The notes under the pieces are model-generated. The model was given only the letters and a program-made list of their open reading frames with translations. It ran no database searches and was not told the DNA's origin. From positions 1 to 45,106 of the IMG/VR virus record IMGVR_UViG_3300028802_000027: a DNA stretch of 45,106 nt; one strand, 5' to 3'. The translations under genes and the position numbers were made by a program. Source of the DNA: a virus. This document shows, piece after piece, positions 1-45,106 of this stretch. The first letter of the stretch is position 1, and each line of letters opens with the position of its first letter.

Positions 1-258
1 GGCAATATCCAATTCACACCGACCGGCGCTGCTGTCCCCACGGTGGTCCTGGCGGGCGTCGGGATCGCATCGGGTGTAGCAACGGACTACGCACAGATCG
101 CCGCCACCATGCCCTCGCTGCAGCTGCAGCGGCTGCCCACGCCGGTCGTCCGGTTCAACCTGGACCAGAACGGCATCCTCTACCTGATCGGGCGCTGTGT
201 GTTCACAGGCGGCGCGCTCTCCGCAGTAGGAACGCTCAGCGTCCGACGCATCCGCTAA
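1..258 (+). CDS. Tail-fibre-type protein, 3' fragment (copy of 44004-44495)
   Basis: The reading frame is open from base 1 and ends at the TAA at 256-258, giving the last 85 residues of a protein whose full copy lies at 44004-44495. The two differ at a few residues (for example NLDQNG here, NLDENG there). It is truncated only by the window edge. The segment belongs to the distal beta-rich domain found at the ends of many phage fibre proteins, in which a conserved GDY/W...WGN stretch (just upstream, visible in the full copy) precedes a jelly-roll-like fold. The 2OG dioxygenase gene follows after 13 nt. Confidence 0.75.
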   Translation, partial: GNIQFTPTGAAVPTVVLAGVGIASGVATDYAQIAATMPSLQLQRLPTPVVRFNLDQNGILYLIGRCVFTGGALSAVGTLSVRRIR

Positions 259-271
259 CCTCGAGGAACCC

Positions 272-826
272 ATGCAGAACTTCACGCTACTCGGCACGGT
301 CGACGTGCTGCCGCTCCAGCTCGACCTGCAGCGGCACCCCGAATTGTGGAACCAACACACCGGCCGCACCGCGCACGCGGGTTCGCCACACTCCGAGGTG
401 TCGGACATCTGGCTGCGGTGGAGACCGGAGGAACAGCTGAAGGAGGCGGCCAACTACAACGAACCCTTCGCCGAGTTCTGCTGGTATCCCGCCATGGCCC
501 TGTTGCCGAGCGTGCGCCGGATCCTGATGGACACGATGACCAGGATCGGCGGCACCGCACTGGGCGGCACACTCATCACCCGGATCCCGCCGGGCTGTCA
601 GGTCAAGCCGCACACCGACCAGGACGGCTGGCACGCGAGCTACTACCGGACGAAAGTCTACTGCGTGATTCGCACCAACCCGCGCGCGGTCAACATCACC
701 GGAGGCGAGGCCTACACGCCCAACGTCGGCGATGTGTTCAGCTTCGATAACCTGCTGACGCACGCCGTGATCAACGACGGCGACACAGATCGTGTGACGA
801 TGATGATGGCTCTCAGGGCTGACTGA
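272..826 (+). CDS. 2OG-Fe(II) dioxygenase, aspartyl/asparaginyl beta-hydroxylase-like
   Basis: The 184-residue protein has the metal and co-substrate motif of the double-stranded beta-helix dioxygenases: PHTD (His114, Asp116), a distal His in LLTHAV (His164), and an Arg ten residues later (Arg174) that would bind 2-oxoglutarate. Family knowledge predicts hydroxylation of an amino-acid side chain or another substrate; the target is unknown. The start is the ATG after a CTCGAGGAACCC leader. The stop TGA overlaps the ATG of the cupin gene, so the two are probably translationally coupled. Lying just behind tail genes, it may modify a virion protein, but that is inference. A second copy lies at 44509-45063. 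Confidence 0.8.
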   Translation: MQNFTLLGTVDVLPLQLDLQRHPELWNQHTGRTAHAGSPHSEVSDIWLRWRPEEQLKEAANYNEPFAEFCWYPAMALLPSVRRILMDTMTRIGGTALGGTLITRIPPGCQVKPHTDQDGWHASYYRTKVYCVIRTNPRAVNITGGEAYTPNVGDVFSFDNLLTHAVINDGDTDRVTMMMALRAD

Positions 827-1161
827 TGACGGTATTCCGCCCAGGGCTGGCAGAGCCCGAAGCCGAGGTCGACATCAAGATTGTCGCCGGGCTGTTCATC
901 CGCAGCACGATCATGAAGGCCGACACCTACGTGCCGCAGCACAAGCACAGGCACGACCATGTCAGCGTCATCGCGCACGGCAAGGTTCGCGTCTGGCGTA
1001 ACGGCCAACTGCTCGGCGACTACGCAGCGCCGGGCGGGCTGCTGATCCATGCCGGCGCCACCCACAACTTCCTGGCCCTCGAGCGCTCCACCGTGCTGTG
1101 CGTGCATCGCATTGATGCCGACGGCGAGCCCGAGATCCTCGACCCTCTTACACAGGAGTAA
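826..1161 (+). CDS. Small cupin-domain protein
   Basis: This 111-residue single-domain protein starts in a TGATG overlap with the dioxygenase gene. It contains a cupin-like metal cluster, VPQHKHRHDHVSVIAHGKVRV, followed by a second histidine in GATHNF. That fits cupin motif 1 (several His) and motif 2 (a His). Small cupins bind a metal and act as oxygenases, isomerases or ligand sensors; which applies here cannot be told. The coupling to a 2OG-Fe(II) enzyme suggests a shared substrate or a joint modification step. A ribosome-binding AGGAG lies at its 3' end and serves the next gene. Confidence 0.7.
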   Translation: MTVFRPGLAEPEAEVDIKIVAGLFIRSTIMKADTYVPQHKHRHDHVSVIAHGKVRVWRNGQLLGDYAAPGGLLIHAGATHNFLALERSTVLCVHRIDADGEPEILDPLTQE

Positions 1162-1166
1162 CTCCG

Positions 1167-1850
1167 ATTCCGTTCGCCTGGGGCGCGGCCATAACCGCAG
1201 GAGCTGGTCTCTTAGGAGGCTTTCTCCAAAAAGGCTCAGCACAATCCGCCAACACGGCAGCGGTCGAGGAGCAGCGCCGCGCGCGCGAGGAAATGCGCGC
1301 CGACCTCCAGCCATGGACGCAGGCCGGCGGGGTGGCCAACACACAGACCTCCGATCTGTTGGGGTTGAACGGCCAGGAGGCGGCCGACAGGGCGATGGCC
1401 ACGTTCCAGAAATCGCCGGGCTATGACTTCCAGATGAGCGAGGGGCTCGGCGCCGTCGACGCGGGCGCGGCCGGCAGGGGTCTGCTGCGCAGCGGTGGCG
1501 TGCTGAAGGCCGAGCAGAAGTATGGCAGCGATCTCGCCAACCAGGAGTTCGGCACCTACTACAACCGGTTGTTCGACCTCTCCAAACTTGGAGAGACGGC
1601 GGCGGCCAAGCAGGGCGCCGCGAGCATGGCGGCCGCCAGCAACATCGGGCAGGCCGATCTGACGCTGGGCCAGCAGGAGGCCAGCATCTACGGCAATGCG
1701 ACGGCGGGCGTTGGCAACGCCGCGAACAACTATCTGAACCAGTCGCTGTATGACCAGCGGACCAAGGCGCTGACACCTCAAACCACGCCGACGCCCACCA
1801 TCGGCAACGCCTACTCGCCGTCCTATTCCGGCACACCGAGCCCCTACTGA
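1167..1850 (+). CDS. DNA ejection (internal virion) protein, probable ATT start
   Basis: From the first canonical ATG (1293) onward the protein resembles phage 'DNA transfer protein' ejection proteins: an Ala/Gly-rich helical protein with an SPGYDF...EGLGAVDAGAAGRGLLRSGG stretch and repeated Ala-rich helices. The same frame continues open upstream and encodes a convincing N terminus, PFAWGAAITAGAGLLGGFLQ, a glycine-rich membrane-like segment. No ATG, GTG or TTG lies there, but ATT at 1167 sits 8 nt after AGGAG. I therefore place the start at ATT, giving 227 residues. ATG at 1293 would have AGGA directly abutting it. The stop overlaps the next start (TGATGA). Confidence 0.7.
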   Translation: MPFAWGAAITAGAGLLGGFLQKGSAQSANTAAVEEQRRAREEMRADLQPWTQAGGVANTQTSDLLGLNGQEAADRAMATFQKSPGYDFQMSEGLGAVDAGAAGRGLLRSGGVLKAEQKYGSDLANQEFGTYYNRLFDLSKLGETAAAKQGAASMAAASNIGQADLTLGQQEASIYGNATAGVGNAANNYLNQSLYDQRTKALTPQTTPTPTIGNAYSPSYSGTPSPY

Positions 1851-3856
1851 TGAGCGATTCACTCGACTCCGGTCGACGCTGGAACATCGGTGGTGGCAGC
1901 TTGGGCATCACCAATCCGTTCCCCAACGTGCTGTTCGATCCCGCCAAGATCGACAAAGAGATCATGGACCAGCAGCTGCACATGGCGCAGCGCAACAAGC
2001 TGCTGCAGGACATCGAGCAGTCGCGGGCCGAGATCGAAACCGGCAAGAGCCTGCAGCAGCAGCTCGCCACACAGCTCGGTGGGGCGGGTGGTGTGGCTGC
2101 GCCGGCTGCCGTTGCGCCGCAGGGCGGCGGAGGGGCGCCGGCCGCGGCACTGACGCCGTTCGTTGCCACCAACCTGCCTCAGGGCATCACGCCGGAAGAG
2201 GATCAGGTGGTCCGGACTGTCTACGGCGAGGCGGGCGGCGAGAGTCCGACCGGACAGCGCGCGGTGGCGTCGGTCATCCGCAATCGTGCGGCGGCATCAG
2301 GACGCAGCGCGCAGGACGTGATCTTTGCCAAATCCCAATTCGAGCCGTGGAACAACCCGGCGACGCGTGCCAAACTGGAAGCGCTCGATCCCAATTCGCC
2401 AGAGTATCAGAAAATCCTGGCCAACATTCGCAGTGATCCGACCGACCCGACCGGCGGCGCCACACACTTCTACAGCCCGACTGCCCAGGCGAAACTTGGA
2501 CGAGAGCCCCCGAGCTGGGGCAACGCCGAACCGAGCGCAGTGATCGGCGGGCACAACTTCTATCGGATCGGCTACGCGCCAGGGAGCGGAGCGCCTGGAG
2601 CGCCCTCAGGCGACACACCGCCGGCCCGTGGCGTCGCCGCGCGCACAGGCGGGACCGATGTGGCCGGGCCGCCGGGGACCGTTCCTGCGGCGCCTGAGGC
2701 CGCGCCTGGGGCGCCTGCGGCCATGCCAGGACTGACGCCCCCGCCGGCTCTGGTCGGGACCACAGGGTTAACCCAGGACCAGATCGCCCATTACAAGCAG
2801 GAGCTGACCGCAACCGGCGGCAAGCGCGAGGCCATGATGCATGTGCTCGACGCCATGCAGACGACCAAGCAGCACAACGAAGCAACCGCGCGCCAGTATC
2901 AGCAGGATCTGTTGCAGAGACAGACCGCCGATCGATCCGCCACCACCTCGGAAGCGCACCTGAAAATCGCGCAGGATCAGGCGGCCCGCGAGAAGCTGAA
3001 GTTTGATCAAGCGCAAGAAACGGCCCGCCTCGCCAAGTTGGATCCGAACCAGATCGAGGGCAAGACGCACGCTGAACAGATCGATCGGACTCTGCTGACG
3101 ATCGGACCCAAGATCGAGGACGGCACAGCGACTGACGCGGAGCGGCGGCAATACGCGCTGCACCTGCAGGCGTATGAAGCCGGCACGCCGCAGCTGGTGC
3201 CGGACACGCGCCCCGGCGCACAGCCCGGCGCCACCGTGCTGGCGAACATTCCACGCACTGCACCTGGGATGTTCCCGCGCCCAGACTTCAAACCAGGACA
3301 GCCCGCCGCGGCCCCTGCTGCCTCCGGGGCGCAGCCGATCGCGGGCACCGAGAAAGCGCCGCCTAAGGGCCCCGAGAAGCTGACGGAAGCCACGGTCAAC
3401 AACGTCGCCTCGATCCGCAAGATCGACCAGACGCTCGAGCAGCTCGACAAAAGGCCGCAGTCCGTCGGCCTGCACATGAACATCCCGGCGGTGATCATGG
3501 ACCGGCAGGATCCGGAGGGCGTCGGCCTGCGCGCCCTGGTCGCCGACATCGGCAGTTTGAAGCTGCACGATCGGTCAGGTGCCGCGATCGGTGTGGCGGA
3601 GTGGCCCAGGCTGAAGCCATTCATCCCGCAGATCACCGACCCACCGGGTGCGATCAAGGCCAAGCTGGATAACTTCCGGCGCGAGTATGCCGCGATCACC
3701 CGCGACCTCTACGACTCAGCCGGGCCGAAGAGCGGCTACGGCCAGATCCCGGCGGTCGAAGAATTCTTCAAGCGCGAGGGCGCGCCATCCCCGGCAGCTG
3801 AGCCGGCCCCAGCGAAGGGCGGCGGCGGGTTCAAATACCTCGGAGTGAAACCCTGA
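1850..3856 (+). CDS. Internal virion protein with SleB-like cell-wall hydrolase domain
   Basis: The 668-residue protein has a coiled N terminus (residues 30-75), an Ala/Pro/Gly linker, then a Hydrolase_2/SleB-type domain at about 115-243. This contains the VYGEAGGES motif (likely catalytic Glu127), VASVIRNR, and a C-terminal NFYRIG. A long low-complexity and coiled region (about 310-400) and a further domain follow. SleB-family enzymes are lytic transglycosylases that cut peptidoglycan. In an ejected virion protein this would open the wall for DNA passage. It sits second of three ejection genes, overlapping both neighbours by stop/start, in the position of P22 gp7/gp20/gp16 functions. Confidence 0.8.
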   Translation: MSDSLDSGRRWNIGGGSLGITNPFPNVLFDPAKIDKEIMDQQLHMAQRNKLLQDIEQSRAEIETGKSLQQQLATQLGGAGGVAAPAAVAPQGGGGAPAAALTPFVATNLPQGITPEEDQVVRTVYGEAGGESPTGQRAVASVIRNRAAASGRSAQDVIFAKSQFEPWNNPATRAKLEALDPNSPEYQKILANIRSDPTDPTGGATHFYSPTAQAKLGREPPSWGNAEPSAVIGGHNFYRIGYAPGSGAPGAPSGDTPPARGVAARTGGTDVAGPPGTVPAAPEAAPGAPAAMPGLTPPPALVGTTGLTQDQIAHYKQELTATGGKREAMMHVLDAMQTTKQHNEATARQYQQDLLQRQTADRSATTSEAHLKIAQDQAAREKLKFDQAQETARLAKLDPNQIEGKTHAEQIDRTLLTIGPKIEDGTATDAERRQYALHLQAYEAGTPQLVPDTRPGAQPGATVLANIPRTAPGMFPRPDFKPGQPAAAPAASGAQPIAGTEKAPPKGPEKLTEATVNNVASIRKIDQTLEQLDKRPQSVGLHMNIPAVIMDRQDPEGVGLRALVADIGSLKLHDRSGAAIGVAEWPRLKPFIPQITDPPGAIKAKLDNFRREYAAITRDLYDSAGPKSGYGQIPAVEEFFKREGAPSPAAEPAPAKGGGGFKYLGVKP

Positions 3857-5967
3857 TGCCGATCCATCAGATCCAGGGGCCAGACGGCAGGATCCATGAG
3901 ATCGATGCGCCTGAAGGCGCGACCGAGCAGCAAGTCATGGATTACGTCAAAGAGCAGACCCAGCCAGGGCTGGTGCGATCGACGCTCGGTGGCATCGCCA
4001 AGGGGCTGACGTTCGGTTTCTCCGATGAGATCGGCGCCGGCCTGCACGCCGCAGGACAAGGCATCAGCAATCTGGTCCACCAGCCCACGCTGTCGGATCA
4101 GATCGTGCCACGCCCGACCATGGGCGAGACCTACGACAAGGAGCTGGCGCGCCAGCGCGCCCTCGAGGCAGCCGACGTCGAGGCGCACCCGATCGCCACC
4201 ACCGCCGGACAGATCGCAGGCGCCGTCGGTGGCGGCCTGCTGGCCGCTCCTGCCGCCGGCCCAGTGGCGGCCGCGACAGGCGTGGGGCGGCTCGCTGCCC
4301 CGGTCATCGGGGCGGCCAACCGGCTGCTGCCGGGCATGGTCACACGGACGGCCGGGCGGGTGCTGCCCATCGCTGGCGGCGGCGCTGCTGCGGGTGGTGT
4401 CGCCGGCTTCGGCGAGGGGGAAGGAGGCTTCGCAGAACGCGCCGGCAGTGCCGCAGAAGGCGCGGCAGTGGGCGCGGCAGTGGGCCCCGTGGTGGCTGGC
4501 GCAACGGCAGCTGGCTCCACGGCCGTTGGCCGCGTGGCGCACGCACTGAACCTACGCAACCCACAGACCGCCGCCGACCGGCAGATCGTCCGATCCCTCG
4601 ATCGCAGCGGCGTCTCCGTCGACGAGGCGGCGACGCGGCTCGAAGCTGCCGGCAACGATCCGACTGCCCTGGTTGATGTGGGCGGCCGCAATACGCTGAA
4701 CCTGGGTGCCACCGCGGCGAACACCCCAGGCACCGCCATGGAGGCGGCCGATCGGTTCGTGCAGGGCCGCCGGCTCGATCGCCCCGAGCGACTGACCGCA
4801 GCCGGCGACACCGCGTTCGGTGGGGGCAGCGGCACCGACGTGGCGGAGGCGACCGCCTCCAGGCAGGCACAGCGCAGCACAGAGGCCGCGCCGCTCTACG
4901 AACGGGCCTTCGACCAGCCAGCCGGCATGACCGAGCAGCTGGCCGGGCTGTTGGAGGATCCGATCGCGCGCCAGGGCATGCGCCACGGCCTCGAGATCCA
5001 GCGGATCGAAAACGCCACACGCCGCGCCAGGGGCGAGGAGGTGCAGCGCACCGCCGATCCGGCAATCCACTACGACGACGAGGGCGTGCCCCGGATCGTC
5101 GGCCAGCCCACCATGCGGACCATCGACGCGGCGAAACGCGGCATGGACAGCATGATTGAGTCCGCGCGTGACCCAGTCACCGGGCGGGTGCAGTGGACAG
5201 AACGACTGCGCGCGATCGACGGCATGCGCCGCCGTCTGGTCGAGCTGGCCGACCAGGGCAATCCCGACTACGCCGCCGCGCGTGCTGCCTGGGCTGGCCC
5301 CTCCGCTCAGATGGAGGCGACCCAAGCAGGCCGCGGCGCGTTCCGAGCCGACCGGGACGTTGTCGCTGCCCGCATGACTGGTGGCGCACCCGATGTGCAG
5401 GAGGCCTATCGCCTGGGCGCCGGCCGGGCGTTCGGCGACCTCGTCAGCGATCCCGGCACCGCCGTCGGCAAGGGGCGCAAGCTGCTCGAGGACAGCCAGA
5501 TGCAGGCGCGGTTGAACAGCCTGCTGCCGCCTGACCGGCTCGAGGCGCTGAACACCGCGCTACGGCGCGAGAACGAGTATGCGAACGTGGAGCGGACGGT
5601 CAGCCCGCGCGCCGGCTCACAGACCGCGCGCCTGACAGCCGGCGGCGAGGACATGGCCTCTGACGTGGCGGGCCCGATCGCGGGCGCTGTGCGGCAGGCG
5701 GCTGGGGGTCGCTGGCTGGGTGCGGCGGGATCCCTGGCCGGCGATGTGCTGGTCCGCCGCCTGGGCCAGGGGATCAACCCCGCAACGGCAGACGCCCTGG
5801 CGAACCGGCTTTTCCAGACCGATCCAGCAGGGCGCCAGAGAGTGACCGAAGCGTTGCGCAACAGGTTGCTGCGCGATGCGGAAGTGAGGGCCCGAGCCCA
5901 GGCTGTGCTGCGTCCGACGATCCGCGGGCTCGGGCAAGTAGCGGGAGGCTACGCGGGCTCGCCTTAA
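3856..5967 (+). CDS. Large DNA ejection (internal virion) protein
   Basis: The 703-residue protein starts in a TGATG overlap. Its first 35 residues (GPDGRIHEIDAPEGATEQQV) are a short module common at the N termini of phage ejection proteins. Next come long Ala/Gly-rich, probably membrane-active segments (about residues 110-240), and then a helical, Arg/Glu-rich C-terminal half. No enzymatic motif was seen. By position and composition it is the third ejected core protein, likely forming part of the channel across the host envelope. Its TAA stop overlaps the TAA stop of the small leftward gene 5964-6122. Confidence 0.75.
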   Translation: MPIHQIQGPDGRIHEIDAPEGATEQQVMDYVKEQTQPGLVRSTLGGIAKGLTFGFSDEIGAGLHAAGQGISNLVHQPTLSDQIVPRPTMGETYDKELARQRALEAADVEAHPIATTAGQIAGAVGGGLLAAPAAGPVAAATGVGRLAAPVIGAANRLLPGMVTRTAGRVLPIAGGGAAAGGVAGFGEGEGGFAERAGSAAEGAAVGAAVGPVVAGATAAGSTAVGRVAHALNLRNPQTAADRQIVRSLDRSGVSVDEAATRLEAAGNDPTALVDVGGRNTLNLGATAANTPGTAMEAADRFVQGRRLDRPERLTAAGDTAFGGGSGTDVAEATASRQAQRSTEAAPLYERAFDQPAGMTEQLAGLLEDPIARQGMRHGLEIQRIENATRRARGEEVQRTADPAIHYDDEGVPRIVGQPTMRTIDAAKRGMDSMIESARDPVTGRVQWTERLRAIDGMRRRLVELADQGNPDYAAARAAWAGPSAQMEATQAGRGAFRADRDVVAARMTGGAPDVQEAYRLGAGRAFGDLVSDPGTAVGKGRKLLEDSQMQARLNSLLPPDRLEALNTALRRENEYANVERTVSPRAGSQTARLTAGGEDMASDVAGPIAGAVRQAAGGRWLGAAGSLAGDVLVRRLGQGINPATADALANRLFQTDPAGRQRVTEALRNRLLRDAEVRARAQAVLRPTIRGLGQVAGGYAGSP

Positions 5968-6122
5968 CGGCCGCCGGCCCGCTGGTCCGCTGCGCGACCA
6001 CCGCAGCTGGAACCGTCCTTGGCCGACTGCCAGGAATGATCGCAGTTCGCTGACGCTGCAGTGGGGACGATGGCGGCACCAGCCGCGAGCACGAAGGCAG
6101 AGGCGAGAAGAAGCGATTTCAT
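5964..6122 (-). CDS. Small secreted peptide with two cysteines
   Basis: A 52-residue frame reads MKSLLLASAFVLAAGAA, then a likely signal-peptidase site after SASA or SA, leaving a mature peptide of about 27 residues (begins NCDHSWQSAKDG, contains SSCGG, ends RAGGR). The two Cys could form a disulfide in the periplasm. An AAGGA ribosome site lies 7 nt before the ATG. The signal peptide begins MKSLL like that of the neighbouring leftward gene 6207-6758, and both genes have the same upstream element. I recognise no family. It is convergent with the ejection gene, sharing the TTAA. Candidate roles are superinfection exclusion or an envelope effector, inferred from secretion only. Confidence 0.6.
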   Translation of the reverse strand: MKSLLLASAFVLAAGAAIVPTAASANCDHSWQSAKDGSSCGGRAADQRAGGR

Positions 6123-6176
6123 GTGTGTTTTCCTTGGTGTTTAGCGATCGTGAGATTAGAGAAAGACGTTCTGCGT

Positions 6177-6200
6177 GGATATTAACTGTTCGGACTAGAC
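6177..6200 (-). promoter_or_regulatory. Shared upstream element, copy 1 (before the secreted peptide)
   Basis: On the minus strand this reads GTCTAGTCCGAACAGTTAAT followed by ATCC, about 75 nt before the ATG at 6122. Almost the same string (GTCTAGACCGAACGATTGAT then ACC) lies at the same distance before the gene 6207-6758. Between each element and its ATG the sequences diverge, except for the terminal CACCAAGGA leader. The element is probably a promoter or operator. A TTAATA hexamer could be a -35, but no convincing -10 was seen. Confidence 0.45.
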
Positions 6201-6206
6201 ACTCCT

Positions 6207-6758
6207 TTACTTCATGACCCAGAAGGTGATGCCCAATTCCGCGGCCTTGGGCTGCAGCCACACCATCTCGTCCGGCGCCGCGCTGGCGACCCACTCGATC
6301 GCGCGATACCCATATCCAAGGTTCCAGAGATAGGCGCCCATCATGGCGCTACCCGCGCCGCTTTCTTTGCCGGTGGCTGTGTTGGCGGCAGCGTGAAACC
6401 CGATCGCTGCCTTCGGCGCGACCATCCGTTCGGCGCCGGACAGCCACATCAGGGCGCACGCAGACGCGCAAACCTTCTCAGCCAAGACGACGGTCACCAT
6501 CTGCCGCTCGCGGACGATCTCACCGATCATCATGGCCTCAATCATGTCGCCGCCGTTGGACGACAGAACAACAAAAGTCTTCCCCATCGTTGTGGCCAAC
6601 GCAGCCTTAAACCGAGCAAGGTCGCCGGGGACGATCTTGCCATCCACGTGGATGAAGTGATCGTTTGCCTCAGAGTTGCGATAGATGGTTGCCGCCTGAA
6701 CTGGCGCAGCAGACAGCACGGCAAGCAGGGCTGCCGCAGCGATAAGAAGCGATTTCAT
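6207..6758 (-). CDS. Secreted ClpP/crotonase-fold (SDH-like) protein
   Basis: A 183-residue frame begins MKSLLIAAAALLAVLSAAPVQA, a clear signal peptide cleaved after VQA. The mature part follows the periplasmic ClpP-like family: VDGKIVPGD, VVLSSNGGDMIEA, then CASACALMWL, which holds the candidate nucleophile Ser between two Cys, and IGFHAAA, which holds the candidate His. Such proteins have the ClpP/crotonase fold and are predicted serine hydrolases exported to the periplasm. The start was chosen at the signal peptide with AAGGA upstream, not at an in-frame ATG 66 nt earlier. It shares its leader and upstream element with the secreted peptide gene, suggesting a co-regulated envelope cassette. 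Confidence 0.75.
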   Translation of the reverse strand: MKSLLIAAAALLAVLSAAPVQAATIYRNSEANDHFIHVDGKIVPGDLARFKAALATTMGKTFVVLSSNGGDMIEAMMIGEIVRERQMVTVVLAEKVCASACALMWLSGAERMVAPKAAIGFHAAANTATGKESGAGSAMMGAYLWNLGYGYRAIEWVASAAPDEMVWLQPKAAELGITFWVMK

Positions 6759-6814
6759 GGGGTCTAGTTCCTTGGTGTGAACGAATGTGCACACTACACC
6801 ACAAAGGTTGCAGA

Positions 6815-6839
6815 GTGGTATCAATCGTTCGGTCTAGAC
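6815..6839 (-). promoter_or_regulatory. Shared upstream element, copy 2 (before the ClpP-like gene)
   Basis: The minus strand carries GTCTAGACCGAACGATTGAT then ACC, matching copy 1 at 6177-6200 in about 20 of 24 positions, and about 75 nt before the start at 6758. GTCTAGAC is itself an 8-bp palindrome. The repeated position relative to two separate start codons argues for a promoter or repressor site. Confidence 0.45.
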
Positions 6840-6939
6840 CCCGCAACGGGCCGCCGCTGCCAACCGGGTGGACTGGCAGCTAAGCGGCCCGGCCCAGGAA
6901 CCACCAAGGAAATCCTAGGGCGCGGCAGATATAGGACGG

Positions 6940-8658
6940 CTACTTCGGGCCGGACAACACCATCACGCTACCGGCCGGAATGCTGACCGTGGCCATGCTG
7001 CCGACCTCCAGCTTGCTGGCCGCACCGAGCGGTGTGCCGCTATCCAGCCGCCAGCGATCCAACGCCACCGTGCTCGCGCGCCCTGGCAGGGCAACCTGAC
7101 CCTGCCAGTTCTGCGAGGTGTGGTAGTTCACCAGCGCAAGCCCGAACTTCGTGTCGTCGGTCGACCCCAGCGCGAGCAGCCGGTCTGTCGTGGTTGACTT
7201 GACGGTGCACTGCATCATCGGCCCCGCCGGCATGCGACGATTCAGCTCTGTGATCAGTGTGCCGACCGGGTTGAGGTTCCAGGTTCCGGTTTGAAACACG
7301 CCATAGGTTCCGTCGTTGTTCTCGAGGCGCCAGATGGTTGAGCCGCACAGGCCGCCGTAGGCCTCCGACAGCATGACACACCCGGCGAACACAGCGCCCT
7401 GCCACTGCTGCTGGCGCGTGTCGTTGCCGTCGCCGCTGTAGAGATTCAAATAGTATTCCGTCAGAAATGTGGGGTAGTTGCCGGGATGGCCCTGGCGTGC
7501 CTGGGTCTGTGCGTTGGTCGGCTGGTCGCCCCAGTTCACCCCGTCGTCCCAGCACGTCTGGTCGGGGGGATATTGACCGGGGCTGTGATGATATGCGTGC
7601 CAGCAAATGAATTGAGCCCCGGCCGCTGCGGACGGCGTCACGTAATCGCCGCGTTCATATGTCGTCGTTGGTCCGCCGACTATGTAATTTGGATCGACCC
7701 CGTGCAGCGCATCGCGCACCTGCTTTTCAAAAGCAGCGACGGCCTGCGCGCCGGTCCCGTGGCCATCCGGTTCGTTCAGCGGTTCCCAATAGGTGACGTG
7801 CAGTCCGCCGGCCTCGAGGTGTCTGGCGACGGTCGCATAGTTGGCGGCCAACCGCGCGCAGAGCGAGGTGTTGTTCCAATCGTAAAGGTTCCACGCGTAG
7901 CACAGGCACAACATATAGGTCGCGCCCGGGAACGCCTCTTTGAGGTGCAACAGATTATCCAGCTTGCGCCAGTCGGGTGTGTCGGTGCCATTGGCCCCAA
8001 ACAGATCGCCCATACTGGTGCCGCCAAGAATGCGCACGAAGCTTAGGCCCAACCTTTTGAATGCTGCGACGGCGTTTGGATCGACGAGAAAGCGGTAGTC
8101 CCACGGAGCGCTGGGCGCCATCGATGCGCCAGCCGCAGAGAAGACTGCCTTGTTCAGCCGCCCGGCAGTGGCCTTCGTCAGATCGCACGTCACGATGTTG
8201 CCGTCTCGCCCCACGCCAGGGCGCTGGGTGCCGGGGTTGAACACGATGCTGCCCGGCACGACCGGGGCTACCGGGACTCGAGGGTCACCGGGTATCTGGC
8301 TCCAGGTGTCGGTGGCGCTCTCCGCATACCAGTTGCCAGCTGTGTTCGTTTGAGAAATGATACCCTCGAAGAACAACAGTCCGGCCACGTTCCTGGTGCG
8401 GGTGTCGACCGCATCATTGGTGGCGATCTGTAGTCCGTCAGCAGCGCTGCCCTGCATCAGGGTGCGCTTGCGCAACTTACTGTCGGTGATCTTGCCGGCT
8501 GTGTCGGTGATGTAGGTTCCGGAGGGCGAGGGCGTGGGGTTCGGATCGGGTGGATCGGGTGGATCGGGTGGATCGGGTGGCACGGGCTGTCCCTCCTCCA
8601 GAGCTGTGACGCGAGCGGCCAGAGCGTCGAACTGTTGTGTCGTCGGAACGTCGACCAT
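6940..8658 (-). CDS. TIM-barrel glycoside hydrolase (clan GH-A type)
   Basis: This 572-residue protein has a short N-terminal coiled segment (PTTQQFDALAARVTALEEG), a (PDP)n linker, and then a catalytic domain. The acid/base motif of clan GH-A is in YWEPLNEPDG, and the nucleophile is probably the Glu in FLTEYYLN. WHAYHH and STIWRLE also fit a GH5/GH39-like barrel, with a beta-sandwich C terminus. It should cleave a polysaccharide; the substrate is unknown. The start ATG at 8658 has GGAGG 5 nt upstream; a longer in-frame extension lacks protein character. The N-terminal coil suggests trimerisation, and so a virion-attached depolymerase. It is leftward and isolated from the tail genes, so it looks like an acquired cassette. 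Confidence 0.7.
   Translation of the reverse strand: MVDVPTTQQFDALAARVTALEEGQPVPPDPPDPPDPPDPNPTPSPSGTYITDTAGKITDSKLRKRTLMQGSAADGLQIATNDAVDTRTRNVAGLLFFEGIISQTNTAGNWYAESATDTWSQIPGDPRVPVAPVVPGSIVFNPGTQRPGVGRDGNIVTCDLTKATAGRLNKAVFSAAGASMAPSAPWDYRFLVDPNAVAAFKRLGLSFVRILGGTSMGDLFGANGTDTPDWRKLDNLLHLKEAFPGATYMLCLCYAWNLYDWNNTSLCARLAANYATVARHLEAGGLHVTYWEPLNEPDGHGTGAQAVAAFEKQVRDALHGVDPNYIVGGPTTTYERGDYVTPSAAAGAQFICWHAYHHSPGQYPPDQTCWDDGVNWGDQPTNAQTQARQGHPGNYPTFLTEYYLNLYSGDGNDTRQQQWQGAVFAGCVMLSEAYGGLCGSTIWRLENNDGTYGVFQTGTWNLNPVGTLITELNRRMPAGPMMQCTVKSTTTDRLLALGSTDDTKFGLALVNYHTSQNWQGQVALPGRASTVALDRWRLDSGTPLGAASKLEVGSMATVSIPAGSVMVLSGPK
8543..8580. repeat. 9-nt tandem repeat encoding the Pro-Asp linker
   Basis: GGATCGGGT is repeated four times perfectly plus two bases. 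It lies inside the glycosidase gene and encodes the repeating PDP linker on the minus strand. Perfect copies suggest recent expansion by slippage, so linker length may vary between relatives. Confidence 0.85.
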
Positions 8659-8821
8659 GGCGGCCTCCCCTGATGGTGCGCAGGCCTTACCATGCGTCTG
8701 ACCGAGGAGCACTGCGCGTCTATTTGGCGGCTGAAGACCATCATGCGCCGGCTGCAGCAATGTCGGCTTGACCCGACCGCGGCCGAGCCGCTACCCCACG
8801 CGCAGACTCACTATCCCCCTT

Positions 8822-8851
8822 CGCCCCACGCCGTGCCCACGACGTGGGGCG
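8822..8851 (+). terminator. Strong hairpin, possible factor-independent terminator
   Basis: A perfect 9-bp stem (CGCCCCACG with CGTGGGGCG) encloses a 12-nt loop that could form a further inner stem. It is followed on the + strand by TCCTTT, a weak T-tract. It lies between the divergent glycosidase and lipoprotein genes, 35 nt before the lipoprotein start. The weak T-tract leaves open that it is an attenuator or another structured element. Confidence 0.45.
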
Positions 8852-8885
8852 TCCTTTCCCAGCTTCCCCCGGCCAAACGCCCGCC

Positions 8886-9020
8886 GTGAAACGGGCGCTC
8901 GTGCTGCTGGCCGCGCTGTGGCTGCTGAGCGCCATGGTCAGCTGCGGTCTCAAGATCCACAACAGCCAGAGCATCGAGTTCCCGCGCTGGCGGGAGCCAC
9001 CACAGAACCAGGGAGACTGA
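8886..9020 (+). CDS. Small lipoprotein, possible outer-membrane spanin
   Basis: A GTG-started frame of 44 residues begins MKRALVLLAALWLLSAMVSC. This is a positively charged start, a hydrophobic core and a lipobox-like VSC whose Cys would be lipidated. The mature part is about 25 residues (LKIHNSQSIEFPRWREPP, then QNQGD). Size and form resemble Rz1-type o-spanins, but those are usually proline-rich and paired with an Rz gene, which I do not see. No good ribosome site precedes the GTG. The next gene starts two bases after its stop, with GGAG at the end of this frame. Confidence 0.5.
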   Translation: MKRALVLLAALWLLSAMVSCGLKIHNSQSIEFPRWREPPQNQGD

Positions 9021-9021
9021 G

Positions 9022-9210
9022 ATGCCCGACGACGAGCTGATCCCACCGCTGCCCGGCATGGTGCCGGGTTATGTCGACACAGGCGGCGTGTTCAGGGAGC
9101 TGCCGACGCGGCCGCTGATGCTGGCCAGCCTGAGGCCGCCGTGCGACGTCGAAATGCCTGACGGGAGGATGAGACGGATCGTGTGGGGGCCACGCCCCCA
9201 ACCGACCTAG
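9022..9210 (+). CDS. Hypothetical protein, 62 residues
   Basis: The ATG follows a GGAG ribosome site located in the end of the lipoprotein gene. The product is acidic and proline-rich at the N terminus (MPDDELIPPLPGMVPGY) and ends basic (RIVWGPRPQPT). No family was recognised. Its TAG stop overlaps the TAG stop of the convergent exonuclease gene (CTAG at 9207-9210), so the two transcripts must end or overlap there. Confidence 0.5.
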   Translation: MPDDELIPPLPGMVPGYVDTGGVFRELPTRPLMLASLRPPCDVEMPDGRMRRIVWGPRPQPT

Positions 9211-9962
9211 TCGCGCAGATCCTGATCGCCGAAGCCGGGCGGGAAAATGTCGGGCATCGGCTCGCCGTGCGCCTCCGGTCCGCGCTCCGCGTCGAGCGGC
9301 AGCAACAGCTCGGGGAACGCCTCATAGAACCCGAGCCCGCGGGCCTTCAGCGTCAGCGCCTCCAGCTCGTCGCTGAACCACTCCAGGCAATCGCGCAACG
9401 CCTTGATGAACGCCTCGTCCCGGCCCTCCTCGACCCGGTAGAGCGGCGTGCGCGGGTGGTAGCTGACGAACACCGCCTTGTCGGCTTCGCACACCAGGAG
9501 ATGCCCTTGGCGCTGGCATTTGTAGGCATCCGAATCACCGAACAGCAGTCTCTCAAATTGCACCGGAATGGTCGGGCACTTGGCCTCGATCGTCATGCTG
9601 ACGCTGTCGCGCTTCACCGACACCCCGGCGACCCGATCAGGGCTCGCCCCGAACCGCCCGTCGTTCGTCGTCACCAGACCGATCGGTGTGGTCTCGAGCT
9701 GGTAGATCTCCTCGAGGGCCCCCACGGCCAGCGGCTCGTTCTGCCGCCCGGCCTCGACGTGCGAGATCTTGTTCAGGTCGTCCGCCTGCCAGTTCAGCAA
9801 CCGACCGGCCACGATGCGCGCGGCATACTTCTTGTAACTGGTCGACCTCTGCTTCGTCTTCGGCGTCATCACACAATCGAACTCGGAGCTGGTGGGGATG
9901 CCAGCCCGCCTGCGATACCACTCGAGCGAGCCTTGCTGCAGATCCCAGAAGAACTGAGGCAT
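9207..9962 (-). CDS. YqaJ-type phage recombination exonuclease
   Basis: This 251-residue protein matches the YqaJ / lambda-Exo-like nuclease family. It begins WYRRRAGIPTSSEFD, the conserved GIpaSs segment, and has GRFGASPDRV for the metal-binding Asp and TIEAKCP for the Glu-x-Lys pair. These residues coordinate Mg2+ for 5'-3' resection of double-stranded DNA. It follows the ERF annealing gene with one base of overlap, an exonuclease-annealase pair like lambda Exo-Bet. Together they provide recombination, probably for replication and concatemer formation. Confidence 0.85.
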   Translation of the reverse strand: MPQFFWDLQQGSLEWYRRRAGIPTSSEFDCVMTPKTKQRSTSYKKYAARIVAGRLLNWQADDLNKISHVEAGRQNEPLAVGALEEIYQLETTPIGLVTTNDGRFGASPDRVAGVSVKRDSVSMTIEAKCPTIPVQFERLLFGDSDAYKCQRQGHLLVCEADKAVFVSYHPRTPLYRVEEGRDEAFIKALRDCLEWFSDELEALTLKARGLGFYEAFPELLLPLDAERGPEAHGEPMPDIFPPGFGDQDLRD

Positions 9963-10726
9963 CAGCCGCGCTCCCTCTGTGCCTTGATCCCCTGCAGCGT
10001 GTTCCGCGCAGCGATGAACGATGTGCCTTGTTCCAGCTCATTGAACGATCGCACGGTGTCGCCGAACAGGCGCTGCAGGAACTGCACCTCGTCCCGCCCG
10101 ACCTCGCGCGCCAGGGCGGACAGCTCGAGCGCCTGCTCTGCCGTGATGTAGCGCTTGCCGCCAGCTGTGCCGTCGTCGTCCTCACCCTCGGGCGTGATGT
10201 TGAGCAGCTGCAGGACCGTGTAACGCCGGCCGTAGCTCAGGGCGGACCCGTAGGCCTGGATCGGGTTCTTGCCACCCGAGCTGTCGAGCGGCACCGGGAT
10301 GCTGGCGCTCTCTTTGTGGCCGCCGACGTGCCACAGCGTCCCTGTGACCATCAGGCCGCCGCCCTCCTCCGGTGTGCGCTGCTTGGAATCAAATCGAAAC
10401 CCCATGCCCTCGCCAGACAGGATCGGGCGCAGCAGCGACATGATGTTGTCGAGGGTCGCGAACTTGAACGTCACCTTGTCCTTGAACAGGACCGACCCGT
10501 CCTTCTTGATCGCCGGCATCTGCATCGTCACGCGGTGCAGCGCGCGGGCATACTCCCGTTCTGCCTCCGCGGCCTGCGCCTCCCTGGCCATCGCGATCAT
10601 CTCGCGCAGCTTCGTCGCATCGACATCCGGTCGGTCCATGTAGCTGGCAATCAGATTGACCAGCGAAGGCTGCGGATCGGCGAGCCGCGCCTGCAGCTCG
10701 GACGAGAGCGTTATCTCGTTGTCCAT
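9962..10726 (-). CDS. erf: ERF-family single-strand annealing protein
   Basis: The 254-residue protein has the ERF core: FKFATLDNIMSLLRPILSGEGMGFRF near the middle, then AYGSALSYGRRYTVLQLLNI followed by EGEDDDG, the family's signature of SYGRRY and an acidic run. ERF of phage P22 binds single-stranded DNA and anneals complementary strands in homologous recombination. It is cotranscribed between the coiled-coil gene 10726-10908 and the exonuclease, all with one-base overlaps. The C-terminal part (about residues 175-254) is helical. Confidence 0.88.
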   Translation of the reverse strand: MDNEITLSSELQARLADPQPSLVNLIASYMDRPDVDATKLREMIAMAREAQAAEAEREYARALHRVTMQMPAIKKDGSVLFKDKVTFKFATLDNIMSLLRPILSGEGMGFRFDSKQRTPEEGGGLMVTGTLWHVGGHKESASIPVPLDSSGGKNPIQAYGSALSYGRRYTVLQLLNITPEGEDDDGTAGGKRYITAEQALELSALAREVGRDEVQFLQRLFGDTVRSFNELEQGTSFIAARNTLQGIKAQRERG

Positions 10727-10908
10727 CAGCTGGCTTCCTGCTCGTGGTCAGGCACAAACGAGAGCTGCCCCCGCTTGCCCTCGATCATCTCCAGCATGTT
10801 GCGCACCTCCGCCAGCCTGCCCGTCGTCTCCGACAGCTCGGCGACGAGTTCGCGTTCGCGCTGCCGCAGCTTGGTCACCGCGGTTGTTCGTTGTTTGGTA
10901 TCAGACAT
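10726..10908 (-). CDS. Small coiled-coil protein of the recombination operon
   Basis: This 60-residue protein is almost entirely one predicted coiled coil (LRQRERELVAELSETTGRLA, then EVRNMLEMIEG). The leader ACCAAGGAGCC gives a good ribosome site. It is the first gene of the leftward ERF-exonuclease operon and its TGA overlaps the ERF start. A role as partner or stabiliser of ERF is plausible from position only. No family was recognised. Confidence 0.65.
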   Translation of the reverse strand: MSDTKQRTTAVTKLRQRERELVAELSETTGRLAEVRNMLEMIEGKRGQLSFVPDHEQEAS

Positions 10909-10943
10909 TGTTCAGGCTCCTTGGTTGTAGGTAAAATATCGTC

Positions 10944-11375
10944 GTGGCGTCGGAAAGATTCAAACTATCCCCACCCGAGCCGGCGGAGGTCGACCTCCAG
11001 GCGGCGGTGGCTGACGCTCTGAAAATCATGGTCCGGCCGCCGGCCATGTGGACCCCACTGCCGATCGGCCACGTCCAGCTGACCGCGCCCCAGGCGGCGC
11101 GACTGGCACGCATCGGCGTGCAGCGCGGCTGGCCAGACATCCTCGTCTTCCATGTCGGCTGCTACGGCATCGAGCTGAAACGGCGGGGCGGCAAGCTGTC
11201 CAAGACCCGGACTGTTCGCACCCCGAGGGGCAGCCTTCGCGTGCTGGAAGGCCAGGAAGACGTGTTCCCTCGCCTGCTCGCCGCGGGGCTCGTGGAGATC
11301 GCCACATGCGACAGCCTGCACAGCGTCCTGGCCGCCCTCGAGACCTGGGGGATACCCCTGAGGCGCTGGCGCTGA
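10944..11375 (+). CDS. VRR-NUC domain nuclease
   Basis: The protein is 143 residues from GTG. The VRR-NUC (PD-(D/E)XK-like) core is visible: an N-terminal helix with EVDLQAAVADAL, then RGWPDILVF holding the catalytic Asp, YGIELKRRGGKLS holding Glu-x-Lys, and a C-terminal CDSLHSVLAAL helix. Stand-alone phage VRR-NUC proteins are Holliday-junction or structure-specific nucleases. It is divergent from the ERF operon with only 35 bp between them, which must hold both promoters; GTAAAAT near 10931-10937 could be a -10. Confidence 0.8.
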   Translation: MASERFKLSPPEPAEVDLQAAVADALKIMVRPPAMWTPLPIGHVQLTAPQAARLARIGVQRGWPDILVFHVGCYGIELKRRGGKLSKTRTVRTPRGSLRVLEGQEDVFPRLLAAGLVEIATCDSLHSVLAALETWGIPLRRWR

Positions 11376-11527
11376 CCTGGGCCTGTGACGCCTGCGGAGC
11401 GCCTGCTGTGGCGGTGGCGCCGGGCTGTGAAGACGAGCGCACAGCGTCGGTCCTGGTGGCGCGCGGACAGCGGCTGCGGCAGCGGTGTTGGCAATGCTTG
11501 TGCGCATCGTTTGCGCCTGCCTCATAG
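11372..11527 (+). CDS. Possible zinc-ribbon microprotein (CTG start)
   Basis: A frame overlapping the nuclease stop as CTGA encodes about 51 residues with two paired cysteines, WACDACGAP near the start and RCWQCLC near the end, as in a zinc ribbon. The only start I see is CTG at 11372, in the same stop/start geometry used by ATG and GTG genes elsewhere in this genome. The Cys spacing is the main evidence. It overlaps the next small frame by 34 nt. Confidence 0.35.
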   Translation: MTWACDACGAPAVAVAPGCEDERTASVLVARGQRLRQRCWQCLCASFAPAS

Positions 11528-11718
11528 GCGTGGCCCTGGTGGCCAGCGTCGGGGGCCTGGAGCTGGTCCCCCGCTCGCCCGCAATCGTCCGGGTGCGCGC
11601 CCCGCCCAGGCCAGTGACCAGGGCAGAGGCGGTCGAGCAGCGACACCTCGCCCTGTCGGCGATCGACAGGGCAAAGCGATCATCCAACTCGGCACCCTCT
11701 TCTTTATCGACTGATTGA
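11494..11718 (+). CDS. Small membrane-anchored hypothetical protein
   Basis: The 74-residue product begins MLVRIVCACLIGVALVASVGG, an N-terminal membrane segment or signal anchor. A proline- and arginine-rich stretch (VRVRAPPRPVTRAEAVEQ) and a Ser-rich tail follow. No recognisable ribosome site precedes it and it overlaps the zinc-ribbon frame. It could be an inner-membrane spanin-like or regulatory peptide. The array on the opposite strand begins 11 nt past its stop. Confidence 0.45.
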   Translation: MLVRIVCACLIGVALVASVGGLELVPRSPAIVRVRAPPRPVTRAEAVEQRHLALSAIDRAKRSSNSAPSSLSTD

Positions 11719-11728
11719 CTCATGTAGT

Positions 11729-12104
11729 CCGGCTCTCTCCGATAGTGCGGTTCGATCGCGATCCACGGTTCACTCGGACCACGCGTCTCGATCGCTTGTT
11801 TCGGTGCTCTTTCCTGCCTCGTCTCGATCCTGATACGCGGTTCCCTCATCCCATTCGTCTCGATCGCATCTTTCGGTGCAACTCGCTTGCTACGTCTCGA
11901 TCCTGATGCACGGCGCCCTACAGTTTGACGTCTCGATCGAGTATCTCGGCGCGCTCACTTCATTCGACTCGCCTACTTCGGTGCGCTCTTTGGGTCGGCT
12001 CATCCGTCGCGGCGCCCTCCTTTTATTCGGCCCGATCAGTGGCAGCGGTGCGCTCTTCGGTTTCGTCTCGCTCCTACCACTCGGCGCCCTCTAGCCGTCT
12101 GGCT
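11729..12104 (-). repeat. GAG-CCG box array, minus strand (A box type GATCGAGACG)
   Basis: Reading leftward from the stop of the HhH gene, about 11 B boxes (GAGnGnnCCG: for example GAGGGCGCCG, GAGCGCACCG, GAGTGAACCG) alternate with about 10 A boxes. Here the A boxes are mostly GATCGAGACG, with GAGCCG, GAGTCG and GATCGGGCCG also present. I count 20 internal spacers, of which 19 are exactly 8 nt. Their sequences (for example TGCATCAG, AAACAAGC, AATGGGAT) share no consensus. The array fills the whole gap between convergent genes and would be the 3' untranslated end of the leftward operon. The minus strand is the one on which it matches the arrays at 19143-23640. Confidence 0.9.
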
Positions 12105-13139
12105 TCAGGCGGCGCGCTTGCCGCGCTTCTTGGGCGGCTCCACTGGCTTGGCACCCTCGCCTTTGGCGGCTGGCCGATCACTTGACGCGGAACTCTCGCG
12201 ATTATCGGCTGGGCTGGTGGGCCGGAACTCGTGTGACGTGGTCTCGTGTGCATCGGTGCTCTGCGCGGAAACGGCTGCGGCCAGGGCCGCCTCGAGGCCG
12301 GGGAACATTTCGCAATTCGGCGGCGCGACAAAGTGGGTGTGATTCGGCAGCGACAAAACAAACGGCTTCGGCGGCGGCTTGCGGAATTCGTGCCAATACC
12401 AAACGCAATGCAGATGCGACAGGAACAGCTTCGTCGCATAACGCTCGGCCCGCAGATGGATGCGCGCAGGCGGCAACTTCCCCTGCTCATAATGCTTGCG
12501 CGCCTCAGTGTCGGCACCAAATTTCTTGGCCTCCAGGCTCGCCTTCGCCTGATCGCTGAACCGCAGCGCGTCGTTGCGCTCGTTCTCGAGTTCCTTCCTG
12601 ACCTTGTAGACCTTGCCGTAGACGTCGTTTTCGTTGCCGCTGACCTTGACGAAACTCTCGCCGATCAGCCAGCACAGGCGTTTGAGGCTACCGTTCCACG
12701 GACGCTTTTCGCCCTTGTTCCATTTGTCCGTCGGATCCAAACCAGCGAACCGCCAGATGTGCCCCACCGTAGGCGCCTGTTTGATGTCGATGTTCGCCAA
12801 CAAACCGGCCGTTATCACCGGGCCAATTCCAACGATGGACTGACACCACACACCGACCGGGTTCGCCCCCGCATAGCCTGCGAGCGCGCGCCGTATTTGG
12901 TTTTCCAACGTCTCGCGCTGCCCCGACAGCCAGCTGACGATGTCATGCGGTTCGGATCCCTGCGCCAGCGTCCGTTCCTGATGCGCGGCGCGGATCCGGT
13001 CTCTCTGTGATGCATAGTAGGCATCCACGAGGTAACGCGCTTCACGATCCGACAAGGTGATCGCTGCGTTTCGGAGATCGCGCGTGAGGCGCTGGATGCT
13101 CTCGAGGTATTCACTCACTGCGGGGGTGTTGCTGCTCAT
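12105..13139 (-). CDS. IS110-transposase-like HhH (Transposase_20) protein without a nuclease domain
   Basis: The 344-residue protein holds a region at about residues 85-160 that matches the C-terminal Transposase_20 domain of IS110/IS116 transposases: CQSIVGIGPVITAGLLANID, WRFAGLDP, then KRPWNGSLKRLCWLIGESF. The catalytic RuvC-like DEDD domain of those transposases is absent; instead there is an N-terminal helical part and a basic, disordered C terminus (ends PKKRGKRAA). Such stand-alone proteins occur in phages; their function is unknown, though the HhH fold binds DNA. The start ATG at 13139 follows GAGAGCACC, identical to an array B box. It is the last gene of the leftward operon and is followed at once by an array. 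Confidence 0.65.
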   Translation of the reverse strand: MSSNTPAVSEYLESIQRLTRDLRNAAITLSDREARYLVDAYYASQRDRIRAAHQERTLAQGSEPHDIVSWLSGQRETLENQIRRALAGYAGANPVGVWCQSIVGIGPVITAGLLANIDIKQAPTVGHIWRFAGLDPTDKWNKGEKRPWNGSLKRLCWLIGESFVKVSGNENDVYGKVYKVRKELENERNDALRFSDQAKASLEAKKFGADTEARKHYEQGKLPPARIHLRAERYATKLFLSHLHCVWYWHEFRKPPPKPFVLSLPNHTHFVAPPNCEMFPGLEAALAAAVSAQSTDAHETTSHEFRPTSPADNRESSASSDRPAAKGEGAKPVEPPKKRGKRAA

Positions 13140-13311
13140 GGTGCTCTCTGTTGAGGTTGGGATTGTAGGCGGCGTAAAATCCACTCAGGAAGCACATGCT
13201 GTCGCGCGTGTCGCGCTCGTCTGCCTCCCGGTAGCGGCGGAACCCCTGGCCAGTGACGTAACCGGCCAGGAAGAAAATCGTCCCGACAAAATAGGTGACA
13301 ACCCACCACAT
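13111..13311 (-). CDS. Small membrane protein
   Basis: The 66-residue product starts MWWVVTYFVGTIFFLAGYVTG, one N-terminal transmembrane helix, followed by a charged cytoplasmic-type tail (RRYREADERDTRDS). It starts in a TGATG overlap and itself overlaps the start of the HhH gene by 29 nt. No family was recognised. A holin-like or membrane-signalling role cannot be excluded, but early-operon position argues against lysis. Confidence 0.6.
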   Translation of the reverse strand: MWWVVTYFVGTIFFLAGYVTGQGFRRYREADERDTRDSMCFLSGFYAAYNPNLNREHHEQQHPRSE

Positions 13312-13475
13312 CAGTCAGGCTTCGTGAGGCGCTCGGCCTGGGCCAGCGTCAGCGGAGTGATCAGGGGGTCGAGCGGGCCCCAATCGCCGCAGAAAAGGGG
13401 AGCCAGTTCCGGCTCCCCCATCTTGTATTCGGCGTCGTATTTTGAACGCAGCGCGTCGAGCTGTCGGTGGGTCAT
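13311..13475 (-). CDS. Hypothetical protein, 54 residues
   Basis: The frame begins MTHRQLDALRSKYDAEYKMG and ends AERLTKPD. The ATG overlaps the upstream stop as ATGA and is preceded by AAGGAGACACC, a close relative of the leader used by other genes of this operon. It is a small soluble protein with no recognised family. Position in an unbroken run of overlapping genes is the main support. Confidence 0.6.
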   Translation of the reverse strand: MTHRQLDALRSKYDAEYKMGEPELAPLFCGDWGPLDPLITPLTLAQAERLTKPD

Positions 13476-13675
13476 GGTGTCTCCTTGGTGGCTGCCAGGG
13501 TGAGGCTGTAGCCAAGCCACCACTGGCTGTCGCGTTCGGCTCTGGTCGCCTGGAAGGTCATCCCGGCTTCGGCGTAGGACTCGGCAAGCCACTTCAGGCC
13601 GCGCGCGATGTCGCGGGCGTGGTCGGGCGACATCAGCGGAATCGCGGACGGAGGCAGCGGGCCGAGGTCACTCAT
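13472..13675 (-). CDS. Hypothetical protein, 67 residues
   Basis: The product (MSDLGPLPPSAIPLMSPDHA at the N terminus) is a soluble, helical protein with DIARGLKWLAESYAEAGMTF in the middle. It starts in a TGATG overlap with the zinc-ribbon gene and ends in an ATGA overlap with the next. I recognise no family. Confidence 0.6.
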   Translation of the reverse strand: MSDLGPLPPSAIPLMSPDHARDIARGLKWLAESYAEAGMTFQATRAERDSQWWLGYSLTLAATKETP

Positions 13676-13878
13676 CAGAACAGCCGCATCGCCAGCTCGG
13701 CCGCGCCGTAGACCGAGCGCTCGCCACAGCTCTCGCACTGCCCCTTGCGCATGTCGGGCTCGCACCCGTCGGCCTCGAGGCCGCACGCGATGCAAAAGCC
13801 GGGGTTGTCCAGGCTGGTCTCAGCCCGCATAGCGGCCGCGAACACGCGGCGCGCGGTGATCGAGCGGTGCAGGGTCAT
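13675..13878 (-). CDS. Small zinc-finger protein
   Basis: The 67-residue product contains CIACGLEADGCEPDMRKGQC followed by ESCG, a four-cysteine zinc ribbon of a kind widespread in phage early operons (CxxCG...epD...yxCxxCG...VyGaeel). The C terminus SVYGAAELAMRLF fits the same pattern. The family's role is not established; DNA or RNA binding is the usual guess. It starts in a TGATG overlap and is flanked by equally small genes. Confidence 0.7.
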   Translation of the reverse strand: MTLHRSITARRVFAAAMRAETSLDNPGFCIACGLEADGCEPDMRKGQCESCGERSVYGAAELAMRLF

Positions 13879-14084
13879 CACTGATACCTAACGGGCGTCT
13901 GTAGCTGCACCCCGCGCCGGCTGGCTTCGGCCAATAGCAGATCGCCAAACTTGATGGCGCGCATCTTGATCTGGCCCTTGTTGCGGCCGGTCTTCACGCG
14001 GTCCGCAAAACCGCGCTCCCACACAACCTGCAGCATGGCGTCGGTCCAAAGGCGGAAGTCGAATTTCAGGGGGCGGCGGACCAT
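13878..14084 (-). CDS. Hypothetical basic protein, 68 residues
   Basis: The product begins MVRRPLKFDFRLWTDAMLQV and contains GRNKGQIKMRAIKFGDLLL. It is basic and helical, suggesting nucleic-acid binding, but no family was recognised. Start and stop both overlap neighbours in TGATG form. Confidence 0.6.
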   Translation of the reverse strand: MVRRPLKFDFRLWTDAMLQVVWERGFADRVKTGRNKGQIKMRAIKFGDLLLAEASRRGVQLQTPVRYQ

Positions 14085-14272
14085 CACACCGCCCCCAGCC
14101 ACGCGACGCACCGGGCCACGAACTTCCTGTCCCAGTCGGTATTGTCTTTCAGCAGGTCGCGTCTCTCGCCGACCGACAGCGTGCGGCCGAGGTCGGCCTC
14201 GCAGCGGGCGATCATGTCGGCCGCGTAGTTCAGCTTGCCGTCGGCTTCCCGGCCGGGGATGATGTCGGCCAT
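14084..14272 (-). CDS. Hypothetical protein, 62 residues
   Basis: The product begins MADIIPGREADGKLNYAADM and has a helical middle (LSVGERRDLLKDNTDWDRK). The ATG at 14272 overlaps the preceding TGA; a GTG one codon earlier is possible. No family was recognised. Confidence 0.6.
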   Translation of the reverse strand: MADIIPGREADGKLNYAADMIARCEADLGRTLSVGERRDLLKDNTDWDRKFVARCVAWLGAV

Positions 14273-14502
14273 CACACGCGCCTCCGGATATCTTCATCGA
14301 TTTCATTGGCGTGCGCGATTAGGGCTGCGGCCAAGATGCGGCTGTCGCCCGCGTCCAGCGTGATGCGGTGCGGGCGGACGCCGTCCAGCGTCTTCCCGTG
14401 CAATTCGAGTTCGACGGTGGTGCCGCTACCGTAGGAGAGCGTCTCGGTGCGTTCCAACGTCAGGCGCACGGAGTCGCCGTGATGCAGTTCAATGGTGTTC
14501 AT
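14272..14502 (-). CDS. Hypothetical protein, 76 residues
   Basis: The product begins MNTIELHHGDSVRLTLERTE and is predicted beta-rich in the first half and helical at the end (AAALIAHANEIDEDIRRR). It starts in a TGATG overlap with the 58-residue gene upstream. No family was recognised. Confidence 0.6.
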   Translation of the reverse strand: MNTIELHHGDSVRLTLERTETLSYGSGTTVELELHGKTLDGVRPHRITLDAGDSRILAAALIAHANEIDEDIRRRV

Positions 14503-14678
14503 CACACCGCCTCCACGTGCCACTGGGAGCGCGGCTCGTCCGGGTTCGGGTCGCCGTGCAGATAGGACAGAATGGCGATGTAGGCGTTGGCATCGGCCTC
14601 CGTGTTGAACTCGGCCAGATCCTCCGAACCGAGCTGGTTGTTGTCGGGGGCGAAGGTGCGTTCGATGACGACAAACAT
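14502..14678 (-). CDS. Hypothetical protein, 58 residues
   Basis: The frame begins MFVVIERTFAPDNNQLGSED, has FNTEADANAYIAILSYLHG in the middle and ends QWHVEAV. The pattern (a strand, then a helix containing EADANAY) resembles small phage early proteins that read as 'x-F-x-T-E-A-x-A'. Both ends overlap neighbours by one base. It is an acidic soluble protein of unknown function. Confidence 0.6.
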   Translation of the reverse strand: MFVVIERTFAPDNNQLGSEDLAEFNTEADANAYIAILSYLHGDPNPDEPRSQWHVEAV

Positions 14679-14866
14679 CACACCACCCCCTCGGCGGTGT
14701 CGCGGGCATCGTCACGGCGGGCATCCTCGACCCACGCCATAGCCTTGCCGAGGCTGTCTGCGGTGTGGAGAAGCGGACCTGTCGCGTAGCCGAAATGGAT
14801 GTTGGCCTTGCCGCTGCCGCCGACCACGATGAGGTAGGCGCCGAGCTGATAGGACTGGATCGTCAT
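14678..14866 (-). CDS. First gene of the leftward early operon, 62 residues
   Basis: The product begins MTIQSYQLGAYLIVVGGSGK and ends RDTAEGVV. The start ATG at 14866 has the leader AAGGAGAGCACCA, an excellent ribosome site; the in-frame upstream ATG would begin inside the promoter. The -10 of the leftward promoter lies 25 nt upstream. It contains TADSLGKAMAWVEDARRDDA, a helix typical of small phage early proteins. No family was recognised. Confidence 0.65.
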   Translation of the reverse strand: MTIQSYQLGAYLIVVGGSGKANIHFGYATGPLLHTADSLGKAMAWVEDARRDDARDTAEGVV

Positions 14867-14890
14867 TGGTGCTCTCCTTGGTGGAGGCCT

Positions 14891-14919
14891 TTTATAGCCT
14901 ACTTGTGCACAAGTGTCCA
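14891..14919 (-). promoter_or_regulatory. Leftward early promoter
   Basis: The minus strand reads TGGACA (14919-14914), a 17-nt spacer, then TATAAA (14896-14891). This is close to the sigma-70 consensus at ideal spacing and about 25 nt before the first gene of the leftward operon. The spacer contains the palindrome 14901-14914, so a protein bound there would block RNA polymerase. Confidence 0.75.
14901..14914. promoter_or_regulatory. Perfect 14-bp palindrome, candidate operator
   Basis: ACTTGTGCACAAGT is perfectly self-complementary. It sits inside the spacer of the leftward promoter and 12 bp upstream of the -35 of the rightward promoter. A site placed like this can repress one promoter and activate or repress the other. 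The ribbon-helix-helix protein encoded immediately to the right is the obvious candidate binder. Confidence 0.7.
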
Positions 14920-14925
14920 CAGGTC

Positions 14926-14954
14926 TTGACGAGACGGGCCGGAAAAGGATATAC
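14926..14954 (+). promoter_or_regulatory. Rightward early promoter
   Basis: TTGACG (14926-14931), a 17-nt spacer and ATATAC (14949-14954) form a sigma-70-type promoter. Transcription would be expected to begin about 7 nt downstream, at or next to the ATG at 14962, making the first mRNA leaderless or nearly so. Confidence 0.7.
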
Positions 14955-14961
14955 GACCATC

Positions 14962-15153
14962 ATGCAAGCCAAGCCAGAACAGGAACGGTTCACCGTCTAC
15001 CTGCCGTCACACATAGTGTCCCAGGTGCGCGCAATCGCCGCGGCGCGCCGATGGTCACTCTCCGTCGCCGCCGAGGAGGTGATCGCCGCCGGGCTCCCCT
15101 CCATGGCCCCGCCCAAGGCCTCAACTACCCGCCGAGCCGGCCGTGCTGCATGA
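14962..15153 (+). CDS. Ribbon-helix-helix DNA-binding regulator
   Basis: The 63-residue protein has the Arc/CopG-type layout: a short N-terminal strand (RFTVYLPSHIV) and two helices (SQVRAIAAARRWSLSVAAEE then VIAAGL), with a basic tail. Dimers of this fold insert a beta ribbon into the major groove and often repress their own promoter. It is the first rightward gene after the divergent promoter region with the palindrome at 14901. The promoter geometry suggests a leaderless transcript; AAAGGA lies 12 nt before the ATG but inside the promoter. It is the only transcription-factor-like gene seen here. Confidence 0.7.
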   Translation: MQAKPEQERFTVYLPSHIVSQVRAIAAARRWSLSVAAEEVIAAGLPSMAPPKASTTRRAGRAA

Positions 15154-15278
15154 GCGTCGAAGAAGAGCGGGCACGCAAAATGCTCCTGGCGCGCGCCGAG
15201 CGCGTCGCTAATCTCCTCGTCTCCATCGCCCTGGTGCTTGGCGTGCTCGGGCTCTGCCTGCTGGTATTCACACCATGA
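15150..15278 (+). CDS. Small single-span membrane protein, 42 residues
   Basis: The frame begins MSVEEERARKMLLARAERVA and continues NLLVSIALVLGVLGLCLLVF, one clear transmembrane helix at the C terminus. It starts in an ATGA overlap with the regulator gene and ends in an ATGA overlap with the next. The charged N terminus would face the cytoplasm. No family was recognised. Confidence 0.6.
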   Translation: MSVEEERARKMLLARAERVANLLVSIALVLGVLGLCLLVFTP

Positions 15279-15514
15279 GCACACAAGACAACGCCGAGAA
15301 ACTCGCCGCCGAGATCCTGCCCGAGGTCCAGCAGATCATGGATGCGATGTCCGTGCTCTTCCATGGGTTCGACATGCTGGCCGTGGGCTACGCACTGCTG
15401 TCGTTGCACGCGCAATGGATCGCAAAACACTGCGCGGAAACCGACCACGATGTGGAGGATGTCCTGGCAGGCGCGGTCGAAGCCATGCGCTGCCAGATCA
15501 ACGACTCCCAATGA
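15275..15514 (+). CDS. Hypothetical helical protein, 79 residues
   Basis: The product (MSTQDNAEKLAAEILPEVQQ at the start) is acidic and all-helical, with a His/Cys-containing segment WIAKHCAETDHDVEDVL. It starts in an ATGA overlap with the membrane protein gene. No family was recognised; position in the early operon is the main context. Confidence 0.6.
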   Translation: MSTQDNAEKLAAEILPEVQQIMDAMSVLFHGFDMLAVGYALLSLHAQWIAKHCAETDHDVEDVLAGAVEAMRCQINDSQ

Positions 15515-15560
15515 TAGCCATCTCCCTTGAGCGCACCGTGGGAATAGAGCTATCCACGTG

Positions 15561-15818
15561 ATGCACGTGGCACAGAGCCGGCTGCTGGACGCCCTGTCCT
15601 CAACCGGCGAAGTGCTCGTGCTGTTGGACGTGGTCGAGGGGTCGACCTACTGGTCCATGATATTTGGATTGCATCCCAGAACGTTGAAGGTTCTGCGCGT
15701 CTCGGCCAGTCGCGGCAATGGACACATCATGCTCGGCATTACCGAGCTGCCACAGCACATTGTCGATGAGGCTGTGTCATGGGCCCTCGACCATTCGCGG
15801 CGCATCCCCAGCCGGTAA
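15561..15818 (+). CDS. Hypothetical protein, 85 residues
   Basis: The product begins MHVAQSRLLDALSSTGEVLV and contains VVEGSTYWSMIFGLHPRTLK; alternating strands suggest a small beta-rich fold. The start is ATG at 15561 rather than the GTG just before it; no clear ribosome site is present. It lies 46 nt after the preceding gene. No family was recognised. Confidence 0.5.
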   Translation: MHVAQSRLLDALSSTGEVLVLLDVVEGSTYWSMIFGLHPRTLKVLRVSASRGNGHIMLGITELPQHIVDEAVSWALDHSRRIPSR

Positions 15819-15918
15819 TTCCGCCCACCATTATTGACGTTAGTCAGATTTGTTAGCGGTTTCGCTTGCCTACAACTCGCCTATTGCCGGTTGTCACGCC
15901 CCTGTCATTAGGAGTTCT

Positions 15919-16167
15919 GTGGCCGACCGCCCGGCGGGGGCCGGCGCGGTTGGCAGGGGAGGAAATCCGGTGGGACCGGCATTATGCCCAATCGCGGGCG
16001 ATTCGACAGAGCACGCGATCGAGCGTCTACTCCCGGACGAGGCGCCCCAAGCCTTGCCGGGCCGGGGGCGCACAGCACTCGCATGTTGGAGCATGCCGAT
16101 GCCGCTCTCTCGTCTTGCTGTGGACAATCGCAACGAACCTCTTGGAACACAAGGGGTGCGCCGATGA
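15919..16167 (+). CDS. Possible small ORF coupled to the primase gene
   Basis: A GTG with AGGAG four bases upstream opens an 82-residue frame that ends exactly in an ATGA overlap with the primase-helicase start. The start signal and the coupling are gene-like, but the sequence (ADRPAGAGAVGRGGNPVGPA) is low-complexity and two other frames are also open here, so this call is uncertain. The 100 nt upstream (15819-15918) are AT-richer, with TTGACG at 15834 but no good -10. Confidence 0.35.
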   Translation: MADRPAGAGAVGRGGNPVGPALCPIAGDSTEHAIERLLPDEAPQALPGRGRTALACWSMPMPLSRLAVDNRNEPLGTQGVRR

Positions 16168-18770
16168 ACGACGGTCCGCCGCCCGGTAGGTTCGGGCCTG
16201 GGCCAGCGCCCGCGGCAATCACCGCACAGCGTCGACAGGTATGGGAACGGGGTGGCTATCGGCCGATCCCGATCCTCAACGCAGTAATCGGCAAGGAGGG
16301 CACCGGCAAAGTTCCGCTCGGCCGGGAATGGCAGCTCGGCTGCTGCGAAGATCCTCCCCGCATCTTCACCGACGCCACACTCAACACCGATGCCGCAGTG
16401 AACACAGGGCTGTGGTGCGACGGTTTGCGCGCGATCGACGCCGACGTGGACAATTACAAGGACGCCGCGGCCCTCGAGGCCAAGGCAATTGCCAAATTTG
16501 GCCCAACAATATGCCGTCGGAGGGCAGATTCAGCCAGATTTCTCCTGCTTTACAGGGCTGAGGCCCCCGATCTCCCCAAAAAGAGCGCGATTGGCTCCAA
16601 TAATCGGCGCGTCGAGGCTTTGGGGAGGGGTCAGCAATTCGTTGCGTTTGGCAGACACTGGCAGGGCGCGACCCTGACGTGGTCCCCGGCCGGGCCAGAC
16701 GAGACGCCGATCGCAAGCCTCCCGGTGATCAAAGAGTCCGACCTCGACGCGTTCCTGGCCGACCTCGAGCCCCTCATCGGACCGCCACCGCCCCGCAAGG
16801 CCAACGGATCGACCGCCGAACCTCCTGCTCGGCCAGCCCGCGCTCCTGGCGACGCGATGCAGCATCGGTTCGAGCGCAGACGCGAGACCGCCATGGCGGC
16901 CATCTCGAGGCTCGTGGACGGCGAGAAGCACGATGGCCTCCTACGGCAGGCGAATGTCCTCGGAGGCTACGCAGGCGACGCTGGGTGGTCTGACAATGAG
17001 CTGTGGACGGACGCCAGGGCGGCACTGCCCGCTTCCGTGAAGGACTGGATCGCAGCCGAGCGGACTTTTCGCGATGGTCTGAAGAACGGCCGCGCTTCGC
17101 CGCTGGTGCTCGAGGATCGCGAGCGGCTGCACCAAGGAAACGGTGCCGCACCACCACCACCGCGGCCACCAAACGATCGCTGGGATTTCTCACCACCCCC
17201 AGGCGAGCCCACCCTCCCGGTCGTGACGGTCTACCAGGGCAAGCGCCATTACGCCGCAACTGAAGGCATCAGCGCCATGGTCACCGCCGACACCTCGATC
17301 TTCCAACGCGACACCCAGCTCGTTCGGTGCGTCCTGATCAAAGCGATCACCTGCGAGGGCAAGGTGATCAACGTCCCCGGCATCACCAAAGTCACCCTGC
17401 CCATGCTCGCGCGCGAACTCGGCCGGGCCGCCGAGTGGCAGCGCGTGAACGCCAAAGGCGAGCGGACCAGGATCGACCCCCCCAAGGAGGTGGTCGAACA
17501 GATCGCCAACATGCACGGCTTCTGGCCGTTCTCACCCCTCGCAGGGGTGATTTCGACGCAAACCCTGCGCCCCGACGGCAGTTTGCTGGATCAGCCGGGA
17601 TACGATGCCGTCACCGGCCTGATGCTCATGGACCCGCCCAAGATTCCGGCAATCCATGATCGCCCGACCAAGACCCAGGCGCTGGAGGCTTTGGCGCTGC
17701 TGAACGAGCTGCTCGCCGAGTTCCCGTTCACCGATAACATCGCCCGCTCCGTGGCGATGTCGATGCTTTTGACCCCGGTTCTGCGCGGCGCACTGCCGCC
17801 AGCCGTGCCGCTGCACATCGTGACCGCGCCAGCGCCTGGGACCGGCAAAAGCTATCTGCTCGACACCGCGGCCGCAATCGCCACAGGCGAGCGATGCCCG
17901 GTCTTCGCCGTCGCGCCGAAGGAGGAGGAAACCGAAAAGCGACTGGTCGGCGCCGCCCTGGCCGGCTTCCCCATCATCGCCTTGGACAACGTCTCCTCCA
18001 TCCTGACCGGCGACTTCCTCGCCCAGGTTTCCGAACGACCGATCCTCACCCTGCGACCGCTCGGCGGATCTGCCCTGATCCGGGTATCGAACTCGTTCAC
18101 CGTGTTCGCCAACGGCAACAATATCGCCGCCACGGCCGACCTCGTGCGGCGAACGGTCAGGTGTTCGCTCGATAGCGATCTGGAAAACCCCGAAGATCGC
18201 GAATTTCATGCCGATCCAGTCGCCCTGGTCCTCGCAGATCGCGGAAAATATGTCGCAGCCTGCCTGACAGTGGCGCGCGCCTACATCGCCGCCGGCCTGC
18301 CCAACAAATGCAGCCACCTGCCATCCTATCCACAGTGGAGCGACATCGTCCGCTCCGCTCTCGTCTGGCTGGGATGGCCCGACCCCGTCGACAGCATGGA
18401 ACTGGCACGCACCGACGATCCATCCCGCCTCTCGCGCGCTATGCTGTTCACCGCCTGGGATGAGGAATGGCCCGACCGCAATCCGAACGGCGTCACCACA
18501 GCCGAACTCATCGCCGCCGCAACCGAGTTCGAGCGACCAGGATTCAGCGATGAACGCCGCCGGCCCGACCTCCACGAGGCCTGCCTCGCCATCGCACGCG
18601 AACACAGAAGTTCAACCATATCCGCAGAACGTCTTGGTAAGTGGCTTAGATCAGCCGTAGATGCACGCGTCGGCAACCTAAAACTGGTGGTCAATCGGAG
18701 CGATAAGAAGCGGCCGCGATGGCAATTGATTGGGGGGACGGGGGCATCCGGGGGGTATTCCAGGTCGTAG
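16164..18770 (+). CDS. Phage primase-helicase (prim-pol N terminus, AAA+ helicase C terminus)
   Basis: The 868-residue protein starts at ATG 16164; AAGGGG lies 7 nt upstream. The N-terminal part (about residues 20-200) resembles the archaeo-eukaryotic primase/polymerase domain, with a candidate metal-binding pair in GLRAIDADVDN. The C-terminal half has an SF3/D5-like AAA+ module: Walker A in APAPGTGKSYLLDTA, Walker B in FPIIALDNVSS, and an arginine-finger region around ADLVRRTVRCSLD. It would unwind and prime at the replication fork; the polymerase must come from the host. The frame stays open 180 nt further upstream, but without protein character. Confidence 0.75.
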   Translation: MNDGPPPGRFGPGPAPAAITAQRRQVWERGGYRPIPILNAVIGKEGTGKVPLGREWQLGCCEDPPRIFTDATLNTDAAVNTGLWCDGLRAIDADVDNYKDAAALEAKAIAKFGPTICRRRADSARFLLLYRAEAPDLPKKSAIGSNNRRVEALGRGQQFVAFGRHWQGATLTWSPAGPDETPIASLPVIKESDLDAFLADLEPLIGPPPPRKANGSTAEPPARPARAPGDAMQHRFERRRETAMAAISRLVDGEKHDGLLRQANVLGGYAGDAGWSDNELWTDARAALPASVKDWIAAERTFRDGLKNGRASPLVLEDRERLHQGNGAAPPPPRPPNDRWDFSPPPGEPTLPVVTVYQGKRHYAATEGISAMVTADTSIFQRDTQLVRCVLIKAITCEGKVINVPGITKVTLPMLARELGRAAEWQRVNAKGERTRIDPPKEVVEQIANMHGFWPFSPLAGVISTQTLRPDGSLLDQPGYDAVTGLMLMDPPKIPAIHDRPTKTQALEALALLNELLAEFPFTDNIARSVAMSMLLTPVLRGALPPAVPLHIVTAPAPGTGKSYLLDTAAAIATGERCPVFAVAPKEEETEKRLVGAALAGFPIIALDNVSSILTGDFLAQVSERPILTLRPLGGSALIRVSNSFTVFANGNNIAATADLVRRTVRCSLDSDLENPEDREFHADPVALVLADRGKYVAACLTVARAYIAAGLPNKCSHLPSYPQWSDIVRSALVWLGWPDPVDSMELARTDDPSRLSRAMLFTAWDEEWPDRNPNGVTTAELIAAATEFERPGFSDERRRPDLHEACLAIAREHRSSTISAERLGKWLRSAVDARVGNLKLVVNRSDKKRPRWQLIGGTGASGGYSRS

Positions 18771-18902
18771 CCCATATCGTGTTTTTCTCCTGCACTGATA
18801 CTATGTCTCGTGCCGTGAGAAAAATCGCGTAGCGTAGCTGCTAGCGAATCCCCCCATATCCTCCCTACCCCCCACTGAAGGGGCCTCTAGAAAAAGAGAC
18901 AA

Positions 18903-19145
18903 ATGCCGGATGAAGACAATTTTGGGCCCTGCAGATCGTGCCTCCACTGGTCTCCACAGCCCGGCCAAGACGGCCTCGTGGGCGAGACGCGGGGCGTTTG
19001 CAGGACGTGGCGCGCGTGGCGCTGGTGCGGCCAGCTGGCGCGTCACCCGTGGCCCTACACGATGGACTTCATGGGCTGTCCCGAGTGGAACCGACCTGGG
19101 CCCGAGCCCGACCCACAGCCCGGCGAGCGGGCGAGGAGGAGGTAG
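18903..19145 (+). CDS. Small cysteine-motif (zinc-binding) protein, paralogue of 19531-19725
   Basis: The 80-residue product begins MPDEDNFGPCRSCLHWSP and has GVCRTWRAWRW and a later FMGCPEW. The CxxCxxW ... G-x-CR ... C layout is the same as in the neighbour at 19531, so the two are probably paralogous four-cysteine metal-binding proteins of a kind common in phages. Its TAG stop (19143-19145) is part of the first A box of the following array. The 132 nt upstream (18771-18902) hold no gene and no clear promoter. Confidence 0.65.
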   Translation: MPDEDNFGPCRSCLHWSPQPGQDGLVGETRGVCRTWRAWRWCGQLARHPWPYTMDFMGCPEWNRPGPEPDPQPGERARRR

Positions 19146-19530
19146 CCGCCGAGTGGGAGAGAACCGACTTTTTGGAGCGACCAGCCGTCTCTCGAGAGAG
19201 CACCGAACCGATAGATCGTTCCGCGAGCGACCAGCCGCAATTAGGGAGAGCACCTGAATCGGCGAGCGACCAGCCGTTTGGGCGGAGGGAACCGTGCTTA
19301 CAGAGCAACCAGCCGGCGCAGGCGAGGGCCCCGAAGAGCACGAGACCGAGCGACCAGTCGAGACACCGGAGAGCGCCGCGTTCCAAGAGCGACCAGACGT
19401 CAAAGCAGAGTGCACCGTGATACAGGATCGTTCGTGTCCAAGGATGGTATCGTGTCCGTAAAGGAATATTATCGGACGTAACCAGCCGCGAGCCTTGAGG
19501 GCACCGATAAAGAGGAGCAGCCGGTAGACG
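19143..19530 (+). repeat. GAG-CCG box array 2a (A box type GAGCGACCAGCCG)
   Basis: Alternating boxes fill the whole gap between two genes. A boxes here are a longer subtype, GAGCGACCAGCCG (five or six copies with few changes); B boxes include GAGAGAACCG, GAGAGCACCG, GAGGGAACCG, GAGGGCCCCG and GAGTGCACCG. Spacers read, in order, CCGAGTGG, ACTTTTTG, TCTCTCGA, AACCGATA, CAATTAGG, TTTGGGCG and so on, nearly all 8 nt. Around 19435-19480 the pattern decays. The first A box contains the stop codon of the upstream gene, and the last spacer contains the ATG of the next. Confidence 0.9.
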
Positions 19531-19725
19531 ATGAGCGACGACGAGGCCTGCGTCACCTGCCGCTACTGGCGAAACCTCGGCCGCGACAAGGTCGGTGACC
19601 TGGAGGGCTACTGCCGGCGGCGCGCCCCGCAGGCTTGGATGGGCCCCGACAACCGCTCGGAGCGGCCGCAGTGGCCATTGACCGGCGCCGATGACTGGTG
19701 CGGCGAGTGGGAGGCAAGGGGATGA
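19531..19725 (+). CDS. Small four-cysteine protein (CxxCxxW type)
   Basis: The 64-residue product begins MSDDEACVTCRYWRNLGRD, then EGYCRRRAPQAW and GADDWCGEWEARG. The arrangement CxxCxxW ... G-x-C-RR-x-P ... WP-x-T ... WCGE is a recurring phage and bacterial small-protein family, presumed to bind zinc. The ATG lies inside the 8-nt spacer that follows the A box GAGCAGCCG, so the array supplies its leader. The stop overlaps the next start (ATGA). Confidence 0.7.
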   Translation: MSDDEACVTCRYWRNLGRDKVGDLEGYCRRRAPQAWMGPDNRSERPQWPLTGADDWCGEWEARG

Positions 19726-20135
19726 GCGCCGGGCCAGACGTGGCGAAATCCGTGACCAAACGAGTGGCGAAACCCGTGACGAAAGGGGGAGGGGCAAACC
19801 TCCGCCTACGTTTGTCCCCCCGGCCGTGGGGCCTGCTCGAGGCCTTCGTGGCCAGCCGCGTGGGCGAGGGCAGCAGCGGCGGCTATCAATCGAAGCGGCG
19901 CAAGTGGCGGGCTCAATTGAACGCCCGGCTGTCGGGCCTGGACACCTGGGAGCGGCGCGCGGTGCCGCGTGTGATGCCTGGGCTGTGCTACCTCGAGCTG
20001 GACCAGGGGGATGTCGACTGGATCCGTCGGCAGATCCGGAACTGCGGTGGGGGTGGCTGGGAGCGTCAGGTGTGCGACATCTTCGACAGCTCGGCTGAGG
20101 TGTTCTGCAATATCGAGCGGGTGAAGAAGCGATAG
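19722..20135 (+). CDS. Hypothetical basic protein, 137 residues
   Basis: The start is ATG 19722, overlapping the preceding TGA; an earlier in-frame ATG would overlap more. The N terminus has an imperfect repeat (VTKRVAKPVTKGG) and is strongly basic. The rest contains PWGLLEAFVASRVGEGSSGG, RAQLNARLSGLDTWERRAVP and a C-terminal ERVKKR. It might bind nucleic acid. No family was recognised. Its TAG stop lies inside the first A box (TAGCCG) of the next array. Confidence 0.55.
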   Translation: MSAGPDVAKSVTKRVAKPVTKGGGANLRLRLSPRPWGLLEAFVASRVGEGSSGGYQSKRRKWRAQLNARLSGLDTWERRAVPRVMPGLCYLELDQGDVDWIRRQIRNCGGGGWERQVCDIFDSSAEVFCNIERVKKR

Positions 20136-21564
20136 CCGACCCTGACGAGTGCGCCGGTTCGTGGGAGCGTCAGCCGAGACACGAGAGGGCGCCGATTTCG
20201 TTGAGCATCCGAGCCGGCAGGCCCGAGGGGTCCGATGTAGATGAGCAGCCGACGCAGGAGAGGGGGCCGAGATGTGATGAGCGCAGCCTTGGTCGAGGAG
20301 GGCACCGCCGTGACCGAGCAGCCGGCTACCCTGAGGGGACCGAAGGCAGCGATCGAACAGCCGGCCTGAGTGAGGGCGCCGATCCATGTGAGCCGACGAG
20401 GTTGAGTGGACCGCATTGCCGGAGTTAGCCGATCCTCTCGAGGGGTCCGATGCAGTTGAGCAGCCACTCCCGCAGAGGGGGCCGTGGCGGTAGAGCGAGT
20501 AGCCGAAGCTTCGGAGGGGTCCGGAATAGCCGAGCAGCCAGCGAGCGCGAGCTGAGCGAGTCGAGCGAACTGAGTGGACCGAAGGGAGCGATCGAGCCGT
20601 TACGCCGGAGGGCGCCGGTATGTATGAGCGATCGAACCGAGCTAGATGCGAGTGCCGAACTCCGGGAGTGTTCGCTGTCCGTTCCGCTGGCGAATCCGAG
20701 TCCGAGTCAAGGCCGACTTTCGGACTCAGCCGAACCGGCCGCGGAGGGGACCGGGGGGCCAGAGCAGCCGGCTGTTTTGAGGGGTCCGTGACTAAGGAGC
20801 CGGTAGGCGAAAATGGGGAGGGTTCCGGTAGAACCGATCGAGCCAGCCTCGACGAGGGGGCCGTGAGCAATGAGCAGTCGTGTTGGTCGAGGGTGCCGCG
20901 ATCAAAGAACAGCCGACGGAATGGAGTGGACCGACATGGTTGAGCCGTTAGACGGAAGGGGACCGATCTAAGGGAGCAGCCGAACGCTGCGAGGGATCCG
21001 CAAGGGCTGAGCAGGCGAATCTCAAGAGGGGGCCGAGAGTGCGGATCGGAGCCGGCTAAGAGGAGTGGACCGCGACTGCGGAGCTGCCGCAGAGGTCTGA
21101 GCCGATAGACGAAAGGGGACCGTGACCAAGGAGCCGACGCGGGAGAGGGGGCCGACTTGCATGAGCCGAGAACCAAGAGGGGACCGGACTGTGGGAGCCG
21201 CGAGGACGTGAGGGGTCCGAGAGGAACGAGCAGGCGCAGGACCGGAGAGGACCGACACCCGCGATCGAGCCGAATAGCGCGAGGGGTCCGTAGCAGTCGA
21301 GGGCGAGAGGGTTCCGCAACGGAGAACGAGCCGTGGTGATTGAGGGGACCGTGGGAGCCGAGCCGTGTCAGAAGAGGGGTCCGGAAGCACAGAGGCAGGC
21401 GTCGATCGCGAGTGAACCGCATCCCTTGATCGAGCCGATTCAACGGAGGGGTCCGGGTTACGTGAGCAGCCGGCCGCAGCGAGGGGTCCGCAAGAGCAGA
21501 GCAGCCGAGCGTCCGAAGGGGGCCGTCGGAGGCGAGCAGCCGGTGAGGTAGAGGGGTCCGAAAG
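20133..21564 (+). repeat. GAG-CCG box array 2b, the largest (about 38 B boxes)
   Basis: This 1.43-kb stretch has no gene on the + strand. It is built from A boxes (GAGCAGCCG, GAGCCG, GATCGAGCCG, GAGCAGGCG) alternating with B boxes (GAGGGGTCCG most often; also GAGGGGACCG, GAGGGGGCCG, GAGGGCGCCG, GAGTGGACCG, GAGGGATCCG, GAGGGTTCCG). Box-to-box spacers are 8 nt almost throughout, so the A-to-A period is about 35 nt, not a multiple of three. A decayed part lies at about 20640-20735. Some units look duplicated: spacers TGACTAAG and TGACCAAG, and ATAGACGA and TTAGACGG, occur in similar contexts. The array ends at the start codon of the gene at 21565. Confidence 0.92.
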
Positions 21565-21819
21565 ATGGGAGCGCCTATGCGAGCCTCTCAGAGCCAGCTG
21601 GCGGCCCTCATAGCCTGGGCGGATGATTTCTACCCGGACAGGCTCCAGGGGCCTCCTGGGTGGCTCCCAGACGTCTGGCTGGCCGACGATGACGTGGTCG
21701 AGCTGTTCGGGTGGGTGACGCACCGGAGGCAGCACTGTGCGCTGGTGGATAAGCTGGAGTTCCGCGGCGAGGTCGCGAAGCAGGCGATGCGGGCCTGCTG
21801 GCGCCGGATCGGGTGGTGA
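21565..21819 (+). CDS. Hypothetical protein, 84 residues
   Basis: The product has SQSQLAALIAWADDFYPDRL, GWLPDVWLADDDVVELFGW, and a helical Arg-rich end (AMRACWRRIGW). The start ATG at 21565 lies in the spacer after the B box GAGGGGTCCG, whose GAGGGG is a plausible ribosome site 8 nt away; ATG 21577 is an alternative. The stop overlaps the next start as TGATG. No family was recognised. Confidence 0.6.
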   Translation: MGAPMRASQSQLAALIAWADDFYPDRLQGPPGWLPDVWLADDDVVELFGWVTHRRQHCALVDKLEFRGEVAKQAMRACWRRIGW

Positions 21820-22016
21820 TGTTCAGCCGGTTTCTTCAACAGCACGCCTCTGGGCGGACGGACGAGATGCTGGCGACGGCGCTGGAGACGCTCATCCTGG
21901 CGGTGGAGCAGTTTGAGGGTCCGGGGAGGATGCTGGTGACGATCGAGGTCAGGCCGGCGGCCAGGGGTAAGGTGAACATCAGCTGCGATGTGGAGGTTCG
22001 GCCGCCGTGGGCGTAG
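21819..22016 (+). CDS. Hypothetical protein, 65 residues
   Basis: The product begins MFSRFLQQHASGRTDEMLAT, with a central helix and then two strands (GRMLVTIEVRPAARGKVN, CDVEVRPPW). The layout resembles small phage early proteins but no family was recognised. The ATG at 21819 overlaps the preceding stop. Its own TAG lies in an A-like box (TAGTCG) that opens the next array. Confidence 0.55.
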   Translation: MFSRFLQQHASGRTDEMLATALETLILAVEQFEGPGRMLVTIEVRPAARGKVNISCDVEVRPPWA

Positions 22017-22345
22017 TCGATAAGCGCGAGGGGTCCGAAACGGGAGAGTCGAGAGAAGTGAGGGGTCCGCGATAGCAGAGCAGGCGAACTACGTGAGGGC
22101 GCCGTATCGGCTGATCAGGCGAAGGATGAGAGGGGACCGAAACGACAGAACGACCCGTTGAATGAGAGGGGACCGAGCGGGGTGAGGCGAAGCACGGGAG
22201 GGTTCCGTATCAGACGATCGACCCGTAGACCATGAGGGTGCCGTTGATCGCGAGGCCGACCCGTTGCGCCTGAGGGAGCCGAAATGGAAGAGGGGTCCGA
22301 AACCAGCGAGCAGGCGAGCAGAGGCGAGTGCACCGTCATATCGGA
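22014..22345 (+). repeat. GAG-CCG box array 2c
   Basis: About ten B boxes (GAGGGGTCCG, GAGGGCGCCG, GAGGGGACCG, GAGGGTTCCG, GAGGGTGCCG, GAGGGAGCCG, GAGTGCACCG) alternate with A boxes of mixed type (GAGTCG, GAGCAGGCG, GATCAGGCG, GATCGACCCG, GAGGCG). Spacers are 8 nt. One place has two B boxes in a row (GAGGGAGCCG, AAATGGAA, GAGGGGTCCG), showing that strict alternation is not required. It begins at the stop codon of the upstream gene. Confidence 0.9.
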
Positions 22346-22570
22346 TCGATGTCATTTGAAATGGCCTAAATCGGACAGGGGCCGTTTCCGGCCGTGTCAG
22401 AATTAGAACCCATTGATCCTGAAGGATAAACCAAAACCTCGCGGCGATTGGCGGAAATGGCGGCGGAATTACGCGCGGTCTATGAAACCAGATCGAAACG
22501 TAGAACTTCGCCAACCGGAACGAGCGACAGATCCAAATTGAGGGAAGGTGACGGAAGGTGACGGGAAGGT
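22346..22570 (+). other. AT-richer spacer without boxes or genes
   Basis: This stretch breaks the array. It has no convincing gene and is less GC-rich than its surroundings. It contains a small hairpin (ATCCT, GA, AGGAT near 22417) and, at the end, a threefold direct repeat of GGAAGGTGACG (about 22540-22574). It may hold a promoter for the downstream gene, but no clear -35/-10 pair was seen. Confidence 0.5.
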
Positions 22571-22650
22571 GACGGAACAGCCGACGTGAGGGGAGGGGGC
22601 CGAAATGGTCGAGGCAGCCGAAGTAGAAGAGGGAACCGGAGGGACCGAGG
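22571..22650 (+). repeat. GAG-CCG boxes running into a coding region
   Basis: The series is A (GAACAGCCG), spacer, B (GAGGGGGCCG), spacer AAATGGTC containing the ATG at 22605, A (GAGGCAGCCG), spacer AAGTAGAA, B (GAGGGAACCG), spacer GAGGGACC. The last two boxes are translated as the N terminus of the gene 22605-23009. The 8-nt spacing is kept across the start codon. Confidence 0.85.
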
Positions 22651-23009
22651 TCTGGAGCTACAGCCAGGGGACGGGGGAGCTGACGGCGCCGGACGGGGTG
22701 ATGCTGGCGTGCGGGTATTCGGGCTGTGGGGTGTGCACGAACCAGCCGCAGATGCAGTGGGCGGAGGACCTGGGGCCGATCCCGCGGGGGAGCTATGCGA
22801 TTGGCGTGCCCAGGGACGACGAGACGATGGGCCCGTATTGCCTACCGCTGGAGCCCGATCCAGAAAATGAGATGCACGGGCGCTTCGGGTTCTACATGCA
22901 CGGGGACAACGAGACGAGCACGGCGAGCACGGGGTGCATCATCATGCCGAGGGCGATCCGGGAGGAGGTGGCGCGGAGCACGTGCACGACGCTGCGGGTG
23001 GTGGTGTAG
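22605..23009 (+). CDS. Tlde1/DUF2778-type L,D-transpeptidase-fold enzyme, endolysin candidate
   Basis: The 134-residue protein matches the Tlde1/DUF2778 family: WSYSQGTGELTAPDG, CGYSGCG, GPIPRGSYAIG, and the active-site segment GFYMHGDNETSTASTGCIIM with the His and the catalytic Cys of the L,D-transpeptidase fold. Such enzymes cut or exchange peptidoglycan stem peptides in the periplasm. As a single-domain protein it is the best endolysin candidate here, although no signal sequence is seen. Its first about 15 residues (MVEAAEVEEGTGGTE) are encoded by array boxes. GAGGGGG upstream, a B box, can serve as ribosome site. Confidence 0.72.
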   Translation: MVEAAEVEEGTGGTEVWSYSQGTGELTAPDGVMLACGYSGCGVCTNQPQMQWAEDLGPIPRGSYAIGVPRDDETMGPYCLPLEPDPENEMHGRFGFYMHGDNETSTASTGCIIMPRAIREEVARSTCTTLRVVV

Positions 23010-23240
23010 GCTCTGGCTCGACGGATCTCTCCCATCTTTCGGCTCTGGCGGCGGGGTTCTCTCTCACAGATCGGCTCGGTCTCGGACATCGCGGCGCTCT
23101 CCCGAAACACGGATTGCCGCTTGCATGAGCTCGCGGCCGTCGGCTCTCTCGCGCAGAATGGCTCGCCCTATTCGGCTCCCTCCGAAGCTTCGGCTCGAGG
23201 TCGACGGTCCCCTCCCACTTCTCGGCTGTTCCACAGCTCG
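23007..23240 (-). repeat. GAG-CCG box array 3a, minus strand
   Basis: Reading leftward, B boxes (GAGGGGACCG, GAGGGAGCCG, GAGAGAGCCG, GAGAGCGCCG, GAGAGAACC, GAGAGATCCG) alternate with A boxes (mostly GAGCCG), with 8-nt spacers such as TCGACCTC, AAGCTTCG, AATAGGGC, ACGGCCGC, CGATGTCC and ATCTGTGA. The first boxes lie within the 3' coding end of the gene 23168-23509 and the array stops at the end of the convergent gene 22605-23009. Orientation has flipped relative to 19143-22650, following the strand of the neighbouring gene. Confidence 0.88.
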
Positions 23241-23509
23241 AACTGGCCCTGGCGGGCGGCCTGAGCCTGTATGACGCGGATTGCGGCCTCGAACATGGGC
23301 TGCCAGGACGGCGGGTAGAGGGCGAAGCAGTGGCTGCCGGCGCCGGCTTTCTTGGTGCGCAGGTCTTTGACGGGCGGCCGCTTCATGATTCTGACCCAGG
23401 CGGCTGCCATTTGTTTGCCGACCTCCCAGGCCTGTTCGTTGGACAGCTCGACCTGGAGGTCGCGTGAGACGCTGTGGATGCTGATCCATTCCCGGTTCGA
23501 TGTGCTCAT
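23168..23509 (-). CDS. Hypothetical protein whose C terminus is encoded by array boxes
   Basis: This 113-residue leftward gene begins MSTSNREWISIHSVSRDLQV and contains VGKQMAAAWVRIMKRPPVKD and SHCFALYPPSWQPMFEAAIR. The well-formed helices suggest a real protein, of unknown family. From about residue 92 (NSREVGGDRRPRAEASEGAE) the coding sequence is array: A, B, A and B boxes at 8-nt spacing, with the TAG stop in the following spacer. The original stop was probably lost or overrun by the array. It is flanked on both sides by arrays on its own strand. Confidence 0.6.
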   Translation of the reverse strand: MSTSNREWISIHSVSRDLQVELSNEQAWEVGKQMAAAWVRIMKRPPVKDLRTKKAGAGSHCFALYPPSWQPMFEAAIRVIQAQAARQGQFELWNSREVGGDRRPRAEASEGAE

Positions 23510-23640
23510 CCTGTCTCACGCTCCGGCGCTTCGGTGCTCTCCCCGGCAGGCGGCTTCCCAGAGGCGGCTCTTGCATTCCGGATCTCTCGCATAAGGCGGC
23601 TCGCGGGCTTAGGCACCCTCCAACCCCACGGCTGGGCCGT
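23510..23640 (-). repeat. GAG-CCG box array 3b, minus strand
   Basis: Three B boxes (GAGGGTGCC, GAGAGATCCG, GAGAGCACCG) and A boxes (CAGCCG, GAGCCG, AAGCCG) lead up to the start of the gene 23168-23509, with 8-nt spacers such as TGGGGTTG, CCTTATGC, GAATGCAA and AAGCGCCG. It forms the 5' untranslated region of that gene. From 23641 to 23769 there are no boxes; ACGACTCAGTCGT near 23747 is a 13-nt dyad that may mark the control region of the late genes. Confidence 0.85.
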
Positions 23641-23643
23641 CAA

Positions 23644-23715
23644 ATGGCTATTCCGAACACAAACAACGCGAATTACTGCCATTTCTGTCCATTTACGGGC
23701 GAATCCCTGGACTGA
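23644..23715 (+). CDS. Possible 23-residue zinc-motif microprotein
   Basis: A frame MAIPNTNNANYCHFCPFTGE ending SLD carries YCxFCPxxGxxL, the pattern of a zinc-ribbon knuckle. There is no good ribosome site and no support beyond the motif. It may be a gene remnant within the region between the array and the late genes. Confidence 0.2.
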   Translation: MAIPNTNNANYCHFCPFTGESLD

Positions 23716-23769
23716 TCGGTCGGTTCAGGCCTAATCGGGCATCCCAACGACTCAGTCGTAGGGGTGGCA

Positions 23770-24267
23770 ATGCTTGACTCGATGCAAGCCTGCGTTGCAG
23801 CGTCTCAGGCAACGGACGCGGAGCCACGGATCCGCGCGCCGTGCGGCAGCCGTTGGTGTGTCATTCAGACGCACCCGCAGGCTGAGCGGTGGGCCAGGGC
23901 GAACCTCATTGATCAGGGTTATGTGGTCTATCTGCCGCTCGAGGCGTTGCTGCGGCCTGACCGGGTCTTGCCGACCATGTTTCTCGAGGTCGTGAGGCCG
24001 TTATTTCCCCGTTACATCTTCGTCAATCTCTCACCAACAGATCCGTGGGGACCGGTGACGCACACCAGGGGTGTGGCACATCTGCTCATGACTGGGCAGG
24101 GGCTGCCGGCGCGGGTGCCGCTCGGTGAGATCGAGGCGCTGATAGCCAGGACGTCGGAGCGCGGTGTGGTGGACGACCAGGGGCCGCCTGAGAGCATCAG
24201 GGCGATCAGGCGGAGGTTCGAGCGGGGGCCGTTGGGTGAGTTGCTGTCGCGGTGGAGGCAGGCATGA
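23770..24267 (+). CDS. NusG/RfaH-like transcription elongation factor, N-terminal domain only
   Basis: The 165-residue protein carries the NGN domain: RWCVIQTHPQAERWARANLI, GYVVYLPLEA, then RPLFPRYIFVNLSP, and THTRGVAHLLMTGQGLPARV. NGN domains bind the RNA-polymerase clamp and promote processivity. After about residue 135 only a short helical tail (RRFERGPLGELLSRWRQA) follows, so the KOW domain is missing or vestigial. It is the first gene of the rightward late block, just before the terminase genes, so an antiterminator of late transcription is a good inference. ATG 23770 has AGGGG 7 nt upstream; GTG 23764 is less likely. Confidence 0.75.
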   Translation: MLDSMQACVAASQATDAEPRIRAPCGSRWCVIQTHPQAERWARANLIDQGYVVYLPLEALLRPDRVLPTMFLEVVRPLFPRYIFVNLSPTDPWGPVTHTRGVAHLLMTGQGLPARVPLGEIEALIARTSERGVVDDQGPPESIRAIRRRFERGPLGELLSRWRQA

Positions 24268-24440
24268 GCACGATTCTAATTGTGGTTCTGGTGATTGTTC
24301 TGCTTGGCGCGGGTGGTGGCGGTTACTGGGGCTATCGCGGCGGCTACTACGGTGGCGGCGGATTTGGATTAATTGGGATCGTGCTGGTCGTGCTGTTGGT
24401 TCTGTTGCTTTTTGGAGGCCTGGGAGGGCTGCGTTACTGA
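24264..24440 (+). CDS. DUF3309-like small membrane protein
   Basis: The 58-residue product starts MSTILIVVLVIVLLGAGGGG and ends LVVLLVLLLFGGLGGLRY: two hydrophobic helices flank a Gly/Tyr-rich loop (YWGYRGGYYGGGGFG). This is the layout of DUF3309, a small membrane protein family common in alphaproteobacteria. Function is unknown; in a phage next to late genes it could be holin-like. It starts in an ATGA overlap with the NusG-like gene and ends in TGATG with the terminase small subunit. Confidence 0.65.
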   Translation: MSTILIVVLVIVLLGAGGGGYWGYRGGYYGGGGFGLIGIVLVVLLVLLLFGGLGGLRY

Positions 24441-24841
24441 TGCCGATCGGTGTTGCCCACATTCCAAATGAGCGCACGCGAGAGATCGTGCTGCACCTTG
24501 CTGCTGCTGGCATTGATCAGGTGCGGATCTGCCGGCTGTTGCAGTGCTCTCAACCGAAGCTGACCGAGTTCTACCGAGAGGAACTTGATACCGGTTACGA
24601 CTGCATCAACGAGCTGGCTGTCGGCATTCTCGTCAGGACGATGAAGGGCGACAACACCAAGGAAGCGATGATTGCGGCGATCTATTGGACCAAGTCACGG
24701 ATGAAGTGGTCCGAGCGTCACGAGCACACCGGGGCTGACGGTGCGCCGCTCACCAGCTACGTGGTCAGAGCGCCGACGCCTGTGGAGAGCATGGACGAGT
24801 GGCTGAAGACATACGCTCCCCTGGCGAACGAAGAATCGTAA
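24440..24841 (+). CDS. terS: Terminase small subunit
   Basis: The 133-residue protein starts at ATG 24440 (TGATG overlap). The N terminus carries a helix-turn-helix-like segment, REIVLHLAAAGIDQVRICRLLQCSQPKL split over two helices, followed by FYREELDTGYDCINELAVGI, typical of small terminase and phage HTH proteins. The C-terminal part has KEAMIAAIYWTKSRMKWSER, a conserved feature of small terminases. It would recognise the packaging site and recruit the large subunit, whose GTG start overlaps its end by 43 nt. Confidence 0.75.
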   Translation: MPIGVAHIPNERTREIVLHLAAAGIDQVRICRLLQCSQPKLTEFYREELDTGYDCINELAVGILVRTMKGDNTKEAMIAAIYWTKSRMKWSERHEHTGADGAPLTSYVVRAPTPVESMDEWLKTYAPLANEES

Positions 24842-26232
24842 CGGCGTGGGAGCCCCTCGAGGGCCCACAGACCGCGTTCGTTCAGTGCCCCATATTTGAG
24901 TGCTTTTTCGGTGGTGCCCGTGGTGGCGGGAAGACCGATGCGGTGCTGGGTGACTGGAGCCTGCATAGCGATGTTCACAAGGACAAGGCCATCGGTTTGA
25001 TGGTCCGGCGGACACGGGTGGAGCTGCTCGAGACGTTTGAGCGCGCCAGGACGATTTACAGCAAGCTTGGCGCATCCCTGACCTACGGACCGATGCGTGT
25101 GACGATGCTGAACGGCGCCCGCATGACGTTTGCTTACCTGGAGCGCGATTCAGACGCGGAGGCGTATCAGGGCTCGAGCTTCACACGGGTTTATGTCGAG
25201 GAGGTCGGCAACTTCCCGAGCCCGGCCCCGGTGATGAAGCTGCTGGCGACGCTGCGATCGGGCTCTGGTGTGCCGGTGGGGATGCGACTGACCGGTAACC
25301 CTGGCGGACCGGGGCATACGTGGGTGCGGGCGAGATACATCGACCCTGCGCCGGCTGGGTGGAAGGTGATCGAGGACGAGCAGGGCCTCAAGCGGGTTTA
25401 TATTCCTAGCCGCGTGACGGACAACCGCTACCTCGGATCGGACTACGTGCAGCGGCTGAAAGCTAGTGGATCGCCCGAGCTAGTTCGGGCGTGGCTCGAG
25501 GGCGACTGGAGCGTGGTTGCCGGCGCGTTCTTCAGCGAGTTCAGCATGGCCCGGCATGTGATTGAGCCGTTCCAGATCCCGCGGCACTGGGCGCGGTTCC
25601 GCAGCTTCGACTGGGGATCTGCACGACCGTTCAGTGTTGGTTGGTGGGCGGTGAGTGACGGGCAGCTTCCAAATATCGCCCGCGGGTGTCTGGTGAGATA
25701 TCGCGAGTGGTATGGCATGCAGCCGAACATGCCGAACGTTGGTCTGCGGATGACGGCCGAGCAGATTGCAGCCGGGATATCCGAGCGCGAGAAGGATGAG
25801 CCGACTGCGATGATCGGGGTTGCCGACCCGGCGATCTTTGCCGAGGACGGTGGGCCCAGCATCGCGCACAGGATGGTCATGAACAAGGTGGCGTTCAGGC
25901 CGGCGGACAACAAGCGGGTGCCGTCCAGGGGTGCGATGGGCGGCTGGGACCAGCTGCGAGGAAGACTGATCGGCGACGGTGACGGCAAGCCGATGCTGCT
26001 CATTTTCAACACGTGCACCCACCTGATCCGGACACTTCCAGCCTTACAGCACGACAGCCTGCGGGCGGAGGATGTGGACACGAACGGCGAGGACCACGCG
26101 GCCGATGAAACGCGCTATGCGTGCATGTCGCGGCCGTGGGTGAGGGACGCGGCGAAGCCGGTGATCAAGGACAGTTGGGACCGGGCATTTCAGCAGCAGC
26201 ACGACACTGAGCATTCTTGGAGAATTGCATAA
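24799..26232 (+). CDS. terL: Terminase large subunit
   Basis: This 477-residue protein starts at GTG 24799. The ATPase has a Walker A motif at residues 38-46 (GGARGGGKT) and a Walker B-like VYVEEVGNF around residue 130. A RuvC-like nuclease domain begins at SFDWGSARPFSVGWW, whose Asp would bind metal, with further acidic residues in GVADPAIF. It drives DNA into the procapsid through the portal and cuts the concatemer. Its stop overlaps the next ATG (TAATG). Confidence 0.9.
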   Translation: MAEDIRSPGERRIVTAWEPLEGPQTAFVQCPIFECFFGGARGGGKTDAVLGDWSLHSDVHKDKAIGLMVRRTRVELLETFERARTIYSKLGASLTYGPMRVTMLNGARMTFAYLERDSDAEAYQGSSFTRVYVEEVGNFPSPAPVMKLLATLRSGSGVPVGMRLTGNPGGPGHTWVRARYIDPAPAGWKVIEDEQGLKRVYIPSRVTDNRYLGSDYVQRLKASGSPELVRAWLEGDWSVVAGAFFSEFSMARHVIEPFQIPRHWARFRSFDWGSARPFSVGWWAVSDGQLPNIARGCLVRYREWYGMQPNMPNVGLRMTAEQIAAGISEREKDEPTAMIGVADPAIFAEDGGPSIAHRMVMNKVAFRPADNKRVPSRGAMGGWDQLRGRLIGDGDGKPMLLIFNTCTHLIRTLPALQHDSLRAEDVDTNGEDHAADETRYACMSRPWVRDAAKPVIKDSWDRAFQQQHDTEHSWRIA

Positions 26233-26615
26233 TGGATGACCCATTAGGTTGCACGTGCCCACCAGAGACGGCGCCGGTTCCGTGTCAGCACAAGGGGAGC
26301 CTGGAGGCATGTCTGGAGGCGGAGGCGCAGAGTAAGCGAGCCAAGCCCAGGGACTATCAGGGCGTCGCCCCGCCACAGTCCGGCAAGGTCAATTACGTGA
26401 TCCTGAACGGGGCCGAGTTCCAAAAGGCTGTGGGCACCGACTATCGGCTGTGGGCTGAGGCGTTTGTGCAGACTTACGAGCACACGGTGCAGGCTAACGC
26501 GTCTTATCGCGAGGAGCTGCTCAATCTGGCGGGACGCTTTTTTCGTGATGCGATGGAGGCGGGTGTGAGGACGGCGATGGAAGCGATGGTCACGGCAGAG
26601 GCGGAGGCTGAGTAG
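26232..26615 (+). CDS. Hypothetical protein between terminase and portal
   Basis: The 127-residue protein starts at ATG 26232 within the terminase stop (TAATG); an in-frame ATG 15 nt earlier is less likely. The N terminus has CTCPPETAPVPCQHKG (three Cys and a His, possibly metal-binding); the rest is helical and acidic (EELLNLAGRFFRDAMEAGVR). No family was recognised. The TAG stop overlaps the GTG of the portal gene. Confidence 0.6.
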   Translation: MDDPLGCTCPPETAPVPCQHKGSLEACLEAEAQSKRAKPRDYQGVAPPQSGKVNYVILNGAEFQKAVGTDYRLWAEAFVQTYEHTVQANASYREELLNLAGRFFRDAMEAGVRTAMEAMVTAEAEAE

Positions 26616-28726
26616 TGTCCTATGCAGCAGCGTCCAATGTGGTGCCGTTCGACAAGTCAACGTCGGGCGAGCGCTACGACCGCGGCCCGACGATCGAGCA
26701 GTATGCGGGCGATTTGGACAAGCTGCATGCGAAGGCCATCAAGTGGTTCGAGGAGGCGGAGCGGGCGACGCACGACGAGCGGGAGTATGCGAAGCGAGAC
26801 CGGGACTATGTGTGCGGGGACCAGTGGACGACCCCGGAGCGCGATGCGCTCAGAAAGCGCGGCCAGCCCGAGATCACCATCAACTACTGTAGCCGTAAAG
26901 TTAACTTGCTGATGGGCCTCGAGCGGAAGGCGAGGACGGACCCGAAGGCCTATCCCAGGACGCCCACCGAGGAAGAGAAGGCCGACGCGGCGACGCAGGC
27001 GCTGAGATACATCTCTGACAGCACGAACTTCCACATCAGCCGCTCCGAGGTCTACAGCAACATGCTGGTCGAGGGGTGTGGTGCGGTCGAGCTGGACCTC
27101 GAGGACGACGGCAACGGCGGCGCCGATGTGACGATCACGCATGTGCAGTGGGATCGGCTGTGGTGGGATCCGCATTCATCTGCGCGAGACTTCAGCGACG
27201 CGCGGCACGTCGGGCTGGTCATTTGGCTGGACCGCGATCAGTTGGACGAGATGTATCCTGGCAAGGAAGACCTCGTAGACGACACGTTCCGATCACACAC
27301 GGGCAACTACGACGACAGACCGGGTGTGGTGAACTGGACCGACAGCACGCGACACCGCGTCAGGATCGCCCAGGTTCACTGGGTCGAGAAGGGAACGTGG
27401 TGGAAGATGACGTTCAGCCGCATGGGTGTGCTGGCCGAGCCGGAGCCCAGCAAGTTCAAGGACGCCAGGAACGACAGCGCGTGCTCCCTGGTCATGCAGT
27501 CGAGCTACATCGACCGCGAGAATCGCCGTTACGGCATGGTCCGCGATCTGATCAGCATGCAGGACGAGCTGAACAAGCGCCGTTCCAAGGCGCTGCATCT
27601 GCTCAGCGTGTCCCAGGTCGTCACTGAGACCGGTGCGGTCAGTGACGAGGACCATGCGCGGCGGGAAGTGGCCCGGCCGGACGGGTTCATTGTGGTGACG
27701 CCGGGCATGCGGTTCGACGTCGATCGCGGTGGTGATCTGGCGGCGGGACAGTTCCAGCTGCTGCAGCACGCGACGGCCGAAATCCAGGCCTCTGGGCCGA
27801 ATGCATCGATGTCGGGGACTGACCCCCGCGAGCTGTCTGGCAGGGCCATCCTGGCGCAGCAGGCGGGCGGCACGGCACAGAACGAGCCCCTCGCCGACGC
27901 GCTCAGGATGTGGTCGAGGCGGGTCTACGAGATGGCGTGGATGGCGGCACGCGAACACTGGACGGCCGGGAAGTGGGTGCGGGTGACCGACGACTTCGGC
28001 GCCACCAGATGGGTCGGGATCAATCAGCCTGTTCGGTTGATGGACGCGCTGGCGAAGATGCCCAAGGACCAGATGATGCAGGCGGTGCAGGGCATGCAGC
28101 TGCAGCCCGGCGATCCGCGGCTGCAGCAGGTGATCAAGGTCGAGAACGACATCTCCGACCTCGACGTGGACATTGTGGTCGAGGAAGGCATCGATGTCCC
28201 GACGCAGCAGGCGGAGCAATTCCAGATCCTAGTTCAGATGGCTGGCATGCAGCCCGGCCTGATTCCGCCCGATGTGCTGATCGCGGCGAGCGGGCTGAAG
28301 AACAAAGACGATCTGTTGAAGAGGATGGAGCAGCATCAGCAGCAGGCCGCGCAGAAGCAGGCTCAGATCGAGCCGATCCAGCACGCGGGCGCTGTTGCCG
28401 AGGTGCAGGCGAAGCAGGCGAAGGCGGAGGCCGATCAGGCCCTGGCGCAGGAGCGCCGGCACGGGGTCGTCCAGGGAATGCATGACATGCACGCGCAGTT
28501 CAGTGCGCCGCCGTATGGCCAGCCGAACGTGGACGAGCCGGTGCAGCCGCAGGCGCCTCCCGCGCAGCCGCCGGCACAGATGCCGCCTGAGCTGCAGGCG
28601 CTGCACGACATGGCCGATCTGCGGGTCAAGAACGTGCAGGGCGACGTTCACCATGCGACGGTGCTGCACAAGCTGGCGCAGGCCCACGCCGCCATGCAGC
28701 CCAAGCCACCGCCCGCCAAGCGATGA
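26615..28726 (+). CDS. P22-like portal protein
   Basis: This 703-residue protein starts at GTG in a TAGTG overlap, and its length is close to P22 gp1 (725). The clip and wing region contains INYCSRKVNLLMGLERKART, a conserved P22-type segment; VQWDRLWWDPHSSARDF and QSSYIDRENRRYGMVRDL follow. The C-terminal 150 residues are a Gln/Ala-rich coiled barrel (HQQQAAQKQAQIEPIQHA). Twelve copies should form the DNA entry ring at one capsid vertex and dock the gp4-like adaptor. Confidence 0.85.
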   Translation: MSYAAASNVVPFDKSTSGERYDRGPTIEQYAGDLDKLHAKAIKWFEEAERATHDEREYAKRDRDYVCGDQWTTPERDALRKRGQPEITINYCSRKVNLLMGLERKARTDPKAYPRTPTEEEKADAATQALRYISDSTNFHISRSEVYSNMLVEGCGAVELDLEDDGNGGADVTITHVQWDRLWWDPHSSARDFSDARHVGLVIWLDRDQLDEMYPGKEDLVDDTFRSHTGNYDDRPGVVNWTDSTRHRVRIAQVHWVEKGTWWKMTFSRMGVLAEPEPSKFKDARNDSACSLVMQSSYIDRENRRYGMVRDLISMQDELNKRRSKALHLLSVSQVVTETGAVSDEDHARREVARPDGFIVVTPGMRFDVDRGGDLAAGQFQLLQHATAEIQASGPNASMSGTDPRELSGRAILAQQAGGTAQNEPLADALRMWSRRVYEMAWMAAREHWTAGKWVRVTDDFGATRWVGINQPVRLMDALAKMPKDQMMQAVQGMQLQPGDPRLQQVIKVENDISDLDVDIVVEEGIDVPTQQAEQFQILVQMAGMQPGLIPPDVLIAASGLKNKDDLLKRMEQHQQQAAQKQAQIEPIQHAGAVAEVQAKQAKAEADQALAQERRHGVVQGMHDMHAQFSAPPYGQPNVDEPVQPQAPPAQPPAQMPPELQALHDMADLRVKNVQGDVHHATVLHKLAQAHAAMQPKPPPAKR

Positions 28727-29163
28727 TGAATCAGCTGCTGCAGCCCGGCATGGCGGGTGCGCTGCCGATGAACGGTCTGGCGCCGGCACAGGATCCGTAT
28801 GACTTCTCCGACCGCTACAACACGCCCCTGAGCCCGCCCGAGGAGCAACAGTTCCAGGCCTGGGCGGCGCAGAGCGGCCACGCGAACGACACTTACGACT
28901 ACGACCTCAGGGGTATGTGGAAGTCTGGCGGAAGCTTCGACGCTGCGCGCGGGCACGGCACCGATCGGTTCAAGAAGCCGAACCACCCGACGTTCAGTGA
29001 TCAGAGCCAGTATCACGGGGTCGACGGGTATCAGGGCGGCACGTGGGGCGAGGGCACGTTCACCCCGACGCCGCACAATCTGCAGATGATGTCACCGCCG
29101 GCCATGCAGAAGTATTTCAAAGAGCGCGAGCCCGACTACCGGCTCGTCCTGCCAGGACAGTGA
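28723..29163 (+). CDS. Conserved hypothetical phage structural-region protein
   Basis: The 146-residue product includes YNTPLSPPEEQQFQAWAAQS, YDYDLRGMWKSGGSF, GHGTDRFKKPNHPTFSDQSQ and MQKYFKEREPDYRL. The combination YDLRG ... GH-x-TD-x-x-KKPNHPTFS is a recurring family in podovirus structural gene blocks, of unknown function. It starts inside the portal stop codon (ATGATG) and is followed by an overlapping membrane-protein gene. Confidence 0.7.
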   Translation: MMNQLLQPGMAGALPMNGLAPAQDPYDFSDRYNTPLSPPEEQQFQAWAAQSGHANDTYDYDLRGMWKSGGSFDAARGHGTDRFKKPNHPTFSDQSQYHGVDGYQGGTWGEGTFTPTPHNLQMMSPPAMQKYFKEREPDYRLVLPGQ

Positions 29164-29393
29164 GCGAGCGGCCGCCCCCGCCGACCGGGGTTGTCACAGC
29201 GATCATCGGCCTGGGCTCCAACATGGTTGCGGGCTTGCCGGCGCAGTTCCTGGCGCTGGTCGGCATCAACTGCATTTTCGTGCTCGGGCTGTTGTGGTTT
29301 TTGAACAGCCAGTCGCAACAGCGGGCGGTGATTGTCGACCATCTCCTCACAGCCTGCCTGCAGCAGGCCGATCGAACTTTGAAGGGACCATAG
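29160..29393 (+). CDS. Small membrane protein, possible holin
   Basis: A GTG at 29160 overlapping the preceding TGA opens a 77-residue frame, MSERPPPPTGVVTAIIGLGS, with one strong membrane helix (FLALVGINCIFVLGLLWFL) and a soluble helical tail (IVDHLLTACLQQADRTL). Small single-span proteins next to structural genes are sometimes holins or antiholins; nothing more specific supports this. Codon use matches the neighbours. Confidence 0.55.
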   Translation: MSERPPPPTGVVTAIIGLGSNMVAGLPAQFLALVGINCIFVLGLLWFLNSQSQQRAVIVDHLLTACLQQADRTLKGP

Positions 29394-29394
29394 G

Positions 29395-29853
29395 ATGTCA
29401 GGTCGAGGCGCACAGACGCAGTTGTCAGGGGCCGCCCAGGACGCAGCCAGGGGCGGCACGACGGGCACGATCGAGGGCAACGAGGCTGCGCGCAATGCCG
29501 CCGGGACCGCGCCACCGATCGACACTTTCCCGAACGGGATAGCTTTCCCGGTCAGTGCCAATCTCACTGCCAAGGCGGGCGGTGGGCAGGCCGGCGCCAC
29601 GTCCATGACGGCGCCGGTCAACAACATCACGGTGGTGGCCACGGCCGCCGACAGCGTGGCGTTCGACGCGATGCGGCCGGGCGAGATGGTGGTGGTGGTC
29701 AACGCGGGCGCCGCCAGTTGTCAGGTATTCGGCGCGAGCCCGGCGACCATCAACGGCGTGGCGACGGGCACGGGTGTGCCGCTCGCGGCCGGCAAGGTCG
29801 GCATCTACTTCGCGGTCAGCGCGACCAACATCCGGGGCGGCGCGCTCGCCTAA
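29395..29853 (+). CDS. Hypothetical structural protein, 152 residues
   Basis: The protein has an Ala/Gly-rich N terminus and a beta-rich C-terminal domain (PVNNITVVATAADSVAFDAM, PGEMVVVVNAGAASCQVFGA, AGKVGIYFAVSATNIRGGAL). The repeated short strands resemble small capsid decoration or fibre domains. It abuts the next gene (TAA then ATG). No family was recognised. Confidence 0.55.
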   Translation: MSGRGAQTQLSGAAQDAARGGTTGTIEGNEAARNAAGTAPPIDTFPNGIAFPVSANLTAKAGGGQAGATSMTAPVNNITVVATAADSVAFDAMRPGEMVVVVNAGAASCQVFGASPATINGVATGTGVPLAAGKVGIYFAVSATNIRGGALA

Positions 29854-31785
29854 ATGGCGGTCAACAATTCCGTTTGGTATGCCAACTACGGCAACGGCTC
29901 GAGCACCGGCTATTTCGCTGTTCCGGTCTGGTCGACGGGTGCTGTCAAGGCTGTAGGCAATCGGGTTCGACAGCTCGCCGCACCTGCAGTCACCAACGAA
30001 CGGGTGTGGATCTGCATTATCGCGGGCACCACACACGCCACCACCGAGCCCGTGTGGAACGTCGGCACGCAGGGCAGCAGAACGACGGACAACACCGTCA
30101 CGTGGCAGGAGGTGACGGGAAAGCCTGCCGTTAACGGCGACACTGCGAACACGCCGCTTTCGAGCAGCGCGCGCAGCAACGCGGTGGTGCTGGGCAACAT
30201 CGTCCGCAACAACACCAGCACACACTTCTTCATCTGCAGCACGGCCGGCACGACGGGAGCCGGCGAGCCCGCCTACAACACGACGACGGGCGGCACGACG
30301 ACGGACGGCGGGTGCACCTGGACGTGCATCGGTGCTGTGGGTTCATTCGCCGCCTGGGCGGCCCCCGTGGCCCGGCTTGCCGGTGCGTGGGTCAACGCAG
30401 CGGGCGACACGATCTACGTCTCCAGCGCCCACGCGGAGACCCAGGCGGCCGCGATGGCGGTCGGCCCGGCCACGCTCACCTCGTTCCTGTGCATCGCCGA
30501 TGCCGGCACGATCCCGCCGACGGCGGCCGACCTGACCACCGGGGCGAGCTGCACGACGACGGGCAACTCGGCGCTGACGATCAACGGCATCACCGTCTTC
30601 CAGGGGATCGCGTTCTTCTGTGGCACTGGCGCATTTGGAACGCTGTTCAACGTCAGCACGGGCGTCTCGACCTACGTCTCGATGCGCAATTGCGCATTGA
30701 ATCTGCGCGCCACAGCCGGGCAAACGCTGATCTTCGGCAACAACACCGGCTCCAAGGTGGAGCTGTGGAACACCACCATCGGCTTCAGCGGTGGGGCTGG
30801 CGACATCGTTTCCTTCCGGGGCAGCCAGTTCCTGTGGCGCGACACGGCATCGGCGCTGAGTGCAGTGGGTGGCACGTGGCCCACACAGCCGTTCCAGGGG
30901 ACCACCAACGGCGCGACGCTGTTCGAGAACCTCGACCTGTCGGCGTTCGCGGGCACGAGCTACTGGAACCCGAACACCGGCCCGGTGAAGGCGGTCATGG
31001 CGCGCTGCAAGCTGGCCGCCATCGCGATAGCGCAGGTGACAGCGGCGGCGGGTCACCTCGAGATCGACGTGATCGACTGCGACGCGGGCGCTCTGACCTA
31101 TCGCCACGAGCGGTGGCTGCTGTTCGAGGGCACGCAGTTTGCCGACGCGGTAGTGGTCCGCACCTTGGGCGCTTCCGACGGCACGACACCCTACAGTTGG
31201 CGGCTCGTCAGCAACCCCACGACACGCTGGCAGCTGCCGTTTGAAAGCCTGCCGATCGCGGTGTGGAACGCCGTGACCGGCAGCAACGTCACGGTGACGC
31301 TCGAGGGCATTTGGAGTTCCACCGTCGTGCCGACCAACGACGAGATTTGGATCGGCGCATCCTACTTCGGCACGGCGGGATCCACGCTCGGATCACGGGT
31401 CAGCAGCACGAAGGCAACGCCGATCACCGCGGCCGCGAACCTGCCGGCCTCCACCGCGGCCTGGGACAGCAAGGCCACGGCGCGCGCCAACGGCACGGTC
31501 TACGCCCTGGGCAACCTGATCAAGTTGGCCAGCAACCCTGGCCGGTTGTTCATCTGCACAGTCGCTGGCACGTCGGCCGGCAGTGAGCCCGCCGGCTACG
31601 CGAGTGCAGTCGACGGCGGCGTGGTGGTCGACAACAGCGCCACGTTCCGCGCGATGGTGCGGTTCCGGCTGCAGGCCGTCCTGACCGGGCCAGCCCCACA
31701 GATCGCCGGCCTCGTCTACGTCAGGGTGCGCGTCGGCCGCGTGTCTTCGACCTACTACGTCGACCCGAAAGTGACCCTCACATGA
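29854..31785 (+). CDS. Large beta-rich virion protein, possible fibre or decoration protein
   Basis: The 643-residue protein has two or three N-terminal repeats of a tail-type module of about 70 residues (FICSTAGTTGAGEPAYNTTT and DGGCTWTCIGAVGSF; a later copy FICTVAGTSAGSEPAGYASA). A central region of short regular strands rich in Asn and Thr resembles a right-handed beta helix. That layout is common in virion surface proteins and tailspikes. No catalytic motif was recognised. It lies between portal and coat genes, so decoration or a head fibre is possible. Confidence 0.6.
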   Translation: MAVNNSVWYANYGNGSSTGYFAVPVWSTGAVKAVGNRVRQLAAPAVTNERVWICIIAGTTHATTEPVWNVGTQGSRTTDNTVTWQEVTGKPAVNGDTANTPLSSSARSNAVVLGNIVRNNTSTHFFICSTAGTTGAGEPAYNTTTGGTTTDGGCTWTCIGAVGSFAAWAAPVARLAGAWVNAAGDTIYVSSAHAETQAAAMAVGPATLTSFLCIADAGTIPPTAADLTTGASCTTTGNSALTINGITVFQGIAFFCGTGAFGTLFNVSTGVSTYVSMRNCALNLRATAGQTLIFGNNTGSKVELWNTTIGFSGGAGDIVSFRGSQFLWRDTASALSAVGGTWPTQPFQGTTNGATLFENLDLSAFAGTSYWNPNTGPVKAVMARCKLAAIAIAQVTAAAGHLEIDVIDCDAGALTYRHERWLLFEGTQFADAVVVRTLGASDGTTPYSWRLVSNPTTRWQLPFESLPIAVWNAVTGSNVTVTLEGIWSSTVVPTNDEIWIGASYFGTAGSTLGSRVSSTKATPITAAANLPASTAAWDSKATARANGTVYALGNLIKLASNPGRLFICTVAGTSAGSEPAGYASAVDGGVVVDNSATFRAMVRFRLQAVLTGPAPQIAGLVYVRVRVGRVSSTYYVDPKVTLT

Positions 31786-31937
31786 GCCGCGAAGTTCCAG
31801 TCGCGGCCACGCCGTTCCCGGTGCAGCTCAACGAGACGGGGGCCCGTGAAGAGCCGGCCGCCGGATCCGTCGTCGTCAACGAGACGAGTCCGGCCGGGCC
31901 ATCGACCTCGACCAACACGAACTTCTTCCTTTCGTAA
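31782..31937 (+). CDS. Small hypothetical protein, 51 residues
   Basis: A frame starting in an ATGA overlap with the gene before encodes MSREVPVAATPFPVQLNETG, a Pro/Ala-rich acidic stretch, and a C terminus STNTNFFLS. No family was recognised. The overlap and the in-register codon use support it. It is followed by the first copy of a leader element that recurs before the coat gene. Confidence 0.5.
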   Translation: MSREVPVAATPFPVQLNETGAREEPAAGSVVVNETSPAGPSTSTNTNFFLS

Positions 31938-31938
31938 G

Positions 31939-31974
31939 AATCCCGCCGCCGGGGGCCTACGGGCAACGGGCGTT
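31939..31974 (+). promoter_or_regulatory. Leader element before the scaffold gene (copy 1)
   Basis: AATCCCGCCGCCGGGG (31939-31954) and CGGGCGTT (31967-31974) recur upstream of the coat gene. The first part can fold as CCCG-CCGC-CGGG, a small hairpin. The element lies just before the ATG at 31991 and may be a promoter, an mRNA-processing site or a stability hairpin. Confidence 0.5.
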
Positions 31975-31990
31975 AAAGGACCAAACCCAC

Positions 31991-32815
31991 ATGGCTAACT
32001 CGGAACTAGACGCGTTCCTGAAACGGGAACCTGTGCCTGAACCGGACCCTGCGCCTGCAGCGCAACCGGAACCGGAGCCGGAACCCAAGGGCGAACAACA
32101 ACCCGAGGTCTCTGCAGAGACGGAGGGAGGCGCGCCGCCTGCGCCTGGGGACGCCAATCGTCAGGTGCCGCTCGCTGCCCTCGAGGGCGAGCGGCGCCAA
32201 CGACAGGACTGGAAAGAGAAAGCGGTCAGGTTCGAGACCGAGGCGGCGGAGCTGCGCAAGCAGCTGGAGCACTTCAGGACGCCCCAGCCGCAGCAGCAGC
32301 AACAACCGCAGGTGCCGCAGGTTCAATCGCCGGTCTACATCAACCCGGTGGAAGACCCTGTTGCCTTCCACCGCCACACACAGCTCGCCTTGCTCAACAC
32401 GCATTTGAATCAGAGCGAACTGATGATGCGCAAAGAGATCGGCCGCGAGAAGCTGAACGAATACGTTGCCGAGTTCCAGAAGGCAGCGGAGACCGACCCC
32501 GGACTGTTCCAGCGGCTCTACAGCCAGCAGCACCCCTATGAGTGGCTCGCGGAAGAGGTGGAGAGCCTGCGGCTGCGTCACGAGATAGGTCCAGACCCGA
32601 AGGCCTATCGCGAGAAGCTTGAGCAGGAGATCGAGGCCAAGATCCTGGCGCGCAACGGCAATGGGGCGGACCACCAGCCGCAGCCGCAACAGCGCGCGCC
32701 GATCGGTGGTCAGCCTTCCCTCGCCACCACACGCAGCGCCGCTCCTCGAGGGGCGCCAACCTTCACCGGCCCGCAGAGCCTGGACGACATCCTCGCGAAG
32801 CGGTTTCAGAAGTAA
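31991..32815 (+). CDS. Scaffolding protein
   Basis: This 274-residue protein is acidic, Pro/Gln-rich and helical, located directly before the coat gene. It has a disordered N terminus (PEPDPAPAAQPEPEPEPKGE), a Gln-rich segment, a helical core and a C terminus SLDDILAKRFQK, a typical coat-binding end of phage scaffolds. It would guide procapsid assembly and leave before packaging. Assignment rests on composition and position rather than strong sequence signatures. Confidence 0.7.
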   Translation: MANSELDAFLKREPVPEPDPAPAAQPEPEPEPKGEQQPEVSAETEGGAPPAPGDANRQVPLAALEGERRQRQDWKEKAVRFETEAAELRKQLEHFRTPQPQQQQQPQVPQVQSPVYINPVEDPVAFHRHTQLALLNTHLNQSELMMRKEIGREKLNEYVAEFQKAAETDPGLFQRLYSQQHPYEWLAEEVESLRLRHEIGPDPKAYREKLEQEIEAKILARNGNGADHQPQPQQRAPIGGQPSLATTRSAAPRGAPTFTGPQSLDDILAKRFQK

Positions 32816-32821
32816 CGACCA

Positions 32822-32878
32822 AATCCCGCCGCCGGGGATAATCGGGCGTTTCGCCGAAGCCGGGCGTTATCGGGCGTT
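32822..32878 (+). promoter_or_regulatory. Leader element before the coat gene (copy 2, expanded)
   Basis: The same AATCCCGCCGCCGGGG (32822-32837) as upstream of the scaffold gene is followed here by three copies of CGGGCGTT (32843, 32861, 32871). Both copies end in a related AAGACC/AAGGACC-AAAC stretch before the ATG. The expansion upstream of the most highly expressed gene suggests a promoter, or RNA hairpins that stabilise the coat mRNA. Confidence 0.5.
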
Positions 32879-32914
32879 TCAAGACCGAAACACACAACCC
32901 GATAGGAATGCCCA

Positions 32915-34030
32915 ATGGCTGACATGAATGTCACTGCCGCTAGACCCGGCTTAACTCCGACGATTTGGGACGACCAGTTCTTCGACGAATACATCCGGAG
33001 CAACCAGTTCTCGCGCTACTTTGGAACATCGACGAATTCGATGATCCAGCTCAAAGACGACCTGACGCGGAAGAACGGCGACACCGTTGTCTTCCCGGCA
33101 GTCAGGCGTCTGGTCGGCAGCGGCGTCACCGGCAACACAGTGCTCGAGGGCAACGAAGAGCTGCTGAACGCTCGCTCGATGGCGTTGACCGTTGGCCTGC
33201 TGCGGCACGCTGTGGCTGTGTCGGAGTGGGACGAACAGAAGAGCGTAATCGATCTGTTGATGGCCGCGCGCGACGGCCTGCAGAACTGGGCCACCGAGAA
33301 GATTCGGATCGACCTGATCGCCTCGCTCGGCGCCATGACCGCCGACGCCGACGTCCAAATCACCTACGCCGCAGCGACGGCGGGACAGCGCAATACATGG
33401 TTGGTGAATAACACCGACCGGGTGCTGTTCGGGGCCGCCGTGGCGAACCACGTCAGCGGCGTGATGGCGACAGCGCTGGCCACGGTGGACAACACGCAAG
33501 ACAAGCTGACCTGCGCGATGCTCTCGCTGGCGAAGCGGCGCGCGCGCATGGCCTCGCCACACATCCGGCCGATCCGTGTGAACAATGACGAAGAGTGGTA
33601 TGTCGTCTTTGTTCCAAGTTATCCGTTCCGCGACCTTCGCGCCGATCCTGTGATGATCAACGCGAACCAGTATGCGTGGAACAGGGGCAGCGACAATCCG
33701 TTGTTCACGGGCGGCGATCTGCTGTGGGACGGCATGATCATCCGCGAGATCCCCGAGCTGCCAATCTTGAAGACCGGCGATCCGGGCGGGTCAACGATCG
33801 ACTGCGGGTTCTCTTATCTCTGTGGTGCGCAGGCGTTGGGCATCGCGTGGGCGCAGCGGACCAAGTCAACGACCAACCAGCGCGACTATAAGTTCTTCAA
33901 CGGCGTTGGTGTCAGCGAAATCCGCGGTATCGGCAAATTGCGGTGGGGCACGGATCCCACCGTTGACAAAACAAAACCTGTCGACGCGGGCATCGTTACC
34001 ATCGTGTCGGCGGGCGTCGCCGACGCATAA
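32915..34030 (+). CDS. Major capsid protein, N4 gp56 / DUF4043-like
   Basis: The 371-residue protein matches the DUF4043/N4 gp56 capsid family: TIWDDQFFDEYIRSNQFSRY, KNGDTVVFPAVRRLVGSGVT, VLEGNEELLNARSMALTVGL and RHAVAVSEWDEQ. These are parts of the HK97-fold coat protein of that group. It follows the scaffold and has AGGA just before the ATG. It would form the icosahedral shell. The pairing of this coat type with P22-like tail parts shows a mosaic structural block. Confidence 0.85.
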   Translation: MADMNVTAARPGLTPTIWDDQFFDEYIRSNQFSRYFGTSTNSMIQLKDDLTRKNGDTVVFPAVRRLVGSGVTGNTVLEGNEELLNARSMALTVGLLRHAVAVSEWDEQKSVIDLLMAARDGLQNWATEKIRIDLIASLGAMTADADVQITYAAATAGQRNTWLVNNTDRVLFGAAVANHVSGVMATALATVDNTQDKLTCAMLSLAKRRARMASPHIRPIRVNNDEEWYVVFVPSYPFRDLRADPVMINANQYAWNRGSDNPLFTGGDLLWDGMIIREIPELPILKTGDPGGSTIDCGFSYLCGAQALGIAWAQRTKSTTNQRDYKFFNGVGVSEIRGIGKLRWGTDPTVDKTKPVDAGIVTIVSAGVADA

Positions 34031-34054
34031 TCCGTCCAAACTTTGGAGGCTTCA

Positions 34055-34369
34055 ATGAGTGACGATCCAAACCGGCCCGGCGACCCACAGCCGGATCCCC
34101 CGCCCCCGCCGCCGCCCGAGCCTGCCGCGCAGTCGTCGCCGGCCGAGCCGCCGCTGACCGAGGAGGAGGCGCGCGCCAAGACGCGGGGCGCCCAAGTGGT
34201 GCTCGACCCCGACAGTCCGGCCGCTATCGCGGCGAAGGGCGGGGCGGGCCGCACCATCCTTGAGAACATGGAGGTGCGCGACGCGGCCCTGATCGAGGAG
34301 GGACTGGATCCCAAATCGCCCAGCGCTGAGCTGACCGACAAGCCTGTCGATCCGCCGCCGCCGGCCTGA
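34055..34369 (+). CDS. Pro-rich hypothetical protein after the coat gene
   Basis: The 104-residue protein starts at ATG 34055 with GGAGG 6 nt upstream. It is a very Pro-rich, disordered N terminus followed by a helical part (TEEEARAKTRGAQVVLDPDS, RTILENMEVRDAALIEEGL) and a Pro-rich end. It may be a head-completion or minor capsid protein; position is the only guide. The stop overlaps the adaptor start. Confidence 0.55.
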   Translation: MSDDPNRPGDPQPDPPPPPPPEPAAQSSPAEPPLTEEEARAKTRGAQVVLDPDSPAAIAAKGGAGRTILENMEVRDAALIEEGLDPKSPSAELTDKPVDPPPPA

Positions 34370-35013
34370 TGGCCACAACGGCGGCCACGCTCGGAGAACG
34401 CGCGCTGCGCCGGCTGGGGGTGGCTATCGTGCCCCTGGCCGACCGGCCCGGCCTCGATGAGCGCATCGCGCCGGCTACGATCGCAGCCGATGCGCTGGTC
34501 CAGCTTGGGGTCATCTCCGCCGAGGAGGTGCCCAGCGCCGACGATCAGGCGCTCAGCCTCTCCAAGGTCAGGGCGGTGCAGGACAGCCTGACCTCCCAGG
34601 CCATCGTGTGGTGGGACAACACCGGCATTCCCCGCGCTGTGCAGCAGGAATACACCAGCCTCGCCGCGCTCAGCATGGCGATGTCGTTCGGCAAGCCTTC
34701 CGACCCGCAACAGACCGCCCTGCTCGAGACCCGCGTGCGACGCATGGCTCTGGTCTTGTCGGCCCCTGACATCGCGACAAAGGCGGTGACCGCGGTGCAC
34801 GCAGACCTCGCGGCCAGGGGACGCGTGCGGTGGTCGATCGAGGACATCCCGTCGGCGGCTGAGCAGCCTTACGTCACCCTGGCGGCGTTCCAGCTGGCGC
34901 CGCTGTTCGAGCAGCAGGGCAACGCGGCCGAGGTCGTGCAGGCCAACCGACAGCTCGCCCAAATCATCGCGCTGCCGACGTCGGGCGAGCGCGTCCAGGT
35001 CGAATACTTTTAA
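34369..35013 (+). CDS. P22 gp4-like head-tail adaptor
   Basis: The 214-residue protein is all-helical and contains IAPATIAADALVQLGVISAE, ALSLSKVRAVQDSLTSQAIV, WWDNTGIPRAVQQEYTSLAA, and FGKPSDPQQTALLETRVRRM. This pattern is shared by phage tail accessory or head-closure proteins of the P22 gp4 type. A ring of these would extend the portal and bind the tail stabiliser. It starts in a TGATG overlap. Confidence 0.75.
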   Translation: MATTAATLGERALRRLGVAIVPLADRPGLDERIAPATIAADALVQLGVISAEEVPSADDQALSLSKVRAVQDSLTSQAIVWWDNTGIPRAVQQEYTSLAALSMAMSFGKPSDPQQTALLETRVRRMALVLSAPDIATKAVTAVHADLAARGRVRWSIEDIPSAAEQPYVTLAAFQLAPLFEQQGNAAEVVQANRQLAQIIALPTSGERVQVEYF

Positions 35014-35023
35014 GGGGAGCCTG

Positions 35024-35488
35024 ATGTCCTACAGCCTCCGCTACGCCGGCTACATCAGCGCGGCCGGGCCGCCGACGCCTACCGCGTGGACGGGCCCGCC
35101 GGGGCCACCAGGACCACCAGGGCAGGCGTTCGGCAGTGTGCTGGCATCGCAGGAGCTGTGGACGACGGCGACCGTGGGCGCATCCTCGCAGGTGCTGCTG
35201 ATCGTGCTGGACGACAACGTGGCGGCGCAGTTCGTGCAGATCAGAAGCACCATCATCGGCGGCGTGGATCCCAACTACAATCTCGAGATCTGGTCGGGCG
35301 ATCCCACCGCGGGCGGGACCATGGTCTATCAGGCCACCGGCATAACTGCGCCGGTCTACGACGACACAGTGGGCTTCTACGTCACCGCCCCGCCATCGAG
35401 CACGCTGTGGCTGCGCATCGAAAACGTGGATGCTGTGGCGACCGGGGTGCATGTCGACGCGCGCTACGTGGCGGTGGCCGAGAATTGA
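35024..35488 (+). CDS. Short collagen-motif protein
   Basis: The 154-residue protein has a short Gly-Pro-Pro run ([12 protein letters not shown]) at about residues 23-34 that would form a collagen-like trimer. A beta-rich domain follows (VLLIVLDDNVAAQFVQIRST, NYNLEIWSGDPTAGGTMV). It is probably a trimeric virion appendage. Ribosome site GGGGAG precedes the ATG. The TGA overlaps a TTG that starts the large depolymerase. Confidence 0.65.
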   Translation: MSYSLRYAGYISAAGPPTPTAWTGPPGPPGPPGQAFGSVLASQELWTTATVGASSQVLLIVLDDNVAAQFVQIRSTIIGGVDPNYNLEIWSGDPTAGGTMVYQATGITAPVYDDTVGFYVTAPPSSTLWLRIENVDAVATGVHVDARYVAVAEN

Positions 35489-38121
35489 GCGCGTTCACCG
35501 CCTACACCGATCCACTGACGGTGCAGATCGACCAGCCGATCCACGGGCAGAACCTGCAGGACAACCGGTCTGTTTGGCACGGCCTGGGCGACATCGTCTT
35601 CGACAGCGGCGGTTTGACGGGAACGCAGTGGTATTCCGACAACGGGCCGAACGGGCTGGATCCGGCGAACCTCGAGCCGCGCAGCTTCTGCACACGGGGC
35701 GGGTGCCACTGGACGTTCAGCGGCCGCACCCTGATCGTGCGGCTGAACGTTGCGTGGGCGTGGTATCAATACACCAGCGTGCTGGTCGACGGCGTGGTGC
35801 CGTCATCCATCCCCGGCATCCTGCAGCACTCTGACACGCTGAGCTGTCACGCGGGGGACTATCCCCTGGGAACCGAGGCCGCCGGCTACGTCGATGTGGT
35901 AGTTGCCGACGGCCTCACTGATCAACAGCACGACGTGTCTCTCCTAACCTTCAACAGCGACGCCGCCAAGTTCTTCAGCATCGCCGGCTTCAAGGTCGCC
36001 ACGTTCGCCTCGCAGACCCTGGTGCGCGCAAACGGGTGGATCCTTTCCCTCGACGAGAGGGTGCTCACGCAGAACCTGTTCACCCTGACCTTGTCGAACC
36101 GCTCCGCCAACACGGTCGCGGCGAGGTTGGATTTCCCCGACACCGTGCGCGACGCGGATGGCGCGGTGCAGGCCCCTATCCTGATCTATGCGATGGCCCC
36201 TGGCGCTTCGAGCGCGGTCACGCTGACACCAGCCTTTGATGGCTCCGAGCTGTCTGGTGTCGCGACCATCGACCTCACACTGAGCGGGCAGTATCTCGAC
36301 CCCGACGGCACGCCGACGATCGTGCCGGTGATCGCGACCATCGACAGCCCGGCCCTGGCGTTCACCCCGCTGTGGAACAAGGACGCGGCCGCTCCTGGTG
36401 GCGTGCGCCGGGCATTCACCAGCAGCTTCGCCGAGGACTGCACGTTCACCTTCCAGGGCGAAACGCTGTGGGTCTCGGCCTCGAGGAGTATCGGCTGGGG
36501 TGTCATCGGCATCTTTGCGGCGAACAACACCACACTGCTCGGTTCGGTGAACTGCGACGCAGACTTCGGTGGCGGGGTCACCGTGGTGGAGCTGACCGGG
36601 TTCTCTGCCGGCAGCAATGCGGTGCATTTGCGCAAGACGCTGAACGACGGCAAGTTCATTGTGTTCACCCAGGTCGAATGGGAAGAGGAGCACCCCTACA
36701 CAGAGATCGAGGAAACCGTGCAGGTGGCGTTTGCCGCGCAGCAACCGCTGCCTATGCAGGTGACTGGTGTCGTTGTCGGCGACTATGATGCGACGTGGGA
36801 CGAGCCCGATCTCTTGGGCTTCAACTACGACCAGCCGATCGTGCGCAGCAACGCCGGGCTGCAATACACCGAGGTAATGCAGCGCTTCCCAACATTCGCG
36901 GTCTGCTACCAGGGCGGTTTCTTCGACACCCTGGGCGAGTATGACATTCTAATTATCGATCCGTTCGCGTCGCACGCCGTCGACGTCTTCGAGTGGCAAC
37001 AGCGCGGACTGCAGGTCTATGGCTATGTAGCGAGTGGTGAGGAGGTCGGGTTCTATTCCAACCGCTACGACTTCGCGTCCGCGCTCGCAGCCAACAAAGG
37101 CGACGGTCTCGGTCCCGGCGGCTGGGCCTCTTACTATATGTTCACCCGCTACGGCGACACGTCACCGAGCGGCGCGTGGGTCGGAGCATGGAGTGAGCCC
37201 GACAAGAATGGCGTGTGGGCGAGTTATTACATCAACCCGGATCCTGCGCACGGCTGGCCGGCCCGGCTCGAGTCCTTCTACATGCCGCTCGTGCTCGGCG
37301 AAGCGGTCGACTACACCGACGAGGAAGTGGTCACCAAGAGCGCATCGACCAGCGCGGGCCCGCGTGTGGTGTTCGACAGCGCCCACGCGCCGTTCGATCT
37401 GGACCAGCCGATCACGCTCAAAAGTATGGACGGGCTGACGTCGTATCTGATCTATCGCGACTTCACCTTCGATCCCAAGACCGGCGCTGTCGTCCTGGCG
37501 GCTACCCTCCCGGTAACGGCCGGCACGCATCTGAAGTTCACTTACACGCGCAAGGGCCTGAACTGCGACGGGGTGTTCTGGGACGTCGTCGATACGCCCG
37601 ACGTCTACAGCTCGACCGAGTTCGGCTACGAGTATGTGGCAGGATACGCCGATCTGTTCATCAACATGATCAACACGGTGAAGGCGAACCACCCGGACAA
37701 GCTGTTCATCTCCAACCGGGGCTTCACCATCCTCGACAGCATCATCCACAGCTGCAGCGGCGTGATGTTTGAATCTTATCTGACCGGCGCCACCGACCTC
37801 GCGAACCTCGCCACCACAGACTACTACCGCATCACAGATCCGGCTGCGATTGCCTACAACGAGGGGATCCACACGCAGCTGCGACGGTTGCGCGAGGACC
37901 ACACGTTCGATGTCTTCTCGTTGAACTATTGCAACCCGGATGATCTCGAGCTGCAGGCCTACATGCGGGCGGAGGACGAGAAGCGCGGCTATCTCTCCTG
38001 GCAGAGCACGATCTTGCTCAACACGCCGGCCCACAATACGACGCTCGACACGCCGGGCCCGCGCCACGTTTCTACAGCCTTCACCCGCTACAAGACGCAG
38101 GCGCCGCGCGACGACGACTGA
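35485..38121 (+). CDS. Tail-associated glycoside hydrolase, GH114-like
   Basis: The 878-residue protein starts at TTG 35485, overlapping the preceding stop. The N-terminal 420 residues are beta-sandwich domains. The C-terminal part (from about residue 430) resembles GH114/TM1410-type TIM barrels: YDILIIDPFASHAVDVFEW, GLQVYGYVASGEEVGFYSNR, then LNCDGVFWDVVDTPDVYSS with the expected catalytic acid region, and LFISNRGFTILDSIIHSCSG with FESYLTG. GH114 enzymes cleave alpha-1,4-galactosaminidic bonds; the substrate here is unknown. It probably acts as a capsule or O-antigen depolymerase on the tail. A longer upstream frame overlaps the preceding gene and is not credible. Confidence 0.7.
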   Translation: MSAFTAYTDPLTVQIDQPIHGQNLQDNRSVWHGLGDIVFDSGGLTGTQWYSDNGPNGLDPANLEPRSFCTRGGCHWTFSGRTLIVRLNVAWAWYQYTSVLVDGVVPSSIPGILQHSDTLSCHAGDYPLGTEAAGYVDVVVADGLTDQQHDVSLLTFNSDAAKFFSIAGFKVATFASQTLVRANGWILSLDERVLTQNLFTLTLSNRSANTVAARLDFPDTVRDADGAVQAPILIYAMAPGASSAVTLTPAFDGSELSGVATIDLTLSGQYLDPDGTPTIVPVIATIDSPALAFTPLWNKDAAAPGGVRRAFTSSFAEDCTFTFQGETLWVSASRSIGWGVIGIFAANNTTLLGSVNCDADFGGGVTVVELTGFSAGSNAVHLRKTLNDGKFIVFTQVEWEEEHPYTEIEETVQVAFAAQQPLPMQVTGVVVGDYDATWDEPDLLGFNYDQPIVRSNAGLQYTEVMQRFPTFAVCYQGGFFDTLGEYDILIIDPFASHAVDVFEWQQRGLQVYGYVASGEEVGFYSNRYDFASALAANKGDGLGPGGWASYYMFTRYGDTSPSGAWVGAWSEPDKNGVWASYYINPDPAHGWPARLESFYMPLVLGEAVDYTDEEVVTKSASTSAGPRVVFDSAHAPFDLDQPITLKSMDGLTSYLIYRDFTFDPKTGAVVLAATLPVTAGTHLKFTYTRKGLNCDGVFWDVVDTPDVYSSTEFGYEYVAGYADLFINMINTVKANHPDKLFISNRGFTILDSIIHSCSGVMFESYLTGATDLANLATTDYYRITDPAAIAYNEGIHTQLRRLREDHTFDVFSLNYCNPDDLELQAYMRAEDEKRGYLSWQSTILLNTPAHNTTLDTPGPRHVSTAFTRYKTQAPRDDD

Positions 38122-38366
38122 TGGCAAATTATCGCAACCCGATCGACCTGCCGAACCCTTTCCTGACCACGCCCCTGGTCGTGCTGGTGGTGCGCAACGT
38201 GCGCACGGACCCGGTCTCGGGCGAGGTGGTGGCCGAAAACCCAAACACGGTGCAGCGGCACATCAATCGCGTGTCGGCCCAACACGTCTACCCGCGGCGA
38301 CAGGTCGCACTGCCGATCGAGCGGAATCTGCCGGACAGCTTCGCGCGCAAGGTCGCCTACTACTGA
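38121..38366 (+). CDS. Hypothetical protein, 81 residues
   Basis: The protein begins MANYRNPIDLPNPFLTTPLV and is mostly beta, with HINRVSAQHVYPRRQVALP. It starts in a TGATG overlap with the depolymerase gene and lies before another fibre gene. It could be a chaperone or small tail protein. No family was recognised. Confidence 0.55.
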   Translation: MANYRNPIDLPNPFLTTPLVVLVVRNVRTDPVSGEVVAENPNTVQRHINRVSAQHVYPRRQVALPIERNLPDSFARKVAYY

Positions 38367-38376
38367 GGGAACATTA

Positions 38377-39585
38377 ATGGACAGCGGACCGCTCATCTTC
38401 TCGCCCCTGGGTCCGACCTACTGGAACCCGCTCGCGAACATCATCACACAGCCCGCCACGGGGCACTTCTACGCGGCGAACGGCGCGGTGATAAACCGCA
38501 TCAACGATCGGTTGCTGGTGGGCGCCTCCGCCACCGACCAGGACGGCGAGACCGGCAACCTGCACCGCTCCTGGCTCGGCCAGACAGCGGGCGGCGTCAA
38601 CCGCTACATGGACACCACTTCGGTGTTCGAGGTGCTCACCGTCCTGGGCAGCAACGTGGCGGCGGCGTTCGGTGCGCGCAGTCAGGACTATTCCAGCTCG
38701 GACGGTGTGTTCGCCATCACGGCGCACGCCAGCAATGACCGCGTCGGCGGCGAGCCCAACGCGTGGGGCATCTACAGCAGCGCTGTGCGGGTGTCGTCCG
38801 ACGCCAAATACACCGCCGGCTATGAGGTCGACGTCACCACCCTGCAGCCGAAGGTGAGGGCCAGCGCCTACAACGTCGTGCCCTACGGCGTGACCATCGG
38901 CTACTCGGTTGCGGCCGGCGGAGAGTCTGCGCTGCGCAGTGCCGGCGCCGACAGCGGGCTCACCGTATATCCAAGCAGCGTCGGCATCGCGTTCTTCACC
39001 GCCGGCACGGGCGTCAATCAGGCGGACCCGGTCGCCGGCACGGGTGCCGTTTGGGACAAAGGCATTGTTTTCCAGTCCAACTCCATTATCGGCACCGACG
39101 GCTCTCTCGGAGCCTGGGGCATCGCGATCGAGATGGCGAAGGGCCACAGCGTTGTGTGGGCCAACGACGTGGGCGACACCGACATCGGCGGGATGATCCG
39201 CAGCGACAACTCCTCCGGACAGTCCGACTATCAGCAGCGCGTCGTGTTCGGCGCCACACGGTTGCAGATCAAGGGGGTCGACACCGACCTCGTCACCGAG
39301 AAGATAGTGTTCGAGAACGCGGTGAAGACGATCGGTGGTGGCGCGATCACCAGCCACATCGTCTCGACGCCTGGGAGTGCCTCCAACCCGCCGGCCTTCT
39401 TCGCCGACGGTGCGGCCACCAACATCGACATTCAGCTGGCTGTCAAAGGCACCGGCACGGTGTGGCTCGGCACGGGCGTGGCGACGCCGACAACCCCCGC
39501 GTCGTTCGTTGCCAACAAGGCACTGAGGGTCAAAGACGGCACTGGGGCGACCTACTACATCCCCGTGATGGCGGCGCTCTGGTAA
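38377..39585 (+). CDS. Beta-rich fibre-like structural protein
   Basis: This 402-residue protein of short strands rich in Ser, Thr and Gly includes [40 protein letters not shown], and a C terminus [15 protein letters not shown]. That ending (a domain closing on ...YYIPVMAA(L)W) is common in phage fibre and hyaluronidase-like structural proteins. It is probably a receptor-binding or appendage protein. GAGGG precedes the start; the stop overlaps the next ATG. Confidence 0.6.
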
Positions 39586-40676
39586 TGGCAAACTTCCAAA
39601 TTTCGGTTCCGTTCCACGGCATCAGTCCCAACTGGATCCACCGCAGAGACTTCGTCAGCTCGAACGGCGACTCTCTGTCCCTGCGCATGACATTGAAGGA
39701 GTCTGACGACCCCGACGCGGCGGCCGCCAACCTGACCGGGCTCACCGTCCCTGGCTTCCGGCTCACCGTGTGGCAGGACAGCTCGGGCGGTGCGTGGGAC
39801 TACGGCGGCGTGCAGAGCGGCCCCGGCACCACCCTGGCGCAGCTCGAGGGCATCGTCTCCAGCCTCTATCCCGGCACGGTCGACTTCGTCCTCGGGCTGG
39901 GCGGCATGGCCTCCTGGCCGAACCGGTGCGGGTTCGCCATCGACATCGTGCACAACGACAGCCTGCAGGACCGGCTCGCCGAGGGGATCCTGAGGCTGCG
40001 TGGCATCCCTGGCGCAATGGCCACAGGCATCGGTGCCCAGGCGCCACAGATCGTCATGGGCCCACCCGGCCCACCCGGACCGGCTGGCCCAGAGGGCGAC
40101 GTCGGCCCGGCCGGCGTGACAGGCTCCACGGGGCCCGCAGGCGCCACCGGATCCACAGGCGACCCCGGCCCAGTCGGCCCCACCGGCACAACCGGCCCAA
40201 CCGGCGCAACCGGTTCCACCGGTCCTGCAGGCCCCACCGGCAGCACGGGTGCCCCAGGCGCTACCGGTGCCACCGGTCCCACGGGCCCCACCGGCCCGGC
40301 CGGCACTTACACCGCGGGCGCCGGCATCGGCATCTCGGGCGGCACGATCTCCGCCGACGGGCAAATCTCGATCACCCCGACCACGGTCGGCACGATCACC
40401 CCGACCAACGCGACGCAGAGCTGTGTGGTCAACGTCGGCTCCAGCAACTGCGTGCTGACGGTGCAGCCGGGCTACGTGGGCCAGCACTTGCGGCTCGAGA
40501 TCAAACAGCCTGCCACGCCGAGGACTGTCTCCTTCGACAGCACGGTCATCTACGGCACCGACATCACGAGCTACACCGCCAGCGCGGTCGCCAACGCCCG
40601 CGACATGGTCATGCTGTTCTGCCCCGCCGGCACGACCTGGACGGTCGCGGCGATCGTCCACGGGTTCGCAGTGTGA
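39585..40676 (+). CDS. Collagen-like tail fibre protein
   Basis: The 363-residue protein has three parts: an N-terminal beta domain ([30 protein letters not shown]), a collagen-like Gly-X-Y block at about residues 158-243 ([20 protein letters not shown] and many GPT/GAT/GST triplets), and a C-terminal beta domain ([19 protein letters not shown]). Collagen blocks in phage fibres form rigid trimeric stems. The start at 39585 overlaps the preceding TAA; upstream in-frame codons are shadows of the preceding gene. Confidence 0.8.
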
Positions 40677-40837
40677 TGGACCAGGAAACCGAGCAGCGGA
40701 TCGCCGAGCTGCGGATGTTCCTGCACGACACGCGGGAACGGGTGGTGAAGCTGGAGGAGCATGTGCGGGCCCTACGCGCCGCGAACGAAGCCTGGGCGCG
40801 TGAACAGGCGCAGCTGAACTGGGAGGCGCAGCGGTAG
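40676..40837 (+). CDS. Small coiled-coil protein, 53 residues
   Basis: The frame [20 protein letters not shown] and onward is one amphipathic coiled coil (RVVKLEEHVRALRAANEAW). The ATG lies in a TGATG overlap after the collagen fibre gene. It may be a fibre chaperone or trimerisation helper; no signal peptide or membrane segment is present. No family was recognised. Confidence 0.6.
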   Translation: MDQETEQRIAELRMFLHDTRERVVKLEEHVRALRAANEAWAREQAQLNWEAQR

Positions 40838-42372
40838 TGCCGGCGCCGTTCTCCCCGCTGCTGATCGGCGCCGACACCCCGCCGCCGGAAGAGCAGGGCT
40901 ATCGACCAACAATCAATCCGCTGGTCATTCCGGCGACGCAGACGCCATCCCTGGCGGAGGGGTGGCAGGGCAACTTCAACGCGCTGTCCCAGTGGTATCG
41001 CGACCAGCAGCAGAAATCATACGACCTGGGGCTGGCCGACCCAGAGACCGGGTGGCCCACCCCGAAGGGAACGCGCGAGGCCGCCACTGCCGCCGCCACG
41101 AATCTCGTCATGGGCTCTGTCGCGCCCAAGGGCGTGGCAGATCGCATCTCCACCCGAGTGCCCACCGCCGTCGGTCAGACGATCGATCCGCACAGCACGG
41201 CAGACCTCCGGGTCGGCCTGGACAGCTCGCGGGCCTCAGGCGAGGCCTATGCCAAGAACGCCGACATCATCAACGGCTACTCCGACGTCCCGACCCAGCG
41301 GCTGCGCAACGCCGACAGCATCAGCGAGAAGCTGGTCAACCATGTGCAGGAGAACCTGACCCATCTGCACGACGCGATGCCGCCTGAGATCCGCGCCAGG
41401 GCGATGCAGTGGTATGACGGCGCCAACACCATCGCCCACGACTGGGCTCAGAAATACGGTCTGTCGCCGCGCGCCACCGCCGGCACCCTGGCCTCTCTGT
41501 CGCCGCAGAAGGACTGGTTCCAGAACGTCGACCTCGCGCGCCGGGTGATCGAGACCCGAGCGAGCCAGGGCAACACGCGCATGACGCCCGAGATGGATCC
41601 GCATCTGCAGCGCTACGTCGACATGCAGAAGGTGCCCGTCGACCGTGAGCGGTTGCAGGCGACGGTGGATGACTTCCGCCGCGGCAAGCCGCTGGGCGAC
41701 ATCACGGACCCACGCGAGCAGGCGATGTGGATCAGGGCCTTTGACGAGGCGCACAACCCGCGCAGCTACCCAATCATCACGCCCGAAGGCGGCACATCAG
41801 GCACCGCGGTGACCGGCACGGGCGCGCCGCAGCGCATCGGCTGGGGATCGTTCAACGAGATCGCCAAGGCCAACAGCGTGCTGAACAACGACAGCTTGCC
41901 CAACATCTCGTCCGCGATGGGCGGCAACCACAAGGTCAGGAACTTCTACAACAACATCATCGCGCCGAACGCGCCGCACGGTGACGTCACCATCGACACC
42001 CACGCCATCGCTGCAGGCCACATGCGGCCCCTGGCAGGCTCGGACCCGGAGGTAAGCGCCGGGCTCGGACTGACCGGCTCCTCGTCCGCACAGACCGGCT
42101 CGAGAGGGCTGTATGGGCTCTATGCCGAGGGCTATCGGCGGGCGGCCGCCCAGGCCGGTATCCTGCCGCGCCAGATGCAGTCGGTGACCTGGGAAGGCGT
42201 CCGGGGTTTGTTCTCGCCAGAACAGAAGCGAAATGTTAAATTCGTTGCTGACATGAAGGAACTCTGGAGCCAATACGGAAAAGGAACAACAGATGCCAGA
42301 ACCACCAGAGAGCGAGTCAGCCAAGCTGCGGGAGGCATTAACCCCCCTGAGTGGTGGCGACCCGGTCCTTAA
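40837..42372 (+). CDS. Large virion-associated protein, DUF7178-like core possible
   Basis: The 511-residue protein starts at GTG in a TAGTG overlap. A helical core includes HDAMPPEIRARAMQWYDGAN, KYGLSPRATAGTLASLSPQK with DWFQNVDLARRVIE, and VRNFYNNIIAPNAPHGDVTI followed by DTHAIAAGHM. This combination (an alpha-helical 'SPQ-x-W-x-N' segment and a VTIDTHA segment) resembles a domain seen in phage and plant-type DUF7178 proteins, perhaps a DNA-binding or nuclease fold. The name is given with low confidence. It could be another ejected protein. Confidence 0.5.
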   Translation: MPAPFSPLLIGADTPPPEEQGYRPTINPLVIPATQTPSLAEGWQGNFNALSQWYRDQQQKSYDLGLADPETGWPTPKGTREAATAAATNLVMGSVAPKGVADRISTRVPTAVGQTIDPHSTADLRVGLDSSRASGEAYAKNADIINGYSDVPTQRLRNADSISEKLVNHVQENLTHLHDAMPPEIRARAMQWYDGANTIAHDWAQKYGLSPRATAGTLASLSPQKDWFQNVDLARRVIETRASQGNTRMTPEMDPHLQRYVDMQKVPVDRERLQATVDDFRRGKPLGDITDPREQAMWIRAFDEAHNPRSYPIITPEGGTSGTAVTGTGAPQRIGWGSFNEIAKANSVLNNDSLPNISSAMGGNHKVRNFYNNIIAPNAPHGDVTIDTHAIAAGHMRPLAGSDPEVSAGLGLTGSSSAQTGSRGLYGLYAEGYRRAAAQAGILPRQMQSVTWEGVRGLFSPEQKRNVKFVADMKELWSQYGKGTTDARTTRERVSQAAGGINPPEWWRPGP

Positions 42373-42523
42373 AAGCATGCTGGAGGCGGGCGGCCCGCTG
42401 ACCCGCGATCGTTATCTCGACCTCGCCTGGGGCGGCGACAAGCCAGACGAGTGGACGGCCGAGCACGAGCTGGAGGTGCCTGAGCCGCTGCGCGATCCCA
42501 GCAAGGTCGGACAGACCGACTGA
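42293..42523 (+). CDS. Hypothetical acidic protein, 76 residues
   Basis: The start ATG has AAGGA 9 nt upstream and overlaps the preceding gene by 80 nt in another frame. The product is acidic (MPEPPESESAKLREALTPLS, DEWTAEHELEVPEPL). Its stop overlaps the next ATG (TGATG). No family was recognised. Confidence 0.55.
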   Translation: MPEPPESESAKLREALTPLSGGDPVLKSMLEAGGPLTRDRYLDLAWGGDKPDEWTAEHELEVPEPLRDPSKVGQTD

Positions 42524-44004
42524 TGTCGGCAACGCAGGCGAAACCGCAGGCCAAGCTTCGCCCGATCCCCCTGGTCGCGGAAAGCTACCAGCTCGCCTCG
42601 AGCGCTGCGTCCAGCACACAGCTGCTGAACCTCTACCCCGAGAAGATGCCAGACGGCGCGCGGTCGGCGTTCATCCTCAAGAGCACGCCAGGGCTCGAGG
42701 AGTGGACCACCATCGGCACCGGACCGATCCTGGCCAGCGCCACACTGGCCGGCGCGCTGTGGGTCGTGTCGGGCACACAAGCCTGGGTGAAACCGGACAA
42801 TCTCGGCCCGGCCATTCTGCTGGGCGATGTCGGCACTGCGGTAGGCGGCGGGGGGGATGCAGTCAGCGGAACCGTCACGATCGCGGTCGGTTTGACGGGT
42901 GTCGTGTTCTGCGTTCCGCCGCGCGCGTATGTCGCGAACTTTGACACCGTGACGCCGACATTCAACCAAATCACCACCGGCACACCGGCCGGCGAAGGAT
43001 GGCCCACTGAGGGCGCCAGCTCGGTCTGCTATTTGGATGGCTACTACATTTTCACCAGCTTCACCGGAACCTACTTCTTCACCTCCAGGCTGCTTGATCC
43101 GCTGGCCTACGACAGCCTGTCGTTCGTCTACATTTCGACGGAAGTGGACTACGTCGAACAGTGTGTGGCCCACAACGGCGAACTGTGGTTGTTCGGGCAG
43201 AACATGGTGCGGATCTGGCACCAGACCGGCAGCAAGGATAATCCGTTCGAGCCGCGTGTCGGCGGCCTCATACCGCACGGCTACGGCGCGCGCAGAACCA
43301 TCCAAAGTTTGGACGGAAGTCTGTGGTGGCTGGGCGTCGACAACATCGTCTATCGCTCCAAAGGCTACACCGCCGAACGCGTATCAAACCACGCGATTGA
43401 GGAGGTGCTGAGCGACTACAACGGCGGGTTCCTGCGCACCGCTTCGGCCTGCGGCTATATGTTCGACGGCCACGCGTTCTATGCGCTGTCGCTGCCGCTC
43501 GCGGACGCCGGCCGCACGTTCGTGTTCGACGCCGCGACGGACAAATGGCACGAGCGCAACAGCTCGTCTGACGGAATCGGCCGCTGGAACATCAACACCA
43601 GCTCGCAGCTGAGCGCGCGGACTGTGCTGGGGTCGAGCGTCAACGGTCAGATCTTCCATCAGAAGATGTCCGTCATCACAGAGAACGGGGTGCACCTTCC
43701 GCGCACTGCCGCACTGCCGATGATCATCGCGCACGGGGCGCGGTCGTTCATGAACTTTGTCGAGATCGAGATGGAGGTCGGCACGCCCCTGGCGTCCACC
43801 GGAGTGGCGCTGCACTGGTCCGACGACGGCGGCGTCACGTTCACACCGACCCGATCGCTCCCGACGCTGGGTCTGGGACGCACCAGGGCACGCGTGCGCG
43901 CAACACGCCTGGGAAGCTTCCGACAGCGCATCCTGCGCATCATCTCGCCGCGCGCCATTACCATATACGCGGTCGACGCCGACATCGACGGAGGCATCAC
44001 CTAG
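42523..44004 (+). CDS. P22 gp10-like tail / packaged-DNA stabilisation protein
   Basis: The 493-residue protein matches the phage stabilisation (gp10) family: SSTQLLNLYPEKMPDGARSA, LKSTPGLEEWTTIG, YLDGYYIFTSFTG, VAHNGELWLFGQNMVRIWHQ with TGSKDNPFEPRVGGLIPHG, and AATDKWHERNS. Gp10 forms the hub that joins the gp4 ring to the tail needle and spikes and holds packaged DNA in. Its position after the fibre genes and before the last tail gene fits. This is strong support for a P22-like tail. Confidence 0.85.
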   Translation: MSATQAKPQAKLRPIPLVAESYQLASSAASSTQLLNLYPEKMPDGARSAFILKSTPGLEEWTTIGTGPILASATLAGALWVVSGTQAWVKPDNLGPAILLGDVGTAVGGGGDAVSGTVTIAVGLTGVVFCVPPRAYVANFDTVTPTFNQITTGTPAGEGWPTEGASSVCYLDGYYIFTSFTGTYFFTSRLLDPLAYDSLSFVYISTEVDYVEQCVAHNGELWLFGQNMVRIWHQTGSKDNPFEPRVGGLIPHGYGARRTIQSLDGSLWWLGVDNIVYRSKGYTAERVSNHAIEEVLSDYNGGFLRTASACGYMFDGHAFYALSLPLADAGRTFVFDAATDKWHERNSSSDGIGRWNINTSSQLSARTVLGSSVNGQIFHQKMSVITENGVHLPRTAALPMIIAHGARSFMNFVEIEMEVGTPLASTGVALHWSDDGGVTFTPTRSLPTLGLGRTRARVRATRLGSFRQRILRIISPRAITIYAVDADIDGGIT

Positions 44005-44495
44005 TGGCGCGACAGGCCCCGACCGAGCCACCGACCGGGGGCGCTCAGCTCACCACCGCGTGGCGCGACTACCTCGCAGGGATCGGCGACGGCTACGGCG
44101 TCAGCGACGGCTCGACCGCACCGCCAGGGCGTATTGGTCAGTTCGACATCGTGGCCGGCGGCCCGATCAGCCTGACCTCCAACGTGCTGACCAACATCGT
44201 CAGCATGGGCGTGACCGCAGGCGACTATGAGGCCTGGGGCAATATCCAATTCACACCGACCGGCGCTGCTGTCCCCACGGTGGTCCTGGCGGGCGTCGGG
44301 ATCGCATCGGGTGTAGCAACGGACTACGCACAGATCGCCGCCACCATGCCGTCGCTGCAGCTGCAGCGGCTCCCCACGCCGGTCGTCCGGTTCAATCTGG
44401 ATGAGAACGGCATCCTCTACCTGATCGGCCGGTCGGTGTTCACGGGCGGCGCGCTCTCCGCAGTAGGAACGCTCAGCGTCCGACGCATCCGCTAA
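44004..44495 (+). CDS. Tail-fibre-type protein, full copy
   Basis: The 163-residue protein starts at GTG in a TAGTG overlap. The N terminus is charged (TTAWRDYLAGIGDGYG); then comes LTSNVLTNIVSMGVTAGDYE followed by AWGNIQFTP, the 'nv-si-lt-aGdyd-vwGni' pattern at the distal ends of many phage fibre proteins, and a beta-rich end with RTL-like strands (GTLSVRRIR). The last 85 residues are duplicated at 1-258 with a few substitutions. Confidence 0.75.
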   Translation: MARQAPTEPPTGGAQLTTAWRDYLAGIGDGYGVSDGSTAPPGRIGQFDIVAGGPISLTSNVLTNIVSMGVTAGDYEAWGNIQFTPTGAAVPTVVLAGVGIASGVATDYAQIAATMPSLQLQRLPTPVVRFNLDENGILYLIGRSVFTGGALSAVGTLSVRRIR

Positions 44496-44508
44496 CCTCG
44501 AGGAACCC

Positions 44509-45063
44509 ATGCAGAACTTCACGCTACTCGGCACCGTCGACGTGCTGCCGCTCCAGCTCGACCTGCAGCGGCACCCCGAATTGTGGAACCAACACACTGG
44601 CCGCACCGCGCACGAAGGCTCGCCGCACGCCCAGGTCTCTGACATCTGGCTGCGCTGGCGGCCGGAGGAACAGCTGAAGGAGGCGGCCAACTACAACGAA
44701 CCTTTCGCCGAGTTCTGCTGGTATCCCGCCATGGCGCAGCTGCCGAGCGTGCGCCGGATCCTGATGGACACGATGACCAGGATCGGCGGCACCGCACTGG
44801 GCGGCACGTTGATCACCAGGATCCCGCCGGGCTGTCAGGTCAAGCCGCACACCGACCAGGACGGCTGGCACGCGAGCTACTACCGGACGAAAGTCTACTG
44901 CGTGATTCGCACCAACCCGCGCGCGGTCAACATCACCGGAGGCGAGGCCTACACGCCCAACGTCGGCGATGTGTTCAGCTTCGATAACCTGCTGACGCAC
45001 GCCGTGATCAACGACGGCGACACAGACCGCGTGACGATGATGATGGCTCTCAGGGCCGACTGA
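44509..45063 (+). CDS. 2OG-Fe(II) dioxygenase, second copy
   Basis: The protein is 184 residues and nearly identical to the product of 272-826, with the same His114, Asp116, His164 and Arg174. Differences cluster at residues 36-42 (HEGSPHAQV against HAGSPHSEV) and 76-78 (AQL against ALL). Most nucleotide changes are silent, so both copies evolved under selection for function. In a circular map the two would be the same locus. Confidence 0.8.
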   Translation: MQNFTLLGTVDVLPLQLDLQRHPELWNQHTGRTAHEGSPHAQVSDIWLRWRPEEQLKEAANYNEPFAEFCWYPAMAQLPSVRRILMDTMTRIGGTALGGTLITRIPPGCQVKPHTDQDGWHASYYRTKVYCVIRTNPRAVNITGGEAYTPNVGDVFSFDNLLTHAVINDGDTDRVTMMMALRAD

Positions 45064-45106
45064 TGACGGTATTCCGCCCAGGGCTGGCAGAGCCCGAAGC
45101 CGAGGT
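45063..45106 (+). CDS. Cupin protein, 5' fragment at the window end
   Basis: The first 44 bases repeat the start of the cupin gene at 826 (TGATG overlap with the dioxygenase stop). The frame begins MTVFRPGLAEPEAE and is cut by the window edge. Confidence 0.75.
   Translation, partial: MTVFRPGLAEPEAE

What the first reader, a model, noticed from the sequence alone, without database searches (positions are those of the whole stretch)
11729..12104. Separate minus-strand array with its own A-box subtype next to an IS110-like HhH protein
About 20 boxes with 19 of 20 spacers exactly 8 nt lie at the 3' end of the leftward early operon. Here the A box is GATCGAGACG, whereas at 19143 it is GAGCGACCAGCCG and at 20133 mostly GAGCAGCCG or GAGCCG. 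Local homogenisation of subtypes suggests each array grows by copying its own units. The adjoining gene encodes an IS110-type Transposase_20 domain without the nuclease. IS110 transposases work with a structured bridge RNA from flanking non-coding DNA, so a link between this HhH protein and the arrays is a hypothesis worth testing, though adjacency is the only evidence.
Basis: partly seen in the sequence, partly recalled or inferred. Interest (0 to 1): 0.8.

Follow-up and report, generated by a model that had tools for sequence, protein, structure and literature searches.

The report
Phage TIGR-Tas guide-RNA array system
This phage carries a TIGR-Tas system, in which a nuclease-less Tas protein sits beside long arrays encoding paired 8-nt guides that very probably steer it to chosen DNA sites; the system type was described in 2025, but comparison with about 130 related loci shows how such arrays change, and that they are inherited as two-guide units.

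Summary
In detail: 21 boxes and 20 spacers in the interval, 19 of 8 nt and one of 7. The 12105-13139(-) product is a nuclease-less Tas (TasA type). Its only credible PDB sequence relatives are TasR and TasH, and its model's top nine Foldseek hits are all TasH/TasR. Same-strand 8-nt-spaced arrays lie beside this gene in 123 of 133 related loci; of the other ten, five show them by eye, three are contigs cut at tas, and two lack one. The window holds about 170 boxes (roughly 85 guides), most of them on the opposite strand 6-10 kb from tas, an extreme layout. New here: (1) the two spacers around a loop repeat are co-inherited in 56% of cases against 25% across an edge repeat (9 of 9 phage groups), so the dual-spacer tigRNA is the unit of inheritance; (2) arrays turn over far faster than flanking genes, partly by whole-unit loss; (3) no guide pair matches its own phage or 2.3 Mb of kin above shuffled controls. 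Natural targets remain unknown. No wet-lab evidence exists for this locus.

The parts
12105..13139 (-). tas gene, TasA type (Nop/IS110-like RNA-binding protein without nuclease domain, about 344 aa from ATG 13139; ORF open from GTG 13184)
   Evidence: phmmer vs PDB: TasR 9mty E 1.9e-9, TasH 21kl E 5.6e-8; PHROG_4285 E 2.5e-46; Pfam only Transposase_20; Foldseek ranks 1-9 all TasH/TasR; VIA-align Z 18 TasH, 16.6 TasR
11677..12104 (-). tas-proximal TIGR array: about 24 boxes; edge repeats GATCGAGACG and variants, loop repeats GAGNGNNCCG; 8-nt spacers; ends in truncated edge GATCG
   Evidence: N8 statistic 19 vs 2.5 in shuffles
12131..12261 (-). array-like boxes with 8-nt spacing inside the 3' end of the tas ORF, coding the low-confidence C-terminal tail
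   Evidence: parser score 27.3 vs shuffle maximum 7.5; tail beyond residue 295 has pLDDT under 50 and is absent or different in most relatives
11651..11671 (-). hairpin CCCTGTCGATCGCCGACAGGG just after the truncated last edge repeat; possible terminator, no U-tract
   Evidence: fold z -4.63 for 11630-11690
19125..19523 (+). distal TIGR sub-array P1, edge repeats GAGCGACCAGCCG
20131..21581 (+). distal TIGR sub-array P2, the largest (about 77 boxes), edge repeats GAGCAGCCG / GAGCCG / GATCGAGCCG, loops GAGGGGTCCG and similar
22028..22316 (+). distal TIGR sub-array P3
22593..22638 (+). short distal TIGR sub-array P4 (3 boxes)
23002..23231 (-). distal minus-strand TIGR sub-array M2a
23551..23641 (-). 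distal minus-strand TIGR sub-array M2b; a small minus-strand ORF (23168-23509) lies between M2a and M2b

Best explanation
This is a TIGR-TasA system of a tailed phage. The arrays would be transcribed with their operons and processed, with Tas bound, inside the edge repeats into single units (edge half, spacer A, loop repeat, spacer B, edge half; 32-39 nt here, 36 nt in most relatives). A dimer of the nuclease-less Tas protein would hold each unit as a guide RNA, with the shared ends of edge and loop repeats (GA...CC[G/A]) acting as box D and box C. Spacer A would pair with one strand and spacer B with the other strand of a 16-bp DNA target, opening and bending it without cutting. The likely outcome is blocking or repressing the target. 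Targets are most likely non-self (rival mobile elements or the host). Shown here: protein homology and fold, array anatomy, strand-specific gene-array association, covariation of the repeat ends, inheritance of spacers as loop-linked pairs, fast array turnover, no match in own or kin genomes. Inferred from published TIGR-Tas work: transcription, processing, Tas binding, tandem-spacer DNA targeting. Speculative: non-self blocking as the role.
For: Sequence: the best PDB relatives are TasR (E 1.9e-9) and TasH (E 5.6e-8); nothing else is credible. Fold: Foldseek ranks 1-9 are all TasH/TasR (E 8e-6 to 7e-5), then IS110 recombinases; VIA-align Z 18.1 TasH, 16.6 TasR, 12.7 IS621/ISCro4, next unrelated 9.1. 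Array: two alternating repeats with 8-nt spacers; unit length 36 nt in 2940 of about 3700 units of the relatives, matching the published 36-nt tigRNA. Published SpTIGR of Salicola phage CGphi29 has the same layout and nearly the same repeats (AAGCGAGCCA / AAGACAACCA, 8-nt spacers), ending in a truncated edge and terminator. Box C variant (CCA or CCG) covaries between the two repeat types, r = 0.966 over 97 loci. Association with tas. Dual-spacer unit: spacer pairs across a loop repeat kept 233/414, across an edge repeat 123/486, loop higher in 9 of 9 groups (stricter counts). Whole-unit deletion bounded by edge repeats seen in L106/L107/L131.
Against: No RNA, binding or target data for this phage. 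The AlphaFold model is of middling quality (pLDDT 72). Edge repeats of 6-7 and 13-14 nt fall outside the published 8-12 nt, so some units may not be processed normally. The proximal array ends in a hairpin without a U-tract. No target was found: 0 perfect self-matches in 2828 pairs and no excess over shuffled pairs in 2.3 Mb of kin, so a targeting role is unproven here. Two related loci (L117, L120) have tas without an array in reach.
Confidence: 0.93

Rival explanations
1. TIGR-TasA acting on the phage's own genome: the guides position TasA on phage DNA as a regulator or as an aid to recombination or replication.
For: No nuclease, so self-binding would be harmless; most arrays lie in the rightward operon after the primase gene; the original authors raise regulation and integrase aid as options.
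Against: No perfect self-match for 102 window pairs in four geometries, and 1-2-mismatch counts equal shuffled pairs; 0 self-matches for 2828 pairs in 85 records. Spacers turn over quickly in near-identical phages, which does not suit fixed self-sites.
Confidence: 0.08
2. The arrays are double-stranded DNA sites (iterons or a partition/centromere array) bound directly by the HhH protein.
For: Regular 17-18-bp steps; some TasA loci carry ParB-like genes; primase-polymerase gene lies near the distal arrays.
Against: Strand-specific: among 81 related loci all detected arrays lie on the strand of tas. The protein belongs with RNA-guided Tas/IS110 proteins. Loop-linked spacer pairs being inherited together has no reason under direct DNA recognition.
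Confidence: 0.03
3. The arrays act as RNA decoys or sponges for a host RNA-binding protein and the Tas homology is incidental.
For: Many short G-rich boxes in transcribed, non-coding DNA.
Against: Near-universal, strand-specific association with tas; repeat ends vary together in both repeat types from phage to phage, as expected for one cognate dimer, not a conserved host protein.
Confidence: 0.02
4. A decayed IS110 transposase beside an unrelated repeat.
For: Pfam and PHROG name it a transposase.
Against: Long conserved family with many invariant residues, closer to TasR/TasH than to IS110 in sequence and fold, tied to arrays in at least 128 of 133 loci.
Confidence: 0.01

Closest known systems
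TIGR-Tas, dual-repeat type; SpTIGR of Salicola phage CGphi29 (TasH) (PMC12045711)
   Same: 8-nt spacers, alternating edge and loop repeats of nearly the same sequence, array beside tas, homologous Nop/IS110-like domain, phage genome
   Different: The window protein lacks the N-terminal HNH domain of TasH; box C mostly CCG not CCA; edge repeats 6-14 nt; about 170 boxes in at least five sub-arrays on both strands instead of one array by tas
TIGR-TasA (FpTIGR of Flavonifractor plautii and others)
   Same: Solo Nop-type Tas protein without nuclease, dual-repeat array
   Different: 8-nt rather than 9-nt spacers; sequence relation to FpTasA not tested here
IS110-family RNA-guided recombinases (IS621, ISCro4)
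   Same: Transposase_20 domain and its fold
   Different: No DEDD catalytic domain found, no transposon ends sought or seen, array of many small guides in place of one bridge RNA
Box C/D snoRNP (Nop5/Nop56)
   Different: Not retrieved in the fold searches here; no fibrillarin; DNA target expected
CRISPR arrays
   Same: Repeat-spacer array with fast spacer turnover
   Different: No cas genes seen, 6-14-nt repeats of two kinds, 8-nt spacers used in pairs

Membership tests
TIGR-Tas (dual-repeat) | Tas protein with Nop/IS110-like RNA-binding domain, homologous to TasA/TasR/TasH | tested here: met
   phmmer E 1.9e-9 (TasR) and 5.6e-8 (TasH); Foldseek ranks 1-9; VIA Z 16.6-18.1
TIGR-Tas (dual-repeat) | Array of two distinct alternating short repeats interspaced by short variable spacers, near tas | tested here: met
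TIGR-Tas (dual-repeat) | Repeats of 8-12 nt, spacers 9 nt (8-12 in exceptions) | tested here: inconclusive
   Spacers 8 nt as in SpTIGR; loop repeats 10 nt; edge repeats range 6-14 nt
TIGR-Tas (dual-repeat) | Box C/D motifs shared by, and covarying between, edge and loop repeats | tested here: met
   r = 0.966 over 97 loci for the last base of box C; the parser prefers CC[AG] ends, so the figure is approximate
TIGR-Tas (dual-repeat) | Array ends in 3'-truncated edge repeat and rho-independent terminator | tested here: inconclusive
   Window: truncated GATCG then strong hairpin, no U-tract. Clear in relative L006 and in CGphi29
TIGR-Tas (dual-repeat) | Processing into 36-nt tigRNAs bound by Tas | not testable with these tools
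   Unit length fits: 36 nt in most relatives; 32, 35, 36, 39 in the window
TIGR-Tas (dual-repeat) | Tandem-spacer DNA targeting | not testable with these tools
   No natural target found; loop-linked pairs inherited together is indirect support
TasA subtype | No HNH or RuvC nuclease domain | tested here: met
   Pfam finds only Transposase_20; residues 7-92 are modelled as helices; HNH-bearing N-terminus of CGphi29 TasH has no counterpart
TasR / TasH subtypes | N-terminal RuvC or HNH nuclease | tested here: not met
IS110 transposon | DEDD (RuvC-like) catalytic domain N-terminal to Transposase_20 | tested here: not met
   Pfam scan to E 0.1 shows no DEDD domain; N-terminus helical
Box C/D snoRNP | Nop5/Nop56 fold with L7Ae and fibrillarin partners | tested here: inconclusive
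   Nop5 not among the listed structure matches; partners not sought

The most novel reading that the evidence does not exclude
In these phages the TIGR array is a fast-turning-over repertoire of dual-spacer guides that spreads by recombination at edge repeats, one tigRNA unit or block at a time, and is used in trans by a single nuclease-less Tas protein from sub-arrays on both strands of the genome to block non-self DNA.
Probability: 0.4. Interest if true: 0.85.

Novelty: new member of a known kind. Interest (0 to 1): 0.62.

Why it matters
Faure et al. leave open how TIGR arrays arise and expand, what the guides target, and what nuclease-less TasA does. This set of related phage loci bears on the first two. 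Spacers are inherited as loop-linked pairs, independent evolutionary support for the tandem-spacer guide. Arrays are rebuilt much faster than flanking genes (for example 3 of 23 spacers shared at 1.8% flank divergence). The own genome and kin phages are not the targets at the level of exact matches. The window phage, with roughly 85 guides in at least five sub-arrays, is an extreme case for testing use of arrays in trans.

Tried and rejected
1) Exact pattern of window repeats in IMG/VR: 0 hits; repeat sequences differ between phages, so a protein search was needed. 2) Rfam: no family; tRNA: none. 3) A first loose parser called arrays everywhere and was replaced by a stricter one checked against shuffles. 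4) Target searches in four geometries: own genome, 85 records, 136 records and 2.3 Mb. Only rcA+B with gap 0 stood out slightly (8 for loop pairs); it is not the geometry I derive from the paper, near-identical contigs are counted repeatedly, and 24 real cells were examined, so I do not read it as signal. 5) In-situ spacer replacement between L106 and L107: withdrawn, because a third phage, L131, carries both units, so the main difference is whole-unit deletion. 6) Guides shared between unrelated arrays: 124 spacers in more than one cluster against 95-122 in column shuffles, essentially chance. 7) VRR_NUC nuclease as a partner: found only in CGphi29, away from tas. 8) Start codon of tas inside a repeat box: only 10 of 60 loci, dropped. 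9) The first co-inheritance counts could be biased by parser breaks at edge repeats; recounted on raw sequence with the same result. 10) Nop5 was not among the structures listed; this says nothing either way.

Full report
What the window is. The window is the whole of a 45,106-base IMG/VR viral contig. Terminase, portal, head-decoration and lysis genes mark it as a tailed phage. The finding lies at the 3' end of a leftward gene set. The gene for the HhH protein (12105-13139, minus strand, ATG start; the ORF is open from a GTG at 13184) is followed directly by the array, which runs towards a convergent plus-strand ORF at 10944-11375. ERF and YqaJ recombination genes lie beyond that on the minus strand.

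Observation. In the stated interval there are 21 boxes and 20 spacers, 19 of them 8 nt and one 7 nt. [AC]CG-N8-GA occurs 19 times in 11677-12110 against a shuffled mean of 2.5 and maximum of 8. The array is longer than stated at both ends and there are more arrays than described: plus strand 19125-19523, 20131-21581, 22028-22316 and 22593-22638; minus strand 23002-23231 and 23551-23641. In all about 172 boxes, roughly 85 two-spacer units. One repeat type (loop) is nearly always 10 nt, GAGNGNNCCG; the other (edge) varies from 6 to 14 nt and differs between sub-arrays (0 of 2000 permutations reach the observed within-array similarity, though the effect is small).

Identity of the protein. phmmer against the PDB returns two credible sequences only: TasR (9mty, E 1.9e-9) and TasH (21kl and others, E 5.6e-8). 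The AlphaFold model (pLDDT 72, six-sequence alignment) retrieves TasH and TasR chains at Foldseek ranks 1-9, followed by the IS110 recombinases ISCro4 and IS621. VIA-align gives Z 18.1 for TasH over 214 residues, 16.6 for TasR and 12.7 for IS110, with the next unrelated chain at 9.1. Pfam finds only Transposase_20 and no nuclease domain; the N-terminal part is modelled as helices. This is the TasA-type architecture of Faure et al. (PMC12045711).

Identity of the arrays. Published TIGR arrays are two alternating 8-12-nt repeats with short spacers, processed into 36-nt tigRNAs whose two spacers pair with opposite DNA strands. In the relatives of this phage the unit (box to next-but-one box) is 36 nt in 2940 of about 3700 cases. 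The published TasH phage, CGphi29, shows repeats AAGCGAGCCA and AAGACAACCA with 8-nt spacers and a truncated edge running into a terminator, nearly the same as GAGCGAGCCA / GAGAGNACCA in phages related to the window. The last base of box C, A or G, changes together in both repeat types from phage to phage (r = 0.966, 97 loci; approximate because the parser prefers CC[AG]), as expected if one symmetric dimer reads both. In the window, proximal and distal arrays alike end their boxes mostly in CCG (132 of 172), which fits one Tas protein reading all of them; that is inference.

Association. The protein was searched in IMG/VR. All 9 first relatives have N8 arrays beside the gene on its strand. 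In the wider set of 81 loci, 80 have them on the gene's strand and none on the other strand. After extension to 133 unique loci, 123 are detected automatically. Of the other ten, five (L179, L187, L194, L195, L196) show arrays by eye with diverged repeats, three (L040, L126, L129) are contigs cut at tas, one of which (L040) has a 43-box array at the opposite contig end, and two (L117, L120) lack an array in reach. One locus, L150, has a weak opposite-strand call. In bacterial and archaeal genomes the search (with strict peptide patterns) found a single hit, a 10-kb contig in an Acidobacteria MAG, so the family looks essentially viral.

Layout. Among 33 longer contigs parsed whole, the window is the only one with a large array on the strand opposite to tas (98 of its boxes in that parse); several others (G018, G019, G021, G041) have dispersed sub-arrays, all on one strand. 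The source paper reports most often 5-15 units, upstream and/or downstream of tas; its supplement could not be read here.

How arrays change. Close relatives share only part of their spacers, in blocks: for example 3 of 23 at 1.8% flank divergence (L060/L062) and 7 of 23 at 2.0% (L088/L096). In the tightest pairs the repeats show no substitutions (0 of about 4,530 positions) while spacers show 13 of about 3,340, though 9 of these come from one pair (L106/L107) and are clustered. L106 and L107 are identical in tas yet differ at four spacers; L131 carries both versions of one unit, so that difference is whole-unit deletion bounded by edge repeats. Across nine groups of related phages, two neighbouring spacers stay together across a loop repeat in 233 of 414 cases and across an edge repeat in 123 of 486, with loop above edge in 9 of 9 groups (searches agree). 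Cells within a group are not independent, so the group count is the safer statistic (sign test about 0.004). The dual-spacer guide is therefore the unit that is inherited. Selection on the guide and preferred crossover in edge repeats would both give this, and the data do not separate them.

Targets. From the published 8-nt 3' overhang and C-5 rule I derive the target as spacer A, a 0-2-nt gap, then the reverse complement of spacer B. All four geometries were tested. The window's 102 pairs have no perfect match in the window, and 1-2-mismatch counts equal re-paired controls. 2828 pairs from 85 records give no self-match and cross-matches at control level, and the same holds for 1619 loop pairs against 2.3 Mb of kin. 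The guides therefore do not aim at the phage or its kin, at least by exact match. Sixteen-nt guides have no power against a whole virus collection, so other targets could not be sought.

Mechanism and confidence. Membership in TIGR-Tas (dual-repeat, TasA type) is very likely (0.93). RNA-guided DNA binding without cutting follows from that membership and is not shown here. Non-self blocking is the role I consider most likely, on the grounds of absent self-targets and fast turnover; it remains speculative.

Novelty. TIGR-Tas is published, so this is a new member of a known kind, at the extreme end for array number and layout. What appears new, within the papers available here, is the comparative evidence on the unit of inheritance and the speed of array turnover.

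Noticed in passing
L012 (Microcystis phage Mvi-JY20, PP438412.1) about 4600-5000: This named phage encodes a distant relative of the window Tas protein followed by an array of ATGCGAGCCA / ACGAAACCCA repeats with mostly 8-nt spacers, ending in a truncated repeat and a terminator-like hairpin with a T run; annotated only as hypothetical protein.
   Followed up: partly
window 12131-12261: The last part of the tas ORF has the same 8-nt box spacing as the array, as if the reading frame had run on into array units and turned them into a low-confidence protein tail. L003 shows a similar but shorter case.
   Followed up: partly
L117 vs L118: Two contigs 99% identical over 3.3 kb up to the end of tas; one continues into a 37-box array, the other into unrelated sequence without an array.
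   Followed up: partly
L004 (G003), just after tas: A small ORF directly downstream of tas looks by eye like a VRR_NUC/PDDEXK-type nuclease; the window ORF 10944-11375 does too (PHROG_824, E 6.5e-5), but Pfam VRR_NUC does not confirm either.
   Followed up: partly
window 40122-40297: Tandem repeat of period 9/27/54 (GGCCCCACCGGCAC...) inside a plus-strand ORF, probably a collagen-like Gly-X-Y stretch of a tail or fibre protein.
   Followed up: no
L113, Acidobacteria MAG contig JAKAJO010000004.1: The only hit in one-genome-per-species bacterial and archaeal assemblies is a 10.4-kb low-coverage contig with tas and array, a possible hint at a host phylum.
   Followed up: no

What the first reader, a model, noticed from the sequence alone, without database searches (positions are those of the whole stretch)
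19143..22650. Undescribed two-box repeat array with fixed 8-nt variable spacers
Seen directly: about 2.2 kb of intergenic DNA is made of two alternating degenerate boxes, A (GAGCAGCCG / GAGCCG / GATCGAGCCG) and B (GAGnGnnCCG). Each begins GAG and ends CCG, and almost every pair is separated by exactly 8 nt. Spacer sequence is free but spacer length is fixed; box sequence is loosely conserved, with the middle two bases of B (GGnnCC) taking many combinations. The A-to-A period is about 35 nt, so this is not a translated repeat. With the minus-strand arrays there are roughly 80 B boxes. It does not fit CRISPR, iterons, stoperators, minisatellites or attC sites known to me. Fixed spacing with free sequence implies that something (a protein, or an RNA fold) measures distance.
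Basis: seen in the sequence. Interest (0 to 1): 0.95.

Follow-up and report, generated by a model that had tools for sequence, protein, structure and literature searches.

The report
Phage guide-RNA array (TIGR-Tas system)
The repeat array is real: it is a long store of paired short guides belonging to a TIGR-Tas system, a kind of RNA-guided DNA-targeting machinery described in 2025, carried here by an uncultured tailed phage that also encodes the matching guide-binding protein.

Summary
In 19143-22650, CCG-N8-GAG occurs 74 times, against 2-8 at other spacings and 6.2 (max 15) in shuffles. It is not undescribed: it is a dual-repeat TIGR array (Faure et al. 2025). Box A is the edge repeat, box B the loop repeat, and the 8-mers are spacers A and B. 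The phage encodes the cognate protein at 12105-13184(-), with more units beside it: NCBIfam TIGR_Tas_endo, 202 bits (cutoff 100); best PDB matches by sequence and fold are TasR and TasH. No nuclease domain was found, so it is TasA-like.

Ninety-seven IMG/VR stretches carry such arrays; at least 81 have the gene on the stretch or contig, and arrays beside it are co-oriented in 67 of 67. All 9 loci found by the protein alone carry arrays. Fourteen contigs with a related portal lack both. The canonical module in relatives is 36 nt, the length of a tigRNA. Salicola phage CGphi29, source of the characterised SpTIGR, has nearly the same repeats and 8-nt spacers.

Less ordinary: about 53 units, edge repeats of 6-14 nt, one edge with a strong hairpin, arrays up to 10 kb from tasA, and block-wise spacer replacement between 93-98% identical relatives. 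No natural target was found.

The parts
12105..13184 (-). tasA-like gene: solo Nop/IS110-RNA-binding-domain protein, 359 aa as an ORF (an internal ATG at codon 16 may be the real start); the last ~45 residues are disordered and read through array units
   Evidence: NCBIfam NF052498 TIGR_Tas_endo 202 bits, cutoff 100; profile hits to PDB 9mty TasR (1e-22) and TasH (5e-12); AlphaFold2 model pLDDT 82 with TasH/TasR as the ten best Foldseek matches; family conserved beside arrays
11660..12290 (-). TIGR array beside tasA: loops such as GAGGGCGCCG and GAGCGCACCG, edges such as GATCGAGACG and GAGTCG, 8-nt spacers; overlaps the 3' end of the tasA ORF
   Evidence: 9 CCG-N8-GAG against 1.0 in shuffles; loops at 12197 and 12158 inside the ORF
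19157..19530 (+). TIGR array, first block of the main array; long edges such as GAGCGACCAGCCG
20147..21572 (+). TIGR array, largest block: loops GAGGGGTCCG, GAGGGGGCCG, GAGGGGACCG and others; edges GAGCAGCCG, GAGCCG, GATCGAGCCG
20698..20732 (+). edge repeat with a long hairpin, GAGTCCGAGTC...GACTTTCGGACTC-AGCCG
   Evidence: fold -16.3 kcal/mol, z -3.2 against shuffles
22028..22345 (+). TIGR array, third block
22575..22645 (+). TIGR array, last two loop repeats; the second overlaps the start of ORF 22605-23009
23010..23620 (-). TIGR array on the minus strand, two blocks either side of minus-strand ORF 23168-23509
   Evidence: 13 CCG-N8-GAG against 1.1 in shuffles
21565..21819 (+). small ORF (84 aa) inside the main array, no Pfam match
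19691..20135 (+). small ORF(s) between array blocks (19691-20098 or 19698-20135), no Pfam match

Best explanation
A TIGR-TasA system in an uncultured tailed phage. The array is transcribed in the direction of its genes and cut inside the edge repeats (box A) into roughly 36-nt tigRNAs: half edge, spacer A (8 nt), loop repeat (box B, 10 nt), spacer B (8 nt), half edge. A dimer of the Nop-domain protein TasA grips the GAG/CCR motifs of the edge with one subunit and those of the loop with the other. This fixes the distance between boxes and leaves each 8-mer free to pair. The two spacers pair with opposite strands of a 16-18 bp DNA site (one strand reads spacer A, 0-2 nt, then the reverse complement of spacer B). 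With no nuclease, the complex most likely binds and bends the site and so blocks replication or transcription of rival mobile DNA. Shown here: architecture, gene, co-occurrence, joint absence, conservation of boxes but not spacers, spacer turnover. Inferred from published TasA/TasR/TasH experiments: transcription, processing, dual-strand guiding. Speculative: rival mobile DNA as the target. The confidence given is for the TIGR-Tas assignment; for the rival-DNA role alone it would be about 0.45.
For: Array statistics. Tas gene by curated model above cutoff, by profile against PDB and by predicted fold. Same gene family in at least 81 of 97 array stretches (67 on the held stretch; 14 more on the whole contig), arrays co-oriented 67 of 67. 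9 of 9 loci found by protein alone have arrays. 14 contigs with a related portal lack both. Module of 36 nt in relatives, 965 of about 1,100 steps. SpTIGR of Salicola phage CGphi29: AAGCGAGCCA / AAGACAACCA with 8-nt spacers, near-identical to GAGCGAGCCR / GAGAGAACCR. Published mechanism: PMC12045711. Conserved box positions differ 0-12% between relatives, spacers mostly 42-59%.
Against: No expression data. No target found: 3 exact matches among 1,325 dual spacers against 2.8 by re-pairing, no self-targets, no excess in sister phages (5 against 2.65). In the window, edges vary from 6 to 14 nt and some (GAGCCG) lack the internal cutting site, so part of the array may not be processed normally. 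No T-run terminator after the arrays. The main array lies 6-10 kb from tasA.
Confidence: 0.95

Rival explanations
1. DNA-level array: a phage protein binds CCG-N8-GAG as double-stranded DNA, as in an iteron, centromere or operator array.
For: Direct repeats with fixed spacing; the centres of CCG and GAG lie 11 bp apart, about one helical turn (sequence).
Against: The associated protein belongs to a family shown to bind 36-nt RNAs from such arrays (PMC12045711). Arrays follow gene orientation 67 of 67 times. Box A tolerates extra sequence and occasional hairpins, which would break DNA phasing. Whole spacers are replaced between relatives.
Confidence: 0.03
2. The arrays guide TasA to the phage's own DNA (regulation, replication, packaging or integration) rather than to other mobile elements.
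For: TasA has no nuclease, and a bend in DNA could serve regulation or recombination (suggested in PMC12045711).
Against: Best self-matches under the published rule are no better than with re-paired spacers. Spacers change in blocks while genes stay 93-98% identical, which does not suit fixed self-targets.
Confidence: 0.12
3. The main array of this phage is a decaying TIGR array: edges have lost length and motifs, and only the array beside tasA is still used.
For: Edges of 6, 9, 12, 13 and 14 nt against a constant 10 in most relatives; main array far from tasA; small genes inside it.
Against: Loop repeats and the 8-nt spacing remain precise over 53 units, and L017 shows a similar large array with irregular edges downstream of a tasA homologue.
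Confidence: 0.12

Closest known systems
SpTIGR-TasH of Salicola phage CGphi29 (HQ634153), Faure et al. 2025, PMC12045711
   Same: Edge (A/G)AGCGAGCC(A/G), loop (A/G)AG-A/G/T-..CC(A/G), 8-nt spacers, array beside a Nop-domain gene in a phage.
   Different: Protein here has no HNH nuclease (TasA-like); about 53 units rather than a dozen; loops GAGGGGTCCG and edges GAGCAGCCG or GAGCCG in the main window array.
TIGR-TasA with dual-repeat array (e.g. Flavonifractor plautii FpTIGR), PMC12045711
   Same: Solo Nop domain plus alternating edge and loop repeats.
   Different: 8-nt rather than 9-nt spacers; far more units (published usual range 5-15); several blocks, some 6-10 kb from tasA.
TIGR stem-loop arrays (Peromyscus gut TasA), PMC12045711
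   Same: One window edge and several L017 edges carry palindromes between the box D and box C motifs.
   Different: Most edges have no hairpin; true loop repeats are present.
IS110 family RNA-guided transposases (IS621)
   Same: Homologous RNA-binding/Nop domain (Pfam Transposase_20; PDB 8wt6).
   Different: No RuvC-like DEDD domain in the 359-aa ORF; IS110 model far below its cutoff (24 against 140 bits); an array, not one bridge RNA.
CRISPR arrays
   Same: Repeats separated by variable spacers that are gained and lost.
   Different: Two alternating 6-14 nt repeats, 8-nt spacers, no Cas family among the proteins scanned.
Box C/D snoRNAs
   Same: Boxes at fixed distance around guides, Nop-domain dimer as the ruler (relation described in PMC12045711).
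   Different: Targets DNA, tandem array, no L7/k-turn component known.

Membership tests
TIGR-Tas (dual-repeat) | Two distinct alternating repeats of 8-12 nt | tested here: met
   Loop 10 nt, 53 copies; edges mostly 6-14 nt in the window, 10 nt in most relatives
TIGR-Tas (dual-repeat) | Fixed-length variable spacers, about 9 nt (8 in SpTIGR) | tested here: met
   8 nt: 74 against 6.2 in shuffles; 101 of 106 window spacers distinct
TIGR-Tas (dual-repeat) | Unit that gives a 36-nt tigRNA | tested here: met
   Relatives: 965 of about 1,100 steps are 36 nt; in the window the step is 32-39 nt because edges vary
TIGR-Tas (dual-repeat) | Adjacent gene for a Tas protein with a Nop domain | tested here: met
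   12105-13184(-) beside the 11660-12290 array:
[quoted passage not shown]
   Both repeats begin GAG and end CCR; G3-C8 pairing is inferred, not tested
TIGR-Tas (dual-repeat) | Array ends with a truncated edge and a rho-independent terminator | tested here: inconclusive
   No T-run terminator beside the arrays; the scan may not suit a GC-rich phage
TIGR-Tas (dual-repeat) | Array RNA processed to tigRNAs and bound by Tas | not testable with these tools
   Needs RNA-seq or pull-down
TIGR-Tas (dual-repeat) | Spacers A and B pair with opposite strands of one DNA site | tested here: inconclusive
   No targets above re-paired controls; the true target sequences may not be held
TasA subtype | Nop domain without nuclease domain | tested here: met
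   Pfam, PHROGs and NCBIfam show no HNH or RuvC; model starts with disordered residues and goes straight into the helical domain
IS110 transposase | N-terminal DEDD RuvC-like domain and IS110 model above cutoff | tested here: not met
   Absent; IS110 model 24 bits, cutoff 140
CRISPR-Cas | One 25-36 nt repeat, similar-sized spacers, Cas proteins | tested here: not met
   Two short alternating repeats, 8-nt spacers; no Cas family among the proteins scanned

The most novel reading that the evidence does not exclude
TIGR arrays of TasA phages are actively renewed guide stores: blocks of spacers are swapped or newly acquired, with breakpoints inside repeats, far faster than the phage genes diverge, so the phage updates its guides against changing rivals without any Cas1-like adaptation gene.
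Probability: 0.25. Interest if true: 0.85.

Novelty: new member of a known kind. Interest (0 to 1): 0.42.

Why it matters
Comparing close relatives gives a first look at a question the discovery paper left open, how TIGR arrays change: boxes are conserved, shared spacers are nearly identical, and other spacers are replaced in blocks. Phages with related portal proteins, with and without the system, make natural comparison pairs for finding targets.

Tried and rejected
(1) Spacers pairing with each other: no clear excess of complementarity; one of eight tests reached p 0.02, in 11 pairs. (2) Hairpins as a general property of box A: 37 long edges have mean z -0.2 and only 11% reach p 0.05; real only for some L017 edges and one window edge. 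(3) DNA-level iteron or centromere array: set aside after the protein match. (4) Translated repeat: the window period is not a multiple of 3, and spacers of 36-nt relatives carry stops. (5) The exact-pattern scan of bacterial genomes returned mostly isolated or coding-like matches and gave no host. (6) Targets by the published rule: none above re-paired controls; a first apparent excess among portal relatives came down to four independent places and was not significant with more sequence. (7) blastn of array DNA against isolated phages found nothing; degenerate repeats defeat blastn. (8) Rfam has no match, PADLOC only a weak unrelated one.

Full report
Observation. The window is an IMG/VR virus record. 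Region 19143-22650 is built as described: box B = GAGnGnnCCG (53 copies), box A = a variable GAG...CCG element, and 8 free nucleotides between boxes. CCG-N8-GAG occurs 74 times against 6.2 in dinucleotide shuffles and 2-8 for other spacings; 49 of 53 B boxes meet the next box at exactly 8 nt. Two minus-strand arrays lie at 11690-12270 and 23010-23620. The array is interrupted by small ORFs and follows the direction of its neighbouring genes.

Same thing elsewhere. Of the candidates, 97 stretches carry at least 12 CC[GA]-N8-GAG within 1 kb (a few pairs of stretches share a contig or are near-identical). In most of them box A is GAGCGAGCCR and box B GAG[ATG]GNNCCR, with a module of 36 nt (965 of about 1,100 edge-to-edge steps).

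The partner gene. Clustering all ORFs of these stretches gave one widely shared real protein family; the other two large clusters are translated array. The window member is the minus-strand ORF 12105-13184; phmmer finds it in 67 of 97 stretches, and a search of whole contigs adds 14 of 24 tested, three of them partial at contig ends. Arrays beside the gene run in its direction in 67 of 67 loci. Going the other way, 9 of 9 loci fetched by the protein alone have arrays, four of them near-identical. Fourteen contigs with a portal protein related to the window's (mostly 57-66% identity), including four of 41-43 kb, lack both gene and array, so the system looks like an accessory module. Contigs may be fragments, so single absences prove little; the joint absence is the point.

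Identity of the protein. It matches Pfam Transposase_20 and phrog_4285 'transposase', but the informative hits are NCBIfam NF052498 TIGR_Tas_endo at 202 bits (cutoff 100) and, by profile, PDB 9mty (TasR) and the TasH entries ahead of IS621. The AlphaFold2 model (mean pLDDT 82) has TasH and TasR as its ten best Foldseek matches, then IS621 and ISCro4. No HNH or RuvC domain was found, so it is TasA-like; the NCBIfam word 'endonuclease' should not be taken over.

What is known. Faure et al. [quoted passage not shown] The module here, AGCCR-N8-GAGNGNNCCR-N8-GAGCG, is 36 nt and puts the variable-length point of box A where edge repeats are cut. Salicola phage CGphi29, the source of SpTIGR, turned up independently as a protein match, and its array reads AAGCGAGCCA-N8-AAGACAACCA-N8.

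Selection and turnover. Between related loci the conserved box positions differ by 0-12% and spacers mostly by 42-59% (30% in L111/L118), while other aligned DNA differs by 2-21%; L008 and L012 have identical arrays. In L049 and L119 (97-98% identical outside the array) the first seven spacers and the last three are shared apart from single-base differences, while the middle 20-odd spacers of L049 are replaced by a few unrelated ones in L119; both breakpoints fall in loop repeats. L111/L118, L041/L121 and L132/L136 also share only some spacers, while pairs above about 98% identity share nearly all. This is block replacement, not point mutation. Whether it reflects acquisition or recombination between arrays cannot be told; mis-assembly of repeats is a residual worry.

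Targets. Using the published rule, 1,325 distinct dual spacers gave 3 exact matches in related loci against 2.8 for re-paired spacers. Window spacers show no self-targets and no significant excess in sister phages (5 against 2.65). With 16 informative bases, a search of all IMG/VR would be swamped by chance matches.

Differences from published systems, stated with care. About 53 dual-spacer units against the usual 5-15; edges from 6 to 14 nt, some lacking the internal cutting site; one strong hairpin-bearing edge (20698-20732, z -3.2) and several in L017, although hairpins are not general; the largest array 6-10 kb from tasA and interleaved with small genes; and an array reading into the 3' end of the tasA ORF.

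Verdict. It is a new, large member of a known kind. The spacer turnover is the part that could matter beyond cataloguing.

Noticed in passing
L049 11346-11921 and the L119 array (minus strand); also L111/L118, L041/L121, L132/L136: Spacers of TIGR arrays are replaced in blocks between phages whose other DNA is 93-98% identical; shared spacers at both array ends, new ones in the middle.
   Followed up: partly
window 23764-24267 (+): Phage-encoded NusG/RfaH-like protein (Pfam NusG 5e-13; RfaH model below cutoff) close to the arrays; relatives in three other array loci, L071, L043, L122. Could help transcription through long untranslated arrays.
   Followed up: partly
window 12108-12290 (-): The C-terminal tail of the tasA ORF (pLDDT below 50) is read through TIGR units (loops at 12197 and 12158), so array and coding sequence overlap.
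   Followed up: partly
L262 6620-6950 (Microcystis phage Mvi-JY20, PP438412): Array-like repeats, ATGCGAGCC alternating with ACGAAACCC and followed by a terminator-like hairpin, beside an unannotated relative of the Tas gene.
   Followed up: no
L017 6500-7700: Several edge repeats carry perfect hairpins (GAGGCCGC-GAA-GCGGCCTC and similar), a possible intermediate between dual-repeat and stem-loop TIGR arrays.
   Followed up: partly
window 22605-23009 (+), 272-826 (+), 39051-40676 (+): ORFs with a Tlde1 domain, an Asp/Arg beta-hydroxylase domain and a collagen-like repeat.
   Followed up: no
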